A stretch of DNA of 45,852 nucleotides. Origin: an uncultured Pelagibacteraceae bacterium (lineage in GTDB: Bacteria > Pseudomonadota > Alphaproteobacteria > Pelagibacterales > Pelagibacteraceae). Under the pieces are notes generated by a model that saw only the letters and a program-made list of their open reading frames with translations, was not told the origin of the DNA and did not search any database. Of this stretch, positions 1 through 45,852 are shown piece by piece. The position numbers were made by a program, and so were the translations under genes. The stretch covers positions 1 to 45,852 of the forward strand of contig CABZHM010000010.1 in assembly GCA_902525625.1 (NCBI GenBank), written 5' to 3'. Every line of letters begins with the position of its first letter. Within the stretch, counting starts at the first letter, position 1.

Positions 1-3000
1 CTGTAGCATCCCCGTCTACACCTGTTATTGTAAAAGTTATTGTTCCAATATCTATCGCTTTAGAACCAGCGTTTGTTTCATCGTCCATAACTTTATAAGA
101 AAAAACATCAGTTGCAGTTTCACCTGCTCTCATAGCATTTGTCGCTGCATTTCCTGTTACGCTATAAGTATAAGCACCTCCACTATTGATCGTTAAGTCA
201 CCATACGTACCTGATACAGCACTACCGACATTTGAATTTGCTAATGTTGATGATTCAGCACCTGCGCCAACTCCTCTAATCGCTAAAGCTGATGCAGCAT
301 CATCATTATCTGTATCATTTGTTAGAACATTTCCTGTGGCATCATCATCACCTGCTGTAATACTGCCTGTATCATTAACAGCAACTGGTGCAGCGTTTAC
401 TGAAATTGTAATTGTGCGCGTGTTACCCCCAACGACCGTGCCATCATAAGCTTTATAGGTAAAACTATCATCAGACTCAGAGTTTGCATCTGGAGTATAT
501 CTTAATTTAGTAATATCAGTTATTGTGTCATTAACTGATTGCGCTACATAACTTCCACTACTTAATTTTGTTAACGTCCCCGAAGATGGTAAAGATTTAA
601 TTTTTATTCCAAGATCATCATCTGGATCGCTATAATTGGTAAAATCAGAGGCAGCAAAATCTTTTCTAATATTCAATGAAGTTCTAGCTCCATGAGTGGC
701 ATCTGTATTATTTTCATTAATATAAACTGTTTCATTTCCAGCAGTAGGTGTATCGTTTAAACCTAAAATCGTGATAGTAATTGTAGCTGTATCTGTTCCA
801 CTACCTCCATCCGAAAGTGTATAAGTAAATACGTCAGTTGCACTGTCACCAGCATCTAATGCATTAGCAGCATCCTTGTTAGCTACATAAGTATAAGAAC
901 CATCAGCACTTATAGTTAGTTGACCATAAGTTCCATCTAAAGCTGTGCCTACACTCCCTGCAGTACCACCTCCTGGTCCGCCAGTTCTAATTCCAGTAAT
1001 AATTAAGTTGGCATCAGCATCTGCATCACTGTCTGCGTGAGAGCTTGAACTTGTATTAATCACATCTCCAGAGTGTTCAAGATGTGCATCGAATGTGTCA
1101 CCAGTTTTATTTGCATTATCTCCATCATTAACTGTTAAAGTTTCATTTTCTTCTACTACCCCTTCATCATCTTGTGCAGTTGTGGGATCATTTATCCCTA
1201 AAACTTTGATTGTAAGTGTGGCTGTAGCTGTTCCACCATATGCAAAATCGTAACCTGGATGTTGGTCAGTAATTGTGTATGTAAAAACATCGGTTACAGT
1301 ATCTCCAGAATCTAAAGCATCCGCAGCATCTTGATCTGCAACATATTCATAACTTCCATCCGAACCTATAGTTAAAGTTCCGTAAGTACCTGTAACCGAA
1401 GTGGCAGAGCCATGATCATATGTATAATCCCCCACTGCAGTTGCAGAACCTGCTGAACTGTGTTGAATATGAGTAACTTTAATTGTATCACCATACTCTG
1501 AAGTATTAGGATCACTATCAGAGTTAGAAGCTGAACTGGTATCCATTAAATCTCCAGAGTGTTCTTGATGTGCATCATAAGAACCTGTTACGTTAGCATT
1601 AGAACTATTTACAACTGTTAAAGTTCCATCTTCATTTACTACCCCTTCATCGTTTTGTGCAGCAGGAGGAGAATTTCCTTCAACTAAAACCCTTATAAGA
1701 TCTCCACCTCCGATATTCTTCATACCGAAATTTATAGATCGTAAGTCACTACTTACTGCAACCCAATCGCTATTTTTTGATTGGGTACTGTTACCGTAAC
1801 CTCTATATGTAGATTCAGTTCCTTGGTAAGCACGCCATGCTTTTTCACCACTGATAAATTCAAAACCTCTCGTGTCACTAGCACTACTGCTTGTATTTGG
1901 ATATGTACTATTATTTGAATTGTGTAGGTCTATAGTGCCTACGGTATTATTTGAAAGATCATTTTTGTCTTTTATTAATCCAATGATTTTACGATCAAAT
2001 TTTACTTCACCAATTTTGTTGTGTCTATCAGACTTGTCTCCAAATTTTGAGTCTAAGAATATCATGTAAACATCCATTGGGCCTGTATCACTATCTGATG
2101 TTGTAGCTGTTGTTGATAGTTGATAATCAGCACTGCTCGTCTCATTTATTTCAACATCATAACTACCACCTGCCCACTGTGCTACAGTTTTACCGGCTGT
2201 ATAACTACCTGCGTCATGGTCGGGTTTTAGTGCAGTTAAACTACCTGCAGTAATGCCGGTCTTTTCCAAAACAACTGCTACTCTATTCACCTGATTTGCA
2301 GTACCTGCTTCACCTGTGCCAAAATTACCTTCAGAAGTATATGACATATAATTTAATTCAGTGCTAGATGAATTATGTTCTTTTGAAGTAGTAAAATCAA
2401 ATGCGTTTCTATCAGTTGTTCCTGTAAATGCAGCAGTCGATCCTCTAATATGCGTTATTCCATCTAAATTAATATTCACAATATCATTAAATGAATTTCG
2501 ATTTGCTGTTCTAGTCATTGCTAGATCATGTATATAATTAACCTGACTAATGTTTTTAGTTTCAATATTTCCAACTTTACTTTCAAGTTTCCAATCACCA
2601 CTCTTACCTGTAACATCATCTGATGCAGCAATATCTGCTTTAGTGACTTCTGAAATTTTACTGATTAAAGTTTTACCACCCTCTGTACTGGTAACATTAC
2701 ATCCATAGAATAAAATATCTCCATCTTCTGTTAAAGATTGACCTATAGATCTCAATGTATGGTTGTATGATTGAATAGTATCATTTGAAAGTGTTGCATT
2801 TCCAAATAAAATTTTTCCAGCACTACCATGACCAATTATGTGTAATGAAGATATGTCAGCGTCATTTTTTAAAACTTTATCAATCTTTTTGAATCCATCC
2901 TCATTAGATTGAATAAGATAAACTTCCGTATCCTCGTTAAATGCATCTATTAATGTTTGATAGTCTTGTACTTGTGAGTCTATAAAAACAACTTGTTTTC

Positions 3001-3217
3001 GATCATTTCTTTTTTGATCTCTTACAACTTGATCGAACGGTAATTTTTGAGAATTATCCTCAATTTTGTTTTCTGATAATTTTGAAATTTTTTGAATTTT
3101 ATTTGATAATTGCTCTTTGTTTCTCTCATCAATTATATCCAAAGCAGTTGAAGCTCCTGCTCCATCAAGCATTATTCTTTGTTCAAGCGCCTCTATAAAA
3201 ATCTTTTTTTTTGGCAT
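1..3217 (-). CDS. Giant secreted repeat protein with DUF4347 and VCBS/cadherin-like repeats (C-terminus off the window)
   Basis: The frame is open from an ATG at 3217 to the window edge, giving 1072 residues with no stop, so the gene is partial at its 3' end. It begins MPKKKIFIEALEQRIMLDG, which matches the LEPRxL-type N-terminal signature of giant Gram-negative surface proteins. Residues about 75-205 match DUF4347: VVFIDS, HIIGHGSAG, ILFYGCNV and GDWKLE. Residues 205-519 are unrecognised. From about 519 come Asp/Asn/Thr-rich repeats with VCBS hallmarks (NDEGVV, GTYGxLTI, DGSYxYVA, TDVFTYT) at about 519-674, 674-820 and 945 onward, with a cadherin-like unit (YTPDANSESDDSFTYKAYDG) between. Such proteins are usually type I secreted, with the signal at the C-terminus, which is not visible here. 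The divergent TolC-like gene 132 bp away fits that. The size, ligand and export route are inference. Confidence 0.9.
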   Translation of the reverse strand, partial: MPKKKIFIEALEQRIMLDGAGASTALDIIDERNKEQLSNKIQKISKLSENKIEDNSQKLPFDQVVRDQKRNDRKQVVFIDSQVQDYQTLIDAFNEDTEVYLIQSNEDGFKKIDKVLKNDADISSLHIIGHGSAGKILFGNATLSNDTIQSYNHTLRSIGQSLTEDGDILFYGCNVTSTEGGKTLISKISEVTKADIAASDDVTGKSGDWKLESKVGNIETKNISQVNYIHDLAMTRTANRNSFNDIVNINLDGITHIRGSTAAFTGTTDRNAFDFTTSKEHNSSSTELNYMSYTSEGNFGTGEAGTANQVNRVAVVLEKTGITAGSLTALKPDHDAGSYTAGKTVAQWAGGSYDVEINETSSADYQLSTTATTSDSDTGPMDVYMIFLDSKFGDKSDRHNKIGEVKFDRKIIGLIKDKNDLSNNTVGTIDLHNSNNSTYPNTSSSASDTRGFEFISGEKAWRAYQGTESTYRGYGNSTQSKNSDWVAVSSDLRSINFGMKNIGGGDLIRVLVEGNSPPAAQNDEGVVNEDGTLTVVNSSNANVTGSYDAHQEHSGDLMDTSSASNSDSDPNTSEYGDTIKVTHIQHSSAGSATAVGDYTYDHGSATSVTGTYGTLTIGSDGSYEYVADQDAADALDSGDTVTDVFTYTITDQHPGYDFAYGGTATATLTIKVLGINDPTTAQDDEGVVEENETLTVNDGDNANKTGDTFDAHLEHSGDVINTSSSSHADSDADADANLIITGIRTGGPGGGTAGSVGTALDGTYGQLTISADGSYTYVANKDAANALDAGDSATDVFTYTLSDGGSGTDTATITITILGLNDTPTAGNETVYINENNTDATHGARTSLNIRKDFAASDFTNYSDPDDDLGIKIKSLPSSGTLTKLSSGSYVAQSVNDTITDITKLRYTPDANSESDDSFTYKAYDGTVVGGNTRTITISVNAAPVAVNDTGSITAGDDDATGNVLTNDTDNDDAASALAIRGVGAGAESSTLANSNVGSAVSGTYGDLTINSGGAYTYSVTGNAATNAMRAGETATDVFSYKVMDDETNAGSKAIDIGTITFTITGVDGDAT

Positions 3218-3349
3218 TAATAAATAATACTATCTTATCAAAAAATGGCTATTATAAATGATAATTTAAACCCAAAATGGCAGGTTTTTATAATGGATTT
3301 TATTAAAAAAAAATTAAAATAGATAAAAAAAATTATTATAAAAAAAATA

Positions 3350-5929
3350 ATGAAAATTATAAAAATTTTAGGAATTTTTACTCTATTATTAATCTCATCA
3401 TGCACAAGAAATGTAGAGCCTTTATCAAATTTTGAGATTGAAACTAGATCTCAGGAAGATATCGCCACAATAGAGGAAATAAAAAAAAATAGTCTTAATT
3501 GGGATGATAATATAGAAATAGATTTATACACTGCAATATCTCTTGCAATTAAAAACAACAGAGAACTTAGATTAAAATTATTAGAAAATGCTTTAGCAAA
3601 TAGACAGATAGATAAAGTCAGATTTGAAATGTTGCCTGCCATTGCTGCAAATGCAGGTTATTCTGGAAGTGAAAGATACAATGCTAGCGCAAGTGCTACA
3701 GTGCCAACAACCGATTTAGCAGGATCAATAGGCACATCTTATTCAACTTCAAGGGAAAGAGACGTTAATTCGCAAGATGTAGGATTTACATGGAATGCTT
3801 TAGATTTTGGATTATCATACATTAGAGCTGGTCAAGACTCTAATAGATACTTAATCACGGAAGAAATGGAAAGAAAAGCGGAGCACAATATTATTAGAGA
3901 TGTAATAAGATCTTACTGGAACACAATTTCAGCAGATAAGTTGATAAAAAAATATGATCCTTTGTTAATTGAAGTTGATAAAGCACTTAATGACTCTCAA
4001 AAAATAGAAGAGCTGTTATTAACCAAGCCTATGGATGCATTATTATATCAAAAAGAACTGTTAGATATTCAAAGAGCTCTTCAAACTCAAAAAGAAATAT
4101 TTATTGACGCAAGAATACAACTTGCAGGTTTAATGGGTTTATTACCTGATCAACAATTTACTATTGTTCCAACAAATGAGCCTTTGACAATTCTTAATAT
4201 GAGCTTAAGAGGAATGGAGGAATATGCTTTATTACATAGACCTGAGTTAAGAAAGAGTCATTATGACGAAGAAATATCCATACAAGAAGCAAAAGCTAGC
4301 ATCACTTCATTGTTACCAGGTTTAAATTTTAATGCTGCTTGGACACACTCTTCCAATGATCATTTAATGAATAAAACAAATTTAGAATATGGTTCTGTGG
4401 TAGGTGCAAATTTATTAAACGTTTTTATGTATCCGAAAGTTAAAAGAATCAATGAAATGAATACTGAAATTATTAGAGAGAAAAGATTAGCTCTATCAAT
4501 GGCGGTATTATCTCAAGTTCATTTAGCAAATATAGACTACTCTTTAGCTTTGGAGGAATATAATACAGCAGAAAGATATTACGAAGTTTCAAGAAAAATC
4601 ACAGAACAAATAAAAAATGCGCAAAAAATAGCTAGATTTGGAAATTTAGAACTTATAAGAGAACAGGCAAGTTTACTGGTTGCAGAATTAAGATATGATA
4701 TCGCATATTCCAAACTCCAACATGCAATAGGTAAAATTTATACTTCTGTCGGCTTTGATGTTACCAAAGAAAATATAAGGGAGATTAACTTTAAAGATTA
4801 TGCATCAATTATCAAAAACAATTTCATGTCTAATGGTAAAAGATATTATGCAAAAATTAAAAAACCAATTAAAAACCAAAATCCAGTAGTTAAAAGAGAT
4901 GGCGGAAGTAGAATAAGTCAATTTTCATTTTCAGATAATACTTTTGTGTTGGAGGGTGAAGGAAGAATAATTTACAGTGCTTCATTACCCTCTGGTAAAC
5001 CTCTTCCAAGTTGGATTACTTTTTTACCATCTCAAAAAACCTTTATCGTAGATAATTCAGAAAAGGACAATACTGAGGAATTGGATATAAAAGTTGTTGC
5101 AAAAAATATTAATACACGAATAGAGGACAAATTTACTTTAATGGTAGACCCTGAGCTAAGAGTTACAAGGTTGGAAAATGAAAAAAGGCTCAAAGAACAA
5201 AGAAAACTAGCAAAAAAACAAAAACAAGAAGAAGCCGAAAGATTAAAAGCTGAAAAAATTTTAGAAGAAAGAAAGGCGAAAAAAGAGAGAGAATTGTTAG
5301 CTAAGCAAGAAGCTGAAGCTGAGGAACAAAGATTAATTGATGAAAAAGAGCAGGCTGAATTATTAGCTCAACAAGAAGCTAAGGAACAGAGATTAATTAA
5401 TGAAAAAGAACAGGCTGAATTACTAGCTAAACAAGAAGCTGAGGAACAAAGATTAATTGAGGAAAAGAAACAACAGGAATTGTTGGGAATCAAAAAAGCA
5501 AGAGAAGAACGATTGCTTGAACTAGAAAGACAAAAAGAATTTCTAGCAAAACAAAAAAGGCAAGAATTAAATAAATTTACCAAAAATGAACTATTGGCAT
5601 TAAGAGAACAGTTATATGTTCAGCTTGTTGGAAATAAAAGTGAAAGCCTGTATGAAACACTTTATGGTAAAAAAAATTTTGATAAACCTTCAATTAATTT
5701 GATTAAAGCTAAGGATATTGAAGCTAAGATTAATAACATGTTATTGAATCTAGATCTAAATAAAAGAATTGATGTCACAAAAAGTATAATTCAGGATTTA
5801 TTGAAATCAGACTTCCTTAATAAAAATAAGAATGTGATCGATTTTAAAACTCTCAATTATAAAATGAATTTAGAAAGATCGATAATTGATAAATTAGATA
5901 AGTATCCATATAAATATAATTTTAACTGA
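3350..5929 (+). CDS. TolC-family outer-membrane lipoprotein with Ig-like domain and coiled-coil C-terminal extension
   Basis: This 859-residue protein begins with a lipoprotein signal ending LISSC (Cys18), so it is probably lipidated. Residues about 50-470 look like an outer-membrane efflux protein of the TolC/OEP family, with alternating long helices and repeated leucine/asparagine motifs such as ISLAIKNNRELR and LLHRPELRKS. A normal TolC ends near residue 470. Here it continues with a cadherin/Ig-like module at about 510-602 (SASLPSGKPLPSWITFLPS resembles the dystroglycan-type or putative Ig fold), a Lys/Glu/Gln-rich coiled coil at about 603-740, and a 120-residue charged tail. The gene is divergent from the giant adhesin gene, so it is plausibly the outer-membrane pore of its type I secretion system. 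No ABC or membrane-fusion component lies in this window. The TolC call is firm; the tail's role is unknown. Confidence 0.87.
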   Translation: MKIIKILGIFTLLLISSCTRNVEPLSNFEIETRSQEDIATIEEIKKNSLNWDDNIEIDLYTAISLAIKNNRELRLKLLENALANRQIDKVRFEMLPAIAANAGYSGSERYNASASATVPTTDLAGSIGTSYSTSRERDVNSQDVGFTWNALDFGLSYIRAGQDSNRYLITEEMERKAEHNIIRDVIRSYWNTISADKLIKKYDPLLIEVDKALNDSQKIEELLLTKPMDALLYQKELLDIQRALQTQKEIFIDARIQLAGLMGLLPDQQFTIVPTNEPLTILNMSLRGMEEYALLHRPELRKSHYDEEISIQEAKASITSLLPGLNFNAAWTHSSNDHLMNKTNLEYGSVVGANLLNVFMYPKVKRINEMNTEIIREKRLALSMAVLSQVHLANIDYSLALEEYNTAERYYEVSRKITEQIKNAQKIARFGNLELIREQASLLVAELRYDIAYSKLQHAIGKIYTSVGFDVTKENIREINFKDYASIIKNNFMSNGKRYYAKIKKPIKNQNPVVKRDGGSRISQFSFSDNTFVLEGEGRIIYSASLPSGKPLPSWITFLPSQKTFIVDNSEKDNTEELDIKVVAKNINTRIEDKFTLMVDPELRVTRLENEKRLKEQRKLAKKQKQEEAERLKAEKILEERKAKKERELLAKQEAEAEEQRLIDEKEQAELLAQQEAKEQRLINEKEQAELLAKQEAEEQRLIEEKKQQELLGIKKAREERLLELERQKEFLAKQKRQELNKFTKNELLALREQLYVQLVGNKSESLYETLYGKKNFDKPSINLIKAKDIEAKINNMLLNLDLNKRIDVTKSIIQDLLKSDFLNKNKNVIDFKTLNYKMNLERSIIDKLDKYPYKYNFN
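5315..5494 (+). repeat. Three tandem 60-bp in-frame repeats coding for coiled coil
   Basis: Three consecutive 60-bp units start at 5315, 5375 and 5435. Each encodes 20 residues of the form EAxEQRLIxEKxQxELLxxQ. Units 1 and 2 differ at few bases and unit 3 is more diverged. They lie inside the coiled-coil extension of the TolC-like gene, keep the reading frame and lengthen the helix in steps. Replication slippage is a likely origin. Confidence 0.85.
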
Positions 5930-6090
5930 TGGTAGAAAAAAAATTCACTAAGGAAATAAACATAAAAATAAATTCAAATCAAAAAAAAATTAAAGGCTCT
6001 ATTTTTTTATCTAAAACGAAGCTTAAAAAAAAAAATATAGTTAAATCTGGTCAGAAGATTTCAGGAAACATTTTATTAAAAAAAAATTAA
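5929..6090 (+). CDS. Small lysine-rich protein coupled to the TolC-like gene
   Basis: The ATG shares a base with the TGA of the TolC-like gene (TGATG), the usual arrangement for translational coupling. The frame encodes 53 residues beginning MVEKKFTKEINIKINSNQ and ending SGNILLKKN. It is strongly basic, has no cysteine and no signal peptide or membrane segment. It stops 10 bases before the convergent zapE stop, so it fills what would otherwise be an empty gap. I recognise no family. The overlap and position support a real gene, but the strong A+T bias makes Lys/Asn-rich chance frames common. Confidence 0.45.
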   Translation: MVEKKFTKEINIKINSNQKKIKGSIFLSKTKLKKKNIVKSGQKISGNILLKKN

Positions 6091-6099
6091 CTATATAAT

Positions 6100-7158
6100 T
6101 TATATATCAAATTCTCTAGAAGTTAACTCGTATAGACGACTTATTGTACGTTCAAAAGGTTTTTTAAGTGAATTTGAGGAGGTTAAACTTTCTAAACTTT
6201 GACTTGCCGTAATGGCCAATGGAATGCCTCTGTCATAAATTACATCTAATAATGTTATAAATCTCTGTTGTTGATTTGAATTAATATCATTAAATTGTGG
6301 CATTTGCTCAATAATAATAAACTTAGAATTTTTTACTATTTCAAGATAATCCTCAGCTCCTAAATTTCGATTACATAGCTCATCAAAATTGAAACGACAA
6401 ATACCCTCAAAAAAAAAATTTATTTTAAAATCTCTACCCTTTATATTCAAAACCTTAGGAGAATTCTTTTTCTCTTTTGTTATAATTCTGAAAAATTTAT
6501 TTATTTTAAAATTAGTTTCTTGATTTAAAGGAAAAAAGTATCTTTGTTTTTGATTTTGATTTGATTTCCTATAATCATCTTCAATAATTAATTCGTGATT
6601 AATAGAATTTTTTTTCATTATATCTATAAATGGTAAAAACTGATCTCTCTGTAAGCCATCCTTATATAGTTCGGAAATTTCAATATTTGAAGTTAGTATT
6701 ATCTTAATATTCTCTTTAAAGATTTCCTCAAAAAGCTTTCCTAATATCATAGCATCTACAATATTAGTAACTTGAAATTCATCAAAATAAATTAATGATA
6801 TCTTTGACTTTAGATCTTTAACATAAGTGCTTACTACATTCTCTTGATTTTTATATCTTCTACTGTGAACAAAATCATGAAAATCTAACATAAATTCGTT
6901 GAAATGAAGTCTTTTTTTTTTTTGATTTATTAGACCAAAAAAAAAATTTAAAATCATTGTCTTACCAACACCTACTCCACCATGTAAATAAAAAGCTTTT
7001 TTTGATTTTTTTTTTGAAAAAAATCCAAAAAAATTTAATGTAAAGTTTTGATTAAAAAAATCTTGCAATCTTTTAACTACTTTAATTTGACTTTGGTTAA
7101 CTTCTAAATTTTCTAATTTACAGTACAATTTAAATTTTTCCTCAAAGTTTTTGGGCAT
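6100..7158 (-). CDS. zapE: ZapE/AFG1-family P-loop ATPase
   Basis: This 352-residue protein belongs to the AFG1/ZapE family of AAA-like ATPases. In Escherichia coli ZapE associates with the division ring, and the mitochondrial homologue LACE1/Afg1 acts in protein quality control. The Walker A motif is HGGVGVGKT near residues 58-66, followed by the family segment LHFNEFMLDFHDFVH. Walker B is LIYFDEFQVTNIVDAMILG, and an ITASQSLESL-type segment lies near the C-terminus. I start at the ATG at 7158, which overlaps the TGA of the cupin gene (TGATG). A TTG one codon earlier is less likely. It is the last gene of the leftward operon that begins at csaA. Confidence 0.9.
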   Translation of the reverse strand: MPKNFEEKFKLYCKLENLEVNQSQIKVVKRLQDFFNQNFTLNFFGFFSKKKSKKAFYLHGGVGVGKTMILNFFFGLINQKKKRLHFNEFMLDFHDFVHSRRYKNQENVVSTYVKDLKSKISLIYFDEFQVTNIVDAMILGKLFEEIFKENIKIILTSNIEISELYKDGLQRDQFLPFIDIMKKNSINHELIIEDDYRKSNQNQKQRYFFPLNQETNFKINKFFRIITKEKKNSPKVLNIKGRDFKINFFFEGICRFNFDELCNRNLGAEDYLEIVKNSKFIIIEQMPQFNDINSNQQQRFITLLDVIYDRGIPLAITASQSLESLTSSNSLKKPFERTISRLYELTSREFDI

Positions 7159-7589
7159 CAATCTTTTTTGGTCTTAAAGTCAATGCCATACTCAGATCGA
7201 GGTCCCTTTCTTAATCCAAATGGTCCTGTAATAAATAGTGTTAATGGCCTTGTTCCGGGCTCAAGATCAACTCTGTGGAGATTATTTGCTGATCTAAATC
7301 CAATATACCCCGGTGGTCTCCAAAATTTACCTGTGCTTATAGTTTCCCAATATCCACCTCTTAATATGATTGTTATATAAGGAAAAGTGTGATTATGAAC
7401 ACCTTCTCCGTGATCGTCAGCCAACATTTCATGTATTAAAATATTGAAAGGAAACCACTTTGGTCGATGTCTTAACAATACGTAATATCTATTCATCCAA
7501 GGTTTTGCTTTGTGGAACTCTGGATGTGAGGGTCCTCTATCAAGAACAACTTTTTTTCGACCAATTTTTTCTAAAAATTTTAAAATCAT
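7158..7589 (-). CDS. Cupin-domain protein
   Basis: This small protein of 143 residues (152 if the upstream ATG at 7616 is used) has a single cupin beta-barrel. The first cupin motif is visible as GEGVHNHTFPYITIILRGGYWE-like sequence, with HxH metal ligands but no clear Glu. The second is NNLHRVDLEPGTRP, with the third His. Some cysteine-dioxygenase-like and sugar-binding cupins look like this; the substrate cannot be told. I prefer the ATG at 7589, just after the bamB stop (TAAAATG), because the 7616 start would overlap bamB by 26 bases. It sits between bamB and zapE in one operon. Confidence 0.75.
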   Translation of the reverse strand: MILKFLEKIGRKKVVLDRGPSHPEFHKAKPWMNRYYVLLRHRPKWFPFNILIHEMLADDHGEGVHNHTFPYITIILRGGYWETISTGKFWRPPGYIGFRSANNLHRVDLEPGTRPLTLFITGPFGLRKGPRSEYGIDFKTKKD

Positions 7590-7590
7590 T

Positions 7591-8889
7591 TTATTTGTAT
7601 TGTACAACACCACCATTTTTAATTACAAATAAATTATTATTGAATAAAAATGGTTTTGAAATTAAATTCCTTGAAATATTTTCTACCTTGATTATATCTC
7701 CAGTGCTTAATTCGATAATAGCCAATTTTCCATCACTATTAGTTAAATAGACTTTATCTTGGCTTATTGAAAAGCCCATAGGTTTAATCTTTTTTTTATC
7801 TTTAACTTTATAATTCTTAAATACATCTTTTATTTTAATAATATTTCCTGTTTTCTTATCAATAACAAATAAGTAACCATTCTCTGAGATTGTAAAAATT
7901 AAACTATTTACAATGATCGGAGTAAGACTTGAGCTTATATCATTTATCCAATTAATTGATCCATTATTTAAATTAATGGAGTGAAATTCATTAAAATTAT
8001 TTGAAAAATAAATTTCATCACCATCGAGGACTAGTTTTGAATTTTTAAAACTATAAGTAGAATTAGCAATAGCACTGCTTTGGGTTGGAAGTTGCCAAAC
8101 CATTGTGCCCGATTGTATATCTGCTGCTGTTACATCTCCTAAATTATTAAGAAAAACAACTAATCTATTTGAGATTATTAATGAATTTTTAGAATTAGAT
8201 AAGGTAAGTGTTTTATCAGTTTCTAGTGACCAACACTCTGAACCATCCTTTATATAAAAGCATCTTAAAACATTTTTTATATCTACAGCAAAAAATTTTT
8301 CATTTAAAATCTTTATTTCAGAATTAAATGGATATTCATTTTTTTTTGACCATATCAAGTTTCCATTCTCTAAATTGACTAAAAATAAATTTGATAAGCT
8401 GTCAATTACAATTAATTTATTTTCTTGTGTTGCTAAAAATAATCTAGGATTATTTTTTTTTTCAGATTTCTTATAAATGTTTTTCTTCCAAATAATCTTT
8501 TCATTGTTATCATATCTTATTATTGAACCTTTGGTGTCAAACAAAATTATGCCATCTCTTAAAAAAACTGGTTGAAAATCTACTTGAGTTTCAAAAGTAA
8601 ACTTTGAAAATTTATATTTTTTAATCTTTTTAAAATTTCCTGAATATTTTTGGGCACCATAATTATTTTTGTTATTTAAAATTTTACCTCCAACTGAAAT
8701 ATTTGATAAATCTAAGTTAATATTTGGGTTAAGTTCGTTATAGGATATTTTTTTTTTATCTAGTACAATTCTCAAATTTTTATTTTCTTTAACTTTAATA
8801 TCTTTTTTGCTCCAAATTTTTGAATTTTTATTTAAAGAACAGCCAATAATTAATAAAGATAAAAAAACAAAAGAAAAAATCTTAATCAC
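7591..8889 (-). CDS. bamB: Outer-membrane assembly lipoprotein BamB-like (PQQ beta-propeller)
   Basis: This 432-residue protein starts with a lipoprotein signal ending LLIIGC (Cys17) and continues with PQQ/quinoprotein-type beta-propeller blades. The blades are seen as repeated units such as LVNLENGNLIWSKK, AADIQSGTMVWQLP, SINLNNGSINW and VIDKKTGNIIKI. BamB is the propeller lipoprotein of the Bam complex, which inserts beta-barrels in the outer membrane. The start is a GTG at 8889, preceded by AGAGAT and overlapping the upstream gene by 8 bases; no better start keeps the signal peptide. The upstream YfgM-like gene supports the call, since yfgM-bamB is a widespread pair. The usual next gene, der, is absent here and a cupin gene follows. 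Confidence 0.8.
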   Translation of the reverse strand: MIKIFSFVFLSLLIIGCSLNKNSKIWSKKDIKVKENKNLRIVLDKKKISYNELNPNINLDLSNISVGGKILNNKNNYGAQKYSGNFKKIKKYKFSKFTFETQVDFQPVFLRDGIILFDTKGSIIRYDNNEKIIWKKNIYKKSEKKNNPRLFLATQENKLIVIDSLSNLFLVNLENGNLIWSKKNEYPFNSEIKILNEKFFAVDIKNVLRCFYIKDGSECWSLETDKTLTLSNSKNSLIISNRLVVFLNNLGDVTAADIQSGTMVWQLPTQSSAIANSTYSFKNSKLVLDGDEIYFSNNFNEFHSINLNNGSINWINDISSSLTPIIVNSLIFTISENGYLFVIDKKTGNIIKIKDVFKNYKVKDKKKIKPMGFSISQDKVYLTNSDGKLAIIELSTGDIIKVENISRNLISKPFLFNNNLFVIKNGGVVQYK

Positions 8890-9526
8890 TTAAATCTCTA
8901 TTTAATCTTTTTTGAGCTTCAACTAATATATCTGGATTTGAGTTTTTTAAATTAATTATTTGGCTAAAAAACTCTTTAGACTTTTGTTTTTGATTTTTTG
9001 AGTAAAAATATTCTGCTAACAAATAAAGAGCATGTGAGTTCCAAACGCTTTTGGTTTTTATAATTGGATTTAAAATATTAAGTAACTCATTCTCAGATAT
9101 TTGATCAGCATTATAAAGACCTTTCTTATAAATAATTAAATTTTTTATTTCTTTATTTAATGATGTTTTGTTAATTAATATTTCAAATAAATCGTTGATC
9201 TGATTTCTATCGTTAATTAACTGATTATCTAGAATGAAATACAGCGAAAGTGGAGAATAAGTTGAATCTTTTTTATTAATTATTTTAATTAAATTTTCAG
9301 CCGTTTTTTTTTTATCATTCTTATCAAAACTTATTGTTGTCGAATAATATAAGTTTGAAATTTTTTTATTTTGAATTTTTATAAACTCTCCATAGCCAAA
9401 AAATAAAACTACAGTCAAAATAATAACGACAAAAAAAATAATCAATTTCTTTTTGTTATCAAAAAGAAAATTTTTTATTTTCTCTTTACGTGTATTTAAT
9501 TCTATTATTGGTATATCATCGTCCAT
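8882..9526 (-). CDS. YfgM-like single-span membrane protein with TPR-like periplasmic domain
   Basis: The 214-residue protein has a cytoplasmic N-terminus (MDDDIPIIELNTRKEK), one membrane span at about residues 28-47 (KLIIFFVVIILTVVLFFGYG), and a helical domain beyond it. Phrases such as NSHALYLLAEYFYSKNQKQK resemble a tetratricopeptide hairpin. This topology and the position directly upstream of bamB match YfgM-type proteins, which work with periplasmic chaperones near the Sec translocon in Escherichia coli. The sequence is poorly conserved, so the assignment rests on topology and neighbours. It starts 1 base after the acnA stop. Confidence 0.65.
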   Translation of the reverse strand: MDDDIPIIELNTRKEKIKNFLFDNKKKLIIFFVVIILTVVLFFGYGEFIKIQNKKISNLYYSTTISFDKNDKKKTAENLIKIINKKDSTYSPLSLYFILDNQLINDRNQINDLFEILINKTSLNKEIKNLIIYKKGLYNADQISENELLNILNPIIKTKSVWNSHALYLLAEYFYSKNQKQKSKEFFSQIINLKNSNPDILVEAQKRLNRDLSD

Positions 9527-9527
9527 A

Positions 9528-12197
9528 TTAAATCATATTACGAAGAACATACTGTAATATTCCCCCATTCTTATAGTACTCTAATTCATTTTTTGTATCT
9601 ATCCTACACAGAGTTTCTAATTTTTTAATTTCACCAGATAAATACTTAATTTCAATTTTAACCTTGTCAGAAGGATTTATTCCCTTTTCTAAATTAATAA
9701 CACTTATTAGTTCTGAACCTTTTAAATTCAAATTTTTTCTGTTTATATTATCTATAAATTGAAGAGGTAAAACTCCCATTCCAATTAAATTAGATCTATG
9801 AATCCTCTCAAAACTTTCAGCAATTACCGCTTTAATACCTAAAAGTTTTGTTCCCTTTGCAGCCCAATCCCTTGATGAACCTGTTCCATATTCTTTGCCG
9901 CCAATAACAACTAAATCTGTTTTTCTTTTTTTATATTCAACTACTGCATCATATACTGGGATAACTTTTTCTTCAGGGTATAATTTGGTAAAACCACCTT
10001 CCGTTCCTGGTGCCATTTCATTTCTTATCCTAATATTTGCAAATGTTCCTCTCATCATAACCTCATGATTTCCTCTTCTTGATCCATAAGAATTATAATC
10101 TTTTGGTAAAATTTGATGCTTCATAAAATAGTCACCAGTCGGACTATCTTTCTGTATATTACCTGCTGGAGATATGTGATCAGTAGTAACCATATCTCCT
10201 AAAATTAGTAAAGGTCTAGCATCTTTTATCTTTTTAAATCCCTCTGGCTCATCAGGTAAGTCATCAAAAAACGGCGGTTTTTTTACATAGGTCGAATTTT
10301 CTTCCCAATCATAAATACTGGTTTTTTCAGTTTTAATTTCTTGCCATTGTTTTGGTCCCTCAGAAACATTTGAGTATCTCTTAATAAACATGTCTGCACT
10401 TAAAGAAGCTTTTAAAATATCTTCAATCTCTTTATTTGTAGGCCAAATATCTTTTAAATAAATATCATTTCCATTTTTATCTTTTCCTAGTGGGTCATTG
10501 TAAAGATTAAAATCCATTCTCCCAGCTAAAGCATAGGCAACAACTAGTGGAGGAGAAGCCAAAAAATTAGCTTTAATGTGTGGTGAAATTCTTCCCTCGA
10601 AATTTCTATTTCCTGAGAGAACTGAAACTGCGTATAAATTTTCTTTTTGAATTGCATGAACAATATTATCTGCTAATGGTCCAGAATTTCCAATACATGT
10701 TGTGCATCCATAACCTACTAAATTAAATCCTAATTTATCAAGGTATTTTGATAGGTCAGCTTTATCTAAGTAATCCGTTACAACTTGAGATCCTGGCGCC
10801 AATGAGGTCTTTACCCATGGCTTTACCTTAAGACCAAGATCCACTGCTTTTTTTGCAACTAATCCCGCACCGATCAAAACATTGGGATTAGAAGTGTTAG
10901 TGCAAGACGTTATTGCAGCAATTAAAATAGAACCATCCTGAATTTCAAAATCAGTACCATCCACTTTTGATAGAGAAAAATTTTTTTTCTTTGTGGTATC
11001 AAAAAAAACTTTTTTAAAATTACTAGCTGCATCAGTTAACAAAACTTTATCTTGTGGTCTTTTGGGTCCTGAGATTGTTGGTACAATTGTAGACATATCC
11101 AATGTCAAATTATCAGTAAAATATATATCATCACTAGCCCATAAACCTTGTGCCTTTGCATATTTTTCGACAATTTTTACAGTAAAATTATCTCTGCCAG
11201 AAAATTCCAAATACTTCAAAGTTTCTTCATCAATAGGAAAAAAACCACATGTTGCTCCATATTCTGGAGCCATATTTGCAATAGTTGCTCGATCAGCAAG
11301 AGATAAATTTTTTAATCCTTCTCCATAAAATTCTACAAATTTTCCAACTACACCTTTATCTCTTAACATTTTTACAACTGTTAATACTAAATCTGTAGCC
11401 GTTGTACCCTCAGGCATTTTATTTTTTACCTCAAAACCAATCACTTCTGGTATCAACATTGAAATTGGTTGGCCTAGCATTCCTGCCTCTGCCTCAATAC
11501 CTCCTACTCCCCAACCCAAAACTGATAATCCATTAACCATTGTTGTATGACTATCTGTTCCGACTAATGTATCTGGAAAAATATATTCATCTCCTTTGTA
11601 TTTCTCATTCCATACTACTTTAGATAGATATTCTAAATTGACCTGGTGACAAATTCCTGTGCCTGGGGGAACAATTCTAAAATTATCAAACGCTTGTTGT
11701 CCCCACTTTAAAAATGAGTATCTTTCACTATTTCTTTTAAATTCTATCTCAACATTTTTTTCAAATGAATCTGACTTTGCAGATTGATCTACTTGAACAG
11801 AGTGGTCTATTACAAGATCAACTGCAGATAATGGATTAATTTTTTCTGGGTCTTTTTTTTTATTTTTTACAGCTTCTCGCATGGCAGCTAAATCAGCAAC
11901 AGCTGGTATACCGGTATAATCTTGTAACAAAACTCTTGCAGGTCTATAAGCTATTTCAGTTTTGGATTTTTTATCTTTCAACCATTCTTTAATTGCCTCA
12001 ATTTGTTTTTTTGTTACAGATAGATCATCTTCATATCTTAAAAGATTTTCCAAAAGCACTTTCAAAGATTTAGGTAATCTAGAAATACCATCTAATCCAT
12101 TTTTCTCAGCATTTTCTAAAGAGTAATATTTAAATTTTTTACCCTGAATATCTATCTCTGAGAGTGAATTGTAAGAATTTTTTGTACCTGGTTTCAT
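9528..12197 (-). CDS. acnA: Aconitate hydratase A
   Basis: At 889 residues this has the full length of the AcnA/IRP1 family. It isomerises citrate to isocitrate in the TCA cycle through a 4Fe-4S cluster. The cluster cysteines are visible in ITSCTNTSNP near residue 434 and GYGCTTCIGNSGP near 500. Other family segments include RPARVLLQDYTGIPAV, DHSVQVDQ, GTGICHQVNLEYL, VGTDSHTTMVNGL and, in the swivel domain, GGKEYGTGSSRDWAAKG. The start is an ATG 8 bases after the LysE-type gene, within the csaA-zapE operon. Confidence 0.98.
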   Translation of the reverse strand: MKPGTKNSYNSLSEIDIQGKKFKYYSLENAEKNGLDGISRLPKSLKVLLENLLRYEDDLSVTKKQIEAIKEWLKDKKSKTEIAYRPARVLLQDYTGIPAVADLAAMREAVKNKKKDPEKINPLSAVDLVIDHSVQVDQSAKSDSFEKNVEIEFKRNSERYSFLKWGQQAFDNFRIVPPGTGICHQVNLEYLSKVVWNEKYKGDEYIFPDTLVGTDSHTTMVNGLSVLGWGVGGIEAEAGMLGQPISMLIPEVIGFEVKNKMPEGTTATDLVLTVVKMLRDKGVVGKFVEFYGEGLKNLSLADRATIANMAPEYGATCGFFPIDEETLKYLEFSGRDNFTVKIVEKYAKAQGLWASDDIYFTDNLTLDMSTIVPTISGPKRPQDKVLLTDAASNFKKVFFDTTKKKNFSLSKVDGTDFEIQDGSILIAAITSCTNTSNPNVLIGAGLVAKKAVDLGLKVKPWVKTSLAPGSQVVTDYLDKADLSKYLDKLGFNLVGYGCTTCIGNSGPLADNIVHAIQKENLYAVSVLSGNRNFEGRISPHIKANFLASPPLVVAYALAGRMDFNLYNDPLGKDKNGNDIYLKDIWPTNKEIEDILKASLSADMFIKRYSNVSEGPKQWQEIKTEKTSIYDWEENSTYVKKPPFFDDLPDEPEGFKKIKDARPLLILGDMVTTDHISPAGNIQKDSPTGDYFMKHQILPKDYNSYGSRRGNHEVMMRGTFANIRIRNEMAPGTEGGFTKLYPEEKVIPVYDAVVEYKKRKTDLVVIGGKEYGTGSSRDWAAKGTKLLGIKAVIAESFERIHRSNLIGMGVLPLQFIDNINRKNLNLKGSELISVINLEKGINPSDKVKIEIKYLSGEIKKLETLCRIDTKNELEYYKNGGILQYVLRNMI

Positions 12198-12205
12198 ATT
12201 TTATA

Positions 12206-12796
12206 TTATATATAGAACGTAATTATGCTCAAAAGAAGAAGTCCTGACATAACATAATTAAAATACTTAATAAATTTATCATTTGTCGCAAATTTCCTAA
12301 GAAATTTTCCTATAAAAGTCCAAAGAGTGATACTTGTTACCGAAAATATGAATGCTAGGAATATAATTTGAGTCGCATAGCTCAAATAATTCTCACCTAA
12401 TTCTACATATGTAGAAACAACAATTATTGCCACAGTTACTCCCTTTGGATTTAAATATTGAAACAAAAATGTTTCAATAAATTTTACAGGGTTTTCTTTA
12501 ATAGTTTCATCAGAAGTTTTTGAAAATGCAATTTTGTAGGCCAAATAAATTAAAAATAAAGTCCCAAGATATTTAATTATAATTTGTATTACAGGAAATA
12601 ATTTAAATATATTTATAAGACCGATAGATAAAAATAAAACTAACGATGTGAATCCTAAAGTTACTCCTAAGATATGGGGGATAGTTTTTGCAAAACCAAA
12701 ATTGAAACCAGAATACGAAGCCACAACATTATTTGGTCCTGGCGTATATGCGGTTACAAACCAAAATAAAGAGATTGATAATATTTCAGGATGCAT
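12206..12796 (-). CDS. LysE/RhtB-family amino-acid exporter
   Basis: This 196-residue membrane protein has about six hydrophobic segments and the family signature near the N-terminus, FWFVTAYTPGPNNVVASYSG (PGPN motif). It also has GVTLGF and the later FQYLNPKGVTVAI (NPK motif). The LysE/RhtB family exports amino acids and related compounds across the inner membrane. The substrate cannot be inferred from sequence. It starts 1 base after the csaA stop and is followed by acnA after 8 bases, so expression is coupled to those genes. Confidence 0.88.
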   Translation of the reverse strand: MHPEILSISLFWFVTAYTPGPNNVVASYSGFNFGFAKTIPHILGVTLGFTSLVLFLSIGLINIFKLFPVIQIIIKYLGTLFLIYLAYKIAFSKTSDETIKENPVKFIETFLFQYLNPKGVTVAIIVVSTYVELGENYLSYATQIIFLAFIFSVTSITLWTFIGKFLRKFATNDKFIKYFNYVMSGLLLLSIITFYI

Positions 12797-12797
12797 T

Positions 12798-13139
12798 TTA
12801 AGCTATTGGGAGACCGTTCTCAGATTTTTGAGAAGGGTGAACTAATATCACTTTTCCCTCTTTATCGATCGAACCTAAAATTAAAACCTGAGAAACAACA
12901 CCTGCAATATTTTTCTCTGGAAAATTACAAACACCTATGACTTGTTTCCCTTTTAAATTCTCTTCGTTATAGTAATGAGTGATTTGTGCAGATGATTGTT
13001 TTACACCTATTTCCTTACCAAAGTCAACTTCGATTACTAATGATGGTTTTCTAGCTTTTTCATTTTGTTTCACAGAAATTACGGTTCCTACTCTTATATC
13101 TACCTTATCAAATATGTTGTATGTAATTTGTTCTTTCAT
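12798..13139 (-). CDS. csaA: CsaA-type tRNA-binding domain protein
   Basis: The protein has 113 residues, the full length of stand-alone CsaA. It shows the OB-fold of the EMAP-II/tRNA-binding domain: KVDIRVGTVISVKQNEKARK, then DFGKEIGVKQSSAQIT, then GKQVIGVCNFPEKNIAG and LILGS. CsaA was described as a chaperone-like protein that binds tRNA. It is the first gene of the leftward operon reaching zapE. Only 29 bases separate its ATG from the divergent argE ATG, so both promoters must be packed into that gap or into coding sequence. Confidence 0.9.
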   Translation of the reverse strand: MKEQITYNIFDKVDIRVGTVISVKQNEKARKPSLVIEVDFGKEIGVKQSSAQITHYYNEENLKGKQVIGVCNFPEKNIAGVVSQVLILGSIDKEGKVILVHPSQKSENGLPIA

Positions 13140-13168
13140 AATCTCAGTATATATATTAGTTATTATTT

Positions 13169-14359
13169 ATGAGTACAGAAATTAATTTAGATGAATTATA
13201 TAATAATTCGATAAAAATTTTGTCAGATTTAATAGGTTTCAAAACTATATCAGGTGAAGATAATAGTAATTTAATTAATTACTGTGAGAATTATTTGCAT
13301 AATTTTGGTGCAACATCATTTAAAACGTTTGATGACGAAAAAAAAAGAGTAAATCTTTTTGCAACAATTAAAGCAAAAAAATCGAATGGTATAAAACCAA
13401 TTATTTTATCGGGTCATACCGATACAGTGCCAGTTTCAAAAAGTTGGAGTACAGATCCTTTCAAAGCAACTATAAAAAAAGAAAAACTTTATGGAAGAGG
13501 ATCATGTGACATGAAAGGTTTTATTGCATGCACATTAGCTTTCGCTCCTGTTTACTCTAAAACTGATTTAAATCGAGATATTCATTTTTCTTTCACTTTT
13601 GATGAAGAGACTGCATGTATTGGGGCACCTATTTTGATAAAAGAATTAAAAAAAAGAAATATTAATGAAGGTATTTGTATTGTGGGTGAGCCCACAAAAA
13701 TGAAAATTATTGATGCGCATAAAGGATGCTATGAATATACAACTTATTTTGAAGGACTGGCAGGTCATAGTTCTATGCCACACAAAGGAGTTAGCGCGGT
13801 TGAATTTGCAACAAAATATTCTAATAAATTAATAGAACTTAGAGAGGAACTAAAAAAAAGATCTCCAAAAGACTCTGTATTTGATCCGCCCTTTTCAACT
13901 TTACAAGTCGGAGGTATTTTTGGAGGAATAGCTCATAATGTTATTGCTGATAAATGTCATGTAGAATGGGAAACTCGACCAGTAGTTAAAGAAGATGGAA
14001 TATTTTTAAATCAGGAGATTGATAAATATGCCAATGAGGTTTTATTACCAGAGATGAGGAAAGTATTTACTAATTCTAAAATTACAAAAAAAATTATTGG
14101 TGAAGTCGCAGGCTTCAATCGTGTTTTAAATTCTGAAGCATGTGAATTTGTATCAAGTCTTACAGGTGATAATTCCAGAGAGGTTGTTTCTTTTGGAACT
14201 GAGGCTGGGTTGTTTCAAGAAATAGGTATTAGTACAGTTGTTTGTGGACCTGGTTCAATTGATCAAGCACATAAAGTTGATGAATTTATTGAATTAAGTG
14301 AGCTGAAAAAGTGTGTAAAATTTCTGGATGGTATAAGAGAAAAATCTTCAATAAATTAA
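13169..14359 (+). CDS. argE: Acetylornithine deacetylase (M20 family)
   Basis: This 396-residue M20 metallopeptidase-family enzyme cleaves N-acetylornithine to ornithine and acetate in arginine synthesis. Metal ligands and catalytic residues are in place: LSGHTDTVPV, GRGSCDMKGF, FDEETACIGA, VGEPTKM and, near the end, GPGSIDQAHKVDEFI. GHSSMPHKGVSA is the dimerisation-domain segment. The length and the GPGSxxxAHxxDE ending favour ArgE over DapE or a generic peptidase. The stop overlaps the convergent aldehyde dehydrogenase stop by 4 bases through a shared TTAA. Confidence 0.88.
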   Translation: MSTEINLDELYNNSIKILSDLIGFKTISGEDNSNLINYCENYLHNFGATSFKTFDDEKKRVNLFATIKAKKSNGIKPIILSGHTDTVPVSKSWSTDPFKATIKKEKLYGRGSCDMKGFIACTLAFAPVYSKTDLNRDIHFSFTFDEETACIGAPILIKELKKRNINEGICIVGEPTKMKIIDAHKGCYEYTTYFEGLAGHSSMPHKGVSAVEFATKYSNKLIELREELKKRSPKDSVFDPPFSTLQVGGIFGGIAHNVIADKCHVEWETRPVVKEDGIFLNQEIDKYANEVLLPEMRKVFTNSKITKKIIGEVAGFNRVLNSEACEFVSSLTGDNSREVVSFGTEAGLFQEIGISTVVCGPGSIDQAHKVDEFIELSELKKCVKFLDGIREKSSIN

Positions 14360-15789
14360 CTCCACCCACCTACAGATTTAACTTCCAAAAATTCTTGAAG
14401 ACCGTGTTCACCAGCTTCTCTACCTATTCCTGAATGCTTGAAACCTCCAAAAGGTGTATCTATTGCTATGCCTGCACCATTTACATCAACCATTCCTGAT
14501 CTGAGTTTTTTTGCAACGCGTTTAGCTTTTTCTTGATCTTGGGTTTGAATATAATTTGTTAGTCCATAAGGAGTATCATTTGCAATTTTGATTGCATCTT
14601 CCTCTGTTTCAAAAGGTATAACAGATAATACTGGTCCAAAAATTTCAGTCCGAGCAATTTCCATACTATTATCAACATCAATAAATACAGTCGGTTTAAC
14701 AAAATATCCTTTTTCATGACCTTTAGGTTTTCCAAGTCCACCTGCAACTAATTTTGCTCCCTCATCAATACCTTTTTTAATTAAGGCTTGAATCTTATTA
14801 TATTGGGTCTCTGATACGACTGGCCCGATATGTTCTCCTTCCTTTTTAGGGTCTCCCACTTCAATACTATCTGTGTACTCTTTAAGTTTTTTAACAGCAT
14901 CAGAGTAATTTGATTTTTCAATTAACATTCTTGTTGGTGCATTACATGATTGACCTGAATTTTTAAAACATCTTAAAGCGCCCCATTCAATAGCTTTGGG
15001 ATCTGCATCTTTAAAGATTATGTTGGCCCCTTTACCACCTAACTCTAAACTTACTCTTTTAAAATCATTAGCTGCATTTTGTGAAATTAAAGCACCAGCT
15101 TTAGTCGATCCAGTAAAAGAAATCATATTTATACTTGGATGTCGTGTAAGAGCATCACCGGTTGTATTTCCATCGCCATTAATAAGATTAAACACTCCTG
15201 GGGGGAATTTTGTTTCATCAATAATTTCGGTTAGAATCATTGATGACAATGGAGCAAGTTCTGAAGGTTTTAAAACCATTGTGCAACCTGATGCTAAAGC
15301 AGGTATTACTTTTAGACAAACCTGATTCATAGGCCAGTTCCATGGTGTAATCAATGCGCAGACTCCTTTGGGTTCATATAAAAGTCTTTGATTGGGAGCA
15401 TGGTCTCCCAAAGGTTTTTCAAATTCAAAATTCTTAAGGTGTCTTATAAAAGATTTTATGTGAGCTGCTCCTGTACCAACTTGAAGTTTTGTTGCAAAAT
15501 CTTTTGGTGCACCCATTTCTGTGGTGATCGCCTCAGAAATATCTGCCCATCTTTTTTTATAATTTTCATAAAGATTTTCTAAAAGTTTTATTCTTTCCTC
15601 TTTATTTGTAAAAGCCCAATAGCTATAGGCTTCTTTAGCAGAACTTACTGCAATATCGACATCTTCTTTGTTACCGAGAGTGATAATTGCGCATTTTTCT
15701 TCAGTAGATGGATTAACAACTTCAATTTGTTGCTTACTTTTTGGAACCTGCCATTTTCCATTTATATAAAAATTTTTTTTATCTTTCAT
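14356..15789 (-). CDS. NAD(P)-dependent aldehyde dehydrogenase
   Basis: This protein has 477 residues from the ATG at 15789. An in-frame TTG at 15822 exists but would overlap the upstream gene, and an AAAGAG sequence lies upstream of the ATG. It has the aldehyde dehydrogenase superfamily motifs: ALITPWNWPMNQ, the catalytic Glu in SLELGGKGANII near 246, the catalytic Cys in KNSGQSCNAPTR near 280, and TEIFGPVLSVIPF. The substrate is not determined by sequence. It lies 19 bases after the agmatinase-family gene, so it may oxidise an aldehyde from polyamine or guanidino-compound breakdown, such as 4-aminobutanal; this is inference. Confidence 0.93.
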   Translation of the reverse strand: MKDKKNFYINGKWQVPKSKQQIEVVNPSTEEKCAIITLGNKEDVDIAVSSAKEAYSYWAFTNKEERIKLLENLYENYKKRWADISEAITTEMGAPKDFATKLQVGTGAAHIKSFIRHLKNFEFEKPLGDHAPNQRLLYEPKGVCALITPWNWPMNQVCLKVIPALASGCTMVLKPSELAPLSSMILTEIIDETKFPPGVFNLINGDGNTTGDALTRHPSINMISFTGSTKAGALISQNAANDFKRVSLELGGKGANIIFKDADPKAIEWGALRCFKNSGQSCNAPTRMLIEKSNYSDAVKKLKEYTDSIEVGDPKKEGEHIGPVVSETQYNKIQALIKKGIDEGAKLVAGGLGKPKGHEKGYFVKPTVFIDVDNSMEIARTEIFGPVLSVIPFETEEDAIKIANDTPYGLTNYIQTQDQEKAKRVAKKLRSGMVDVNGAGIAIDTPFGGFKHSGIGREAGEHGLQEFLEVKSVGGWS

Positions 15790-15808
15790 AATTTTTAGTA
15801 ACTCTTTG

Positions 15809-16768
15809 TTATTTTTTTGCAAATAAATTAGTCAATTCATAAACAATTGTAGCAGCAGCAAGTGATGTTACCTCAGCATGATCATATGCTGGTGAGACTT
15901 CAACTACATCTGCCGATATAAGATTTAAGCCCGATAAGCCCCTTAAAACATTCACCATTTCCCTTGAGGTCATCCCAGCAATTTCTGGAGTTCCTGTTCC
16001 AGGTGCGAAAGCAGGGTCTAATACGTCTATATCTATAGATAAATATAAAGGATTGTTACCTACTCTTTTCTTTATTCTCTCAGCAATACTATCTGTTCCC
16101 TCTGATTGAAATTCATCACAATGAATAATTTTAAATCCAAAACTCTCGTCATTCTTAATATCATCTCTGCTATATAATGGACCTCTAATTCCAACGTGCA
16201 TTGATGCATCATCCAAAAATAAATTTTCTTCCCTCGCTCTTCTAAAAGGTGTTCCATGAGTATAGGGGGCTCCAAAATATGTATCCCAAGTATCAAGATG
16301 AGCATCAAAGTGTACTAATGCGACTGGTCCGTTGTTAATTTTATTAACTGCTTTTAAGAGAGGAAAAGCAATCGTATGATCTCCACCTAAACAAATAATA
16401 CCTCCAACCTTTTTTAATAAATCCTCGGCTCCTATTTGTATCTGTTTTATTGCTTCATTAATATTAAATGGATTGCAAGTAATATCTCCCGCATCAGCCA
16501 CTTGTTGTATTTTAAATGGCTCAACATCATAACTTGGATGATAATTGGTTCTTAAGTGTCTTGAAGCCTGTCTTATACTTTGAGGTCCAAATCTCGCTCC
16601 GGGTCTGTAACTCGTGCCAGCATCAAATGGAACTCCAACAATTGCAACGTCACAACTTTCCACATCTCTTAGCTCTGGCAATCTAGCAAATGTTGAGGGC
16701 CCTGCGAACCTAGGGACTTTTGTTCCACTAACAGGTTGAATTGGATCTTTTTTAGTTTTTTTTTTCAC
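15809..16768 (-). CDS. Agmatinase/guanidino-acid ureohydrolase (arginase superfamily)
   Basis: The 319-residue enzyme belongs to the arginase/agmatinase family of Mn-dependent ureohydrolases, which release urea from a guanidino group. The metal-binding motifs are complete: LGGDHTIAFPLL, VHFDAHLDTWD and SIDIDVLDPAFAPGTGTPE. Agmatinase, guanidinobutyrase and guanidinopropionase cannot be separated by motif, so I do not give a symbol. The start is a GTG at 16768; no closer ATG keeps the N-terminal domain. It is followed after 19 bases by an aldehyde dehydrogenase and is divergent from the metallopeptidase-like gene. A short inverted repeat (ACAGT, 4 bases, ACTGT) at 16767-16780 overlaps the start and could be an operator, but this is weak. 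Confidence 0.92.
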   Translation of the reverse strand: MKKKTKKDPIQPVSGTKVPRFAGPSTFARLPELRDVESCDVAIVGVPFDAGTSYRPGARFGPQSIRQASRHLRTNYHPSYDVEPFKIQQVADAGDITCNPFNINEAIKQIQIGAEDLLKKVGGIICLGGDHTIAFPLLKAVNKINNGPVALVHFDAHLDTWDTYFGAPYTHGTPFRRAREENLFLDDASMHVGIRGPLYSRDDIKNDESFGFKIIHCDEFQSEGTDSIAERIKKRVGNNPLYLSIDIDVLDPAFAPGTGTPEIAGMTSREMVNVLRGLSGLNLISADVVEVSPAYDHAEVTSLAAATIVYELTNLFAKK

Positions 16769-16822
16769 AGTAAAAACTGTATCACATTCTTTTAATTTGG
16801 AATATCTTCTATATAAAGATTT

Positions 16823-17545
16823 ATGATTTATTTTAGATATATAATATTATTTTTTATAATTTTTAATTCAGCACAAGCAGATACTATTTACAATCTAATT
16901 AAGATACCTAATTTAGAAATATATGATATTAAAACTTCAAATAAATTAAGATACTTATACGCTAAGCAACCTTTCACCGTAGGAGTTGATAATAATATAA
17001 ATTGTTACAACTCTGAGAAAAAAACTTTAGACAAAAAGTATGAAGTTATTCAAAAAAATTTGAATAAATATAATCAAGTATTTTTAAAAAGAATAAATTT
17101 AAAATATATAGTTTTGTGTGAAGATTTATCAATTTCAAATATCAATACAGCGGGTATTCCAGATAATGCAATGAAGACACTAATTCTTGATATAAAGTTT
17201 AATGAAAAATATTTCGAACGAGTAATTCATCATGAAGTTTTTCATATAATTAATGACAGTTTTAAAGATATTTTTAATGAAAGCACTTGGTCGAGCTTCA
17301 ATTTAACAAGTTTTGAGTATGCAGAATGTTCCACCTGCACTGATAAATTAGGTCTAGATACCTATATCAATACTAAAGGATTTTTCTCAGAATACTCTCA
17401 ATCTACTGCATCTGAAGATATGGCAGAAGTTTTCTCTCATTTGATGATTGGAACAAACTTAAATACTAAAGATCCAATCTTAGAAAAAAAAATGAATTTT
17501 ATAAAAAAAAATTTGTTAAAAATTGATCCAAATTTTATCCTATGA
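16823..17545 (+). CDS. Secreted HExxH zinc-metallopeptidase-like protein
   Basis: This 240-residue protein has an N-terminal signal (YIILFFIIFNSAQA, cleavage near residue 19) and is probably periplasmic. The sequence VIHHEVFHIIND near residues 133-144 contains HExxH, the zinc site of gluzincin peptidases. ASEDMAEVFSHL about 60 residues later offers a Glu as third ligand. Two Cys occur in AECSTCTDK. I recognise no named family; it resembles putative zinc-binding metallopeptidases of the lethal-factor-like kind only in motif spacing. Its stop overlaps the next ATG (ATGA), coupling it to a cyclophilin. Confidence 0.65.
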   Translation: MIYFRYIILFFIIFNSAQADTIYNLIKIPNLEIYDIKTSNKLRYLYAKQPFTVGVDNNINCYNSEKKTLDKKYEVIQKNLNKYNQVFLKRINLKYIVLCEDLSISNINTAGIPDNAMKTLILDIKFNEKYFERVIHHEVFHIINDSFKDIFNESTWSSFNLTSFEYAECSTCTDKLGLDTYINTKGFFSEYSQSTASEDMAEVFSHLMIGTNLNTKDPILEKKMNFIKKNLLKIDPNFIL

Positions 17546-18189
17546 TTAAAAAAATTAAGGCAACAAGATCAGAAAAAATAATTTTAATATTTTTATTATC
17601 CTTGGCAGTATTTTCTTTTGGTTCTTTTTTTTTAATAAAGAATAAGTGTTTATTTGTAAAAAATTATGATCCAACGAAAATTACTTTTGAAAATCCATCA
17701 AATATTGCAATTTTAAATGTTCCTTGTGGAAATGTTATAATTGAACTCTATCCTCAAATTTCTCCAAATGCCGTTCAAAGATTTAAAAAATTAGTCGAGT
17801 CTAAATCCTATGATAATTCTGCCTTTCATAGAGTAATAAAAGATACCCTTGTACAAGCAGGTGATTTAGAATTTGGTAAAAAAGAAAACTTAAATTATGC
17901 AAAAATTGGTACTGGCAAGTCCGGTTTAGGAACAATAAATTCAGAAATAGACACACCATTTGATTTCAAAAAGGGGAGTGTAGGATTAGCCAGATCAAAA
18001 AATTATAATACAGAAGATAGTCAGTTTTTTATAATTTTAAGAGATGAGCCGTTATACGAGTCTGAATACACTCCTATAGGTAAAGTAATCTATGGTTTAG
18101 AAGCACTTAAAAAGATTAAATATTTAGATAAATCACAATATGTGTTGAGACCTGATTTTATTAACTCTATTAGAATGTTAATTCACTAA
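17542..18189 (+). CDS. Membrane-anchored cyclophilin-type peptidyl-prolyl isomerase
   Basis: The 215-residue protein has one N-terminal membrane span at about residues 13-32 (IILIFLLSLAVFSFGSFFLI) and then a cyclophilin domain facing the periplasm. Family segments are VIIELYPQISPNAVQRFKKL, YDNSAFHRVIKD (FHR motif), LVQAGDLEFG, GSVGLARS and DSQFFIIL. Such enzymes speed proline isomerisation during folding. The ATG overlaps the upstream stop as ATGA, so it is co-translated with the HExxH protein. Its 3' end overlaps the convergent FadN-type gene by 12 bases. Confidence 0.9.
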   Translation: MIKKIKATRSEKIILIFLLSLAVFSFGSFFLIKNKCLFVKNYDPTKITFENPSNIAILNVPCGNVIIELYPQISPNAVQRFKKLVESKSYDNSAFHRVIKDTLVQAGDLEFGKKENLNYAKIGTGKSGLGTINSEIDTPFDFKKGSVGLARSKNYNTEDSQFFIILRDEPLYESEYTPIGKVIYGLEALKKIKYLDKSQYVLRPDFINSIRMLIH

Positions 18190-20400
18190 GGGCTTACCGG
18201 TTGCTAAAGTATGTTTTATCCTGTCTTGTGTTTTTTTTGTTTCAATTAATCTCATAAATGCATCTAACTCTAACTTAAACAAGTCATCTTCAGTTAATGT
18301 TTTGTCTACTGTTGTGTCCCCACCACTTAAAACATTTGCTAATTCTTTTGCAACTTGTACACCATGGTCTAGTATCACTTTTTCATTATAGAGTTTTTCA
18401 ATAATCTTATTCATTTCACCTCTGACGCTTTCTCCAGGAAGCTTAAATGTAAGCTCTTCAGGTGCTTTAAAATTTTTATTTTCATTAAAAATTTTTTTCG
18501 AGACTTCTAATAAACTATTTCTATTCATAATCTTTTTATCTTCAGGTCTTAAATATTTCAGAGGTTCTGCTTCAACAGGTGAGGTTGCTGTCTTCCCGTA
18601 GCCGATAATATCAAATACTTTAAGTGGAGCAAAATTTGGGTCATTTTTCGCTTGTTCTGTCTCTAACCATCTGCCTAACATTTCCTTACATCCTCCACCT
18701 GCAGGAATTAATCCAACAATAGTCTCAACAAGTCCTACAACAATATTTGTATGAGATGCTACAAAATTACTTTGAACCATAACCTCAAAGCCACCACCTA
18801 GAGTTAAACCTGACGGAGCAGAAATCACAGGATATTTTGAGTATTTTAAATGCTTACAAGTCTCTTGAAAATATTTTATAAATTTTTCTATTGATTTAAA
18901 ATCATTTTTGTCTGCAAATTGCATAGTGTAAGTTAAGTTTACACCGGCAGAAAATTGCATACTTTCATTTATTATGATCAGCGGTTTGTCTGTAGCTTTT
19001 TTAAGTGCGTCCATTGAATCATAATCTAAAGCGTTAGCTTTAGTGGTAAACTCAACAATATTATAATCTTGAAATCTATATATCTTCGCAGAGTCATTGC
19101 CATCTAAACTAATTACTGTTTTTTTAACTTTACCTAATGTTTCTATGTTGGTGTATTTCTGTCTTTCTCCATAGAAATCCTCATTTTTATTTTTATTTAA
19201 TTCCTCTAAAAAATTATTCCCACTAAAATTATCAACTTTGTTAAAAAAATTTTTCACACCAATTTCCTCAAGCATTTCAAATGGTCCTTTGGCCCAGTTA
19301 AAACCTAATCGCATTGCCTCATCAATATCATTAAATTGATTGGTAATCCCTGGAACTAGTGATGATGCATATTTTATTATTTTTGAAATCACAGACCACG
19401 CATACTCACCGTATTTATCTTTTCTATTAATTAATCTGTTGAGATCTACCTTATCAGATTTAATATCAATTTTTTTACTTGGTGAATAATCACCTGTTTC
19501 AAGATTAATTGCCTCCATCACTTTAGTAGTTCCAAATTTATTCATTCTATAAAAACCACCTTTGCCTTTTCTTCCCGTATAGCCTGTCTCAATCAACTTT
19601 TTTACCAATGGAATTTCTTTAGCAACTTCATGAAATTCATCTGTTTCTGGCAGCTCTTTAATAAAACTTTTCAATACATCGGCCATTAAATCAATCCCAA
19701 TCAAGTCATAGAGACCAAAAACACCTGTTTTTGGAATTCCCATCGGCCTTCCAAAAATAGCGTCCGCCTCCTCAACTGATAACTTCATTTTAAAAGCTTC
19801 TGTCATTGCTATTTGCATGGCATAAACTCCCACTCTATTTCCTAAAAATCCTGGTGTATCGTTACAAACAATTGCACCTTTACCTAGCTCAGTTTCACAA
19901 AATTCTTTTAATTGATTAATTTTATTTAGATCGTTGTTCTCATTTTTAACAATTTCTAATAGCCCCATATATCTCACAGGATTAAAAAAATGAGTGATAC
20001 AGAAATCTTTTTTTTCTGTATCTGTTAAGTTTTGGGATAATACTTTTATAGGTATTGAAGAAGTGTTAGATGAAACAATTGCACCTGCTTTTCTTGATTT
20101 GAATATTTTTTCGTAAATTTGATGTTTTACATCTATTCTTTCAACTACCGCCTCGACAATCCAATCAGCATTTTTTACAACATCAAAATTATCAGATATA
20201 TTTCCAACCTTAATATTATTTATTTTAGATTTATCGATTAATAACGGAGGTCTAGATTTATGAATTCTTTCTCTAGCCTTTTCACTAATTTCAGTTTTTA
20301 AATCTAATAATGTAACTGGGATATTTGCATTACATAGATGGGCCGCTATACCACTCCCCATCGTACCAGATCCAATCACCACAACATTTTTTATATTCAT
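18178..20400 (-). CDS. FadN-type 3-hydroxyacyl-CoA dehydrogenase/enoyl-CoA hydratase
   Basis: This bifunctional 740-residue protein carries two beta-oxidation steps. The N-terminal half is the dehydrogenase: the NAD site VVIGSGTMGSGIAAHLCNA at the start, catalytic His in ITHFFNPVRYMGLLEIV, then the C-terminal dehydrogenase domain with GYTGRKGKGGFY. The C-terminal third is a crotonase domain with GLTLGGGFEVM and VETIVGLIPAGGG, holding both expected Glu residues. The domain order is opposite to FadB/FadJ and like Bacillus FadN. It starts 12 bases after potC and is probably the last gene of the pot operon, so a role in degrading the imported compound or its acyl-CoA product is possible. Confidence 0.92.
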   Translation of the reverse strand: MNIKNVVVIGSGTMGSGIAAHLCNANIPVTLLDLKTEISEKARERIHKSRPPLLIDKSKINNIKVGNISDNFDVVKNADWIVEAVVERIDVKHQIYEKIFKSRKAGAIVSSNTSSIPIKVLSQNLTDTEKKDFCITHFFNPVRYMGLLEIVKNENNDLNKINQLKEFCETELGKGAIVCNDTPGFLGNRVGVYAMQIAMTEAFKMKLSVEEADAIFGRPMGIPKTGVFGLYDLIGIDLMADVLKSFIKELPETDEFHEVAKEIPLVKKLIETGYTGRKGKGGFYRMNKFGTTKVMEAINLETGDYSPSKKIDIKSDKVDLNRLINRKDKYGEYAWSVISKIIKYASSLVPGITNQFNDIDEAMRLGFNWAKGPFEMLEEIGVKNFFNKVDNFSGNNFLEELNKNKNEDFYGERQKYTNIETLGKVKKTVISLDGNDSAKIYRFQDYNIVEFTTKANALDYDSMDALKKATDKPLIIINESMQFSAGVNLTYTMQFADKNDFKSIEKFIKYFQETCKHLKYSKYPVISAPSGLTLGGGFEVMVQSNFVASHTNIVVGLVETIVGLIPAGGGCKEMLGRWLETEQAKNDPNFAPLKVFDIIGYGKTATSPVEAEPLKYLRPEDKKIMNRNSLLEVSKKIFNENKNFKAPEELTFKLPGESVRGEMNKIIEKLYNEKVILDHGVQVAKELANVLSGGDTTVDKTLTEDDLFKLELDAFMRLIETKKTQDRIKHTLATGKPLVN

Positions 20401-20412
20401 GTAATGAAATTT

Positions 20413-21267
20413 TTATCGATTTATACCTCTGAGTCTTTCAGATCTTCTTCTTAAAAGTTCAGCGGTAACTAATATTAATGTTGATAAAATAATCAGACAA
20501 GTTGCAACAGCAAGAATTGTTGGACTTAGTTGTTCTCTCAAACCTGTCCACATTTGAATTGGTATAGTTGTATTTTCTAATCCTGCTAAAAATAGAACTA
20601 CTACAACTTCATCAAATGATGTTACAAAAGCAAATAGCCCTCCAGATATCACTCCTGGTAAAATAAGTGGTAAAGTGATTTTCATAAATGTATTTACTGG
20701 GTCACTACCTAAACTGGCTGCAGCTCTTGTGACACTATGATCGAACCCTGATAGAGTTGCGGTTACTGTAATAACTACAAATGGCGTTCCTAAAATAATA
20801 TGTGCAAGAACTATTCCTGTATGAGTAGCTGCTAATCCAACTTTAGCCATGAAGAAAAATATTGCTACACCTGAAATAATTAGAGGAACTATCATAGGTG
20901 AAATTAATACCGCCATAATTAAACCTTTGTATGGCATGTGTCTGCTGCTCAAACCCAAAGCCGCAACCGTTCCAAGTATTACCGAACCTATTGTTGCAAA
21001 AATAGCAATAATAAAACTATTTTTTGCAGCTAATCCCCAAGGATTTTTAGTCCCATAAATCATATCTTGATACCATCTTAAAGAAAACGCATCGGGATCT
21101 AAACGTTTCATTCCATCAGAAAAAACTAAAAATTCTTCAGCATTAAAAGATAGTGGAAAAATAACAAACAATGGTGCAATAAGAAAAAAGAATACTGCTG
21201 CGCAAATTGTCAAATAAACATAATGCCAAATTCTATAATGTGGTTCTGTGTATTTGGGTAAAGCCAT
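20413..21267 (-). CDS. potC: PotC-like spermidine/putrescine-type ABC permease
   Basis: The 284-residue inner-membrane permease has six predicted spans. It also carries the EAA cytoplasmic loop that docks on the ATPase: RAAASLGSDPVNTFMKITLP. The N-terminal PLFVIFPLSFNA and the segment SFDEVVVVLFLAG are typical of PotC/PotI. It starts 5 bases after the potB stop and is followed by the FadN-type gene. Polyamines are the substrates of the best-known members, but betaines, opines and other cations are taken up by relatives. Confidence 0.9.
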   Translation of the reverse strand: MALPKYTEPHYRIWHYVYLTICAAVFFFLIAPLFVIFPLSFNAEEFLVFSDGMKRLDPDAFSLRWYQDMIYGTKNPWGLAAKNSFIIAIFATIGSVILGTVAALGLSSRHMPYKGLIMAVLISPMIVPLIISGVAIFFFMAKVGLAATHTGIVLAHIILGTPFVVITVTATLSGFDHSVTRAAASLGSDPVNTFMKITLPLILPGVISGGLFAFVTSFDEVVVVLFLAGLENTTIPIQMWTGLREQLSPTILAVATCLIILSTLILVTAELLRRRSERLRGINR

Positions 21268-21272
21268 TTTAT

Positions 21273-22526
21273 TTATCCTAATTTAATATTATCTATTCCA
21301 ACTAATTTATTGTACAGCCAGTAAATGACTAACACTCCACTTAACAACATAAGTCCCATTGCTGAAGCAAAACTCCAATCGAGAGTACTTTTCATATGAA
21401 ATGCTATCTGGTTACTTATTAAAGTACCAGAAGCTCCACCAACTAAAGCTGGAGTGATGTAATAACCTATTGCTAAAATAAAAACTAATAAGCATCCCGC
21501 TCCAATACCTGGGATAGTTAAAGGGAAATAGACCTTCCAAAAAGCAACGAAAGGTGTTCCACCTAATGACTTACCAGCTCTCATTAAACTTGGTGAGATT
21601 GTTTTCATTACACTGTAAAGTGGCAGAACCATAAAAGGCAGTAAAATTTGTGTCATTGCAACATAACTACCTGTTTTATTAAACATCATTTCTATCCTGT
21701 TATCATCGCTAACCAGTCCTATCATAACAAAGAAATCATTTACTATGCCTTGCTGTTGAAGGAGTATCATCCAGCTAGCAGTTCTAACTAATAATGAGGT
21801 CCAAAAAGGAAGTAAGACGCAAATCATTAATAGGTTACTATACTTCATTGGTAATGTTGCCAATAAATGTGCGATTGGGTATGCCATCAAGAAACAAAAT
21901 ACCGTAACAAAGAATGCAATCTCTAGAGTCCTCATCCATAAAATTCTATGAACTCTTCTATCTTCAGAAACATTAATTATTTCTCCTTTTTCATTTTCAT
22001 ACATATCAATCCCTTTTAGATATTTTTGATAAGTATACGCAGGGGCTCTTCTTTTAATTGCTCTCCAATATTCAACATCAGCCCATCTTCGATGAACAGA
22101 CATAATTTGTTCTTTATAATTACCCTCTTCAAAAGATTTGGACTTTCTTCTTAATTTTTTAATAATACTTTTGAAACCATTTTTTGTATAATTTAGTTGT
22201 GTTGAAAGTTTTCCTTCTCGTTCCTCTTCAATCAATTTTTGAAAATCAAAATAGAAAGATTCAAATACTTCCTCAGGAGGAAGGTCCTGTCCGTCCCATT
22301 TTTCCATGGATTTAAAAGTTTTAGGAAGCATCTCAGTAACCATTTTATCGTCAACACTTCTCATAAGCATATCACCTATTGGAAACACATATGTAATAAT
22401 TATGAACAACAATAAAGGAGCAACAAGTAAAAAAGCTTTAATCTTATTTTTCTTTTCTGCTTTTTTAAGGCTTACCTCTAAAGGAATTCCATCAGTTGTT
22501 AAAATTTGTTTTGTTTCTGAGCTCAT
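21273..22526 (-). CDS. potB: PotB-like ABC permease with long loop after the first span
   Basis: This 417-residue permease of the PotB/PotH type has a first membrane span at about residues 30-52 (LLVAPLLLFIIITYVFPIG) and five more from about 200. The EAA loop is RAGKSLGGTPFVAFWKVYFP. Between the first two spans lies a charged, helical insert of about 145 residues, longer than in Escherichia coli PotB (275 residues in all). The ATG sits 8 bases after a strong hairpin, leaving no room for an ordinary ribosome-binding site. It pairs with potC as the two-permease channel. Confidence 0.9.
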   Translation of the reverse strand: MSSETKQILTTDGIPLEVSLKKAEKKNKIKAFLLVAPLLLFIIITYVFPIGDMLMRSVDDKMVTEMLPKTFKSMEKWDGQDLPPEEVFESFYFDFQKLIEEEREGKLSTQLNYTKNGFKSIIKKLRRKSKSFEEGNYKEQIMSVHRRWADVEYWRAIKRRAPAYTYQKYLKGIDMYENEKGEIINVSEDRRVHRILWMRTLEIAFFVTVFCFLMAYPIAHLLATLPMKYSNLLMICVLLPFWTSLLVRTASWMILLQQQGIVNDFFVMIGLVSDDNRIEMMFNKTGSYVAMTQILLPFMVLPLYSVMKTISPSLMRAGKSLGGTPFVAFWKVYFPLTIPGIGAGCLLVFILAIGYYITPALVGGASGTLISNQIAFHMKSTLDWSFASAMGLMLLSGVLVIYWLYNKLVGIDNIKLG

Positions 22527-22530
22527 AAAT

Positions 22531-22559
22531 AAAAAGGGCGGTTATCAAATAACCGCCCT
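22531..22559 (-). terminator. Hairpin with U-tract between potD and potB
   Basis: A perfect 11-bp stem (AGGGCGGTTAT and its complement) with a 3-base loop covers 22535-22559 and is followed on the minus strand by TTTTATTT. It lies between the potD stop and the potB ATG. As a partial terminator or RNA-end stabiliser it would raise binding-protein mRNA above permease mRNA, a common arrangement in ABC operons. Confidence 0.85.
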
Positions 22560-22598
22560 CTCAATATATTATAAAATTTTAATCTTTAAAACTTAAAA

Positions 22599-23714
22599 TT
22601 AAAATCCTGCTTTCATTGCTTCCCATTTTTCACCAAGTTCTGTTCCGTTATCGGCCCAGTAAAGTGGATCTACTAAGAAGTAATTTTTAGTGTTTGCTGG
22701 TGCAGTTGGCATATTAGGTACCATGTTTGTCTTACCGTCTTTGTACCATGGCTCACCTTTTTCCATTACAGCAATCGATGATTTTCTCCAAGGAGCATAT
22801 GCAATATATTTTGCACTTCCTGCTAAACCTTCAGTACTTGTCATCTCAGCTAAAGCTTTCATAGCATCAGCTTCATTTGGCGAACCTTTAACTAATACAA
22901 AATACTCATAGTCTAGACCTTGAGCATCCCATACTTGTACGATTGGAGCACCTTCTCCAACAGCAGCATTAAAGAATCTACCATTCCAGCCAGTTGCCAT
23001 AACAACTTCACCACTCATTAATAGTTCTGGTGGTTGAGCACCTGCAGACCAAAATACACATCCACCTTGTGGGTCTGTGCAAAGTTTTTTGATCTTATCC
23101 ATAGCTCTTTGAACACCCTTTTCAGTATTTAAAGCTTTATAGATTTTTGCTCCACCTTTACCTGGTTTGATACCATCTGCAGCTAAAGCAATCTCTAAGT
23201 TCGTTAGAGCGCCTTTGTAGATAGCTCTTTTTCCAGGAAATTTTTTAGTGTTGAAGAAATCTTTGATAGTCTTAGGGGTGCCTTTAACGTTATCTGAGTT
23301 ATAAGCGTAGTTCCAAGAGTATAAAATATTTCCTACAGCACATTCACTTGGCATGCTAGTAAAGAAATCTTTACTTGCAGGAGTTCCATCTGGTGCTGGT
23401 GGAAAGTCTTTGTCAAAGTCAAATTTAACAAATAAACCTTCATCACAGCCATTGATAGTATCCATAGCAAATACGTCAATTATATCCCACGTAATTTTGC
23501 CAGCTTCTTTCTGTGCTTTAATTTCTGATAATCCACCTGAATAGTCGACCCAATTAATTGGGACACCTAATTTCTTGGCAGTAGGATCACCATAACCTAA
23601 CTTTTGACTTTCTGTATAAGCTCCACCCCAAGACGCAACCGTAACTGCGTATGCTGATGTAGTTAAAGAGAACACAAAAGAAAGGGCTAGTAATAATTTA
23701 CTAATTTTTTTCAT
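22599..23714 (-). CDS. potD: PotD/PotF-like periplasmic substrate-binding protein
   Basis: The 371-residue binding protein has a clear Sec signal (LLLALSFVFSLTTSAYA, cleavage near residue 23). It then begins VTVASWGGAYTESQK, typical of the PotD/opine-type cluster. Other family segments are WDIIDVFAMDTI, SWNYAYNSDNVKG, LMSGEVVMATGWNGRFF and APWRKSS. It delivers substrate to PotBC. The ribosome-binding site is unusually strong for this genome, CGGAGGAAAAATG, and it has its own probable promoter at 23750-23778 and a hairpin after it. All three fit high expression. The substrate, polyamine or another amine, is not fixed by sequence. Confidence 0.92.
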   Translation of the reverse strand: MKKISKLLLALSFVFSLTTSAYAVTVASWGGAYTESQKLGYGDPTAKKLGVPINWVDYSGGLSEIKAQKEAGKITWDIIDVFAMDTINGCDEGLFVKFDFDKDFPPAPDGTPASKDFFTSMPSECAVGNILYSWNYAYNSDNVKGTPKTIKDFFNTKKFPGKRAIYKGALTNLEIALAADGIKPGKGGAKIYKALNTEKGVQRAMDKIKKLCTDPQGGCVFWSAGAQPPELLMSGEVVMATGWNGRFFNAAVGEGAPIVQVWDAQGLDYEYFVLVKGSPNEADAMKALAEMTSTEGLAGSAKYIAYAPWRKSSIAVMEKGEPWYKDGKTNMVPNMPTAPANTKNYFLVDPLYWADNGTELGEKWEAMKAGF

Positions 23715-23749
23715 TTTTCCTCCGTTTAAACGTTTTTTTATAAAATTAG

Positions 23750-23778
23750 ATTACAGCAAGATCAATAATGAGAGTCAA
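23750..23778 (-). promoter_or_regulatory. Sigma-70-like promoter for potD
   Basis: On the minus strand TTGACT (23778-23773) and TGTAAT (23755-23750) are separated by exactly 17 bases. This lies in the 100-base gap between potA and potD and would start RNA about 30 bases before the potD ATG. A palindrome, CGTTTAAACG at 23723-23732, sits just downstream beside the ribosome-binding site. Confidence 0.6.
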
Positions 23779-23814
23779 CAGCCCTTTTTAGTAGTTAAAT
23801 GATATATCTGGTGT

Positions 23815-24900
23815 TTATATTGGGTCTAAAGCTCTTGCGTCACCGCTATTCCACCCAATCTTAATTTCATTTCCTAACTTAATATCTAAATTGGATGAAC
23901 TGTTAGGTATTTTAAGAATAAATTCGGAATTACCTAATAAGTTAATTCTAACTCTTGTATGATCTCCATGATAAATAACTTCCTCGATTTTTCCTTTATG
24001 TATATTGTCCATTTTATCTGATGGATTAATTAATGCTCTTTCAGGTCTTAATGAGACTGTAGTTTTTTCACCCTTGCCCTTAACTGAAATGGGATTTGCA
24101 AATATTTCGGCATTAGCTAACTTTACTTTGCACCTCCCATTAGAAATATCAGATACTTCACCAGCAAAAGTATTGTTTTCACCAATAAACTCTGCAACAA
24201 AAGAATTTACTGGCTTTTCATACAGTTCATCAGGACTGGAAAGTTGTTGAACTTTTCCATCATTAAACACAGCAATACGGTTAGACATGGTTAAAGCTTC
24301 ACTTTGATCATGGGTAACATAGACAACTGTTACACCAATGCTTTCATGAATATGTTTAATTTCATATTGCATACTTTCTCTTAAATTTTTATCCAAAGCT
24401 CCAAGAGGCTCATCCATCAAAACTAATTGTGGATCAAAAACTAAAGATCTTGCTACTGCTACTCTCTGTTGCTGTCCACCTGATAATTGCCCTGGCATTC
24501 TTTGTGCAAACCCTTGTAAGGACACCATAGATAAAGCTTTATCAATTTTTTTATCCGCTTCATCTTTTGGAATCTTTCTAACTCTCAATGGAAAAGCCAA
24601 ATTTTCATATACTGTCATATGAGGAAATAAAGCATAGTTTTGAAAAACCATTCCTATACCTCTTTTATGTGGAGGAATACTGGAAATCGCATTTCCATCA
24701 AGGTATATCTCTCCATTAGTTGGTGTTTCAAATCCAGCTAGCATCATTAAACAAGTAGTTTTGCCTGATCCAGAGGGACCTAACATAGTAATGAACTCAC
24801 CTTCTGCAATGTCTAATTGGAGATCTTTGACAACTAAAACTTTGCCATCATAACTTTTATCTACTTTATCAAACCTAACGAATTCTTTATTAACGGACAT
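23815..24900 (-). CDS. potA: PotA-like ABC transporter ATPase
   Basis: The 361-residue ATPase has Walker A GPSGSGKTT near residues 41-49, the Q-loop in VFQNYALFPHMTVYENLAFP, signature LSGGQQQRVAVARSL near 140, and Walker B LVLMDEPLGALD. VTHDQSEALTMSNRIAVF is the H-loop region. The C-terminal third (from about 240) is a TOBE domain, as in PotA/FbpC transporters. It powers PotBC. It lies 51 bases after the M24 gene and 100 bases before potD. Confidence 0.95.
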   Translation of the reverse strand: MSVNKEFVRFDKVDKSYDGKVLVVKDLQLDIAEGEFITMLGPSGSGKTTCLMMLAGFETPTNGEIYLDGNAISSIPPHKRGIGMVFQNYALFPHMTVYENLAFPLRVRKIPKDEADKKIDKALSMVSLQGFAQRMPGQLSGGQQQRVAVARSLVFDPQLVLMDEPLGALDKNLRESMQYEIKHIHESIGVTVVYVTHDQSEALTMSNRIAVFNDGKVQQLSSPDELYEKPVNSFVAEFIGENNTFAGEVSDISNGRCKVKLANAEIFANPISVKGKGEKTTVSLRPERALINPSDKMDNIHKGKIEEVIYHGDHTRVRINLLGNSEFILKIPNSSSNLDIKLGNEIKIGWNSGDARALDPI

Positions 24901-24951
24901 AAATTAACTAACTATAAAACATTTGTAAGAAAAAATATCAACCTTAAATAA

Positions 24952-26121
24952 TTAGCTTTTAACGTGAAGTTCTTTTGACATATTACAAAATAGTTCTGAT
25001 CCTTTGTCAGTAACTCTAATAGCTTCTGAAGCTTCAACACCCCAATCTCCAAATTGCATAACAGCGATCATATGGAAACAAACATTTGGTTTTAGAACAG
25101 TCATATCACCTTTATAAATGTTTAATGTGTGCTCTCCCCAATCCGGTGGATAGCCAATACCAATCGAATAACCAGTTCTTGATTTTTTTTCTATCCCATA
25201 CTTATCCAAAACTTTCCAGAAAGCTTGCGCTACATCATTGGCAGTATTACCTGGTTTAGTAACACTTAGGCCTGCATCAATTGCTTCAATAGTTTTTTTC
25301 ATTGTATCGATTTTTAATTGATTAGGTTTTCCCAACAAAACTGTTCTAGCCATTGGAGCGTGATATCTTTTAAAAACCCCTGATAATTCAATAATAGTTG
25401 CCTCACCCTCAACAAATTTATCTTGTGATGCAGTCAAATGTGAAGCTGAAGTGCCTTTTCCAGTTGGTAATAAAGTAGCGATACTTGAATACTCCCCACC
25501 AAATTCGGGCGATCCATAAAATAAAGATTTTTGAATTTCACCAACTGCATCACATTGTCTAACTCCAGGTTTGATTACGTCAAAAGCTGTTTTCATTCCA
25601 ATTTCAGAAATTTTTGCTGCAGATTTCATATAATTTATTTCAACGTCAGACTTTACTAACCTTGCCCAATTAACCAATCTCTCTGAATCTTTTAAACTTG
25701 CATTTGGCAAACCCTGCTTAATTTTTTCATAACAAAATGCTGTAAAATAATGAGCATCCATTTCTAATCCTATAGAAAGCTTATCCCACTTTTTATCTTT
25801 AATAACTTTAACTAAATAATCGTAAGGATGTTTTGGCCAACTATGAATATAATGTTCATCATAAACAATTATGTTTTCTTTTTTTAAGTATGTTTTTATG
25901 TAAGCCCCTCCAGCATCTTGATCTCTTACAAAACATATAGGTTCGTCAGCATTTATATGAACCACTGCACATTGAGCGTAATAAAATGACCAAGCATCAT
26001 AACCGGTCAAGTAATTGACATTATTCGTGTCATGAGAAATCAAAAGTTCAATGCCTTTTTCTTGCATCAATTTTTGAACTTTAGATAATCTTTGTTTGTA
26101 TTCTTCTTTTGTAAAAAGCAT
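24952..26121 (-). CDS. M24-family hydrolase, creatinase/ectoine-hydrolase (DoeA/EutD) type
   Basis: This 389-residue protein has the pita-bread fold family signature. Phrases such as NVNYLTGYDAWSFYYAQC, YSIGIGYPPDWGEHTL and ASEAIRVTDKG closely recall ectoine hydrolase DoeA/EutD. The two Asp metal ligands of true Xaa-Pro aminopeptidases are replaced: IELSGVFKRYHAPMARTV where the family has D...D before TR. It is therefore probably a metal-independent C-N hydrolase like creatinase, not a prolidase. It follows the Asp/Glu-racemase-family gene after 2 bases, a pairing also seen in ectoine-utilisation operons (eutA, eutD), and precedes potA. The substrate is unknown. Confidence 0.75.
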   Translation of the reverse strand: MLFTKEEYKQRLSKVQKLMQEKGIELLISHDTNNVNYLTGYDAWSFYYAQCAVVHINADEPICFVRDQDAGGAYIKTYLKKENIIVYDEHYIHSWPKHPYDYLVKVIKDKKWDKLSIGLEMDAHYFTAFCYEKIKQGLPNASLKDSERLVNWARLVKSDVEINYMKSAAKISEIGMKTAFDVIKPGVRQCDAVGEIQKSLFYGSPEFGGEYSSIATLLPTGKGTSASHLTASQDKFVEGEATIIELSGVFKRYHAPMARTVLLGKPNQLKIDTMKKTIEAIDAGLSVTKPGNTANDVAQAFWKVLDKYGIEKKSRTGYSIGIGYPPDWGEHTLNIYKGDMTVLKPNVCFHMIAVMQFGDWGVEASEAIRVTDKGSELFCNMSKELHVKS

Positions 26122-26123
26122 AA

Positions 26124-26870
26124 TTAAGAATTGGTAAACAGACTTCCAAAACCTTTGATGTTATTATTTTTTCCAATTTTTTCTAAAGTATCCCAAATCA
26201 ATGTTTGATTGCTAGACAAAACAGGTTTGCTTAATTTTTTTTCTAGTTTATCTATAATGTTTAAAACTGGTAAAGCTGTACAAGAAATGAATAAAGCATC
26301 AGCATCTTCAATATTCATATTGACTAGAGAGTCATAGATAAAATCTTGATCAACTTTTCCAATGTCATAATCTGCAGCTATATCTAAATATGAATTAGAA
26401 ACCACATCAAATTTTTCCTCTTTGAAATATTCAACAATCTCATTATTTAGTTTTTTACTGTAAGGAGTAAAGATCGCTAATTTTTTTACCTTTAATTTTT
26501 TTAACGCTTTTATCGCAGCTGTGCTAGGGGTTGTTAACTCAGCCTTAGGTTTTGCTGCTCTTACTTTTTTCTCAATCACATTATGACCTGTTGCTATTGT
26601 TCCAGAGGTACATCCATAAACAACACAATCTATATCCTCATTGGGTAAAATATTATGTGTAACTTCAGTTACTTTATCAGACATCTTTATTAAATTTTCT
26701 TTTGTTAAAGGATTATAACATTCAATTCTGTTAACAAAAAAATCAATCTCTTTATCTTTAATTACGTTTATAAAATCCTTCTCAATCATAAAATCAGTAG
26801 CTAAAGCAATTAATCCAATCCTTGGATTAGAGTTTTTTTTAAACCGAGGTTCTATTTTGTTTAATTTCAT
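26124..26870 (-). CDS. Asp/Glu racemase-superfamily protein (EutA/maleate-isomerase type)
   Basis: The 248-residue protein has the two-cysteine architecture of the Asp/Glu racemase superfamily: VVYGCTSGTIATG near residue 85-97 and LFISCTALPVL near 195-205, plus TPSTAAIKALK and KLAIFTPYSKKLN. Within the superfamily, the GCTSGT and SCT pattern is that of maleate isomerase, arylmalonate decarboxylase and EutA of ectoine utilisation. It is the first gene of the pot operon and lies 2 bases before the DoeA-like gene. The reaction is not fixed by the motifs. Confidence 0.75.
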   Translation of the reverse strand: MKLNKIEPRFKKNSNPRIGLIALATDFMIEKDFINVIKDKEIDFFVNRIECYNPLTKENLIKMSDKVTEVTHNILPNEDIDCVVYGCTSGTIATGHNVIEKKVRAAKPKAELTTPSTAAIKALKKLKVKKLAIFTPYSKKLNNEIVEYFKEEKFDVVSNSYLDIAADYDIGKVDQDFIYDSLVNMNIEDADALFISCTALPVLNIIDKLEKKLSKPVLSSNQTLIWDTLEKIGKNNNIKGFGSLFTNS

Positions 26871-26934
26871 ACTAAATTAATATGAAGTAAGTTTAGATTA
26901 ATTAAACGCGTTATAAAATAAGATAATTTGCTTG

Positions 26935-26962
26935 TTGAAAATCTTTACAAATCAGATTTAAT
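26935..26962 (+). promoter_or_regulatory. Candidate promoter of the convergent binding-protein gene
   Basis: TTGAAA (26935-26940), a 16-base spacer and TTTAAT (26957-26962) match the sigma-70 consensus at five of six positions each. They lie in the 136-base divergent gap, which otherwise holds only A+T-rich sequence and an AGAGGA ribosome-binding site at 26996-27001. Chance matches are frequent in such base composition. Confidence 0.4.
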
Positions 26963-27006
26963 TAATTTTTTATAAATTAATTGTTAACTAAATATAGAGG
27001 ATAATA

Positions 27007-28188
27007 ATGAAAAGACTAATTGTTGCTGCTTTCATATTTGTTTCAACTTTTTCGACAAATGTTTTTGCAGAAATTAAAATGGGTCTAATTTTGGGTTTCA
27101 CTGGCCCTATTGAATCTCTGACACCCGCTATGGCTGCATCAGCCGAGCTTGCTTTCAAAGAAGCCTCAGATTCTGGATCCCTACTAGGTGGAAAAAAAAT
27201 TTCAGTGATAAGAGCTGACTCAACATGTGTAGACTCTGCCGCTGCGACTGCAGCCGCTGAAGGAGTTATTTCACAAGGAGTTGCAGCAATAATGGGTGCT
27301 GATTGCTCTGGAGTAACTGGTGCGATAGCATCAAACGTTGCAGTTCCAAATGGTGTTGTAATGATTTCACCATCAGCAACATCACCAGGGTTAACAACTC
27401 TTGATGATAAAGGATATTTCTTTAGAACTGCACCATCAGATGCAAGAGGTGGTCAAATCTTAGCTGATATTACTAAAGACAGAAAAGTTAAAAGTGTTGC
27501 AATTACCTATACAAATAATGATTATGGAAAAGGTTTAGCAGATGTTTATAAGGCAGCTGTCGAAGCACACGGAATTAAAGTTACTACTGTGACTGCTCAC
27601 GAAGATGGAAAAGCAGACTACTCTTCTGAAGTAGCAACTCTTGCCTCAGCAGGCGGGGATGCAGTAGCTGTAATTGGATACCTAGACCAAGGTGGTAAAG
27701 GAATTATTCAAGCTTCTTTAGACTCTGGTGCATTTGATAAATTTATTTTATCGGATGGAATGATCGGCCAATCATTGGTTGATGCTTTTGGAAAAGACTT
27801 AAGAAAATCTTTTGGTTCAATGCCAGGATCAACAGGAAAAGGTGCTGGAGTATTCTCTAAAGTTGCAAGTGCTGCAAACATAGATAGCTCTGGTCCGTAC
27901 ACAGGCGAATCTTACGATGCCGCTGCTTTAATAGTTTTAGCAATGCAAGCAGGTAACTCAGCTGATAGAGCATCAATTGCAAAAAATGTAATGGATGTTG
28001 CTAACAGCCCTGGAACAAAAATTTATCCAGGTGAACTAAAAAAAGGTTTAGATTTATTAGCTAAAGGTAAAAAAGTTGACTACGAAGGTGCAACTGGAGT
28101 TACTTTTACTAGCGTCGGTGAAGCTGAAGGTTCTTTTTTAGAGCAAGAAGTTAAAGGCGGAAAATTTAAAACTAAAAAACAAAGATAG
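27007..28188 (+). CDS. Branched-chain-amino-acid-type ABC substrate-binding protein (LivJ family)
   Basis: The 393-residue protein has a Sec signal (AAFIFVSTFSTNVFA, cleavage near 21) followed by EIKMGLILGFTGPIES, the usual start of the HAAT (Peripla_BP_6) family. Further segments are AAIMGADCSGVTGAIA, VMISPSATSPGLTTL, FFRTAPSD, VAITYTNNDYGKGLAD and YTGESYDAAAL. AGAGGA lies 5 bases before the ATG, and a terminator follows the stop. It is convergent with the livG-livF-livH-livM set, which has no binding protein of its own in its immediate group, so it probably serves that set. The ligand could be an amino acid, amide or urea-like compound. Confidence 0.92.
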   Translation: MKRLIVAAFIFVSTFSTNVFAEIKMGLILGFTGPIESLTPAMAASAELAFKEASDSGSLLGGKKISVIRADSTCVDSAAATAAAEGVISQGVAAIMGADCSGVTGAIASNVAVPNGVVMISPSATSPGLTTLDDKGYFFRTAPSDARGGQILADITKDRKVKSVAITYTNNDYGKGLADVYKAAVEAHGIKVTTVTAHEDGKADYSSEVATLASAGGDAVAVIGYLDQGGKGIIQASLDSGAFDKFILSDGMIGQSLVDAFGKDLRKSFGSMPGSTGKGAGVFSKVASAANIDSSGPYTGESYDAAALIVLAMQAGNSADRASIAKNVMDVANSPGTKIYPGELKKGLDLLAKGKKVDYEGATGVTFTSVGEAEGSFLEQEVKGGKFKTKKQR

Positions 28189-28203
28189 TTTATCTTAAAA
28201 TTT

Positions 28204-28240
28204 AAACCCCCAGCATTAATCTGTTGGGGGTTTTTTTTAA
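28204..28240 (+). terminator. Intrinsic terminator after the binding-protein gene
   Basis: AAACCCCCA at 28204-28212 pairs with TGGGGGTTT at 28225-28233 around a 12-base loop. Eight consecutive T follow on the plus strand from 28231. It ends the plus-strand transcript 15 bases after the stop codon and may also slow the convergent liv transcript. Confidence 0.9.
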
Positions 28241-28308
28241 AAAAATAAATATTTATCAGCCATATATAAAGCCCAAGCTAATGCAGCACCTGTAATGATA
28301 TATTTCAT
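28237..28308 (-). CDS. Tiny 23-residue membrane peptide at the end of the liv operon
   Basis: The ATG at 28308 lies 4 bases after the livM stop (TAAGATTATG). The frame encodes 23 residues, beginning MKYIITGAALAWALYMADKY and ending in Leu-Phe-Phe. It forms one hydrophobic stretch with a lysine at either end, enough for a single membrane-crossing helix. The stop overlaps the T-run of the terminator. I recognise no family. Its position, clean hydrophobic profile and low Lys/Asn content, unlike chance frames in this genome, make it a credible small gene. Confidence 0.5.
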   Translation of the reverse strand: MKYIITGAALAWALYMADKYLFF

Positions 28309-28312
28309 AATC

Positions 28313-29683
28313 TTATTTTATTTCTATTTTTTCAGGAAGTATACCTTTTGGTCTATATCTCATTATGACTAAGAGACCTACTCCCATCATTAAAAATCTA
28401 AAATATGGAACACTTTCAATTAAGTGTACTTTTAAAAAGTGTGTGTCATCTAATCCAGCAGTAGTTAAATTTACTAAGTAAAGACCAATTGGTGCGGACT
28501 CAATCCATAAGAACCAAACAACAAAACCTCCAAGAATTGCACCAAAGTTATTTCCACTTCCGCCGATAATAACCATTACCCAAATTAAGAAAGTATATCT
28601 CAAAGGTCTATAACTTCCTGGGGTAAATAAGCCATCTTGAGTAACTAACATTGCGCCCGCAATACCAACAATCGCTGAACCCAAGACAAAAATTAAAAGG
28701 TGTTGTTTAACTACATTTTTGCCCATTGCATTCGCAGCTTCTTCATTATCTCTAATTGCTCTCATCATTCTTCCCCATGGAGAATAGAGGGCTTTTTGAG
28801 TTAAGATTAATAAGATAATTACTACAACTAAAAATAATCCAGAGTAACATAGTTTTACAAAAATTGATGATCCTTCGATTACAAGTTGATTTAGTGTAGC
28901 TTGTCTTTCTGTTAAATCAGTAATTAGATTTAATTTACTTGAGTTAAATTTTTCAACGAGACCAATAAACCAATCTGTTTGTTGTAAATTTACCTCATAA
29001 GGTGCAGGTCTTTTTAATCCAATTACATTTTTTACACCTCTTGTTAACCAATCTTCGTGTTTAATGATTGCAATAACAATTTCTGATATTAGTAAAGTTG
29101 CTATAGCAAGATAATCAGCTCTTAAACCTAAGGCAACTTTTCCTATAACAAAAGCTAATCCACCTGCAAAAAAAGCTCCAACAACCCAAGAAAAAATAAT
29201 TGGAAGACCTAATCCACCAAGAAAACCAGTTTTTGCAGGATCAACTCCCTCAATAGCTTCAATTCCTGGCTCGGAAATAAATCTTATGATTACAATTCCT
29301 AAAATTATAATAGCAGCTACTATGTAAGTTCTGTTTTTTGATTTCTTATAATTTTTTAAAATATATCTAACAGCTAATACCATTGCTATTATAAGTAAAA
29401 GACTGAATAAAATATTTAATCCACCTGCACTCCATGCTTCTTGAACAGGATCTACTGAGATTAAAACAGCTGCTAAACCACCTAAAGCCGTAAAACCCAT
29501 TATCCCAAAATTAATAAGACCAGCATAACCCCATTGAATATTAGCACCCATTGTCATCACAGCAGAAATCAGACAAAGATTAAATATTGATAAGGCTATA
29601 TTCCAAGACTGGAATATACCAACAAGGATAATCAACCCCATCATTATACTGTATGCAGTAATTACATTTAAATTTTTTCTCAC
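28313..29683 (-). CDS. livM: LivM-type ABC permease, extended
   Basis: At 456 residues this permease is about 100 longer than the usual LivM. The core motifs are present: GYAGLINFGIMGF, GLRADYLAIATLLISEI, GRMMRAIRDNEEAANAMGKN and IIGGSGNNFGAILGG. The extra length comes from an added hydrophobic pair and linker at about residues 85-165 and a long loop at about 220-290. The start is a GTG that overlaps the livH stop as GTGA. It forms the channel with the livH product. Confidence 0.88.
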   Translation of the reverse strand: MRKNLNVITAYSIMMGLIILVGIFQSWNIALSIFNLCLISAVMTMGANIQWGYAGLINFGIMGFTALGGLAAVLISVDPVQEAWSAGGLNILFSLLLIIAMVLAVRYILKNYKKSKNRTYIVAAIIILGIVIIRFISEPGIEAIEGVDPAKTGFLGGLGLPIIFSWVVGAFFAGGLAFVIGKVALGLRADYLAIATLLISEIVIAIIKHEDWLTRGVKNVIGLKRPAPYEVNLQQTDWFIGLVEKFNSSKLNLITDLTERQATLNQLVIEGSSIFVKLCYSGLFLVVVIILLILTQKALYSPWGRMMRAIRDNEEAANAMGKNVVKQHLLIFVLGSAIVGIAGAMLVTQDGLFTPGSYRPLRYTFLIWVMVIIGGSGNNFGAILGGFVVWFLWIESAPIGLYLVNLTTAGLDDTHFLKVHLIESVPYFRFLMMGVGLLVIMRYRPKGILPEKIEIK

Positions 29684-30690
29684 AACACCTTCCCTTTAAA
29701 TATACCTGATGGCCGATAGAGTAATACAATGACCAATATTGAAAAAGATACTGCAAATTTATAATCTGTAGAAAGCAATTGAATTAGACCATCTGGCTCC
29801 ATACTTTCAGGTAAAATGTACATGAAAAATTTTCTATATGCGTATGTTAACAATATTTCAGAAAAAGCAATTACATATCCTCCAAGAAATGCTCCAAATG
29901 GATTACCAATGCCTCCCACAATAGCAGCTGCAAATATTGGCAACATATTATTAAAGTACGTAAATGGTTTAAAGCTTTTATCTAAACCATATAAAGCGCC
30001 CCCAATTGTAGCAAGAATGCCTGCTATGACCCAAGTTATCATGACGATTTTTTTTGGATCGATACCAGATAATAATGCTAAATCTTCATTATCAGAGTAC
30101 GCTCTCATACTTTTTCCTGTTTTAGTTTTATTCAAAAACCAAAAAAGAGTTGAAACTAAAATCAATGTAACAATAATCGTAATAACTTGAGTTGATTTTA
30201 TTGCAAGACCCTCGTTTAATCCTGTCATTTCCTTAAATTCACCGGCTTTAATTAAAAATTTTTCTCCATCAAAAAATCTTCTATCTGAAGGACCAATAAT
30301 TATACGAACTACTGCCTGAGTAACAAACATTACGCCAATACTTACCATCGCCAATTGCACAGGGGGACTTTTGTTTATTCGGTAATATTTAAATACTAAT
30401 TTATCTATTATTAACATATAAATGACCATTAAAATAATACCAAAAGGAATCGCTAAAAGGGCTGTAGGTAAAACCCCAAGACTAATTCCAACAGACTGAA
30501 AATAGAAAGTGAATAAAACTACAAACATTGTCCCAAAAGACATCATGTCCCCTGTAGCAAAGTTTGCAAATCGTAAAATTCCGTAAATCAATGTTACAAA
30601 AATTGCACCAAGTGCCAGTTGAGATCCATATGCTAAAGCTGGAACAAAAATGTAATTTAATAAAAGTATAATTGCGTTTACAAAATCCAT
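29680..30690 (-). CDS. livH: LivH-type ABC permease
   Basis: This 336-residue membrane protein carries LivH-family motifs: ALGAIFVTLIYGILRFANFATGDMM (the conserved region entering the second span), RAYSDNEDLALLSGID (cytoplasmic docking loop) and AAAIVGGIGNPFGAFLGGY. It is the partner of the following livM, with stop and start overlapping. It begins 1 base after livF. The protein is slightly longer than the typical 290-310 residues because of a loop near 130-160. Confidence 0.9.
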   Translation of the reverse strand: MDFVNAIILLLNYIFVPALAYGSQLALGAIFVTLIYGILRFANFATGDMMSFGTMFVVLFTFYFQSVGISLGVLPTALLAIPFGIILMVIYMLIIDKLVFKYYRINKSPPVQLAMVSIGVMFVTQAVVRIIIGPSDRRFFDGEKFLIKAGEFKEMTGLNEGLAIKSTQVITIIVTLILVSTLFWFLNKTKTGKSMRAYSDNEDLALLSGIDPKKIVMITWVIAGILATIGGALYGLDKSFKPFTYFNNMLPIFAAAIVGGIGNPFGAFLGGYVIAFSEILLTYAYRKFFMYILPESMEPDGLIQLLSTDYKFAVSFSILVIVLLYRPSGIFKGKVL

Positions 30691-30691
30691 A

Positions 30692-31399
30692 TTAACCGCC
30701 TAGAAAAGAGCTTCTTACTCTTGGGTCTTCTAGTAATTCTTTTCCAGTGCCAGAGTGCCGATTCTCGCCAGTCACCAAAACATAGCCTCTATCAGAAATA
30801 TTTAATGCTTGTTTTGCATTTTGCTCAATCATTAAAATTGCTACATTGGTTCTTTTCACTTTTACGATATGATCAAATAATTCATCCATCACAATAGGTG
30901 AGACACCTGCGGTTGGTTCATCCAGCATTAATACAGATGGCTTAATCATAAGTGCTCTACCTAATGCAACCTGTTGTCTTTGTCCTCCAGATAACTCCCC
31001 AACTAATTGATTTTTTTTTTCTTTTAGAATTGGAAACAAATCAAAAATTTCATTGATTGTCTCTTTAAATTCAGTATTTATTAAGAAAGCACCCATTTCT
31101 AAATTTTCTTCCACCGTCATACCAGCAAAAACATTTTTTGTTTGAGGTACAAATGAAATTCCCTCTTTTACTCTGTCTTGTGGAGAAAGTTTTGAAATAT
31201 CCTTTCCATTAATTATTACTGATCCAGACTTTAAATTTAATAAACCTAGCATTGCTTTCATTGCAGTAGATTTTCCAGCTCCGTTAGGTCCAAGGATTGA
31301 TACTATTTCTCCTTTTTCAACATTTACCGAACATGAATTAATTATATCAGGTCCATTCCCATATCCACCGGTCATGTTATTTCCCTCAAAAAAAGCCAT
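30692..31399 (-). CDS. livF: LivF-type ABC ATPase
   Basis: The 235-residue ATPase shows Walker A GPNGAGKSTA, Q-loop FVPQTKNVFAGMTVEENLEMG, signature LSGGQRQQVALGRAL and Walker B VLMLDEPTAGVSP. It ends ...VRSSFLGG, which is typical of LivF. It pairs with the livG product as the ATPase heterodimer of the second HAAT transporter. It starts 1 base after livG. Confidence 0.93.
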   Translation of the reverse strand: MAFFEGNNMTGGYGNGPDIINSCSVNVEKGEIVSILGPNGAGKSTAMKAMLGLLNLKSGSVIINGKDISKLSPQDRVKEGISFVPQTKNVFAGMTVEENLEMGAFLINTEFKETINEIFDLFPILKEKKNQLVGELSGGQRQQVALGRALMIKPSVLMLDEPTAGVSPIVMDELFDHIVKVKRTNVAILMIEQNAKQALNISDRGYVLVTGENRHSGTGKELLEDPRVRSSFLGG

Positions 31400-31400
31400 A

Positions 31401-32186
31401 TTAATTATTCTTTAATTTCGAACCCCTGCCTAAATAACTTTCAATAACCTTTTCATCTTTTTTTGCATCCTCAACTGAGCCTTCGAAAAGAACAGAGCCT
31501 TCTGCCATTACAATTACTGGATCGCATAATCTTCCTATAAAATCCATGTCATGTTCAATCATACAAAAGGTGTAACCCTTTTCTTTATTAAGTTTTTCAA
31601 TAGCTGTTCCAAGATCCTTTAGTAAAGTTCTATTAACACCAGCACCTACCTCATCTAACAATACTAATTTTGCATCAACCATCATTGTTCGACCGAGTTC
31701 TAATAATTTTTTTTGTCCTCCAGATAAATTTCCTGCTAATTCATTTTTTAAATTACCAAGATTAAGAAAATCAATAACCCCCATTGCCTTTTCCTTAATT
31801 TGACTTTCTTCTTTTGCAACTAGTGAGGGCTTTAACAAAGCATTCATCAATTTTTCTCCAGATTGATTTCCTGGAACCATCATAAGATTTTCTAAAACAG
31901 ACAAATTTGTAAATTCATGGGATATTTGAAAAGTTCTAAGTAGTCCTTTTGAAAATAATTCATAGGAAGGAACGTCAGTAATATCTTCATTATTAAAAAT
32001 TACACTGCCAGCTGAAGATTTTAAATTTCCAGCGATGAGATTGAACAAAGTGGTCTTGCCAGAACCATTAGGTCCAATAATACCTGTAATAGTTTCCTTT
32101 TTAACTTTAAGAGAACACTCAGATACTGCTGCTAGTCCTCCAAAATATTTTGACAAATTATTAATTTCTAAAATATTTTGTGACAT
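31401..32186 (-). CDS. livG: LivG-type ABC ATPase
   Basis: The 261-residue ATPase has Walker A GPNGSGKTTLF, the LivG segment LLRTFQISHEF, signature LSGGQKKLLELGRTM and an altered Walker B continuation LVLLDEVGAGVN, where most relatives have DEPxAGxN. MIEHDMDFI is the H-loop. It starts 3 bases after the proC-like gene and begins the second livGFHM set. Confidence 0.93.
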   Translation of the reverse strand: MSQNILEINNLSKYFGGLAAVSECSLKVKKETITGIIGPNGSGKTTLFNLIAGNLKSSAGSVIFNNEDITDVPSYELFSKGLLRTFQISHEFTNLSVLENLMMVPGNQSGEKLMNALLKPSLVAKEESQIKEKAMGVIDFLNLGNLKNELAGNLSGGQKKLLELGRTMMVDAKLVLLDEVGAGVNRTLLKDLGTAIEKLNKEKGYTFCMIEHDMDFIGRLCDPVIVMAEGSVLFEGSVEDAKKDEKVIESYLGRGSKLKNN

Positions 32187-32189
32187 TAA

Positions 32190-32957
32190 TTATTTGCTTA
32201 GTCTTTTGTGTATATCATTCAAAGTTTTTACAACTGAATTATAAACACCTTTACTTCTCATAAGTTTAAGACCTTGCTCATTTAATCCTTTAGGTGTTTG
32301 AGACTCTTTTACTAAATATTTGAGTTCCTTCTTTGAGTTTACAATCGCATCTTCAGATAAAGCTACAAACAAAGATGTTATGTATTTCTGTGCATCTTGC
32401 CTCTTTACCCCTTTTTTTACCAACCAGTCACTCATAATTTTTAAAATTTCATAATAAGCGGCCATCATGCCCGATGTTGACCAAAAATTGATTGATAATT
32501 TTTCATTTTTGATCTCTACAGTTGAGCCAACTTTATCAAAAAAATTTTTGACTTTTTTGTTTGGAGGACAAATTGGAACTGGTCCTTTTTTTAGGGAAAT
32601 TGGAGGCAACGGTATCGCTCTTACTATGTCTGATTTAACTTTTATCATTTTTTTTAATTGCGGGATCGTGATTGTTGAAATAAAACTTATTATGGTTTGA
32701 TTTGATTTAAATTTAAGATTTTTTAATATTTTTTTACCTACAGTTGGTGTGACTGCCAAAAATATCCAACTACAGCTATCAATTATTTTTTGATTACTCT
32801 TTTCAATGGAAATCTTTCTAAATTTTTTTTTAAGATTTTTGGAGATTTTTTTATTTCGTGAGGAGACAAATATTCTGTTATATTTTATAGATGAATTGCA
32901 AACACCAGTAATAACTGATGACGTAATTTTACCAGTTCCAATAAAACCTAATTTCAT
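32190..32957 (-). CDS. Pyrroline-5-carboxylate reductase-like protein
   Basis: The 255-residue protein begins with a Rossmann motif, LGFIGTGKITSSVITG, has FLAVTPTVGKKI and AIPLPPISLKKGP in the first domain, and ends with a helical dimerisation domain (STSGMMAAYYEIL, TPKGLNEQGL) like ProC. The active-site loop differs from typical ProC (SGMMA in place of PGGTT), so it may act on another imine or be a ProC paralogue. It lies between glaH and livG in one transcript. High Lys content and several rare substitutions suggest faster divergence than the ABC genes around it. Confidence 0.75.
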   Translation of the reverse strand: MKLGFIGTGKITSSVITGVCNSSIKYNRIFVSSRNKKISKNLKKKFRKISIEKSNQKIIDSCSWIFLAVTPTVGKKILKNLKFKSNQTIISFISTITIPQLKKMIKVKSDIVRAIPLPPISLKKGPVPICPPNKKVKNFFDKVGSTVEIKNEKLSINFWSTSGMMAAYYEILKIMSDWLVKKGVKRQDAQKYITSLFVALSEDAIVNSKKELKYLVKESQTPKGLNEQGLKLMRSKGVYNSVVKTLNDIHKRLSK

Positions 32958-32987
32958 AATTTAAATACTTATAAAGAATTGTTTATA

Positions 32988-33902
32988 TTAATTAATAAAA
33001 AAAGAACCCCTTATTCTTAATAATTCTCTACTTAAATCTTTATTTTCTTTAAAGGGTCTTCGTCCGTGAAGCCAAAAATAGTTGTTTGCTACAATTGAAG
33101 ATCCGACTGGAAGTTTTGTAATTATCTTATTTTTACTCTCTTCTAAGTTGTCAGATAACTTTTGTAAAAAAATACCTTGTTTCATATTTTTTGGTTCTGG
33201 AAACTGATCTATGTATGAAATCTGAGCCCTACCGTTTTGATCTGTTGAAAATATAGGGTGTTCAACTTTATAATCAATTTTTTTGCTTTTTGGTGATCCC
33301 CAAAGAAAATTTTCCTGTCCAGTTGGATCATTTAACAATTCATCACAATGTTCCCAATCATCCAGATGCAACATGGCAGTTTCGCCACCTTCTGCATTTC
33401 TTTCTTCTAATTTTGACATTAATAGCCAATCAGTTTTTTCTTTTACGTAAGTACCATCTGTATGAAGATCCATATTTGTATACGCTTTTCTTAAATAAGA
33501 GTCACTTTTATCTACATGCTTTACATGAAATCTTGCGTAATATTTACCAGCCATTGCATCATAATTTGGTATACCAATCAAATGTGAAACAGCCGTTGAT
33601 AATTTTACTAAAAAATTGTCGTCAATTTTTGAGTTTAAATTCTGAGGCTTAATAATAAAACATCCAGTATTTCGATCTTGTAAAGTTTTATTCAAAAATT
33701 TTGATAATTTATTATCACTCAAGTCGTCTAGACTTTTTGCAATTGTGAATCTTGTAAAAGGTTTATATTCTAGAGCTGTAATATCGAACTTATTAAATGG
33801 AAAAATAAGTTTACTCAAAACTTCATCACTAATGTCAATGTTGACAATTCTAGATGACAGCTGGTGTTTTTCTATTTGAAATCCATCAATTTTTTCGCTC
33901 AT
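32988..33902 (-). CDS. glaH: Glutarate 2-hydroxylase (CsiD/GlaH), Fe(II)/2-oxoglutarate oxygenase
   Basis: The 304 residues line up along almost the whole length with Escherichia coli CsiD/GlaH as I remember it: ALEYKPFTRFTIAKSLDDL, AVSHLIGIPNYDAMAGKYYA, HVDKSDSYLRKAYTNMDLHT, HLDDWEH, YIDQFPEPKN and NNYFWLHGRRPF. The iron ligands are HTD in DLHTDGTYV and the His of WLHGR; the co-substrate Arg is in RELLRIRG. GlaH turns glutarate into L-2-hydroxyglutarate with 2-oxoglutarate and oxygen, in lysine/5-aminovalerate breakdown. The usual partner lhgO is not in this window. The ATG overlaps the azlD stop as ATGA. Confidence 0.9.
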   Translation of the reverse strand: MSEKIDGFQIEKHQLSSRIVNIDISDEVLSKLIFPFNKFDITALEYKPFTRFTIAKSLDDLSDNKLSKFLNKTLQDRNTGCFIIKPQNLNSKIDDNFLVKLSTAVSHLIGIPNYDAMAGKYYARFHVKHVDKSDSYLRKAYTNMDLHTDGTYVKEKTDWLLMSKLEERNAEGGETAMLHLDDWEHCDELLNDPTGQENFLWGSPKSKKIDYKVEHPIFSTDQNGRAQISYIDQFPEPKNMKQGIFLQKLSDNLEESKNKIITKLPVGSSIVANNYFWLHGRRPFKENKDLSRELLRIRGSFFIN

Positions 33903-34222
33903 ACAAAACTTGTGATAAGAGATAGTATGATAGCAGAGAAAATCGTGGGGTAAACTAAATTTTTTTTAGTTAAAAAGAAAATAATTATACATAGAGTAAC
34001 CACAAAAATTCTGACTAATAAATCTACCTCTGATAATGATCCTAATGGAAAAATAACTATTCGAGCAATTAGTGCAGCAAGAGTTGAATAAGCTAGACAA
34101 TTAAACCATCTGAACATTTTTGATGTTTCTTTAATTCTTTCTGAGCTAACAACTCCCAAAAATCTTGATAAATATGTAGCTAGAGATGTGACAAATATAA
34201 CAATTAAAATATTACTTGCCAT
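33899..34222 (-). CDS. azlD: AzlD-family branched-chain amino-acid exporter subunit
   Basis: This small membrane protein of 107 residues has about four hydrophobic segments and the AzlD pattern: TYLSRFLGVV near the start and LAYSTLAALIARIVIFP. I use the ATG at 34222, because GGAG lies 7 bases upstream; the TTG at 34234 is an alternative that adds four residues. It overlaps the azlC end by 11 bases and the glaH start by 4, so the three are translated together. AzlCD exports branched-chain and related amino acids. Confidence 0.85.
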   Translation of the reverse strand: MASNILIVIFVTSLATYLSRFLGVVSSERIKETSKMFRWFNCLAYSTLAALIARIVIFPLGSLSEVDLLVRIFVVTLCIIIFFLTKKNLVYPTIFSAIILSLITSFV

Positions 34223-34916
34223 TTTTTTCTCCAATAAAAAACGCTACAGTGCCAGCAATAAAGCCACCAAACAAAATGCACCACTCGGCTGATAAAAAAT
34301 AAAAAATAGGGCCGAGCGTTGCGCCTAAAATAACCGATAAACTTATTTGAAAAGTCTTCATAGCTCCAACCATCATGCATATAAAATATATTGGATTTAT
34401 AATTGCTAAACCAATAAGTATGTCTTTGTTTAAAAAATCAGAGGCTACATAGCCAATAATTGTTGAGAATATCGCAACAGACCAAGTTGCTACTCCAATT
34501 CCAATCCAAAAATCAATTCTATTTTCTTTTTCTATACTTTCATAGTTGTCTTTCATTATCAGCCACGAAGAAACTGCTATAAAATGACAAGATAAATAAT
34601 ATTTCCATCTTGGTTGGTCTTGATGCATCAACAACGGCATTAGCGCAACAGTCATTGGATATAATCTCGCATTAACTAACCAAACGGCCAAAAAAATATT
34701 TATTAAAGATGCTCCAATTAATATTGACTCAGCCATTACAAGTGAGCCGGGTAAAGCGTATGTAAGGAAAGTTGAAAAAATACTTTGTTGGATTGTGAAA
34801 CCTAAGTTTTTTAACAGTGCTCCTATTGCAATAAAACTTGCACCTAAGGCTATGGCAGGACTACCAACACCTTTTATAGCGCTAAAGCCTTTTAAAAAAT
34901 ACTTTGTGCTAATCAT
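34212..34916 (-). CDS. azlC: AzlC-family amino-acid exporter subunit
   Basis: The 234-residue membrane protein shows AzlC features: FSAIKGVGSPAIALGASFIA near the N-terminus, LTYALPGSLVMAESILIGAS, and VWLVNARLYPMTVALMPLL, followed by GYVASDFLNKD. With azlD it forms a two-subunit exporter. Its ATG overlaps the livF stop (TAATG), so an export system is translated from the same message as an importer for similar solutes. Confidence 0.88.
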   Translation of the reverse strand: MISTKYFLKGFSAIKGVGSPAIALGASFIAIGALLKNLGFTIQQSIFSTFLTYALPGSLVMAESILIGASLINIFLAVWLVNARLYPMTVALMPLLMHQDQPRWKYYLSCHFIAVSSWLIMKDNYESIEKENRIDFWIGIGVATWSVAIFSTIIGYVASDFLNKDILIGLAIINPIYFICMMVGAMKTFQISLSVILGATLGPIFYFLSAEWCILFGGFIAGTVAFFIGEKNGK

Positions 34917-35701
34917 TAACCACCTAAAAACAGGCGACCAACATCCGGATTATTTAAAAGATCATCCCCTTTACCTGCAATTGCAGTCTGACCAGATACT
35001 AGCACGTAACCAATATCTGCGAACTCGAGTCCTTTTTTAGCATTTTGTTCAACTAAAATGATTGTCTTTTTTTCATTCTCTTGGAGATCTCTTAAAATTT
35101 CGAATACCATATCAATATATCTTGGCTCTAAACCAATTGATGGTTCGTCAACTAATAATACTGATGGCTTCATTACCAATGCTCTAGAAATTTCTAATAA
35201 TCTTCTTTCCCCACCCGATAATACTTTTGCAGGTTGGTTTCTTCTATTCCTTAATCTTTCATACTTTTCAAAAATTCGCTCAGCTTCCACGTAAGATTCT
35301 TCTGTTTTTTCTTTAATGAAACCACCCATTAATAAATTTTCCTCTACAGTCATATCTGGAAAAACAGAATTATCTTGCAATATATATGCTATTCCTACAG
35401 TTTTTAATTTTTCAGCTGGGGTTAGATTTGTAATTTCTTTTCCATCAATTTCTATTTGCCCAGAAAAAATATTTGTAAAACCATAAATTGAGTGAAGAAT
35501 TGTTGATTTGCCAGCCCCATTGGGACCTATTAAACATAGTGACTGGGCTTTACTTACGAAAAGATCAAAATTATGTAAAATTTCCATTTTTCCATAACCT
35601 GCATTCATATTTTTAATTGTAAGATGCAAATTTGATGGTGACAGTTTTTTTAAATCTTCAGCTACCGGCGCCTTACCTAAAACTTCATATTGATTAGACA
35701 T
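34916..35701 (-). CDS. livF: LivF-type ABC ATPase
   Basis: The 261-residue ATPase has an N-terminal extension of about 25 residues before the domain. It carries Walker A GPNGAGKSTIL, Q-loop YILQDNSVFPDMTVEENLLMG, signature LSGGERRLLEISRAL and Walker B VLLVDEPSIGLEP. It ends VGRLFLGG as LivF proteins do. Stop and start overlap both neighbours (TAATG), so translation is coupled to livG upstream and azlC downstream. Confidence 0.93.
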   Translation of the reverse strand: MSNQYEVLGKAPVAEDLKKLSPSNLHLTIKNMNAGYGKMEILHNFDLFVSKAQSLCLIGPNGAGKSTILHSIYGFTNIFSGQIEIDGKEITNLTPAEKLKTVGIAYILQDNSVFPDMTVEENLLMGGFIKEKTEESYVEAERIFEKYERLRNRRNQPAKVLSGGERRLLEISRALVMKPSVLLVDEPSIGLEPRYIDMVFEILRDLQENEKKTIILVEQNAKKGLEFADIGYVLVSGQTAIAGKGDDLLNNPDVGRLFLGG

Positions 35702-36441
35702 TATTGCGCTCCTAAATAAGCATCAATTACACGCTTATCATTTTTAATTTCCTCAGGTGTACCATTAGCCAACATTTTACCGTGTGCTAAACAGAAAATA
35801 TTTTCAGCCAGTTGCATGATTACTCTCATATTGTGCTCGATAACTAAAAGAGTAATCCCAAAATCTTGATTTACTTTAATTAACCTATCTATAATTCCAT
35901 TAATCAATGTAGGATTAATTCCAGCAGTTGGCTCATCTAATAATAACATTTCTGGCTCATTCATTAATGCCATAGCTAATTCTAATAATTTTTGCTGTCC
36001 AAAGGATAAATCACCTGCTCTCAAATTTCTTTTTTGAAATAAACCCACAAAATTTAGCAAATTTTCAGCCTTTTCTGTGAGTTCTTTGGGGATTGTTGAA
36101 AAGATCTTCATCAAACTCTCATCACTACCTTTGTGGCTGATAAGCATATTTTCTACACAATTAAGCTTTCCATAAATTCGAGTTTGCTGAAAGGTTCTTA
36201 ACAACCCAAGTTTTGCGATAACTGGCACTGGTAGTTCTGAAACCTCTTTATTATTAAACTTGATTGAACCATTATCAATTGGGTATGTCCCAACTATTGA
36301 ATTAAATAATGTTGTTTTACCAGATCCATTAGGGCCAATCAATCCAACTATTCTACCTTTTTCAACATTCATTGTTATATCAACATTAGCTTTAACACCA
36401 CCAAATGATTTACTAACGTTACTAACTTCTAGAATACTCAT
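35701..36441 (-). CDS. livG: LivG-type ABC ATPase
   Basis: The 246-residue ATPase has Walker A GPNGSGKTTLF, LLRTFQQTRIYGKLNCVENML, signature LSFGQQKLLELAMAL (F replaces the first G of LSGGQ, as is common in LivG) and Walker B MLLLDEPTAGIN. It ends KRVIDAYLGAQ, the LivG tail. The ATG overlaps the livM stop as ATGA. Confidence 0.93.
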   Translation of the reverse strand: MSILEVSNVSKSFGGVKANVDITMNVEKGRIVGLIGPNGSGKTTLFNSIVGTYPIDNGSIKFNNKEVSELPVPVIAKLGLLRTFQQTRIYGKLNCVENMLISHKGSDESLMKIFSTIPKELTEKAENLLNFVGLFQKRNLRAGDLSFGQQKLLELAMALMNEPEMLLLDEPTAGINPTLINGIIDRLIKVNQDFGITLLVIEHNMRVIMQLAENIFCLAHGKMLANGTPEEIKNDKRVIDAYLGAQ

Positions 36442-37490
36442 TTAAGCTCCACCTGTGCTTTACGATCTTTCTCATCCACAACTTCACCAAATCTCTCAGG
36501 ATATTTTTCCCTTAACCAACCCATTATACCCTCAGGAAAATAGATAACTATTACAACAATTAAAACTCCTAATGCAACATACTGCCAACCTAAGAAAAAT
36601 GTCCAAAAACCCTCTTTGAAAATATGAAACACTGTTGCGCCAATTATTGGTCCCCAAAGAGTTCCTTTCCCTCCTAAGATTGCCATTAAAACCATGAAAA
36701 CTCCCATCTCTCTTCCATCAAAAGCTACGTCAGTTGAGTCAATATATCCAACTAAACCACCCATAATTCCTCCTGCAAGACCACAAAAGAAAGCTGATAT
36801 CATCCAACCAACTATTTTATACTTCATCGTTTCAATTCCCATAGCTTCAGCTTTATCTTCATTATCTCTAATTGCATTTAAAATTAGTTTAAATCTAGTT
36901 GAGTAGATTACCCTCACAGTTATGAAAGTTAGTACTAAAACAAAAAAACTTAAGAAATAGAAAAATTCACCTCTCGAATCTAAAGATCCAACATCAGGAA
37001 ATGGTGGTGTAGTGAAACCTTGACCAGCACCAATAATTTCAATTCCTCCTGAAATCTCGCCTGCCGCAACTCCTAATCCTAATGTACAAATGGCAAAATA
37101 ATGCCCTCTAAGTCCTAAAATAGAATATCCAATTAAACCAGCTACAATAGTTGGTACAACTGCAGCAACGATTAATCCAACAGCCATTCCCTGAAAAAAT
37201 TGTGCTGGCGTGTGTACAAATGTTTTCTCACCACCACTTTCTGTCCACTCTGCTAATGGAAAAAACATTCCAACTTGCACGGAAGCACATAGATACATGC
37301 CAAGACCATAAAAAAGAATATTTCCAAATGAATTATAGCCCATTTCACCACCTTGGATATTCCAAGTGGTTGCGAGAACAATCAATACACACAGGATTGA
37401 TAACTGAACTTTAAAAGCAGGAAATATGAATGGAGCGGCAATACCAAAAATTAATATTCCAATATATAAGATTAAATTATTTCTATTCAT
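36438..37490 (-). CDS. livM: LivM-type ABC permease
   Basis: This 350-residue permease has LivM motifs: GYNSFGNILFYGLGMY, GLRGHYFAICTLGLGVAAGE, LILNAIRDNEDKAEAMGIET and AILGGKGTLWGPIIGATV. It ends with a hydrophilic tail rich in Glu and Lys. It starts 4 bases after the secreted hydrolase gene, which separates it from its livH partner, an unusual insertion in a permease pair. Confidence 0.92.
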   Translation of the reverse strand: MNRNNLILYIGILIFGIAAPFIFPAFKVQLSILCVLIVLATTWNIQGGEMGYNSFGNILFYGLGMYLCASVQVGMFFPLAEWTESGGEKTFVHTPAQFFQGMAVGLIVAAVVPTIVAGLIGYSILGLRGHYFAICTLGLGVAAGEISGGIEIIGAGQGFTTPPFPDVGSLDSRGEFFYFLSFFVLVLTFITVRVIYSTRFKLILNAIRDNEDKAEAMGIETMKYKIVGWMISAFFCGLAGGIMGGLVGYIDSTDVAFDGREMGVFMVLMAILGGKGTLWGPIIGATVFHIFKEGFWTFFLGWQYVALGVLIVVIVIYFPEGIMGWLREKYPERFGEVVDEKDRKAQVELK

Positions 37491-37494
37491 AATA

Positions 37495-38601
37495 TTACAA
37501 TTTTTTTGCTATAAATTTTTTGATGTCCTCTAGATAAGGCGTAAAACACATATCAGATGCAATATTGTGTCCAGCAGCTTTTTTTTTCATTTCAGCTTTT
37601 TCTTTAGGATCTACTACAGTCCAAGCTTTCGATTTATGGCCGTAATCCCAATTATGCTTTATTTTCCAACCACTGTTCATTCTATATTTTATTTTGCATT
37701 CTACTCCATTAATTATAAATTCCTTTCCATTTGCACTGTTGTGAACTGGAAGTTCAACCCATTCAGCACCAGGCTTATCTCCAATCCACCTCATATAACT
37801 TGAAATTCCTAAATAGCTACTTGCTCCATCCATTTCTCCATGGAAAGTTAAAGCGTCTAATTTTTCTGCACCTCTTATTTCATCTAACTGAAACTCTCTC
37901 ATTAAATCATTATCAATATTATCCCAACAATTCGGATTAAGAGAAATTGCAGCATTATAAACTTCTGGAAACACAGCCTCCATTCTTAAACTTCCAATAC
38001 CCCCACATGAATGACCAGATATAAAAAGTTGGTTTCTTGGTGTTCCTTTTTCAACAAATATATCGGCGATTGCACTATTTATTGCTGCTCTATTTTTTAA
38101 GGGAAAATTACTAACATATTCTGGAACTTGTAAAATATCATCTTTAGAGGTTTTTACTTTTTTTATATAAGTTGGTGGTCCCCACATACATTTCCAATAT
38201 GGTGGAGTAAAATATAATTTTTTACCCTTATACATATGCTCCCCTTTTATACATTTGTTTTCATGTGTATAAAGACCAGCTTTCCATAATTCCATATTAA
38301 TCCAAACAACTAATTCTTTACCATCTATAATTGTTCCTGAAAGCTGGGCTAATACACTTTGCATACTATTGTTTTTTTGAATACAAAAACGAGAGCCTTT
38401 TTTTACATGCCATGATCCACGATTAAAAACCATAATTATTTTATCTTGAGGATTTTCAATGTCATAACCCTCAATAAATTTACCTTTGCCGTCCTTATAG
38501 TATAAAAATCCACTTTTCTTTATTTCACGACCTTCGCAAGCAAGAACTGTTGACGACACAGTCAATGAAAATAAAATTAAAAGTATAATTTTTCTTATCA
38601 T
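37495..38601 (-). CDS. Secreted alpha/beta-hydrolase-like protein with eight cysteines
   Basis: The 368-residue protein begins with an export signal (IILLILFSLTVSSTVLA then Cys22; cleavage by Sec or lipoprotein peptidase are both possible). ISGHSCGGIGS near residue 197 is a GxSxG nucleophile elbow, and HGEMDGASSYLG later could hold the acid and supports an esterase-like fold. There are eight Cys in all, rare in this genome and an even number, which suggests disulfides in the periplasm. The rest is unlike families I know. Its ATG overlaps the livH stop (ATGA), and livM follows after 4 bases, so it is an integral member of the liv operon. It may release the transported ligand from a larger compound. 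Confidence 0.7.
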   Translation of the reverse strand: MIRKIILLILFSLTVSSTVLACEGREIKKSGFLYYKDGKGKFIEGYDIENPQDKIIMVFNRGSWHVKKGSRFCIQKNNSMQSVLAQLSGTIIDGKELVVWINMELWKAGLYTHENKCIKGEHMYKGKKLYFTPPYWKCMWGPPTYIKKVKTSKDDILQVPEYVSNFPLKNRAAINSAIADIFVEKGTPRNQLFISGHSCGGIGSLRMEAVFPEVYNAAISLNPNCWDNIDNDLMREFQLDEIRGAEKLDALTFHGEMDGASSYLGISSYMRWIGDKPGAEWVELPVHNSANGKEFIINGVECKIKYRMNSGWKIKHNWDYGHKSKAWTVVDPKEKAEMKKKAAGHNIASDMCFTPYLEDIKKFIAKKL

Positions 38602-39491
38602 TTTAAGTATTCTCTTTTTCTTGAAAGTTTAAATCTTCTGTAGACAAGTATTAAAACTAGCAACAAAAATACCGATCCAATTCTAAATTCAGTTCCAAGT
38701 ATATAATCTGCAAATTCTTCAAATACACCTAAGCCCATTCCTGACATTGCAACACCAGGTAAATTTCCTAATCCTGCAACAATAACAATCATAAATGATC
38801 TAATTGTATATGGTAAACCCATATAAGGATGAATTGTAAAAGTAATTGAAATTAATGCTCCAGCAACACCACAAAGAGCTGCATTTATACCAAAAGTTGC
38901 TGCATAAACTTTTTCTGTATCAACACCTAAAATCTTTGCAGCTCTTGCATTTTGGGCTGTAGCTCTAATTGCACGACCAAGCTTAGATTTTTTCATGTAA
39001 ATTACTAAACAAATTGCGAATAAAATGCTTATAAAAGCTGAAAATATTTTTGAATTTGGTAACACTACATTACTGTTAAATAACATAGTCGTTCCATAAT
39101 CTGAATTTGCTAGAACAACGTCGGCTCCAAATGCAAAGTTCATTAATTGCATGAAAAGAATACTTATTCCAAAAGTTGCTAGAATAGAGATAAATAAATC
39201 TCTATCTACTACTTTGTTAATTACGAGTTTGTAAATTGCTATACCCACAAAAAACATAATTATTGGAGATACAACTACTCCCCAAGCTGGATGAATTCCA
39301 TATAGATACATAAAGTAAGCAATGTATCCTCCTAAAATAACAAGATCTCCTTGAGCAATATTAATTATATTCATTACTCCCCATTGAAGAGCCATACCAT
39401 AAGCAATCAATGCAAATAAAATTCCAAGTAAAATTCCATCCAAACATGCCTGAACAGAAATCATTGGATATTGGAAGACCATGAAGTCCAT
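38598..39491 (-). CDS. livH: LivH-type ABC permease
   Basis: This 297-residue permease has LivH motifs: GILLGILFALIAYGMALQWG, MNIINIAQGDLVILGGYIAY, RATAQNARAAKILGVD (docking loop) and VIVAGLGNLPGVAMSGMGLG. Its length is normal for LivH. It is the first permease after livJ, with a hairpin in the 61-base gap and AGGA 9 bases before the ATG. Confidence 0.92.
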   Translation of the reverse strand: MDFMVFQYPMISVQACLDGILLGILFALIAYGMALQWGVMNIINIAQGDLVILGGYIAYFMYLYGIHPAWGVVVSPIIMFFVGIAIYKLVINKVVDRDLFISILATFGISILFMQLMNFAFGADVVLANSDYGTTMLFNSNVVLPNSKIFSAFISILFAICLVIYMKKSKLGRAIRATAQNARAAKILGVDTEKVYAATFGINAALCGVAGALISITFTIHPYMGLPYTIRSFMIVIVAGLGNLPGVAMSGMGLGVFEEFADYILGTEFRIGSVFLLLVLILVYRRFKLSRKREYLK

Positions 39492-39507
39492 AATGAGTCC
39501 TATAAAA

Positions 39508-39541
39508 AATACCCCCTGTATATATTATATTAGGGGGTATT
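39508..39541 (-). terminator. Hairpin with U-tract between livJ and livH
   Basis: AATACCCCCT pairs with AGGGGGTATT through 10 bp around a 14-base loop, followed on the minus strand by a T-rich stretch (TTTTTATAG). It is placed after the binding-protein gene and before the first permease. It probably acts as a partial terminator or 3'-end protector that raises livJ expression. Confidence 0.85.
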
Positions 39542-39552
39542 TATAGATTTGT

Positions 39553-40791
39553 TTATCTTTTAGACCACGAAGGAATTGGGTGAATCAATTTAGCTGAAGC
39601 CCATTTAGTTGGAGCAACAACTTTGTTTTCACATTTTCCTCCATCATCACACATAACTTGGAAAAGGACCATTGGCTTGTCAACATTCTGACCACCTTCA
39701 GCAAATTTTATGTTTCCATAAAATGTTTGCATATTAGTGGCTGCAAGAGCATCTCTTACTTTCTTTTGATCAAAAGAATTTGCTCTTTCAAATGCATCTT
39801 TAAATACCAATAACGCAGCTGATGATTCTGCTGCTTGATATGGCGGCGCATAACCAAACTCTTTAGTAAAGTCTGCATCATATGTCATACCATCTTTAAA
39901 GAAGTCATCTTTGTAAGTTAGTGTTTTGTGCCACTGAGAAGCGCATAAAGCATATTGTGAGTTTTTACCATGTTGCTTTGATAATTTAGCTGCATCACAG
40001 TGAGTCATTGCTAACATTGGAACATCTACTTTCATCTCAGAAATTTGTCTGATAGCAGTAAGCGCACCTTTTGTATGACCTGAAACAACTAAAACATCTG
40101 GTTTCATTTGCTTCACTTTTACTAAAGTAGCTGCCATATCATTCAGCTCTTTTGGCAATTTATCATCAATTACCTTTTTTGAGCCAGTTCTTTTAATTGC
40201 ATCCAAAACTCCAAGTCTTACGTCTTGAGAAAACGCATCTTGCTCAAATGCCATTGCAACTGTTACACCTTTTCCATTATTCTTTTCAACTGCTAAATCT
40301 ATAGCAACATCAAGATATAAGTTAGCTGGAGCTAAAACTGCAAATAGATATTTGTAACCTTTTGTAAACAAAGATCTAGACGCACCATTTGCTTCAACCA
40401 TTGGAACACCATACTTTTCTGTAACTGGCGCAATTGCTTTAGTTAATCCTGAACTATACGGTCCAAGCATAAACTCAACACCATCTTGTGAGATTAATCT
40501 TTCTGCTAATTGAGCTGCTCTTTTTGGATTTGATTCATCATCATAATAAATGATTTCAAACTTATAAGTTTTTCCACCAACTTTTACTCCACCCATGCTA
40601 TTAATTCTATCAACAGCCATATTGTAGCCGTTTTGTGTATGAACACCATTAGATGAATATTTTCCAGTTAATGAAATAGCAGCACCTAAGACAATCTTAT
40701 CTCCAACAACTTTTGCAAATGATACAACTGAAGTTGAAAGTAAAATTGCTACTGCAGAAATAAAACTCAAGATTATTTTACTTATTTTCAT
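39553..40791 (-). CDS. livJ: Branched-chain-amino-acid-type ABC substrate-binding protein
   Basis: The 412-residue protein has a signal peptide (IILSFISAVAILLSTSVVSFA, cleavage near 26). It then reads VVGDKIVLGAAISLTGKYSS, the HAAT binding-protein start, followed by AVDRINSMGGVKVGGKTYKF, YYDDESNPKRAAQLAERLI, FMLGPYSSGLTKAIAPV and YQAAESSAALLV. AAAGGA lies upstream of the ATG. It heads the long liv operon and is followed by a hairpin before livH. Which solute it binds cannot be seen. Confidence 0.93.
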   Translation of the reverse strand: MKISKIILSFISAVAILLSTSVVSFAKVVGDKIVLGAAISLTGKYSSNGVHTQNGYNMAVDRINSMGGVKVGGKTYKFEIIYYDDESNPKRAAQLAERLISQDGVEFMLGPYSSGLTKAIAPVTEKYGVPMVEANGASRSLFTKGYKYLFAVLAPANLYLDVAIDLAVEKNNGKGVTVAMAFEQDAFSQDVRLGVLDAIKRTGSKKVIDDKLPKELNDMAATLVKVKQMKPDVLVVSGHTKGALTAIRQISEMKVDVPMLAMTHCDAAKLSKQHGKNSQYALCASQWHKTLTYKDDFFKDGMTYDADFTKEFGYAPPYQAAESSAALLVFKDAFERANSFDQKKVRDALAATNMQTFYGNIKFAEGGQNVDKPMVLFQVMCDDGGKCENKVVAPTKWASAKLIHPIPSWSKR

Positions 40792-40834
40792 TTTATTTCC
40801 TTTTGTTATTAATTAATTAATGCTCAATTTAATA

Positions 40835-40851
40835 AATATTTTGAAAATATT
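40835..40851. repeat. Perfect inverted repeat upstream of livJ
   Basis: AATATTTT, one G, AAAATATT: eight-base arms around a single base, 43 bases before the livJ ATG in the 90-base gap after the LysE-type gene. It overlaps where a promoter would be expected and could be an operator. In A+T-rich sequence such palindromes also arise by chance. Confidence 0.35.
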
Positions 40852-40881
40852 GCAAGTGGCAAAAATACTTTTACATATGTA

Positions 40882-41496
40882 CTAATATTGTTGTGTAACA
40901 ATAATAATTAAGGCAATGATTACTAAAACACTCGCTGAGATTGTATTAATTGTTTTTGGATTTGCTTTTATCCATGTAATAAGTTTTTGTGCCAACAGAG
41001 CGTAACCAATTAAAGAAATAAAATCCAAAACAACATAAGTAGTTATTAAAATAAAAAATTGGACGATATAATTAGTATTAAAGTCAATAAATTGAGGGAA
41101 TATTAAGGGAAAGAACAACCAAGCCTTTGGACTTGTGCCTGCAACTAAAAAACCATCTTTATAAAAAGAAAAGGTTTCTTTTGAACTAATAATTTTTGAA
41201 TTAACATCTTTTGGTGAAGATTTGTAAACATCATAAGCTAAATAAATTATATAAGTTACACCAATCCATTTAAAAATATTTAGGATGTTTGGATTGTCTG
41301 ATAAAAAAGAACCAATGACAAAAATTACTAATGTTGCTTGTAGTAAATTTGCGGTAACATCTCCAAAAGCTGTCCAAATACAACTTTTAACTCCATAATT
41401 CATTGAATAAGAAATGATTACTATTCTAGGTGTACCAGGTGTAATAAATAAAAAAATAATGATCTGTAAAAAAAGAACAAAATCTAGGGGGAGCAT
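40882..41496 (-). CDS. LysE/RhtB-family exporter (divergent signature)
   Basis: This 204-residue membrane protein has about six hydrophobic segments. The N-terminal family motif is FITPGTPRIVIISYSMNYG, with PGTPR where most members have PGPN. The second motif, GTSPKAWLFFPLIFPQF, is intact (NPK replaced by SPK). The altered first motif may mean a different substrate. The ATG directly follows a hairpin and six U residues (41497-41549), and no ordinary ribosome-binding site is visible. Confidence 0.8.
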   Translation of the reverse strand: MLPLDFVLFLQIIIFLFITPGTPRIVIISYSMNYGVKSCIWTAFGDVTANLLQATLVIFVIGSFLSDNPNILNIFKWIGVTYIIYLAYDVYKSSPKDVNSKIISSKETFSFYKDGFLVAGTSPKAWLFFPLIFPQFIDFNTNYIVQFFILITTYVVLDFISLIGYALLAQKLITWIKANPKTINTISASVLVIIALIIIVTQQY

Positions 41497-41549
41497 AAAA
41501 AAGATAGTCCTTAAAAACCGGGAGCTAAAGATGGCTAAGAAGGACTATC
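41497..41549 (-). promoter_or_regulatory. Terminator-like hairpin abutting the LysE-type start codon
   Basis: GATAGTCCTT (41503-41512) and AAGGACTATC (41540-41549) form a perfect 10-bp stem with a 27-base loop. On the minus strand the stem is followed by TTTTTT and then at once by the ATG of the LysE-type gene. Read this way it looks like an intrinsic terminator acting as an attenuator. On the plus strand the loop holds the ribosome-binding site and ATG of a small ORF. The structure is seen in the sequence; the function is inference. Confidence 0.6.
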
Positions 41550-41599
41550 AATTTATAATATATCAGGTCTTAAAAAAAATGCATTATAGTATTTTTTAA
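41531..41599 (+). CDS. 22-residue leader-type ORF before the TIGR03643 gene
   Basis: The ATG at 41531 is preceded by CCGGGAGCTAAAG, a good ribosome-binding site (GGGAG) in a genome where most genes have weak ones. The frame encodes 22 residues, beginning MAKKDYQFIIYQVLKKMH, and ends 14 bases before the next gene. The Shine-Dalgarno and start lie in the loop of a 10-bp hairpin and codons 4-7 form its second arm, so translation would open the stem. It could be a regulatory leader peptide or a small protein. I recognise no family. Confidence 0.5.
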   Translation: MAKKDYQFIIYQVLKKMHYSIF

Positions 41600-41613
41600 A
41601 ATATAAGGATTTT

Positions 41614-41910
41614 ATGAAAAAAAAAGGTCACAGGCCAGTTACCCGCGTCAAAAATCCTCAGCCCAATATTGAAGATCCAGATTGGATCATCTGGGCAGCT
41701 TGGGCAGACAGAATCACTTTTGAGGAAATCGAAAAAAAAACTGGTTACTCAGAATCTGACGTCATAAGAACAATGCGAAAGTCGCTCAAACCATCATCAT
41801 TTAGATTATGGAGAAAAAGAGTTCATGAAAAAAGTATCAAACATAGAAAAAAATTTGAATACTCTCGAAAACAAATATCTAGTAAAATTAAAAAAGGTGA
41901 TTATCTATAG
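41614..41910 (+). CDS. TIGR03643/DUF2805 family protein
   Basis: The 98-residue basic protein matches the TIGR03643/DUF2805 family of unknown function: DPDWIIWAAWADRITFEEIE, then KKTGYSESDVIRTMRKSLKP and SSFRLWRKRVHEKSIKHRKK. The helix-turn-helix-like centre and the basic end suggest nucleic-acid binding, but no function has been shown that I know of. ATAAGGA precedes the ATG. It is followed 3 bases later by grxC, so the two are probably co-expressed. Confidence 0.85.
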   Translation: MKKKGHRPVTRVKNPQPNIEDPDWIIWAAWADRITFEEIEKKTGYSESDVIRTMRKSLKPSSFRLWRKRVHEKSIKHRKKFEYSRKQISSKIKKGDYL

Positions 41911-41913
41911 TTT

Positions 41914-42168
41914 ATGAAAAATGTTACAATATATACTGGACCATACTGTAATTATTGCGATGCAGCAAAACGATTATTAACAAGAAATAATGTACCTTAC
42001 AAAGAAATTAATGTAGCTGAAGTCGATGGTGCAAAAGATGAAATGATAAAGAAAGCTAATGGAAAAAAAACAATACCGCAAATTTTTTTCAATGATGAAC
42101 ATATTGGTGGCTATGATGAAGTCAGAGCTTTAGAAAAAGAAAAAAAACTTGAAGATTTAGTAAAGTAA
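41914..42168 (+). CDS. grxC: Glutaredoxin 3
   Basis: This 84-residue protein has the full glutaredoxin fold. The active site is GPYCNYCDAAKRLL, with Cys12 and Cys15; most GrxC have CPYC, here CNYC. The cis-proline segment is KTIPQIFFNDEHIGGYDE, which binds glutathione, and the length is normal. It reduces disulfides and glutathionylated proteins with glutathione in the cytoplasm. It lies 3 bases after the TIGR03643 gene. Confidence 0.93.
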   Translation: MKNVTIYTGPYCNYCDAAKRLLTRNNVPYKEINVAEVDGAKDEMIKKANGKKTIPQIFFNDEHIGGYDEVRALEKEKKLEDLVK

Positions 42169-42173
42169 ATTAA

Positions 42174-42905
42174 TTACTCAAGTGTAAGAACAACATCAGG
42201 TCGGTTTGCATAAAAACCTCTATTTGCAGCAGCGGCTAAAGTACAATCGGTTGCTAGTCCAGCATTTTCTAAATATCCTAATGCTGTTGATGTTCCAAAA
42301 GCAATTTTAACTGTTGGAATTTTTCCAACCTCCATAGTAAATGGTGCAGAAAGTGCTTCTCTATACTCAAAAAAAGCATCACCAGCATCGACTGTTCCTG
42401 TTGCTGAGTCTGTTCCTGTTCCATCACCAGCTGTAGTGCTGTTCATTACATCTCCATGACTTGTGCCAGCTGGAATACCTGCATAATAAGTTCCAGCAAC
42501 TGCAGCTCCTGAAGTTTTACTTCCTATTCCATTTTTACTGGTTGTTCCAGTTGAACTTGCAATAGTATAGCAAGTTGTTGCTCCACTTGTAACACTACCA
42601 GCAACTGTAAAAGCTCTATTCATAGTAATCTGAAAATAAGTATAAGTTTTTCCAAATTCAACTTTTGATAAATCTCCTAAACTTGCTGCTGTTGCTCCAG
42701 CCGAAGTAGATGCAATATCAATAGATCCAGAATTACCAGAATATAAAACTATAGGATTATTACATGAGGCATCAGTACTGGTGTTGTCACAAATTTCAAT
42801 TCTTGTTATTGTAATTTGATAAGTTGTTGCCTCAGCTTCAAGTGCAAAAGATTTTGTGTTTAAAAAAGTTGAAATAAATAAAATTATAAAAAAAATATGT
42901 CTCAT
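42174..42905 (-). CDS. Secreted Ser/Thr/Ala/Gly-rich protein of unknown function
   Basis: The 243-residue protein has a signal peptide (FFIILFISTFLNTKSFA, cleavage near 22). It then begins TYQITITRIEICDNTSTDAS and stays rich in Thr, Ser, Ala and Gly, with four Cys. The pattern of short strands suggests an extracellular or periplasmic beta-sandwich. I recognise no family. It starts 1 base after the stop of the inverse-autotransporter barrel gene, so the two are co-expressed and may work as a pair. Confidence 0.75.
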   Translation of the reverse strand: MRHIFFIILFISTFLNTKSFALEAEATTYQITITRIEICDNTSTDASCNNPIVLYSGNSGSIDIASTSAGATAASLGDLSKVEFGKTYTYFQITMNRAFTVAGSVTSGATTCYTIASSTGTTSKNGIGSKTSGAAVAGTYYAGIPAGTSHGDVMNSTTAGDGTGTDSATGTVDAGDAFFEYREALSAPFTMEVGKIPTVKIAFGTSTALGYLENAGLATDCTLAAAANRGFYANRPDVVLTLE

Positions 42906-42906
42906 A

Positions 42907-43776
42907 TTATTGACTTGTAATAATTACTGTACCCTGGATTTCTATAGTTAAATCGTAGTTTCTTCTAACTTTTTCATTTAATTTTGCTTGCATGTCTTCT
43001 TTTTCAAAAGCTACATCAGACAATCCTTCATCCATCGTTATTATATTTTCTCTAGGCGGATAAACAAATAATAGTTCAGCTTCCAAAACATCCTCTACAC
43101 CAGAAAGAGAAGAGTCGTCCATTGATAAGTTTAATTGTAACGAAGGGTTTATATTTAATTCTGAAATATATTTATTTCCTTCTGAGTCTTGTGAAGTTTT
43201 TTCACCCTCCCATTTATAACCTTTGAAACTAAATTTTGCCCAAGGTGTATAAGGAACTTGAGTGGTTAAGTAATAATCCCAGCCACTAAGTATTTGTTCA
43301 GCTGTTCCATCAATAGTTTTCATATTTGTTATCTTTTGGTATCGATTTAAAGATAGATCTAATATCGATGCTTTTGCTTCAAGACCATATCCCAATCTCC
43401 TGTGTCCCTCGAATATGTCTGCATCGATAAAAGTATTTGCGCCATACATCATTGAATTATCATCACTTAATTTTCTATAACCAATACCTAAATTACCATG
43501 AATTCTTCCATCGCTATTTACCTCTTTAGTTCTCAAGCTAAATTGCGTGAATAAGTTTGAATTATCCTCCTCAAGAACATTTCTAAGGCCTAAAATTGAA
43601 AATTTTATCTGATCTTCATCCTTATCATTTAATTTAATAGATGTTTCTGTTAATCCCTCACCAGGAATTAGATTTGAAATATACTCACTTATTTTGTTAT
43701 CTAAACTATCTGCATTTGAGTTTGAAGCTAAACCTAAGCTGAAAACAAAAAATATAGCTATTATTTTTTTTAACAT
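42907..43776 (-). CDS. Inverse-autotransporter (intimin-type) beta-barrel protein
   Basis: The 289-residue protein starts at the ATG at 43776; a TTG at 43806 would add ten residues before the signal. The signal peptide (IIAIFFVFSLGLA) is followed by an intimin/invasin-type beta-domain: IHGNLGIGYRKLSDDNSMMY, then GANTFIDADIFEGHRRLGYG, then LEAKASILDLSLNRYQ, ILSGWDYYL and VPYTPWAKFSFKGYKW. Usually this barrel carries a long chain of extracellular Ig domains; here only about 100 residues follow (NPSLQLNLSMDDSS, then a conserved-looking tail), so the passenger is missing or very short. The following gene encodes a small secreted protein. Confidence 0.75.
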   Translation of the reverse strand: MLKKIIAIFFVFSLGLASNSNADSLDNKISEYISNLIPGEGLTETSIKLNDKDEDQIKFSILGLRNVLEEDNSNLFTQFSLRTKEVNSDGRIHGNLGIGYRKLSDDNSMMYGANTFIDADIFEGHRRLGYGLEAKASILDLSLNRYQKITNMKTIDGTAEQILSGWDYYLTTQVPYTPWAKFSFKGYKWEGEKTSQDSEGNKYISELNINPSLQLNLSMDDSSLSGVEDVLEAELLFVYPPRENIITMDEGLSDVAFEKEDMQAKLNEKVRRNYDLTIEIQGTVIITSQ

Positions 43777-43823
43777 TTTTTTTAAATTTTTTATATTTAT
43801 ATGCAAATATATAATTATTTCTA

Positions 43824-44204
43824 TTATAATGTAACCTTTTTTGGTTTAAAAATTAAACATACACCGTTATTACAATATCTTTTACCAGTAGGCTGAGGTC
43901 CATCTTTAAAAATATGTCCGTGATGGGCATCGCAATTCTTACAATGATATTCCGTACGTGCATAACCTATTAAATGATCTGTTTTTGTCTCAAATACGTC
44001 TGGTAGGGATTCATAAAACGAAGGCCATCCAGATCCACTTTCATATTTTGTTTTTGAGTCAAATAACTTTATATCACAATTAGCACAGTGATAAGTTCCC
44101 TCTCTTTTTTCATAATTTAATTCACTTGATCCAGGTGGCTCAGTGCCTTCCTCAAACATAACTAATTTTTGTTCTGCTGTAAGATCTGAATTTTTTTTTT
44201 TCAT
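43824..44204 (-). CDS. msrB: Peptide methionine-R-sulfoxide reductase
   Basis: The 126-residue MsrB repairs methionine R-sulfoxide in proteins. Zinc is held by two CxxC pairs, HCANCDIKLFDS and YHCKNCDAHHGHIF. GSGWPSFYESL is the substrate pocket, and the catalytic Cys is in GKRYCNNGVCLIF, where most members read RYCxNSASL. It starts 5 bases after the HDAC-family stop. The length is normal. Confidence 0.95.
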   Translation of the reverse strand: MKKKNSDLTAEQKLVMFEEGTEPPGSSELNYEKREGTYHCANCDIKLFDSKTKYESGSGWPSFYESLPDVFETKTDHLIGYARTEYHCKNCDAHHGHIFKDGPQPTGKRYCNNGVCLIFKPKKVTL

Positions 44205-44209
44205 AACTG

Positions 44210-45103
44210 CTAAATTAATTTAGCACATGACTGATGCAAAAAAGAGTGTAATTCAACAAGTTTATCAATATTTTTATTGTAACCACCGCCTAAAACTCCA
44301 CACAGAGGAATTCTTTTTGAAAAAAAATTTTCTGTAACAATTTCATCTCTTTCTTTTATTCCATCATCTGAAATCTTTAATTTACCCAAGCGATCATTAA
44401 AATGGATGTCAACTCCTGCAATATAGAAAACAAAATCAAAATTTTCTTTATTTAATTCATTTAAGTGAAATTTTAGTATATTTAAATATTCCTTGTCCTC
44501 CGTATCGTTTTCAAGCTCTACATCACAATCACTAATTGATTTTTTGGCAGGATAATTTGATTTTGAATGCATACTAAAAGTAAAAACATTTTTATTGTCT
44601 TTGAATATATCTGAATTACCGTTTCCTTGATGAACATCCAAATCAACTATTAATATTCTTTTTGCCAGTTCTCTATCTAGTAGGAATTGAGAGGCAACAG
44701 CTACATCGTTAAAAACGCAATATCCTGCACCACTATCATAATTCGCATGGTGACTTCCCCCTGCAGTGTTACAGGCAATGCCATAATTTATTGCAAGTTT
44801 AGATGCAAGTACTGTACCTCCTGTTGCAACCAACGACCTTTGAACAACACTATCAACTAATGGAAAACCAATTTTTTTAACTCCAATTTCATCTAATGTT
44901 TTATTTTTGATCTCTTTAATATATTTTTCAGAATGAGCTCCCTTTAAAGTTTCATCAGAACACGGATATGGTTTATGAAATTTTGTTACTATGTTATTCT
45001 TTAACAAAAAATCTGCAAGATCACCAAATTTATTAATAGGAAATTTATGATCATCGCCAATTTTCGCAAAATAATCTTTATGATTAACCACAGGTAAATC
45101 CAT
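44210..45103 (-). CDS. Histone-deacetylase-family amidohydrolase (acetoin-utilisation/polyamine-deacetylase superfamily)
   Basis: The 297-residue enzyme is taken from the ATG at 45103, one base after the upstream stop; a TTG at 45112 would overlap it. It has all family residues: the His pair in TAGGSHHANYDSGAGYCVFN, the zinc ligands in VDLDVHQGNG and AGVDIHF, and GVLGGGY with the catalytic Tyr. Bacterial members deacetylate small amines such as acetylpolyamines or act in acetoin use. The substrate is open. The gene lies between a D-2-hydroxyacid dehydrogenase and msrB. Confidence 0.9.
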   Translation of the reverse strand: MDLPVVNHKDYFAKIGDDHKFPINKFGDLADFLLKNNIVTKFHKPYPCSDETLKGAHSEKYIKEIKNKTLDEIGVKKIGFPLVDSVVQRSLVATGGTVLASKLAINYGIACNTAGGSHHANYDSGAGYCVFNDVAVASQFLLDRELAKRILIVDLDVHQGNGNSDIFKDNKNVFTFSMHSKSNYPAKKSISDCDVELENDTEDKEYLNILKFHLNELNKENFDFVFYIAGVDIHFNDRLGKLKISDDGIKERDEIVTENFFSKRIPLCGVLGGGYNKNIDKLVELHSFLHQSCAKLI

Positions 45104-45104
45104 T

Positions 45105-45852
45105 TTACTCAATCACCCGGATTGGTTTGCCGCTAACACATGCTTCAAGAGACTCGACCATTTGAGTAAAATAAACGTGATAATTTTCAGCTGTCACGTA
45201 TCCAATGTGAGGTGTTAATAAAGCATTTGGTAAGAATCTTAATTTATTGTTTTCTGATAGAGGCTCTTTTTCATAAACATCTAATCCAGCACCTGCAATT
45301 AAATTGGTCGATAATGCGATTATCAAATCATCTTCATTTATTATGGGACCCCTAGAGGTATTAATTAAAAATGAGGTTTTTTTCATCTTATCCATTTCTT
45401 TAAGGGTGATGCAATTTTTATATCTCTCTCCACCTTGTACATGAATAGATAAGAAGTCAGAATTTTTAATTAGATCTTCTTTGCTACAAGGTAAAACATC
45501 TAATTCTTTACAAGTGTTTAAATTTAAATTTTCACTCCAAGCCATCACTTGCATGCCAAATGCCTTGCCAACTTTAGCAACCTGCGTTCCTACTTTTCCA
45601 AGGCCAATCAAACCAAGAATTTTACCTTTTAATTCTACGCCAACTGAAGTTTGCCAATAACCTTGATACATATTATCAATTTCCTCTTTTAGATTTCTTG
45701 CTAATCCAAGTATTAAAGCCCAGGTTAATTCAGGTGTTGGGTTAGTATTGCTATCCGTACCACATACAATAATATTTTTTTTTTTGGCAGTATCTAAATC
45801 AATTGATTTATTTCTTAATCCACTAGTTATTATAAATTTTAATTTAGTTAAA
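45105..45852 (-). CDS. D-2-hydroxyacid dehydrogenase (N-terminus off the window)
   Basis: The frame is open to the right edge, so the first part of the gene is missing; about 248 residues are visible. It belongs to the NAD-dependent D-isomer-specific 2-hydroxyacid dehydrogenases (phosphoglycerate/glycerate type): PTPELTWALILGLARN, the Rossmann motif LGLIGLGKVGTQVAKVG, catalytic Arg in LINTSRGPIINEDD, Glu in GLDVYEKEPLSENN and His in LLTPHIGYVTAENY. An internal ATG at 45671 is not the start, because the conserved sequence continues upstream. The exact substrate is not set. Confidence 0.9.
   Translation of the reverse strand, partial: LTKLKFIITSGLRNKSIDLDTAKKKNIIVCGTDSNTNPTPELTWALILGLARNLKEEIDNMYQGYWQTSVGVELKGKILGLIGLGKVGTQVAKVGKAFGMQVMAWSENLNLNTCKELDVLPCSKEDLIKNSDFLSIHVQGGERYKNCITLKEMDKMKKTSFLINTSRGPIINEDDLIIALSTNLIAGAGLDVYEKEPLSENNKLRFLPNALLTPHIGYVTAENYHVYFTQMVESLEACVSGKPIRVIE

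Follow-up and report, generated by a model that had tools for sequence, protein, structure and literature searches.

A TolC-family lipoprotein with a long Ig-like and charged-helix C-terminal arm, encoded beside DUF4347 giant proteins in SAR11 bacteria

The window, meaning the whole stretch of 45,852 nucleotides analyzed here, is contig CABZHM010000010.1 of assembly GCA_902525625.1, from an uncultured member of the Pelagibacteraceae whose genome is 1.06 Mb in size and 86% complete. Positions 3350-5929 of its plus strand hold a single uninterrupted ATG-to-stop frame of 859 amino acids with no internal stop, which encodes a lipoprotein of the TolC/OEP family (assigned by Pfam) with a C-terminal extension. 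Just two overlapping frames on the opposite strand reach 60 amino acids, with lengths of 63 and 71. A divergent intergenic region of 132 bp (3218-3349) separates the gene from the N-terminal part of a giant protein encoded on the minus strand (2-3217), with LEPR-XLL, DUF4347 and cadherin/VCBS repeats according to Pfam and TIGR profiles. The giant runs for 1072 amino acids until it is truncated by the contig end, and is the only DUF4347 match in the source genome. Short A+T-rich tandem repeats at 3300-3367 cover the right end of the intergenic region and the start of the TolC gene. The neighbors at 6100-16768 are ordinary by Pfam, and include an AFG1-like ATPase, a BamB-like propeller, aconitase, LysE, a tRNA-binding domain, an M20 peptidase, an aldehyde dehydrogenase and a member of the arginase family; the stretch 7158-7616 has no Pfam match. 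The source genome encodes one other OEP protein, on a different contig, in a frame of 432 amino acids.

The protein starts with a signal peptide (3350-3403, plus strand) ending in LISSC, which we take from the consensus to be a lipobox, and the cysteine of this motif, Cys18, is invariant in all six aligned sequences. The channel part spans residues 60 to about 476 (3527-4777, plus strand). Its end, placed by aligning homologues, lies near the residue 470 given in the preliminary description. The OEP profile PF02321 matches it in two stretches (92.9 bits against a cut-off of 22, E 2.8e-26), which places the protein in the family. The same description had the protein continuing past the channel to residue 859, and indeed about 380 extra residues follow in one open frame; the reference point for extension lengths is window position 466, beyond which 394 amino acids are counted. 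As in the TolC/OprM outer membrane factors, there are two OEP repeats and a C-terminal region at the periplasmic belt and, judging from the lipobox, the N terminus would be lipidated like that of OprM (for the latter, PMC8277102, in excerpt). Unlike E. coli TolC, which has 471 residues in total (same excerpt), the window protein adds an Ig module and a charged helix.

The first module of the extension is a predicted Ig-like domain of the dystroglycan/cadherin (He_PIG) type at residues 499-601 (4844-5152, plus strand). An AlphaFold2 model of residues 466-859, built with 34 sequences (mean pLDDT 75.9, pTM 0.37), has an Ig-type sandwich at about 499-601, with a block pLDDT mostly above 90, and the best Foldseek rows for the arm model are mainly Ig and cadherin domains. 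VIA-align, whose lists cover the Ig domain only and are uninformative on the helix, the tail and any SPOR-like tip, ranked the dystroglycan juxtamembrane domain first (8uf4; Z 10.2, rmsd 2.5 over 92 residues of the predicted model), while most other Ig/cadherin rows had a Z near 7. The model of the relative L064 agrees (Z 10.9, rmsd 2.2, 93 residues). In the window protein itself, the He_PIG profile (PF05345) stays below its cut-off of 24, with 12 bits (E 0.29) and 13.8 bits, yet it passes in three of five relatives scanned whole (P0004-P0006, and not P0002 or P0003). It matches 29 of the 34 extensions of alignment A2 at E 0.5 or lower and all 22 of a second extension set at E 1 or lower, several of these matches, including that of the window protein in A2, being under the curated cut-off. 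The Ig-like module proposed from the sequence is thus upheld by the predicted fold and by the passing relatives. Codon constraint is alike in the Ig and channel parts, with a third-position excess of 3.0-3.8 and 3.2-4.0, respectively, in three pairs.

After the Ig module, residues 602-760 (5153-5629, plus strand) form a K/E/R-rich charged helix according to the model and the charge pattern; AlphaFold2 gives two long helices, 601-668 and 677-760, and then shorter ones. The 60-bp repeat reported earlier was recovered within this helix by a tandem-repeat scan (5315-5466, plus strand; 2.5 copies, 89% matches), but the coiled coil claimed for it was not: over residues 601-760 of the window protein there is no heptad or hendecad hydrophobic period (power 0.1 and 0.4), and the best period was reached in 470 of 500 shuffles. 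Pairs of charges at i/i+4 are instead opposite in 24 cases and like in 8, an excess equalled by one of 500 shuffles, in a test where the repeats make helix positions partly non-independent. From these patterns, a single charged alpha-helix of the ER/K type fits better than a coiled coil. Among nine relatives, whose helix stretches were picked by hand, the charge pattern was equalled by none or one of 500 shuffles in seven, and is lacking in L053 and L061. A hydrophobic period appears near 3.65 in L054 and L053 and near 3.56 in L064, so the rod may differ in type between lineages. The helix and tail have a third-position excess of 1.4-1.9 against L039 and L041, that is, weak constraint, and of 2.5 and 3.4 against the closest relative, L036. 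Domain II of TolA is likewise a long charged helix, periplasmic in that protein; TolA membership was rejected, the profile TIGR02794 scoring 11.9 bits where its cut-off is 59.45.

The arm ends in a short helical tail at residues 761-859 (5630-5926, plus strand), which by the AlphaFold2 model and the alignment can be aligned to part of the genus. A SPOR domain (PF05036) was looked for and not found in this tail, with no Pfam match at E 0.5, a helical model and an hhalign probability of 0.1%. Other arms do end in SPOR. All five of the SAR11-branch loci L059-L063 have it above cut-off at the C-terminal tip (23.6-27.5 bits against 21), and five of the 34 members of alignment A2 match. Among distant alphaproteobacterial TolC homologues, L127 and L133 carry it as well (31.6 and 36.6 bits against 21), and L130, with 16.9 bits, is below the cut-off. 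In L064, of the g2 type, whose group may have a SPOR-like tip, Pfam places no SPOR at E 1, and SPOR matched in five of the 22 sequences of its set; compared with SPOR directly, this tip reached an hhalign probability of 13% and a pairwise E of 0.0022, its beta-alpha-beta-alpha order being modeled at a pLDDT of about 45-65. Against the PDB, the g2 tip profile gave two matches, both at chance level (E 0.61 and 0.75). In other lineages the arm ends are lysine-rich or very short. Two cysteines mark the C termini of f2 relatives (for example L064:12479-12808): 28 of the 33 complete frames among L059-L092 have exactly two within their final 20 residues, and both are invariant in the seven sequences aligned.

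The extension is not a local feature. A scan of named genomes retained the best 80 of 139 relatives, and extension length could be mapped in 79 of these 80 loci (not in L095), counting from the residue aligned to window position 466. The SAR11 branch comprises 59 loci (L036-L092, L094 and L105; best 80 of 139), seven of them with frames cut by contig ends, and all 52 complete frames are extended, by 138-530 amino acids past the channel. The highest-scoring rows among the best 80 of 139 are titled Pelagibacteraceae, that is, SAR11, and the closest match in this set, L036, is 83% identical across residues 18-858. Three loci classed only as Alphaproteobacteria (L059, L060 and L062) are placed on the SAR11 branch by the tree, in which several long branches meet and the branch is set against L093 with a support of 83 (not starred). 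The carriers fall in two families, f1, which includes the window protein, and f2. The gene is patchy, being present in 30 of 101 relatives, only one of which, besides the source genome, is of the same genus; a wider survey of 397 genomes of the order counts 14 same-genus carriers, the source genome included. Among plasmid records, the window TolC found 52 matches, none covering 80% of the query, and the 20 of these 52 that were listed all end by its residue 513.

That TolC proteins normally end shortly after the channel, as the preliminary description assumed, holds for the 20 non-SAR11 homologues among the best 80 of 139, which continue for 36-71 amino acids, but fails for some other Alphaproteobacteria. 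A draw of 337 genomes from the class gave 21 with a homologue at 1e-40 or better (the source genome included), and outside SAR11 it contains long TolC frames of up to 812 amino acids. He_PIG follows the OEP part above its cut-off of 24 in L125, L126 and L128 (53.2, 46.3 and 33.6 bits), and by Pfam L129 and L131 have neither He_PIG nor SPOR. Together with the SPOR-tailed L127 and L133, these are OEP proteins with a C-terminal domain above cut-off, as in relatives of the window protein; unlike the window's group, they carry one of the two domains each and, in the tree of the channel parts, are placed at a distance from the SAR11 branch. This kind of TolC therefore extends beyond SAR11. Parsimony on the channel tree, with labels assigned by us from the sequences and Pfam and a count blind to gain versus loss, requires three changes for Ig (71 rows) and three for SPOR (66 rows, or 55 with strict labels), which fits more than one origin of such tails.

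The length of the arm varies widely. The near-identical channels of L050 and L054 bear charged-repeat arms (L050:11396-12418 and L054:11396-12748) that differ by 110 amino acids (341 and 451, respectively). Short arms are found in L055 (164 amino acids), in G106, whose whole frame has 657 amino acids, and in L058 (138 amino acids, without a He_PIG match). Such variation in repeat number and the short arms make a fixed-length ruler unlikely. Broken genes were considered for G106 and G108 and rejected, the frames of 657 and 835 amino acids being intact and the reported stops lying most likely past the true end.

The preliminary description suggested looking for co-occurrence with DUF4347 giants in related genomes, and the pairing is close to complete. 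Of the 397 genomes of the order, 49 carry the TolC at 1e-60 or better and 49 carry DUF4347, the corresponding counts among the 151 genomes of best quality being 13 and 14; 48 genomes have both, G079 has TolC only, G064 has DUF4347 only, and 347 have neither. Fisher's test gives 1e-59, a value that ignores relatedness, and the independent events are far fewer than those counted because related genomes inherit both genes. The two genes share a contig in 45 of 49 cases, 44 of them less than 1.5 kb apart, and both discordant genomes and the three contig-split pairs (G084, G168 and G201) involve matches at contig ends. As in the window, the giant is divergent from TolC in L036, L041, L064 and L075; in L054 and G106 it lies downstream on the same strand. 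Two DUF4347 matches per genome occur in G108, G277, G371 and G418, and DUF4347 open frames reach 7341 amino acids (G106). Outside SAR11, the closest TolC among the best 80 of 139 is that of L093, titled Nitrospiraceae (49% identity), which lacks the arm. At this locus (L093:600-3363), the TolC is nevertheless encoded beside a DUF4347 protein (171.7 bits), so the arm is unnecessary for such pairing in general; the locus may reflect transfer or misbinning.

Besides the channel, the surroundings of the giant contain further export components. HlyD-type adaptors follow the DUF4347 giant in SAR11 loci (L041:568-4744, L064:674-2769 and L061:112-2214, all on the minus strand), three of them in L041 and two scanned in L064, with lengths of about 250 and 450 amino acids, and a fusion of an M50 protease with HlyD, of about 700 amino acids, is present in L041 and L061. 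Relatives of this fusion were found in 50 of the 397 genomes, and 45 of these also have the TolC. None was found in the source genome, where the giant runs off the end of its contig. A similar gene set, by gene order and lengths, accompanies unextended TolCs of about 500-550 amino acids in L098 and L107, where Pfam also places an M50-HlyD fusion nearby (M50 just under cut-off in L098). The ABC exporter profile TIGR03375 was above its cut-off in none of 15 genomes and in none of 14 controls, a comparison made without a positive control. The adaptors that follow the giants may belong to an export system that has no adjacent ABC exporter. The arrangement resembles type I secretion of giant adhesins of the Bap/LapF/SiiE kind, with a TolC-type channel, HlyD-type adaptors and a cadherin/VCBS giant, and a HlyD-type adaptor is linked to both channel and giant in L041 and L064. 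It differs in that the M50-HlyD fusion occupies the cluster position expected for the ABC exporter.

Every domain of the protein is known, and C-terminally elongated TolC homologues already exist, as in L125-L128 and L133. Another case is AatA, the TolC homologue of enteroaggregative E. coli, whose carboxy-terminal elongation has a base required for export (PMC8277102, in excerpt); compared through this description, which in the excerpt names no Ig or SPOR, it is likewise elongated. Among the open-licence papers searched, we found neither the combination of OEP, Ig and charged helix nor its tie to SAR11 DUF4347 giants, no paper dealing with how DUF4347 giants are exported, and none pairing "outer membrane efflux protein" with SPOR. 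TolC and SPOR occur as separate proteins in the excerpt of PMC7901474, and that of PMC4006046 treats cadherins of winter-active taxa without naming SAR11.

We propose, with confidence evenly divided, that the arm-bearing TolC is the channel exporting the giant and that the arm is a periplasmic tether or anchor; its role, location and substrate are what we infer from the comparisons above. The channel would be the outer-membrane component of machinery devoted to exporting the DUF4347/LEPR giant surface protein. Leaving the equatorial belt on the periplasmic side, the arm would start with a rigid Ig module of the dystroglycan type, serving as a spacer or a docking face, and continue as a charged helix of about 160 residues. 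A helix rises by 0.15 nm per residue, and this one would measure about 24 nm if straight. This succession of a rigid Ig module, a rod and then a tip is the build of a tether, and the variable tip would bind a partner on the opposite side. The SPOR tips of related lineages point to peptidoglycan as one target, while in the window's lineage a small helical tail would take the place of SPOR, with the wall or an adaptor as its partner. The arm should be periplasmic, and by analogy probably points into the cell envelope, because in TolC-type channels the C-terminal region is part of the equatorial belt in the periplasm and contributes to adaptor recruitment (PMC8277102, in excerpt). The same excerpt has such channels interacting with the peptidoglycan layer, and SPOR binds denuded septal peptidoglycan (PMC7901474, in excerpt). 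The earlier suggestion that the tail could reach the cell wall thus gains from the SPOR tips of L059-L063, L127 and L133; in the tail of the window protein itself, no SPOR was found.

Other roles can be read from the same evidence. The Ig module and helix might draw the HlyD-type adaptors, including the one fused to an M50 protease, into the export complex or clamp them there, with wall binding being secondary. The adaptors encoded after the giant in L041 (three), L064 (two scanned) and L061 (the M50-HlyD fusion), the sharing of that fusion with TolC in 45 of its 50 genomes, and the part taken by the OprM C-terminal tail in adaptor recruitment (PMC8277102, in excerpt) all favor such docking, which we nonetheless consider doubtful, given that the unextended TolCs of L098 and L107 sit beside a similar set, so that docking does not require an arm. 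Holding of the substrate is an improbable role, in which the arm would bind the giant, for instance by steering it through the periplasm or by holding on to its end at the pore; the cadherin-like repeats of the giant may be what the Ig module pairs with. Near-perfect co-occurrence and linkage with DUF4347 giants would suit it, although any dedicated channel is expected to be linked; cadherin/Ig-type domains do occur in both partners, but the SPOR tips indicate the wall rather than the substrate.

A further reading is that the helix and tail are low-complexity growth of little function, with selection acting, if on anything, on the Ig part. The variation in length and repeat number, the weak constraint against L039 and L041 and the missing charge pattern in L053 and L061 speak for such growth; we judge it very unlikely, in view of the extension that every one of the 52 complete frames on the SAR11 branch bears (among the best 80 of 139), of a charge pattern exceeding that of shuffles in seven of nine relatives, and of the SPOR tips. 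Absence of the extension from close relatives, or a frameshift joining two genes, would make the fusion a local accident according to the preliminary description, and both were looked for. The match of L036 over residues 18-858 and the 52 extended frames, both among the best 80 of 139, refute a frameshift or mis-join, in favor of which nothing was found and whose probability we take as practically nil.

SAR11, the most abundant marine bacteria, have streamlined genomes, so the retention of an arm of about 380 residues on the channel that would export the product of a very large surface gene suggests that it earns its cost. The arm-bearing TolC offers a handle on the export system of DUF4347 giants. 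Were the arm to anchor its channel at the wall, for which the relatives with SPOR tips make the clearest case, giant proteins would be exported and displayed at particular envelope sites. An ampler version, which we advance as unlikely but worth stating, is that a wall-tethered TolC with an envelope-spanning arm exports the SAR11 giants, driven by the M50-HlyD fusion and two adaptors instead of an ABC exporter. If true, this would be a distinct export machine whose channel carries its own anchor.
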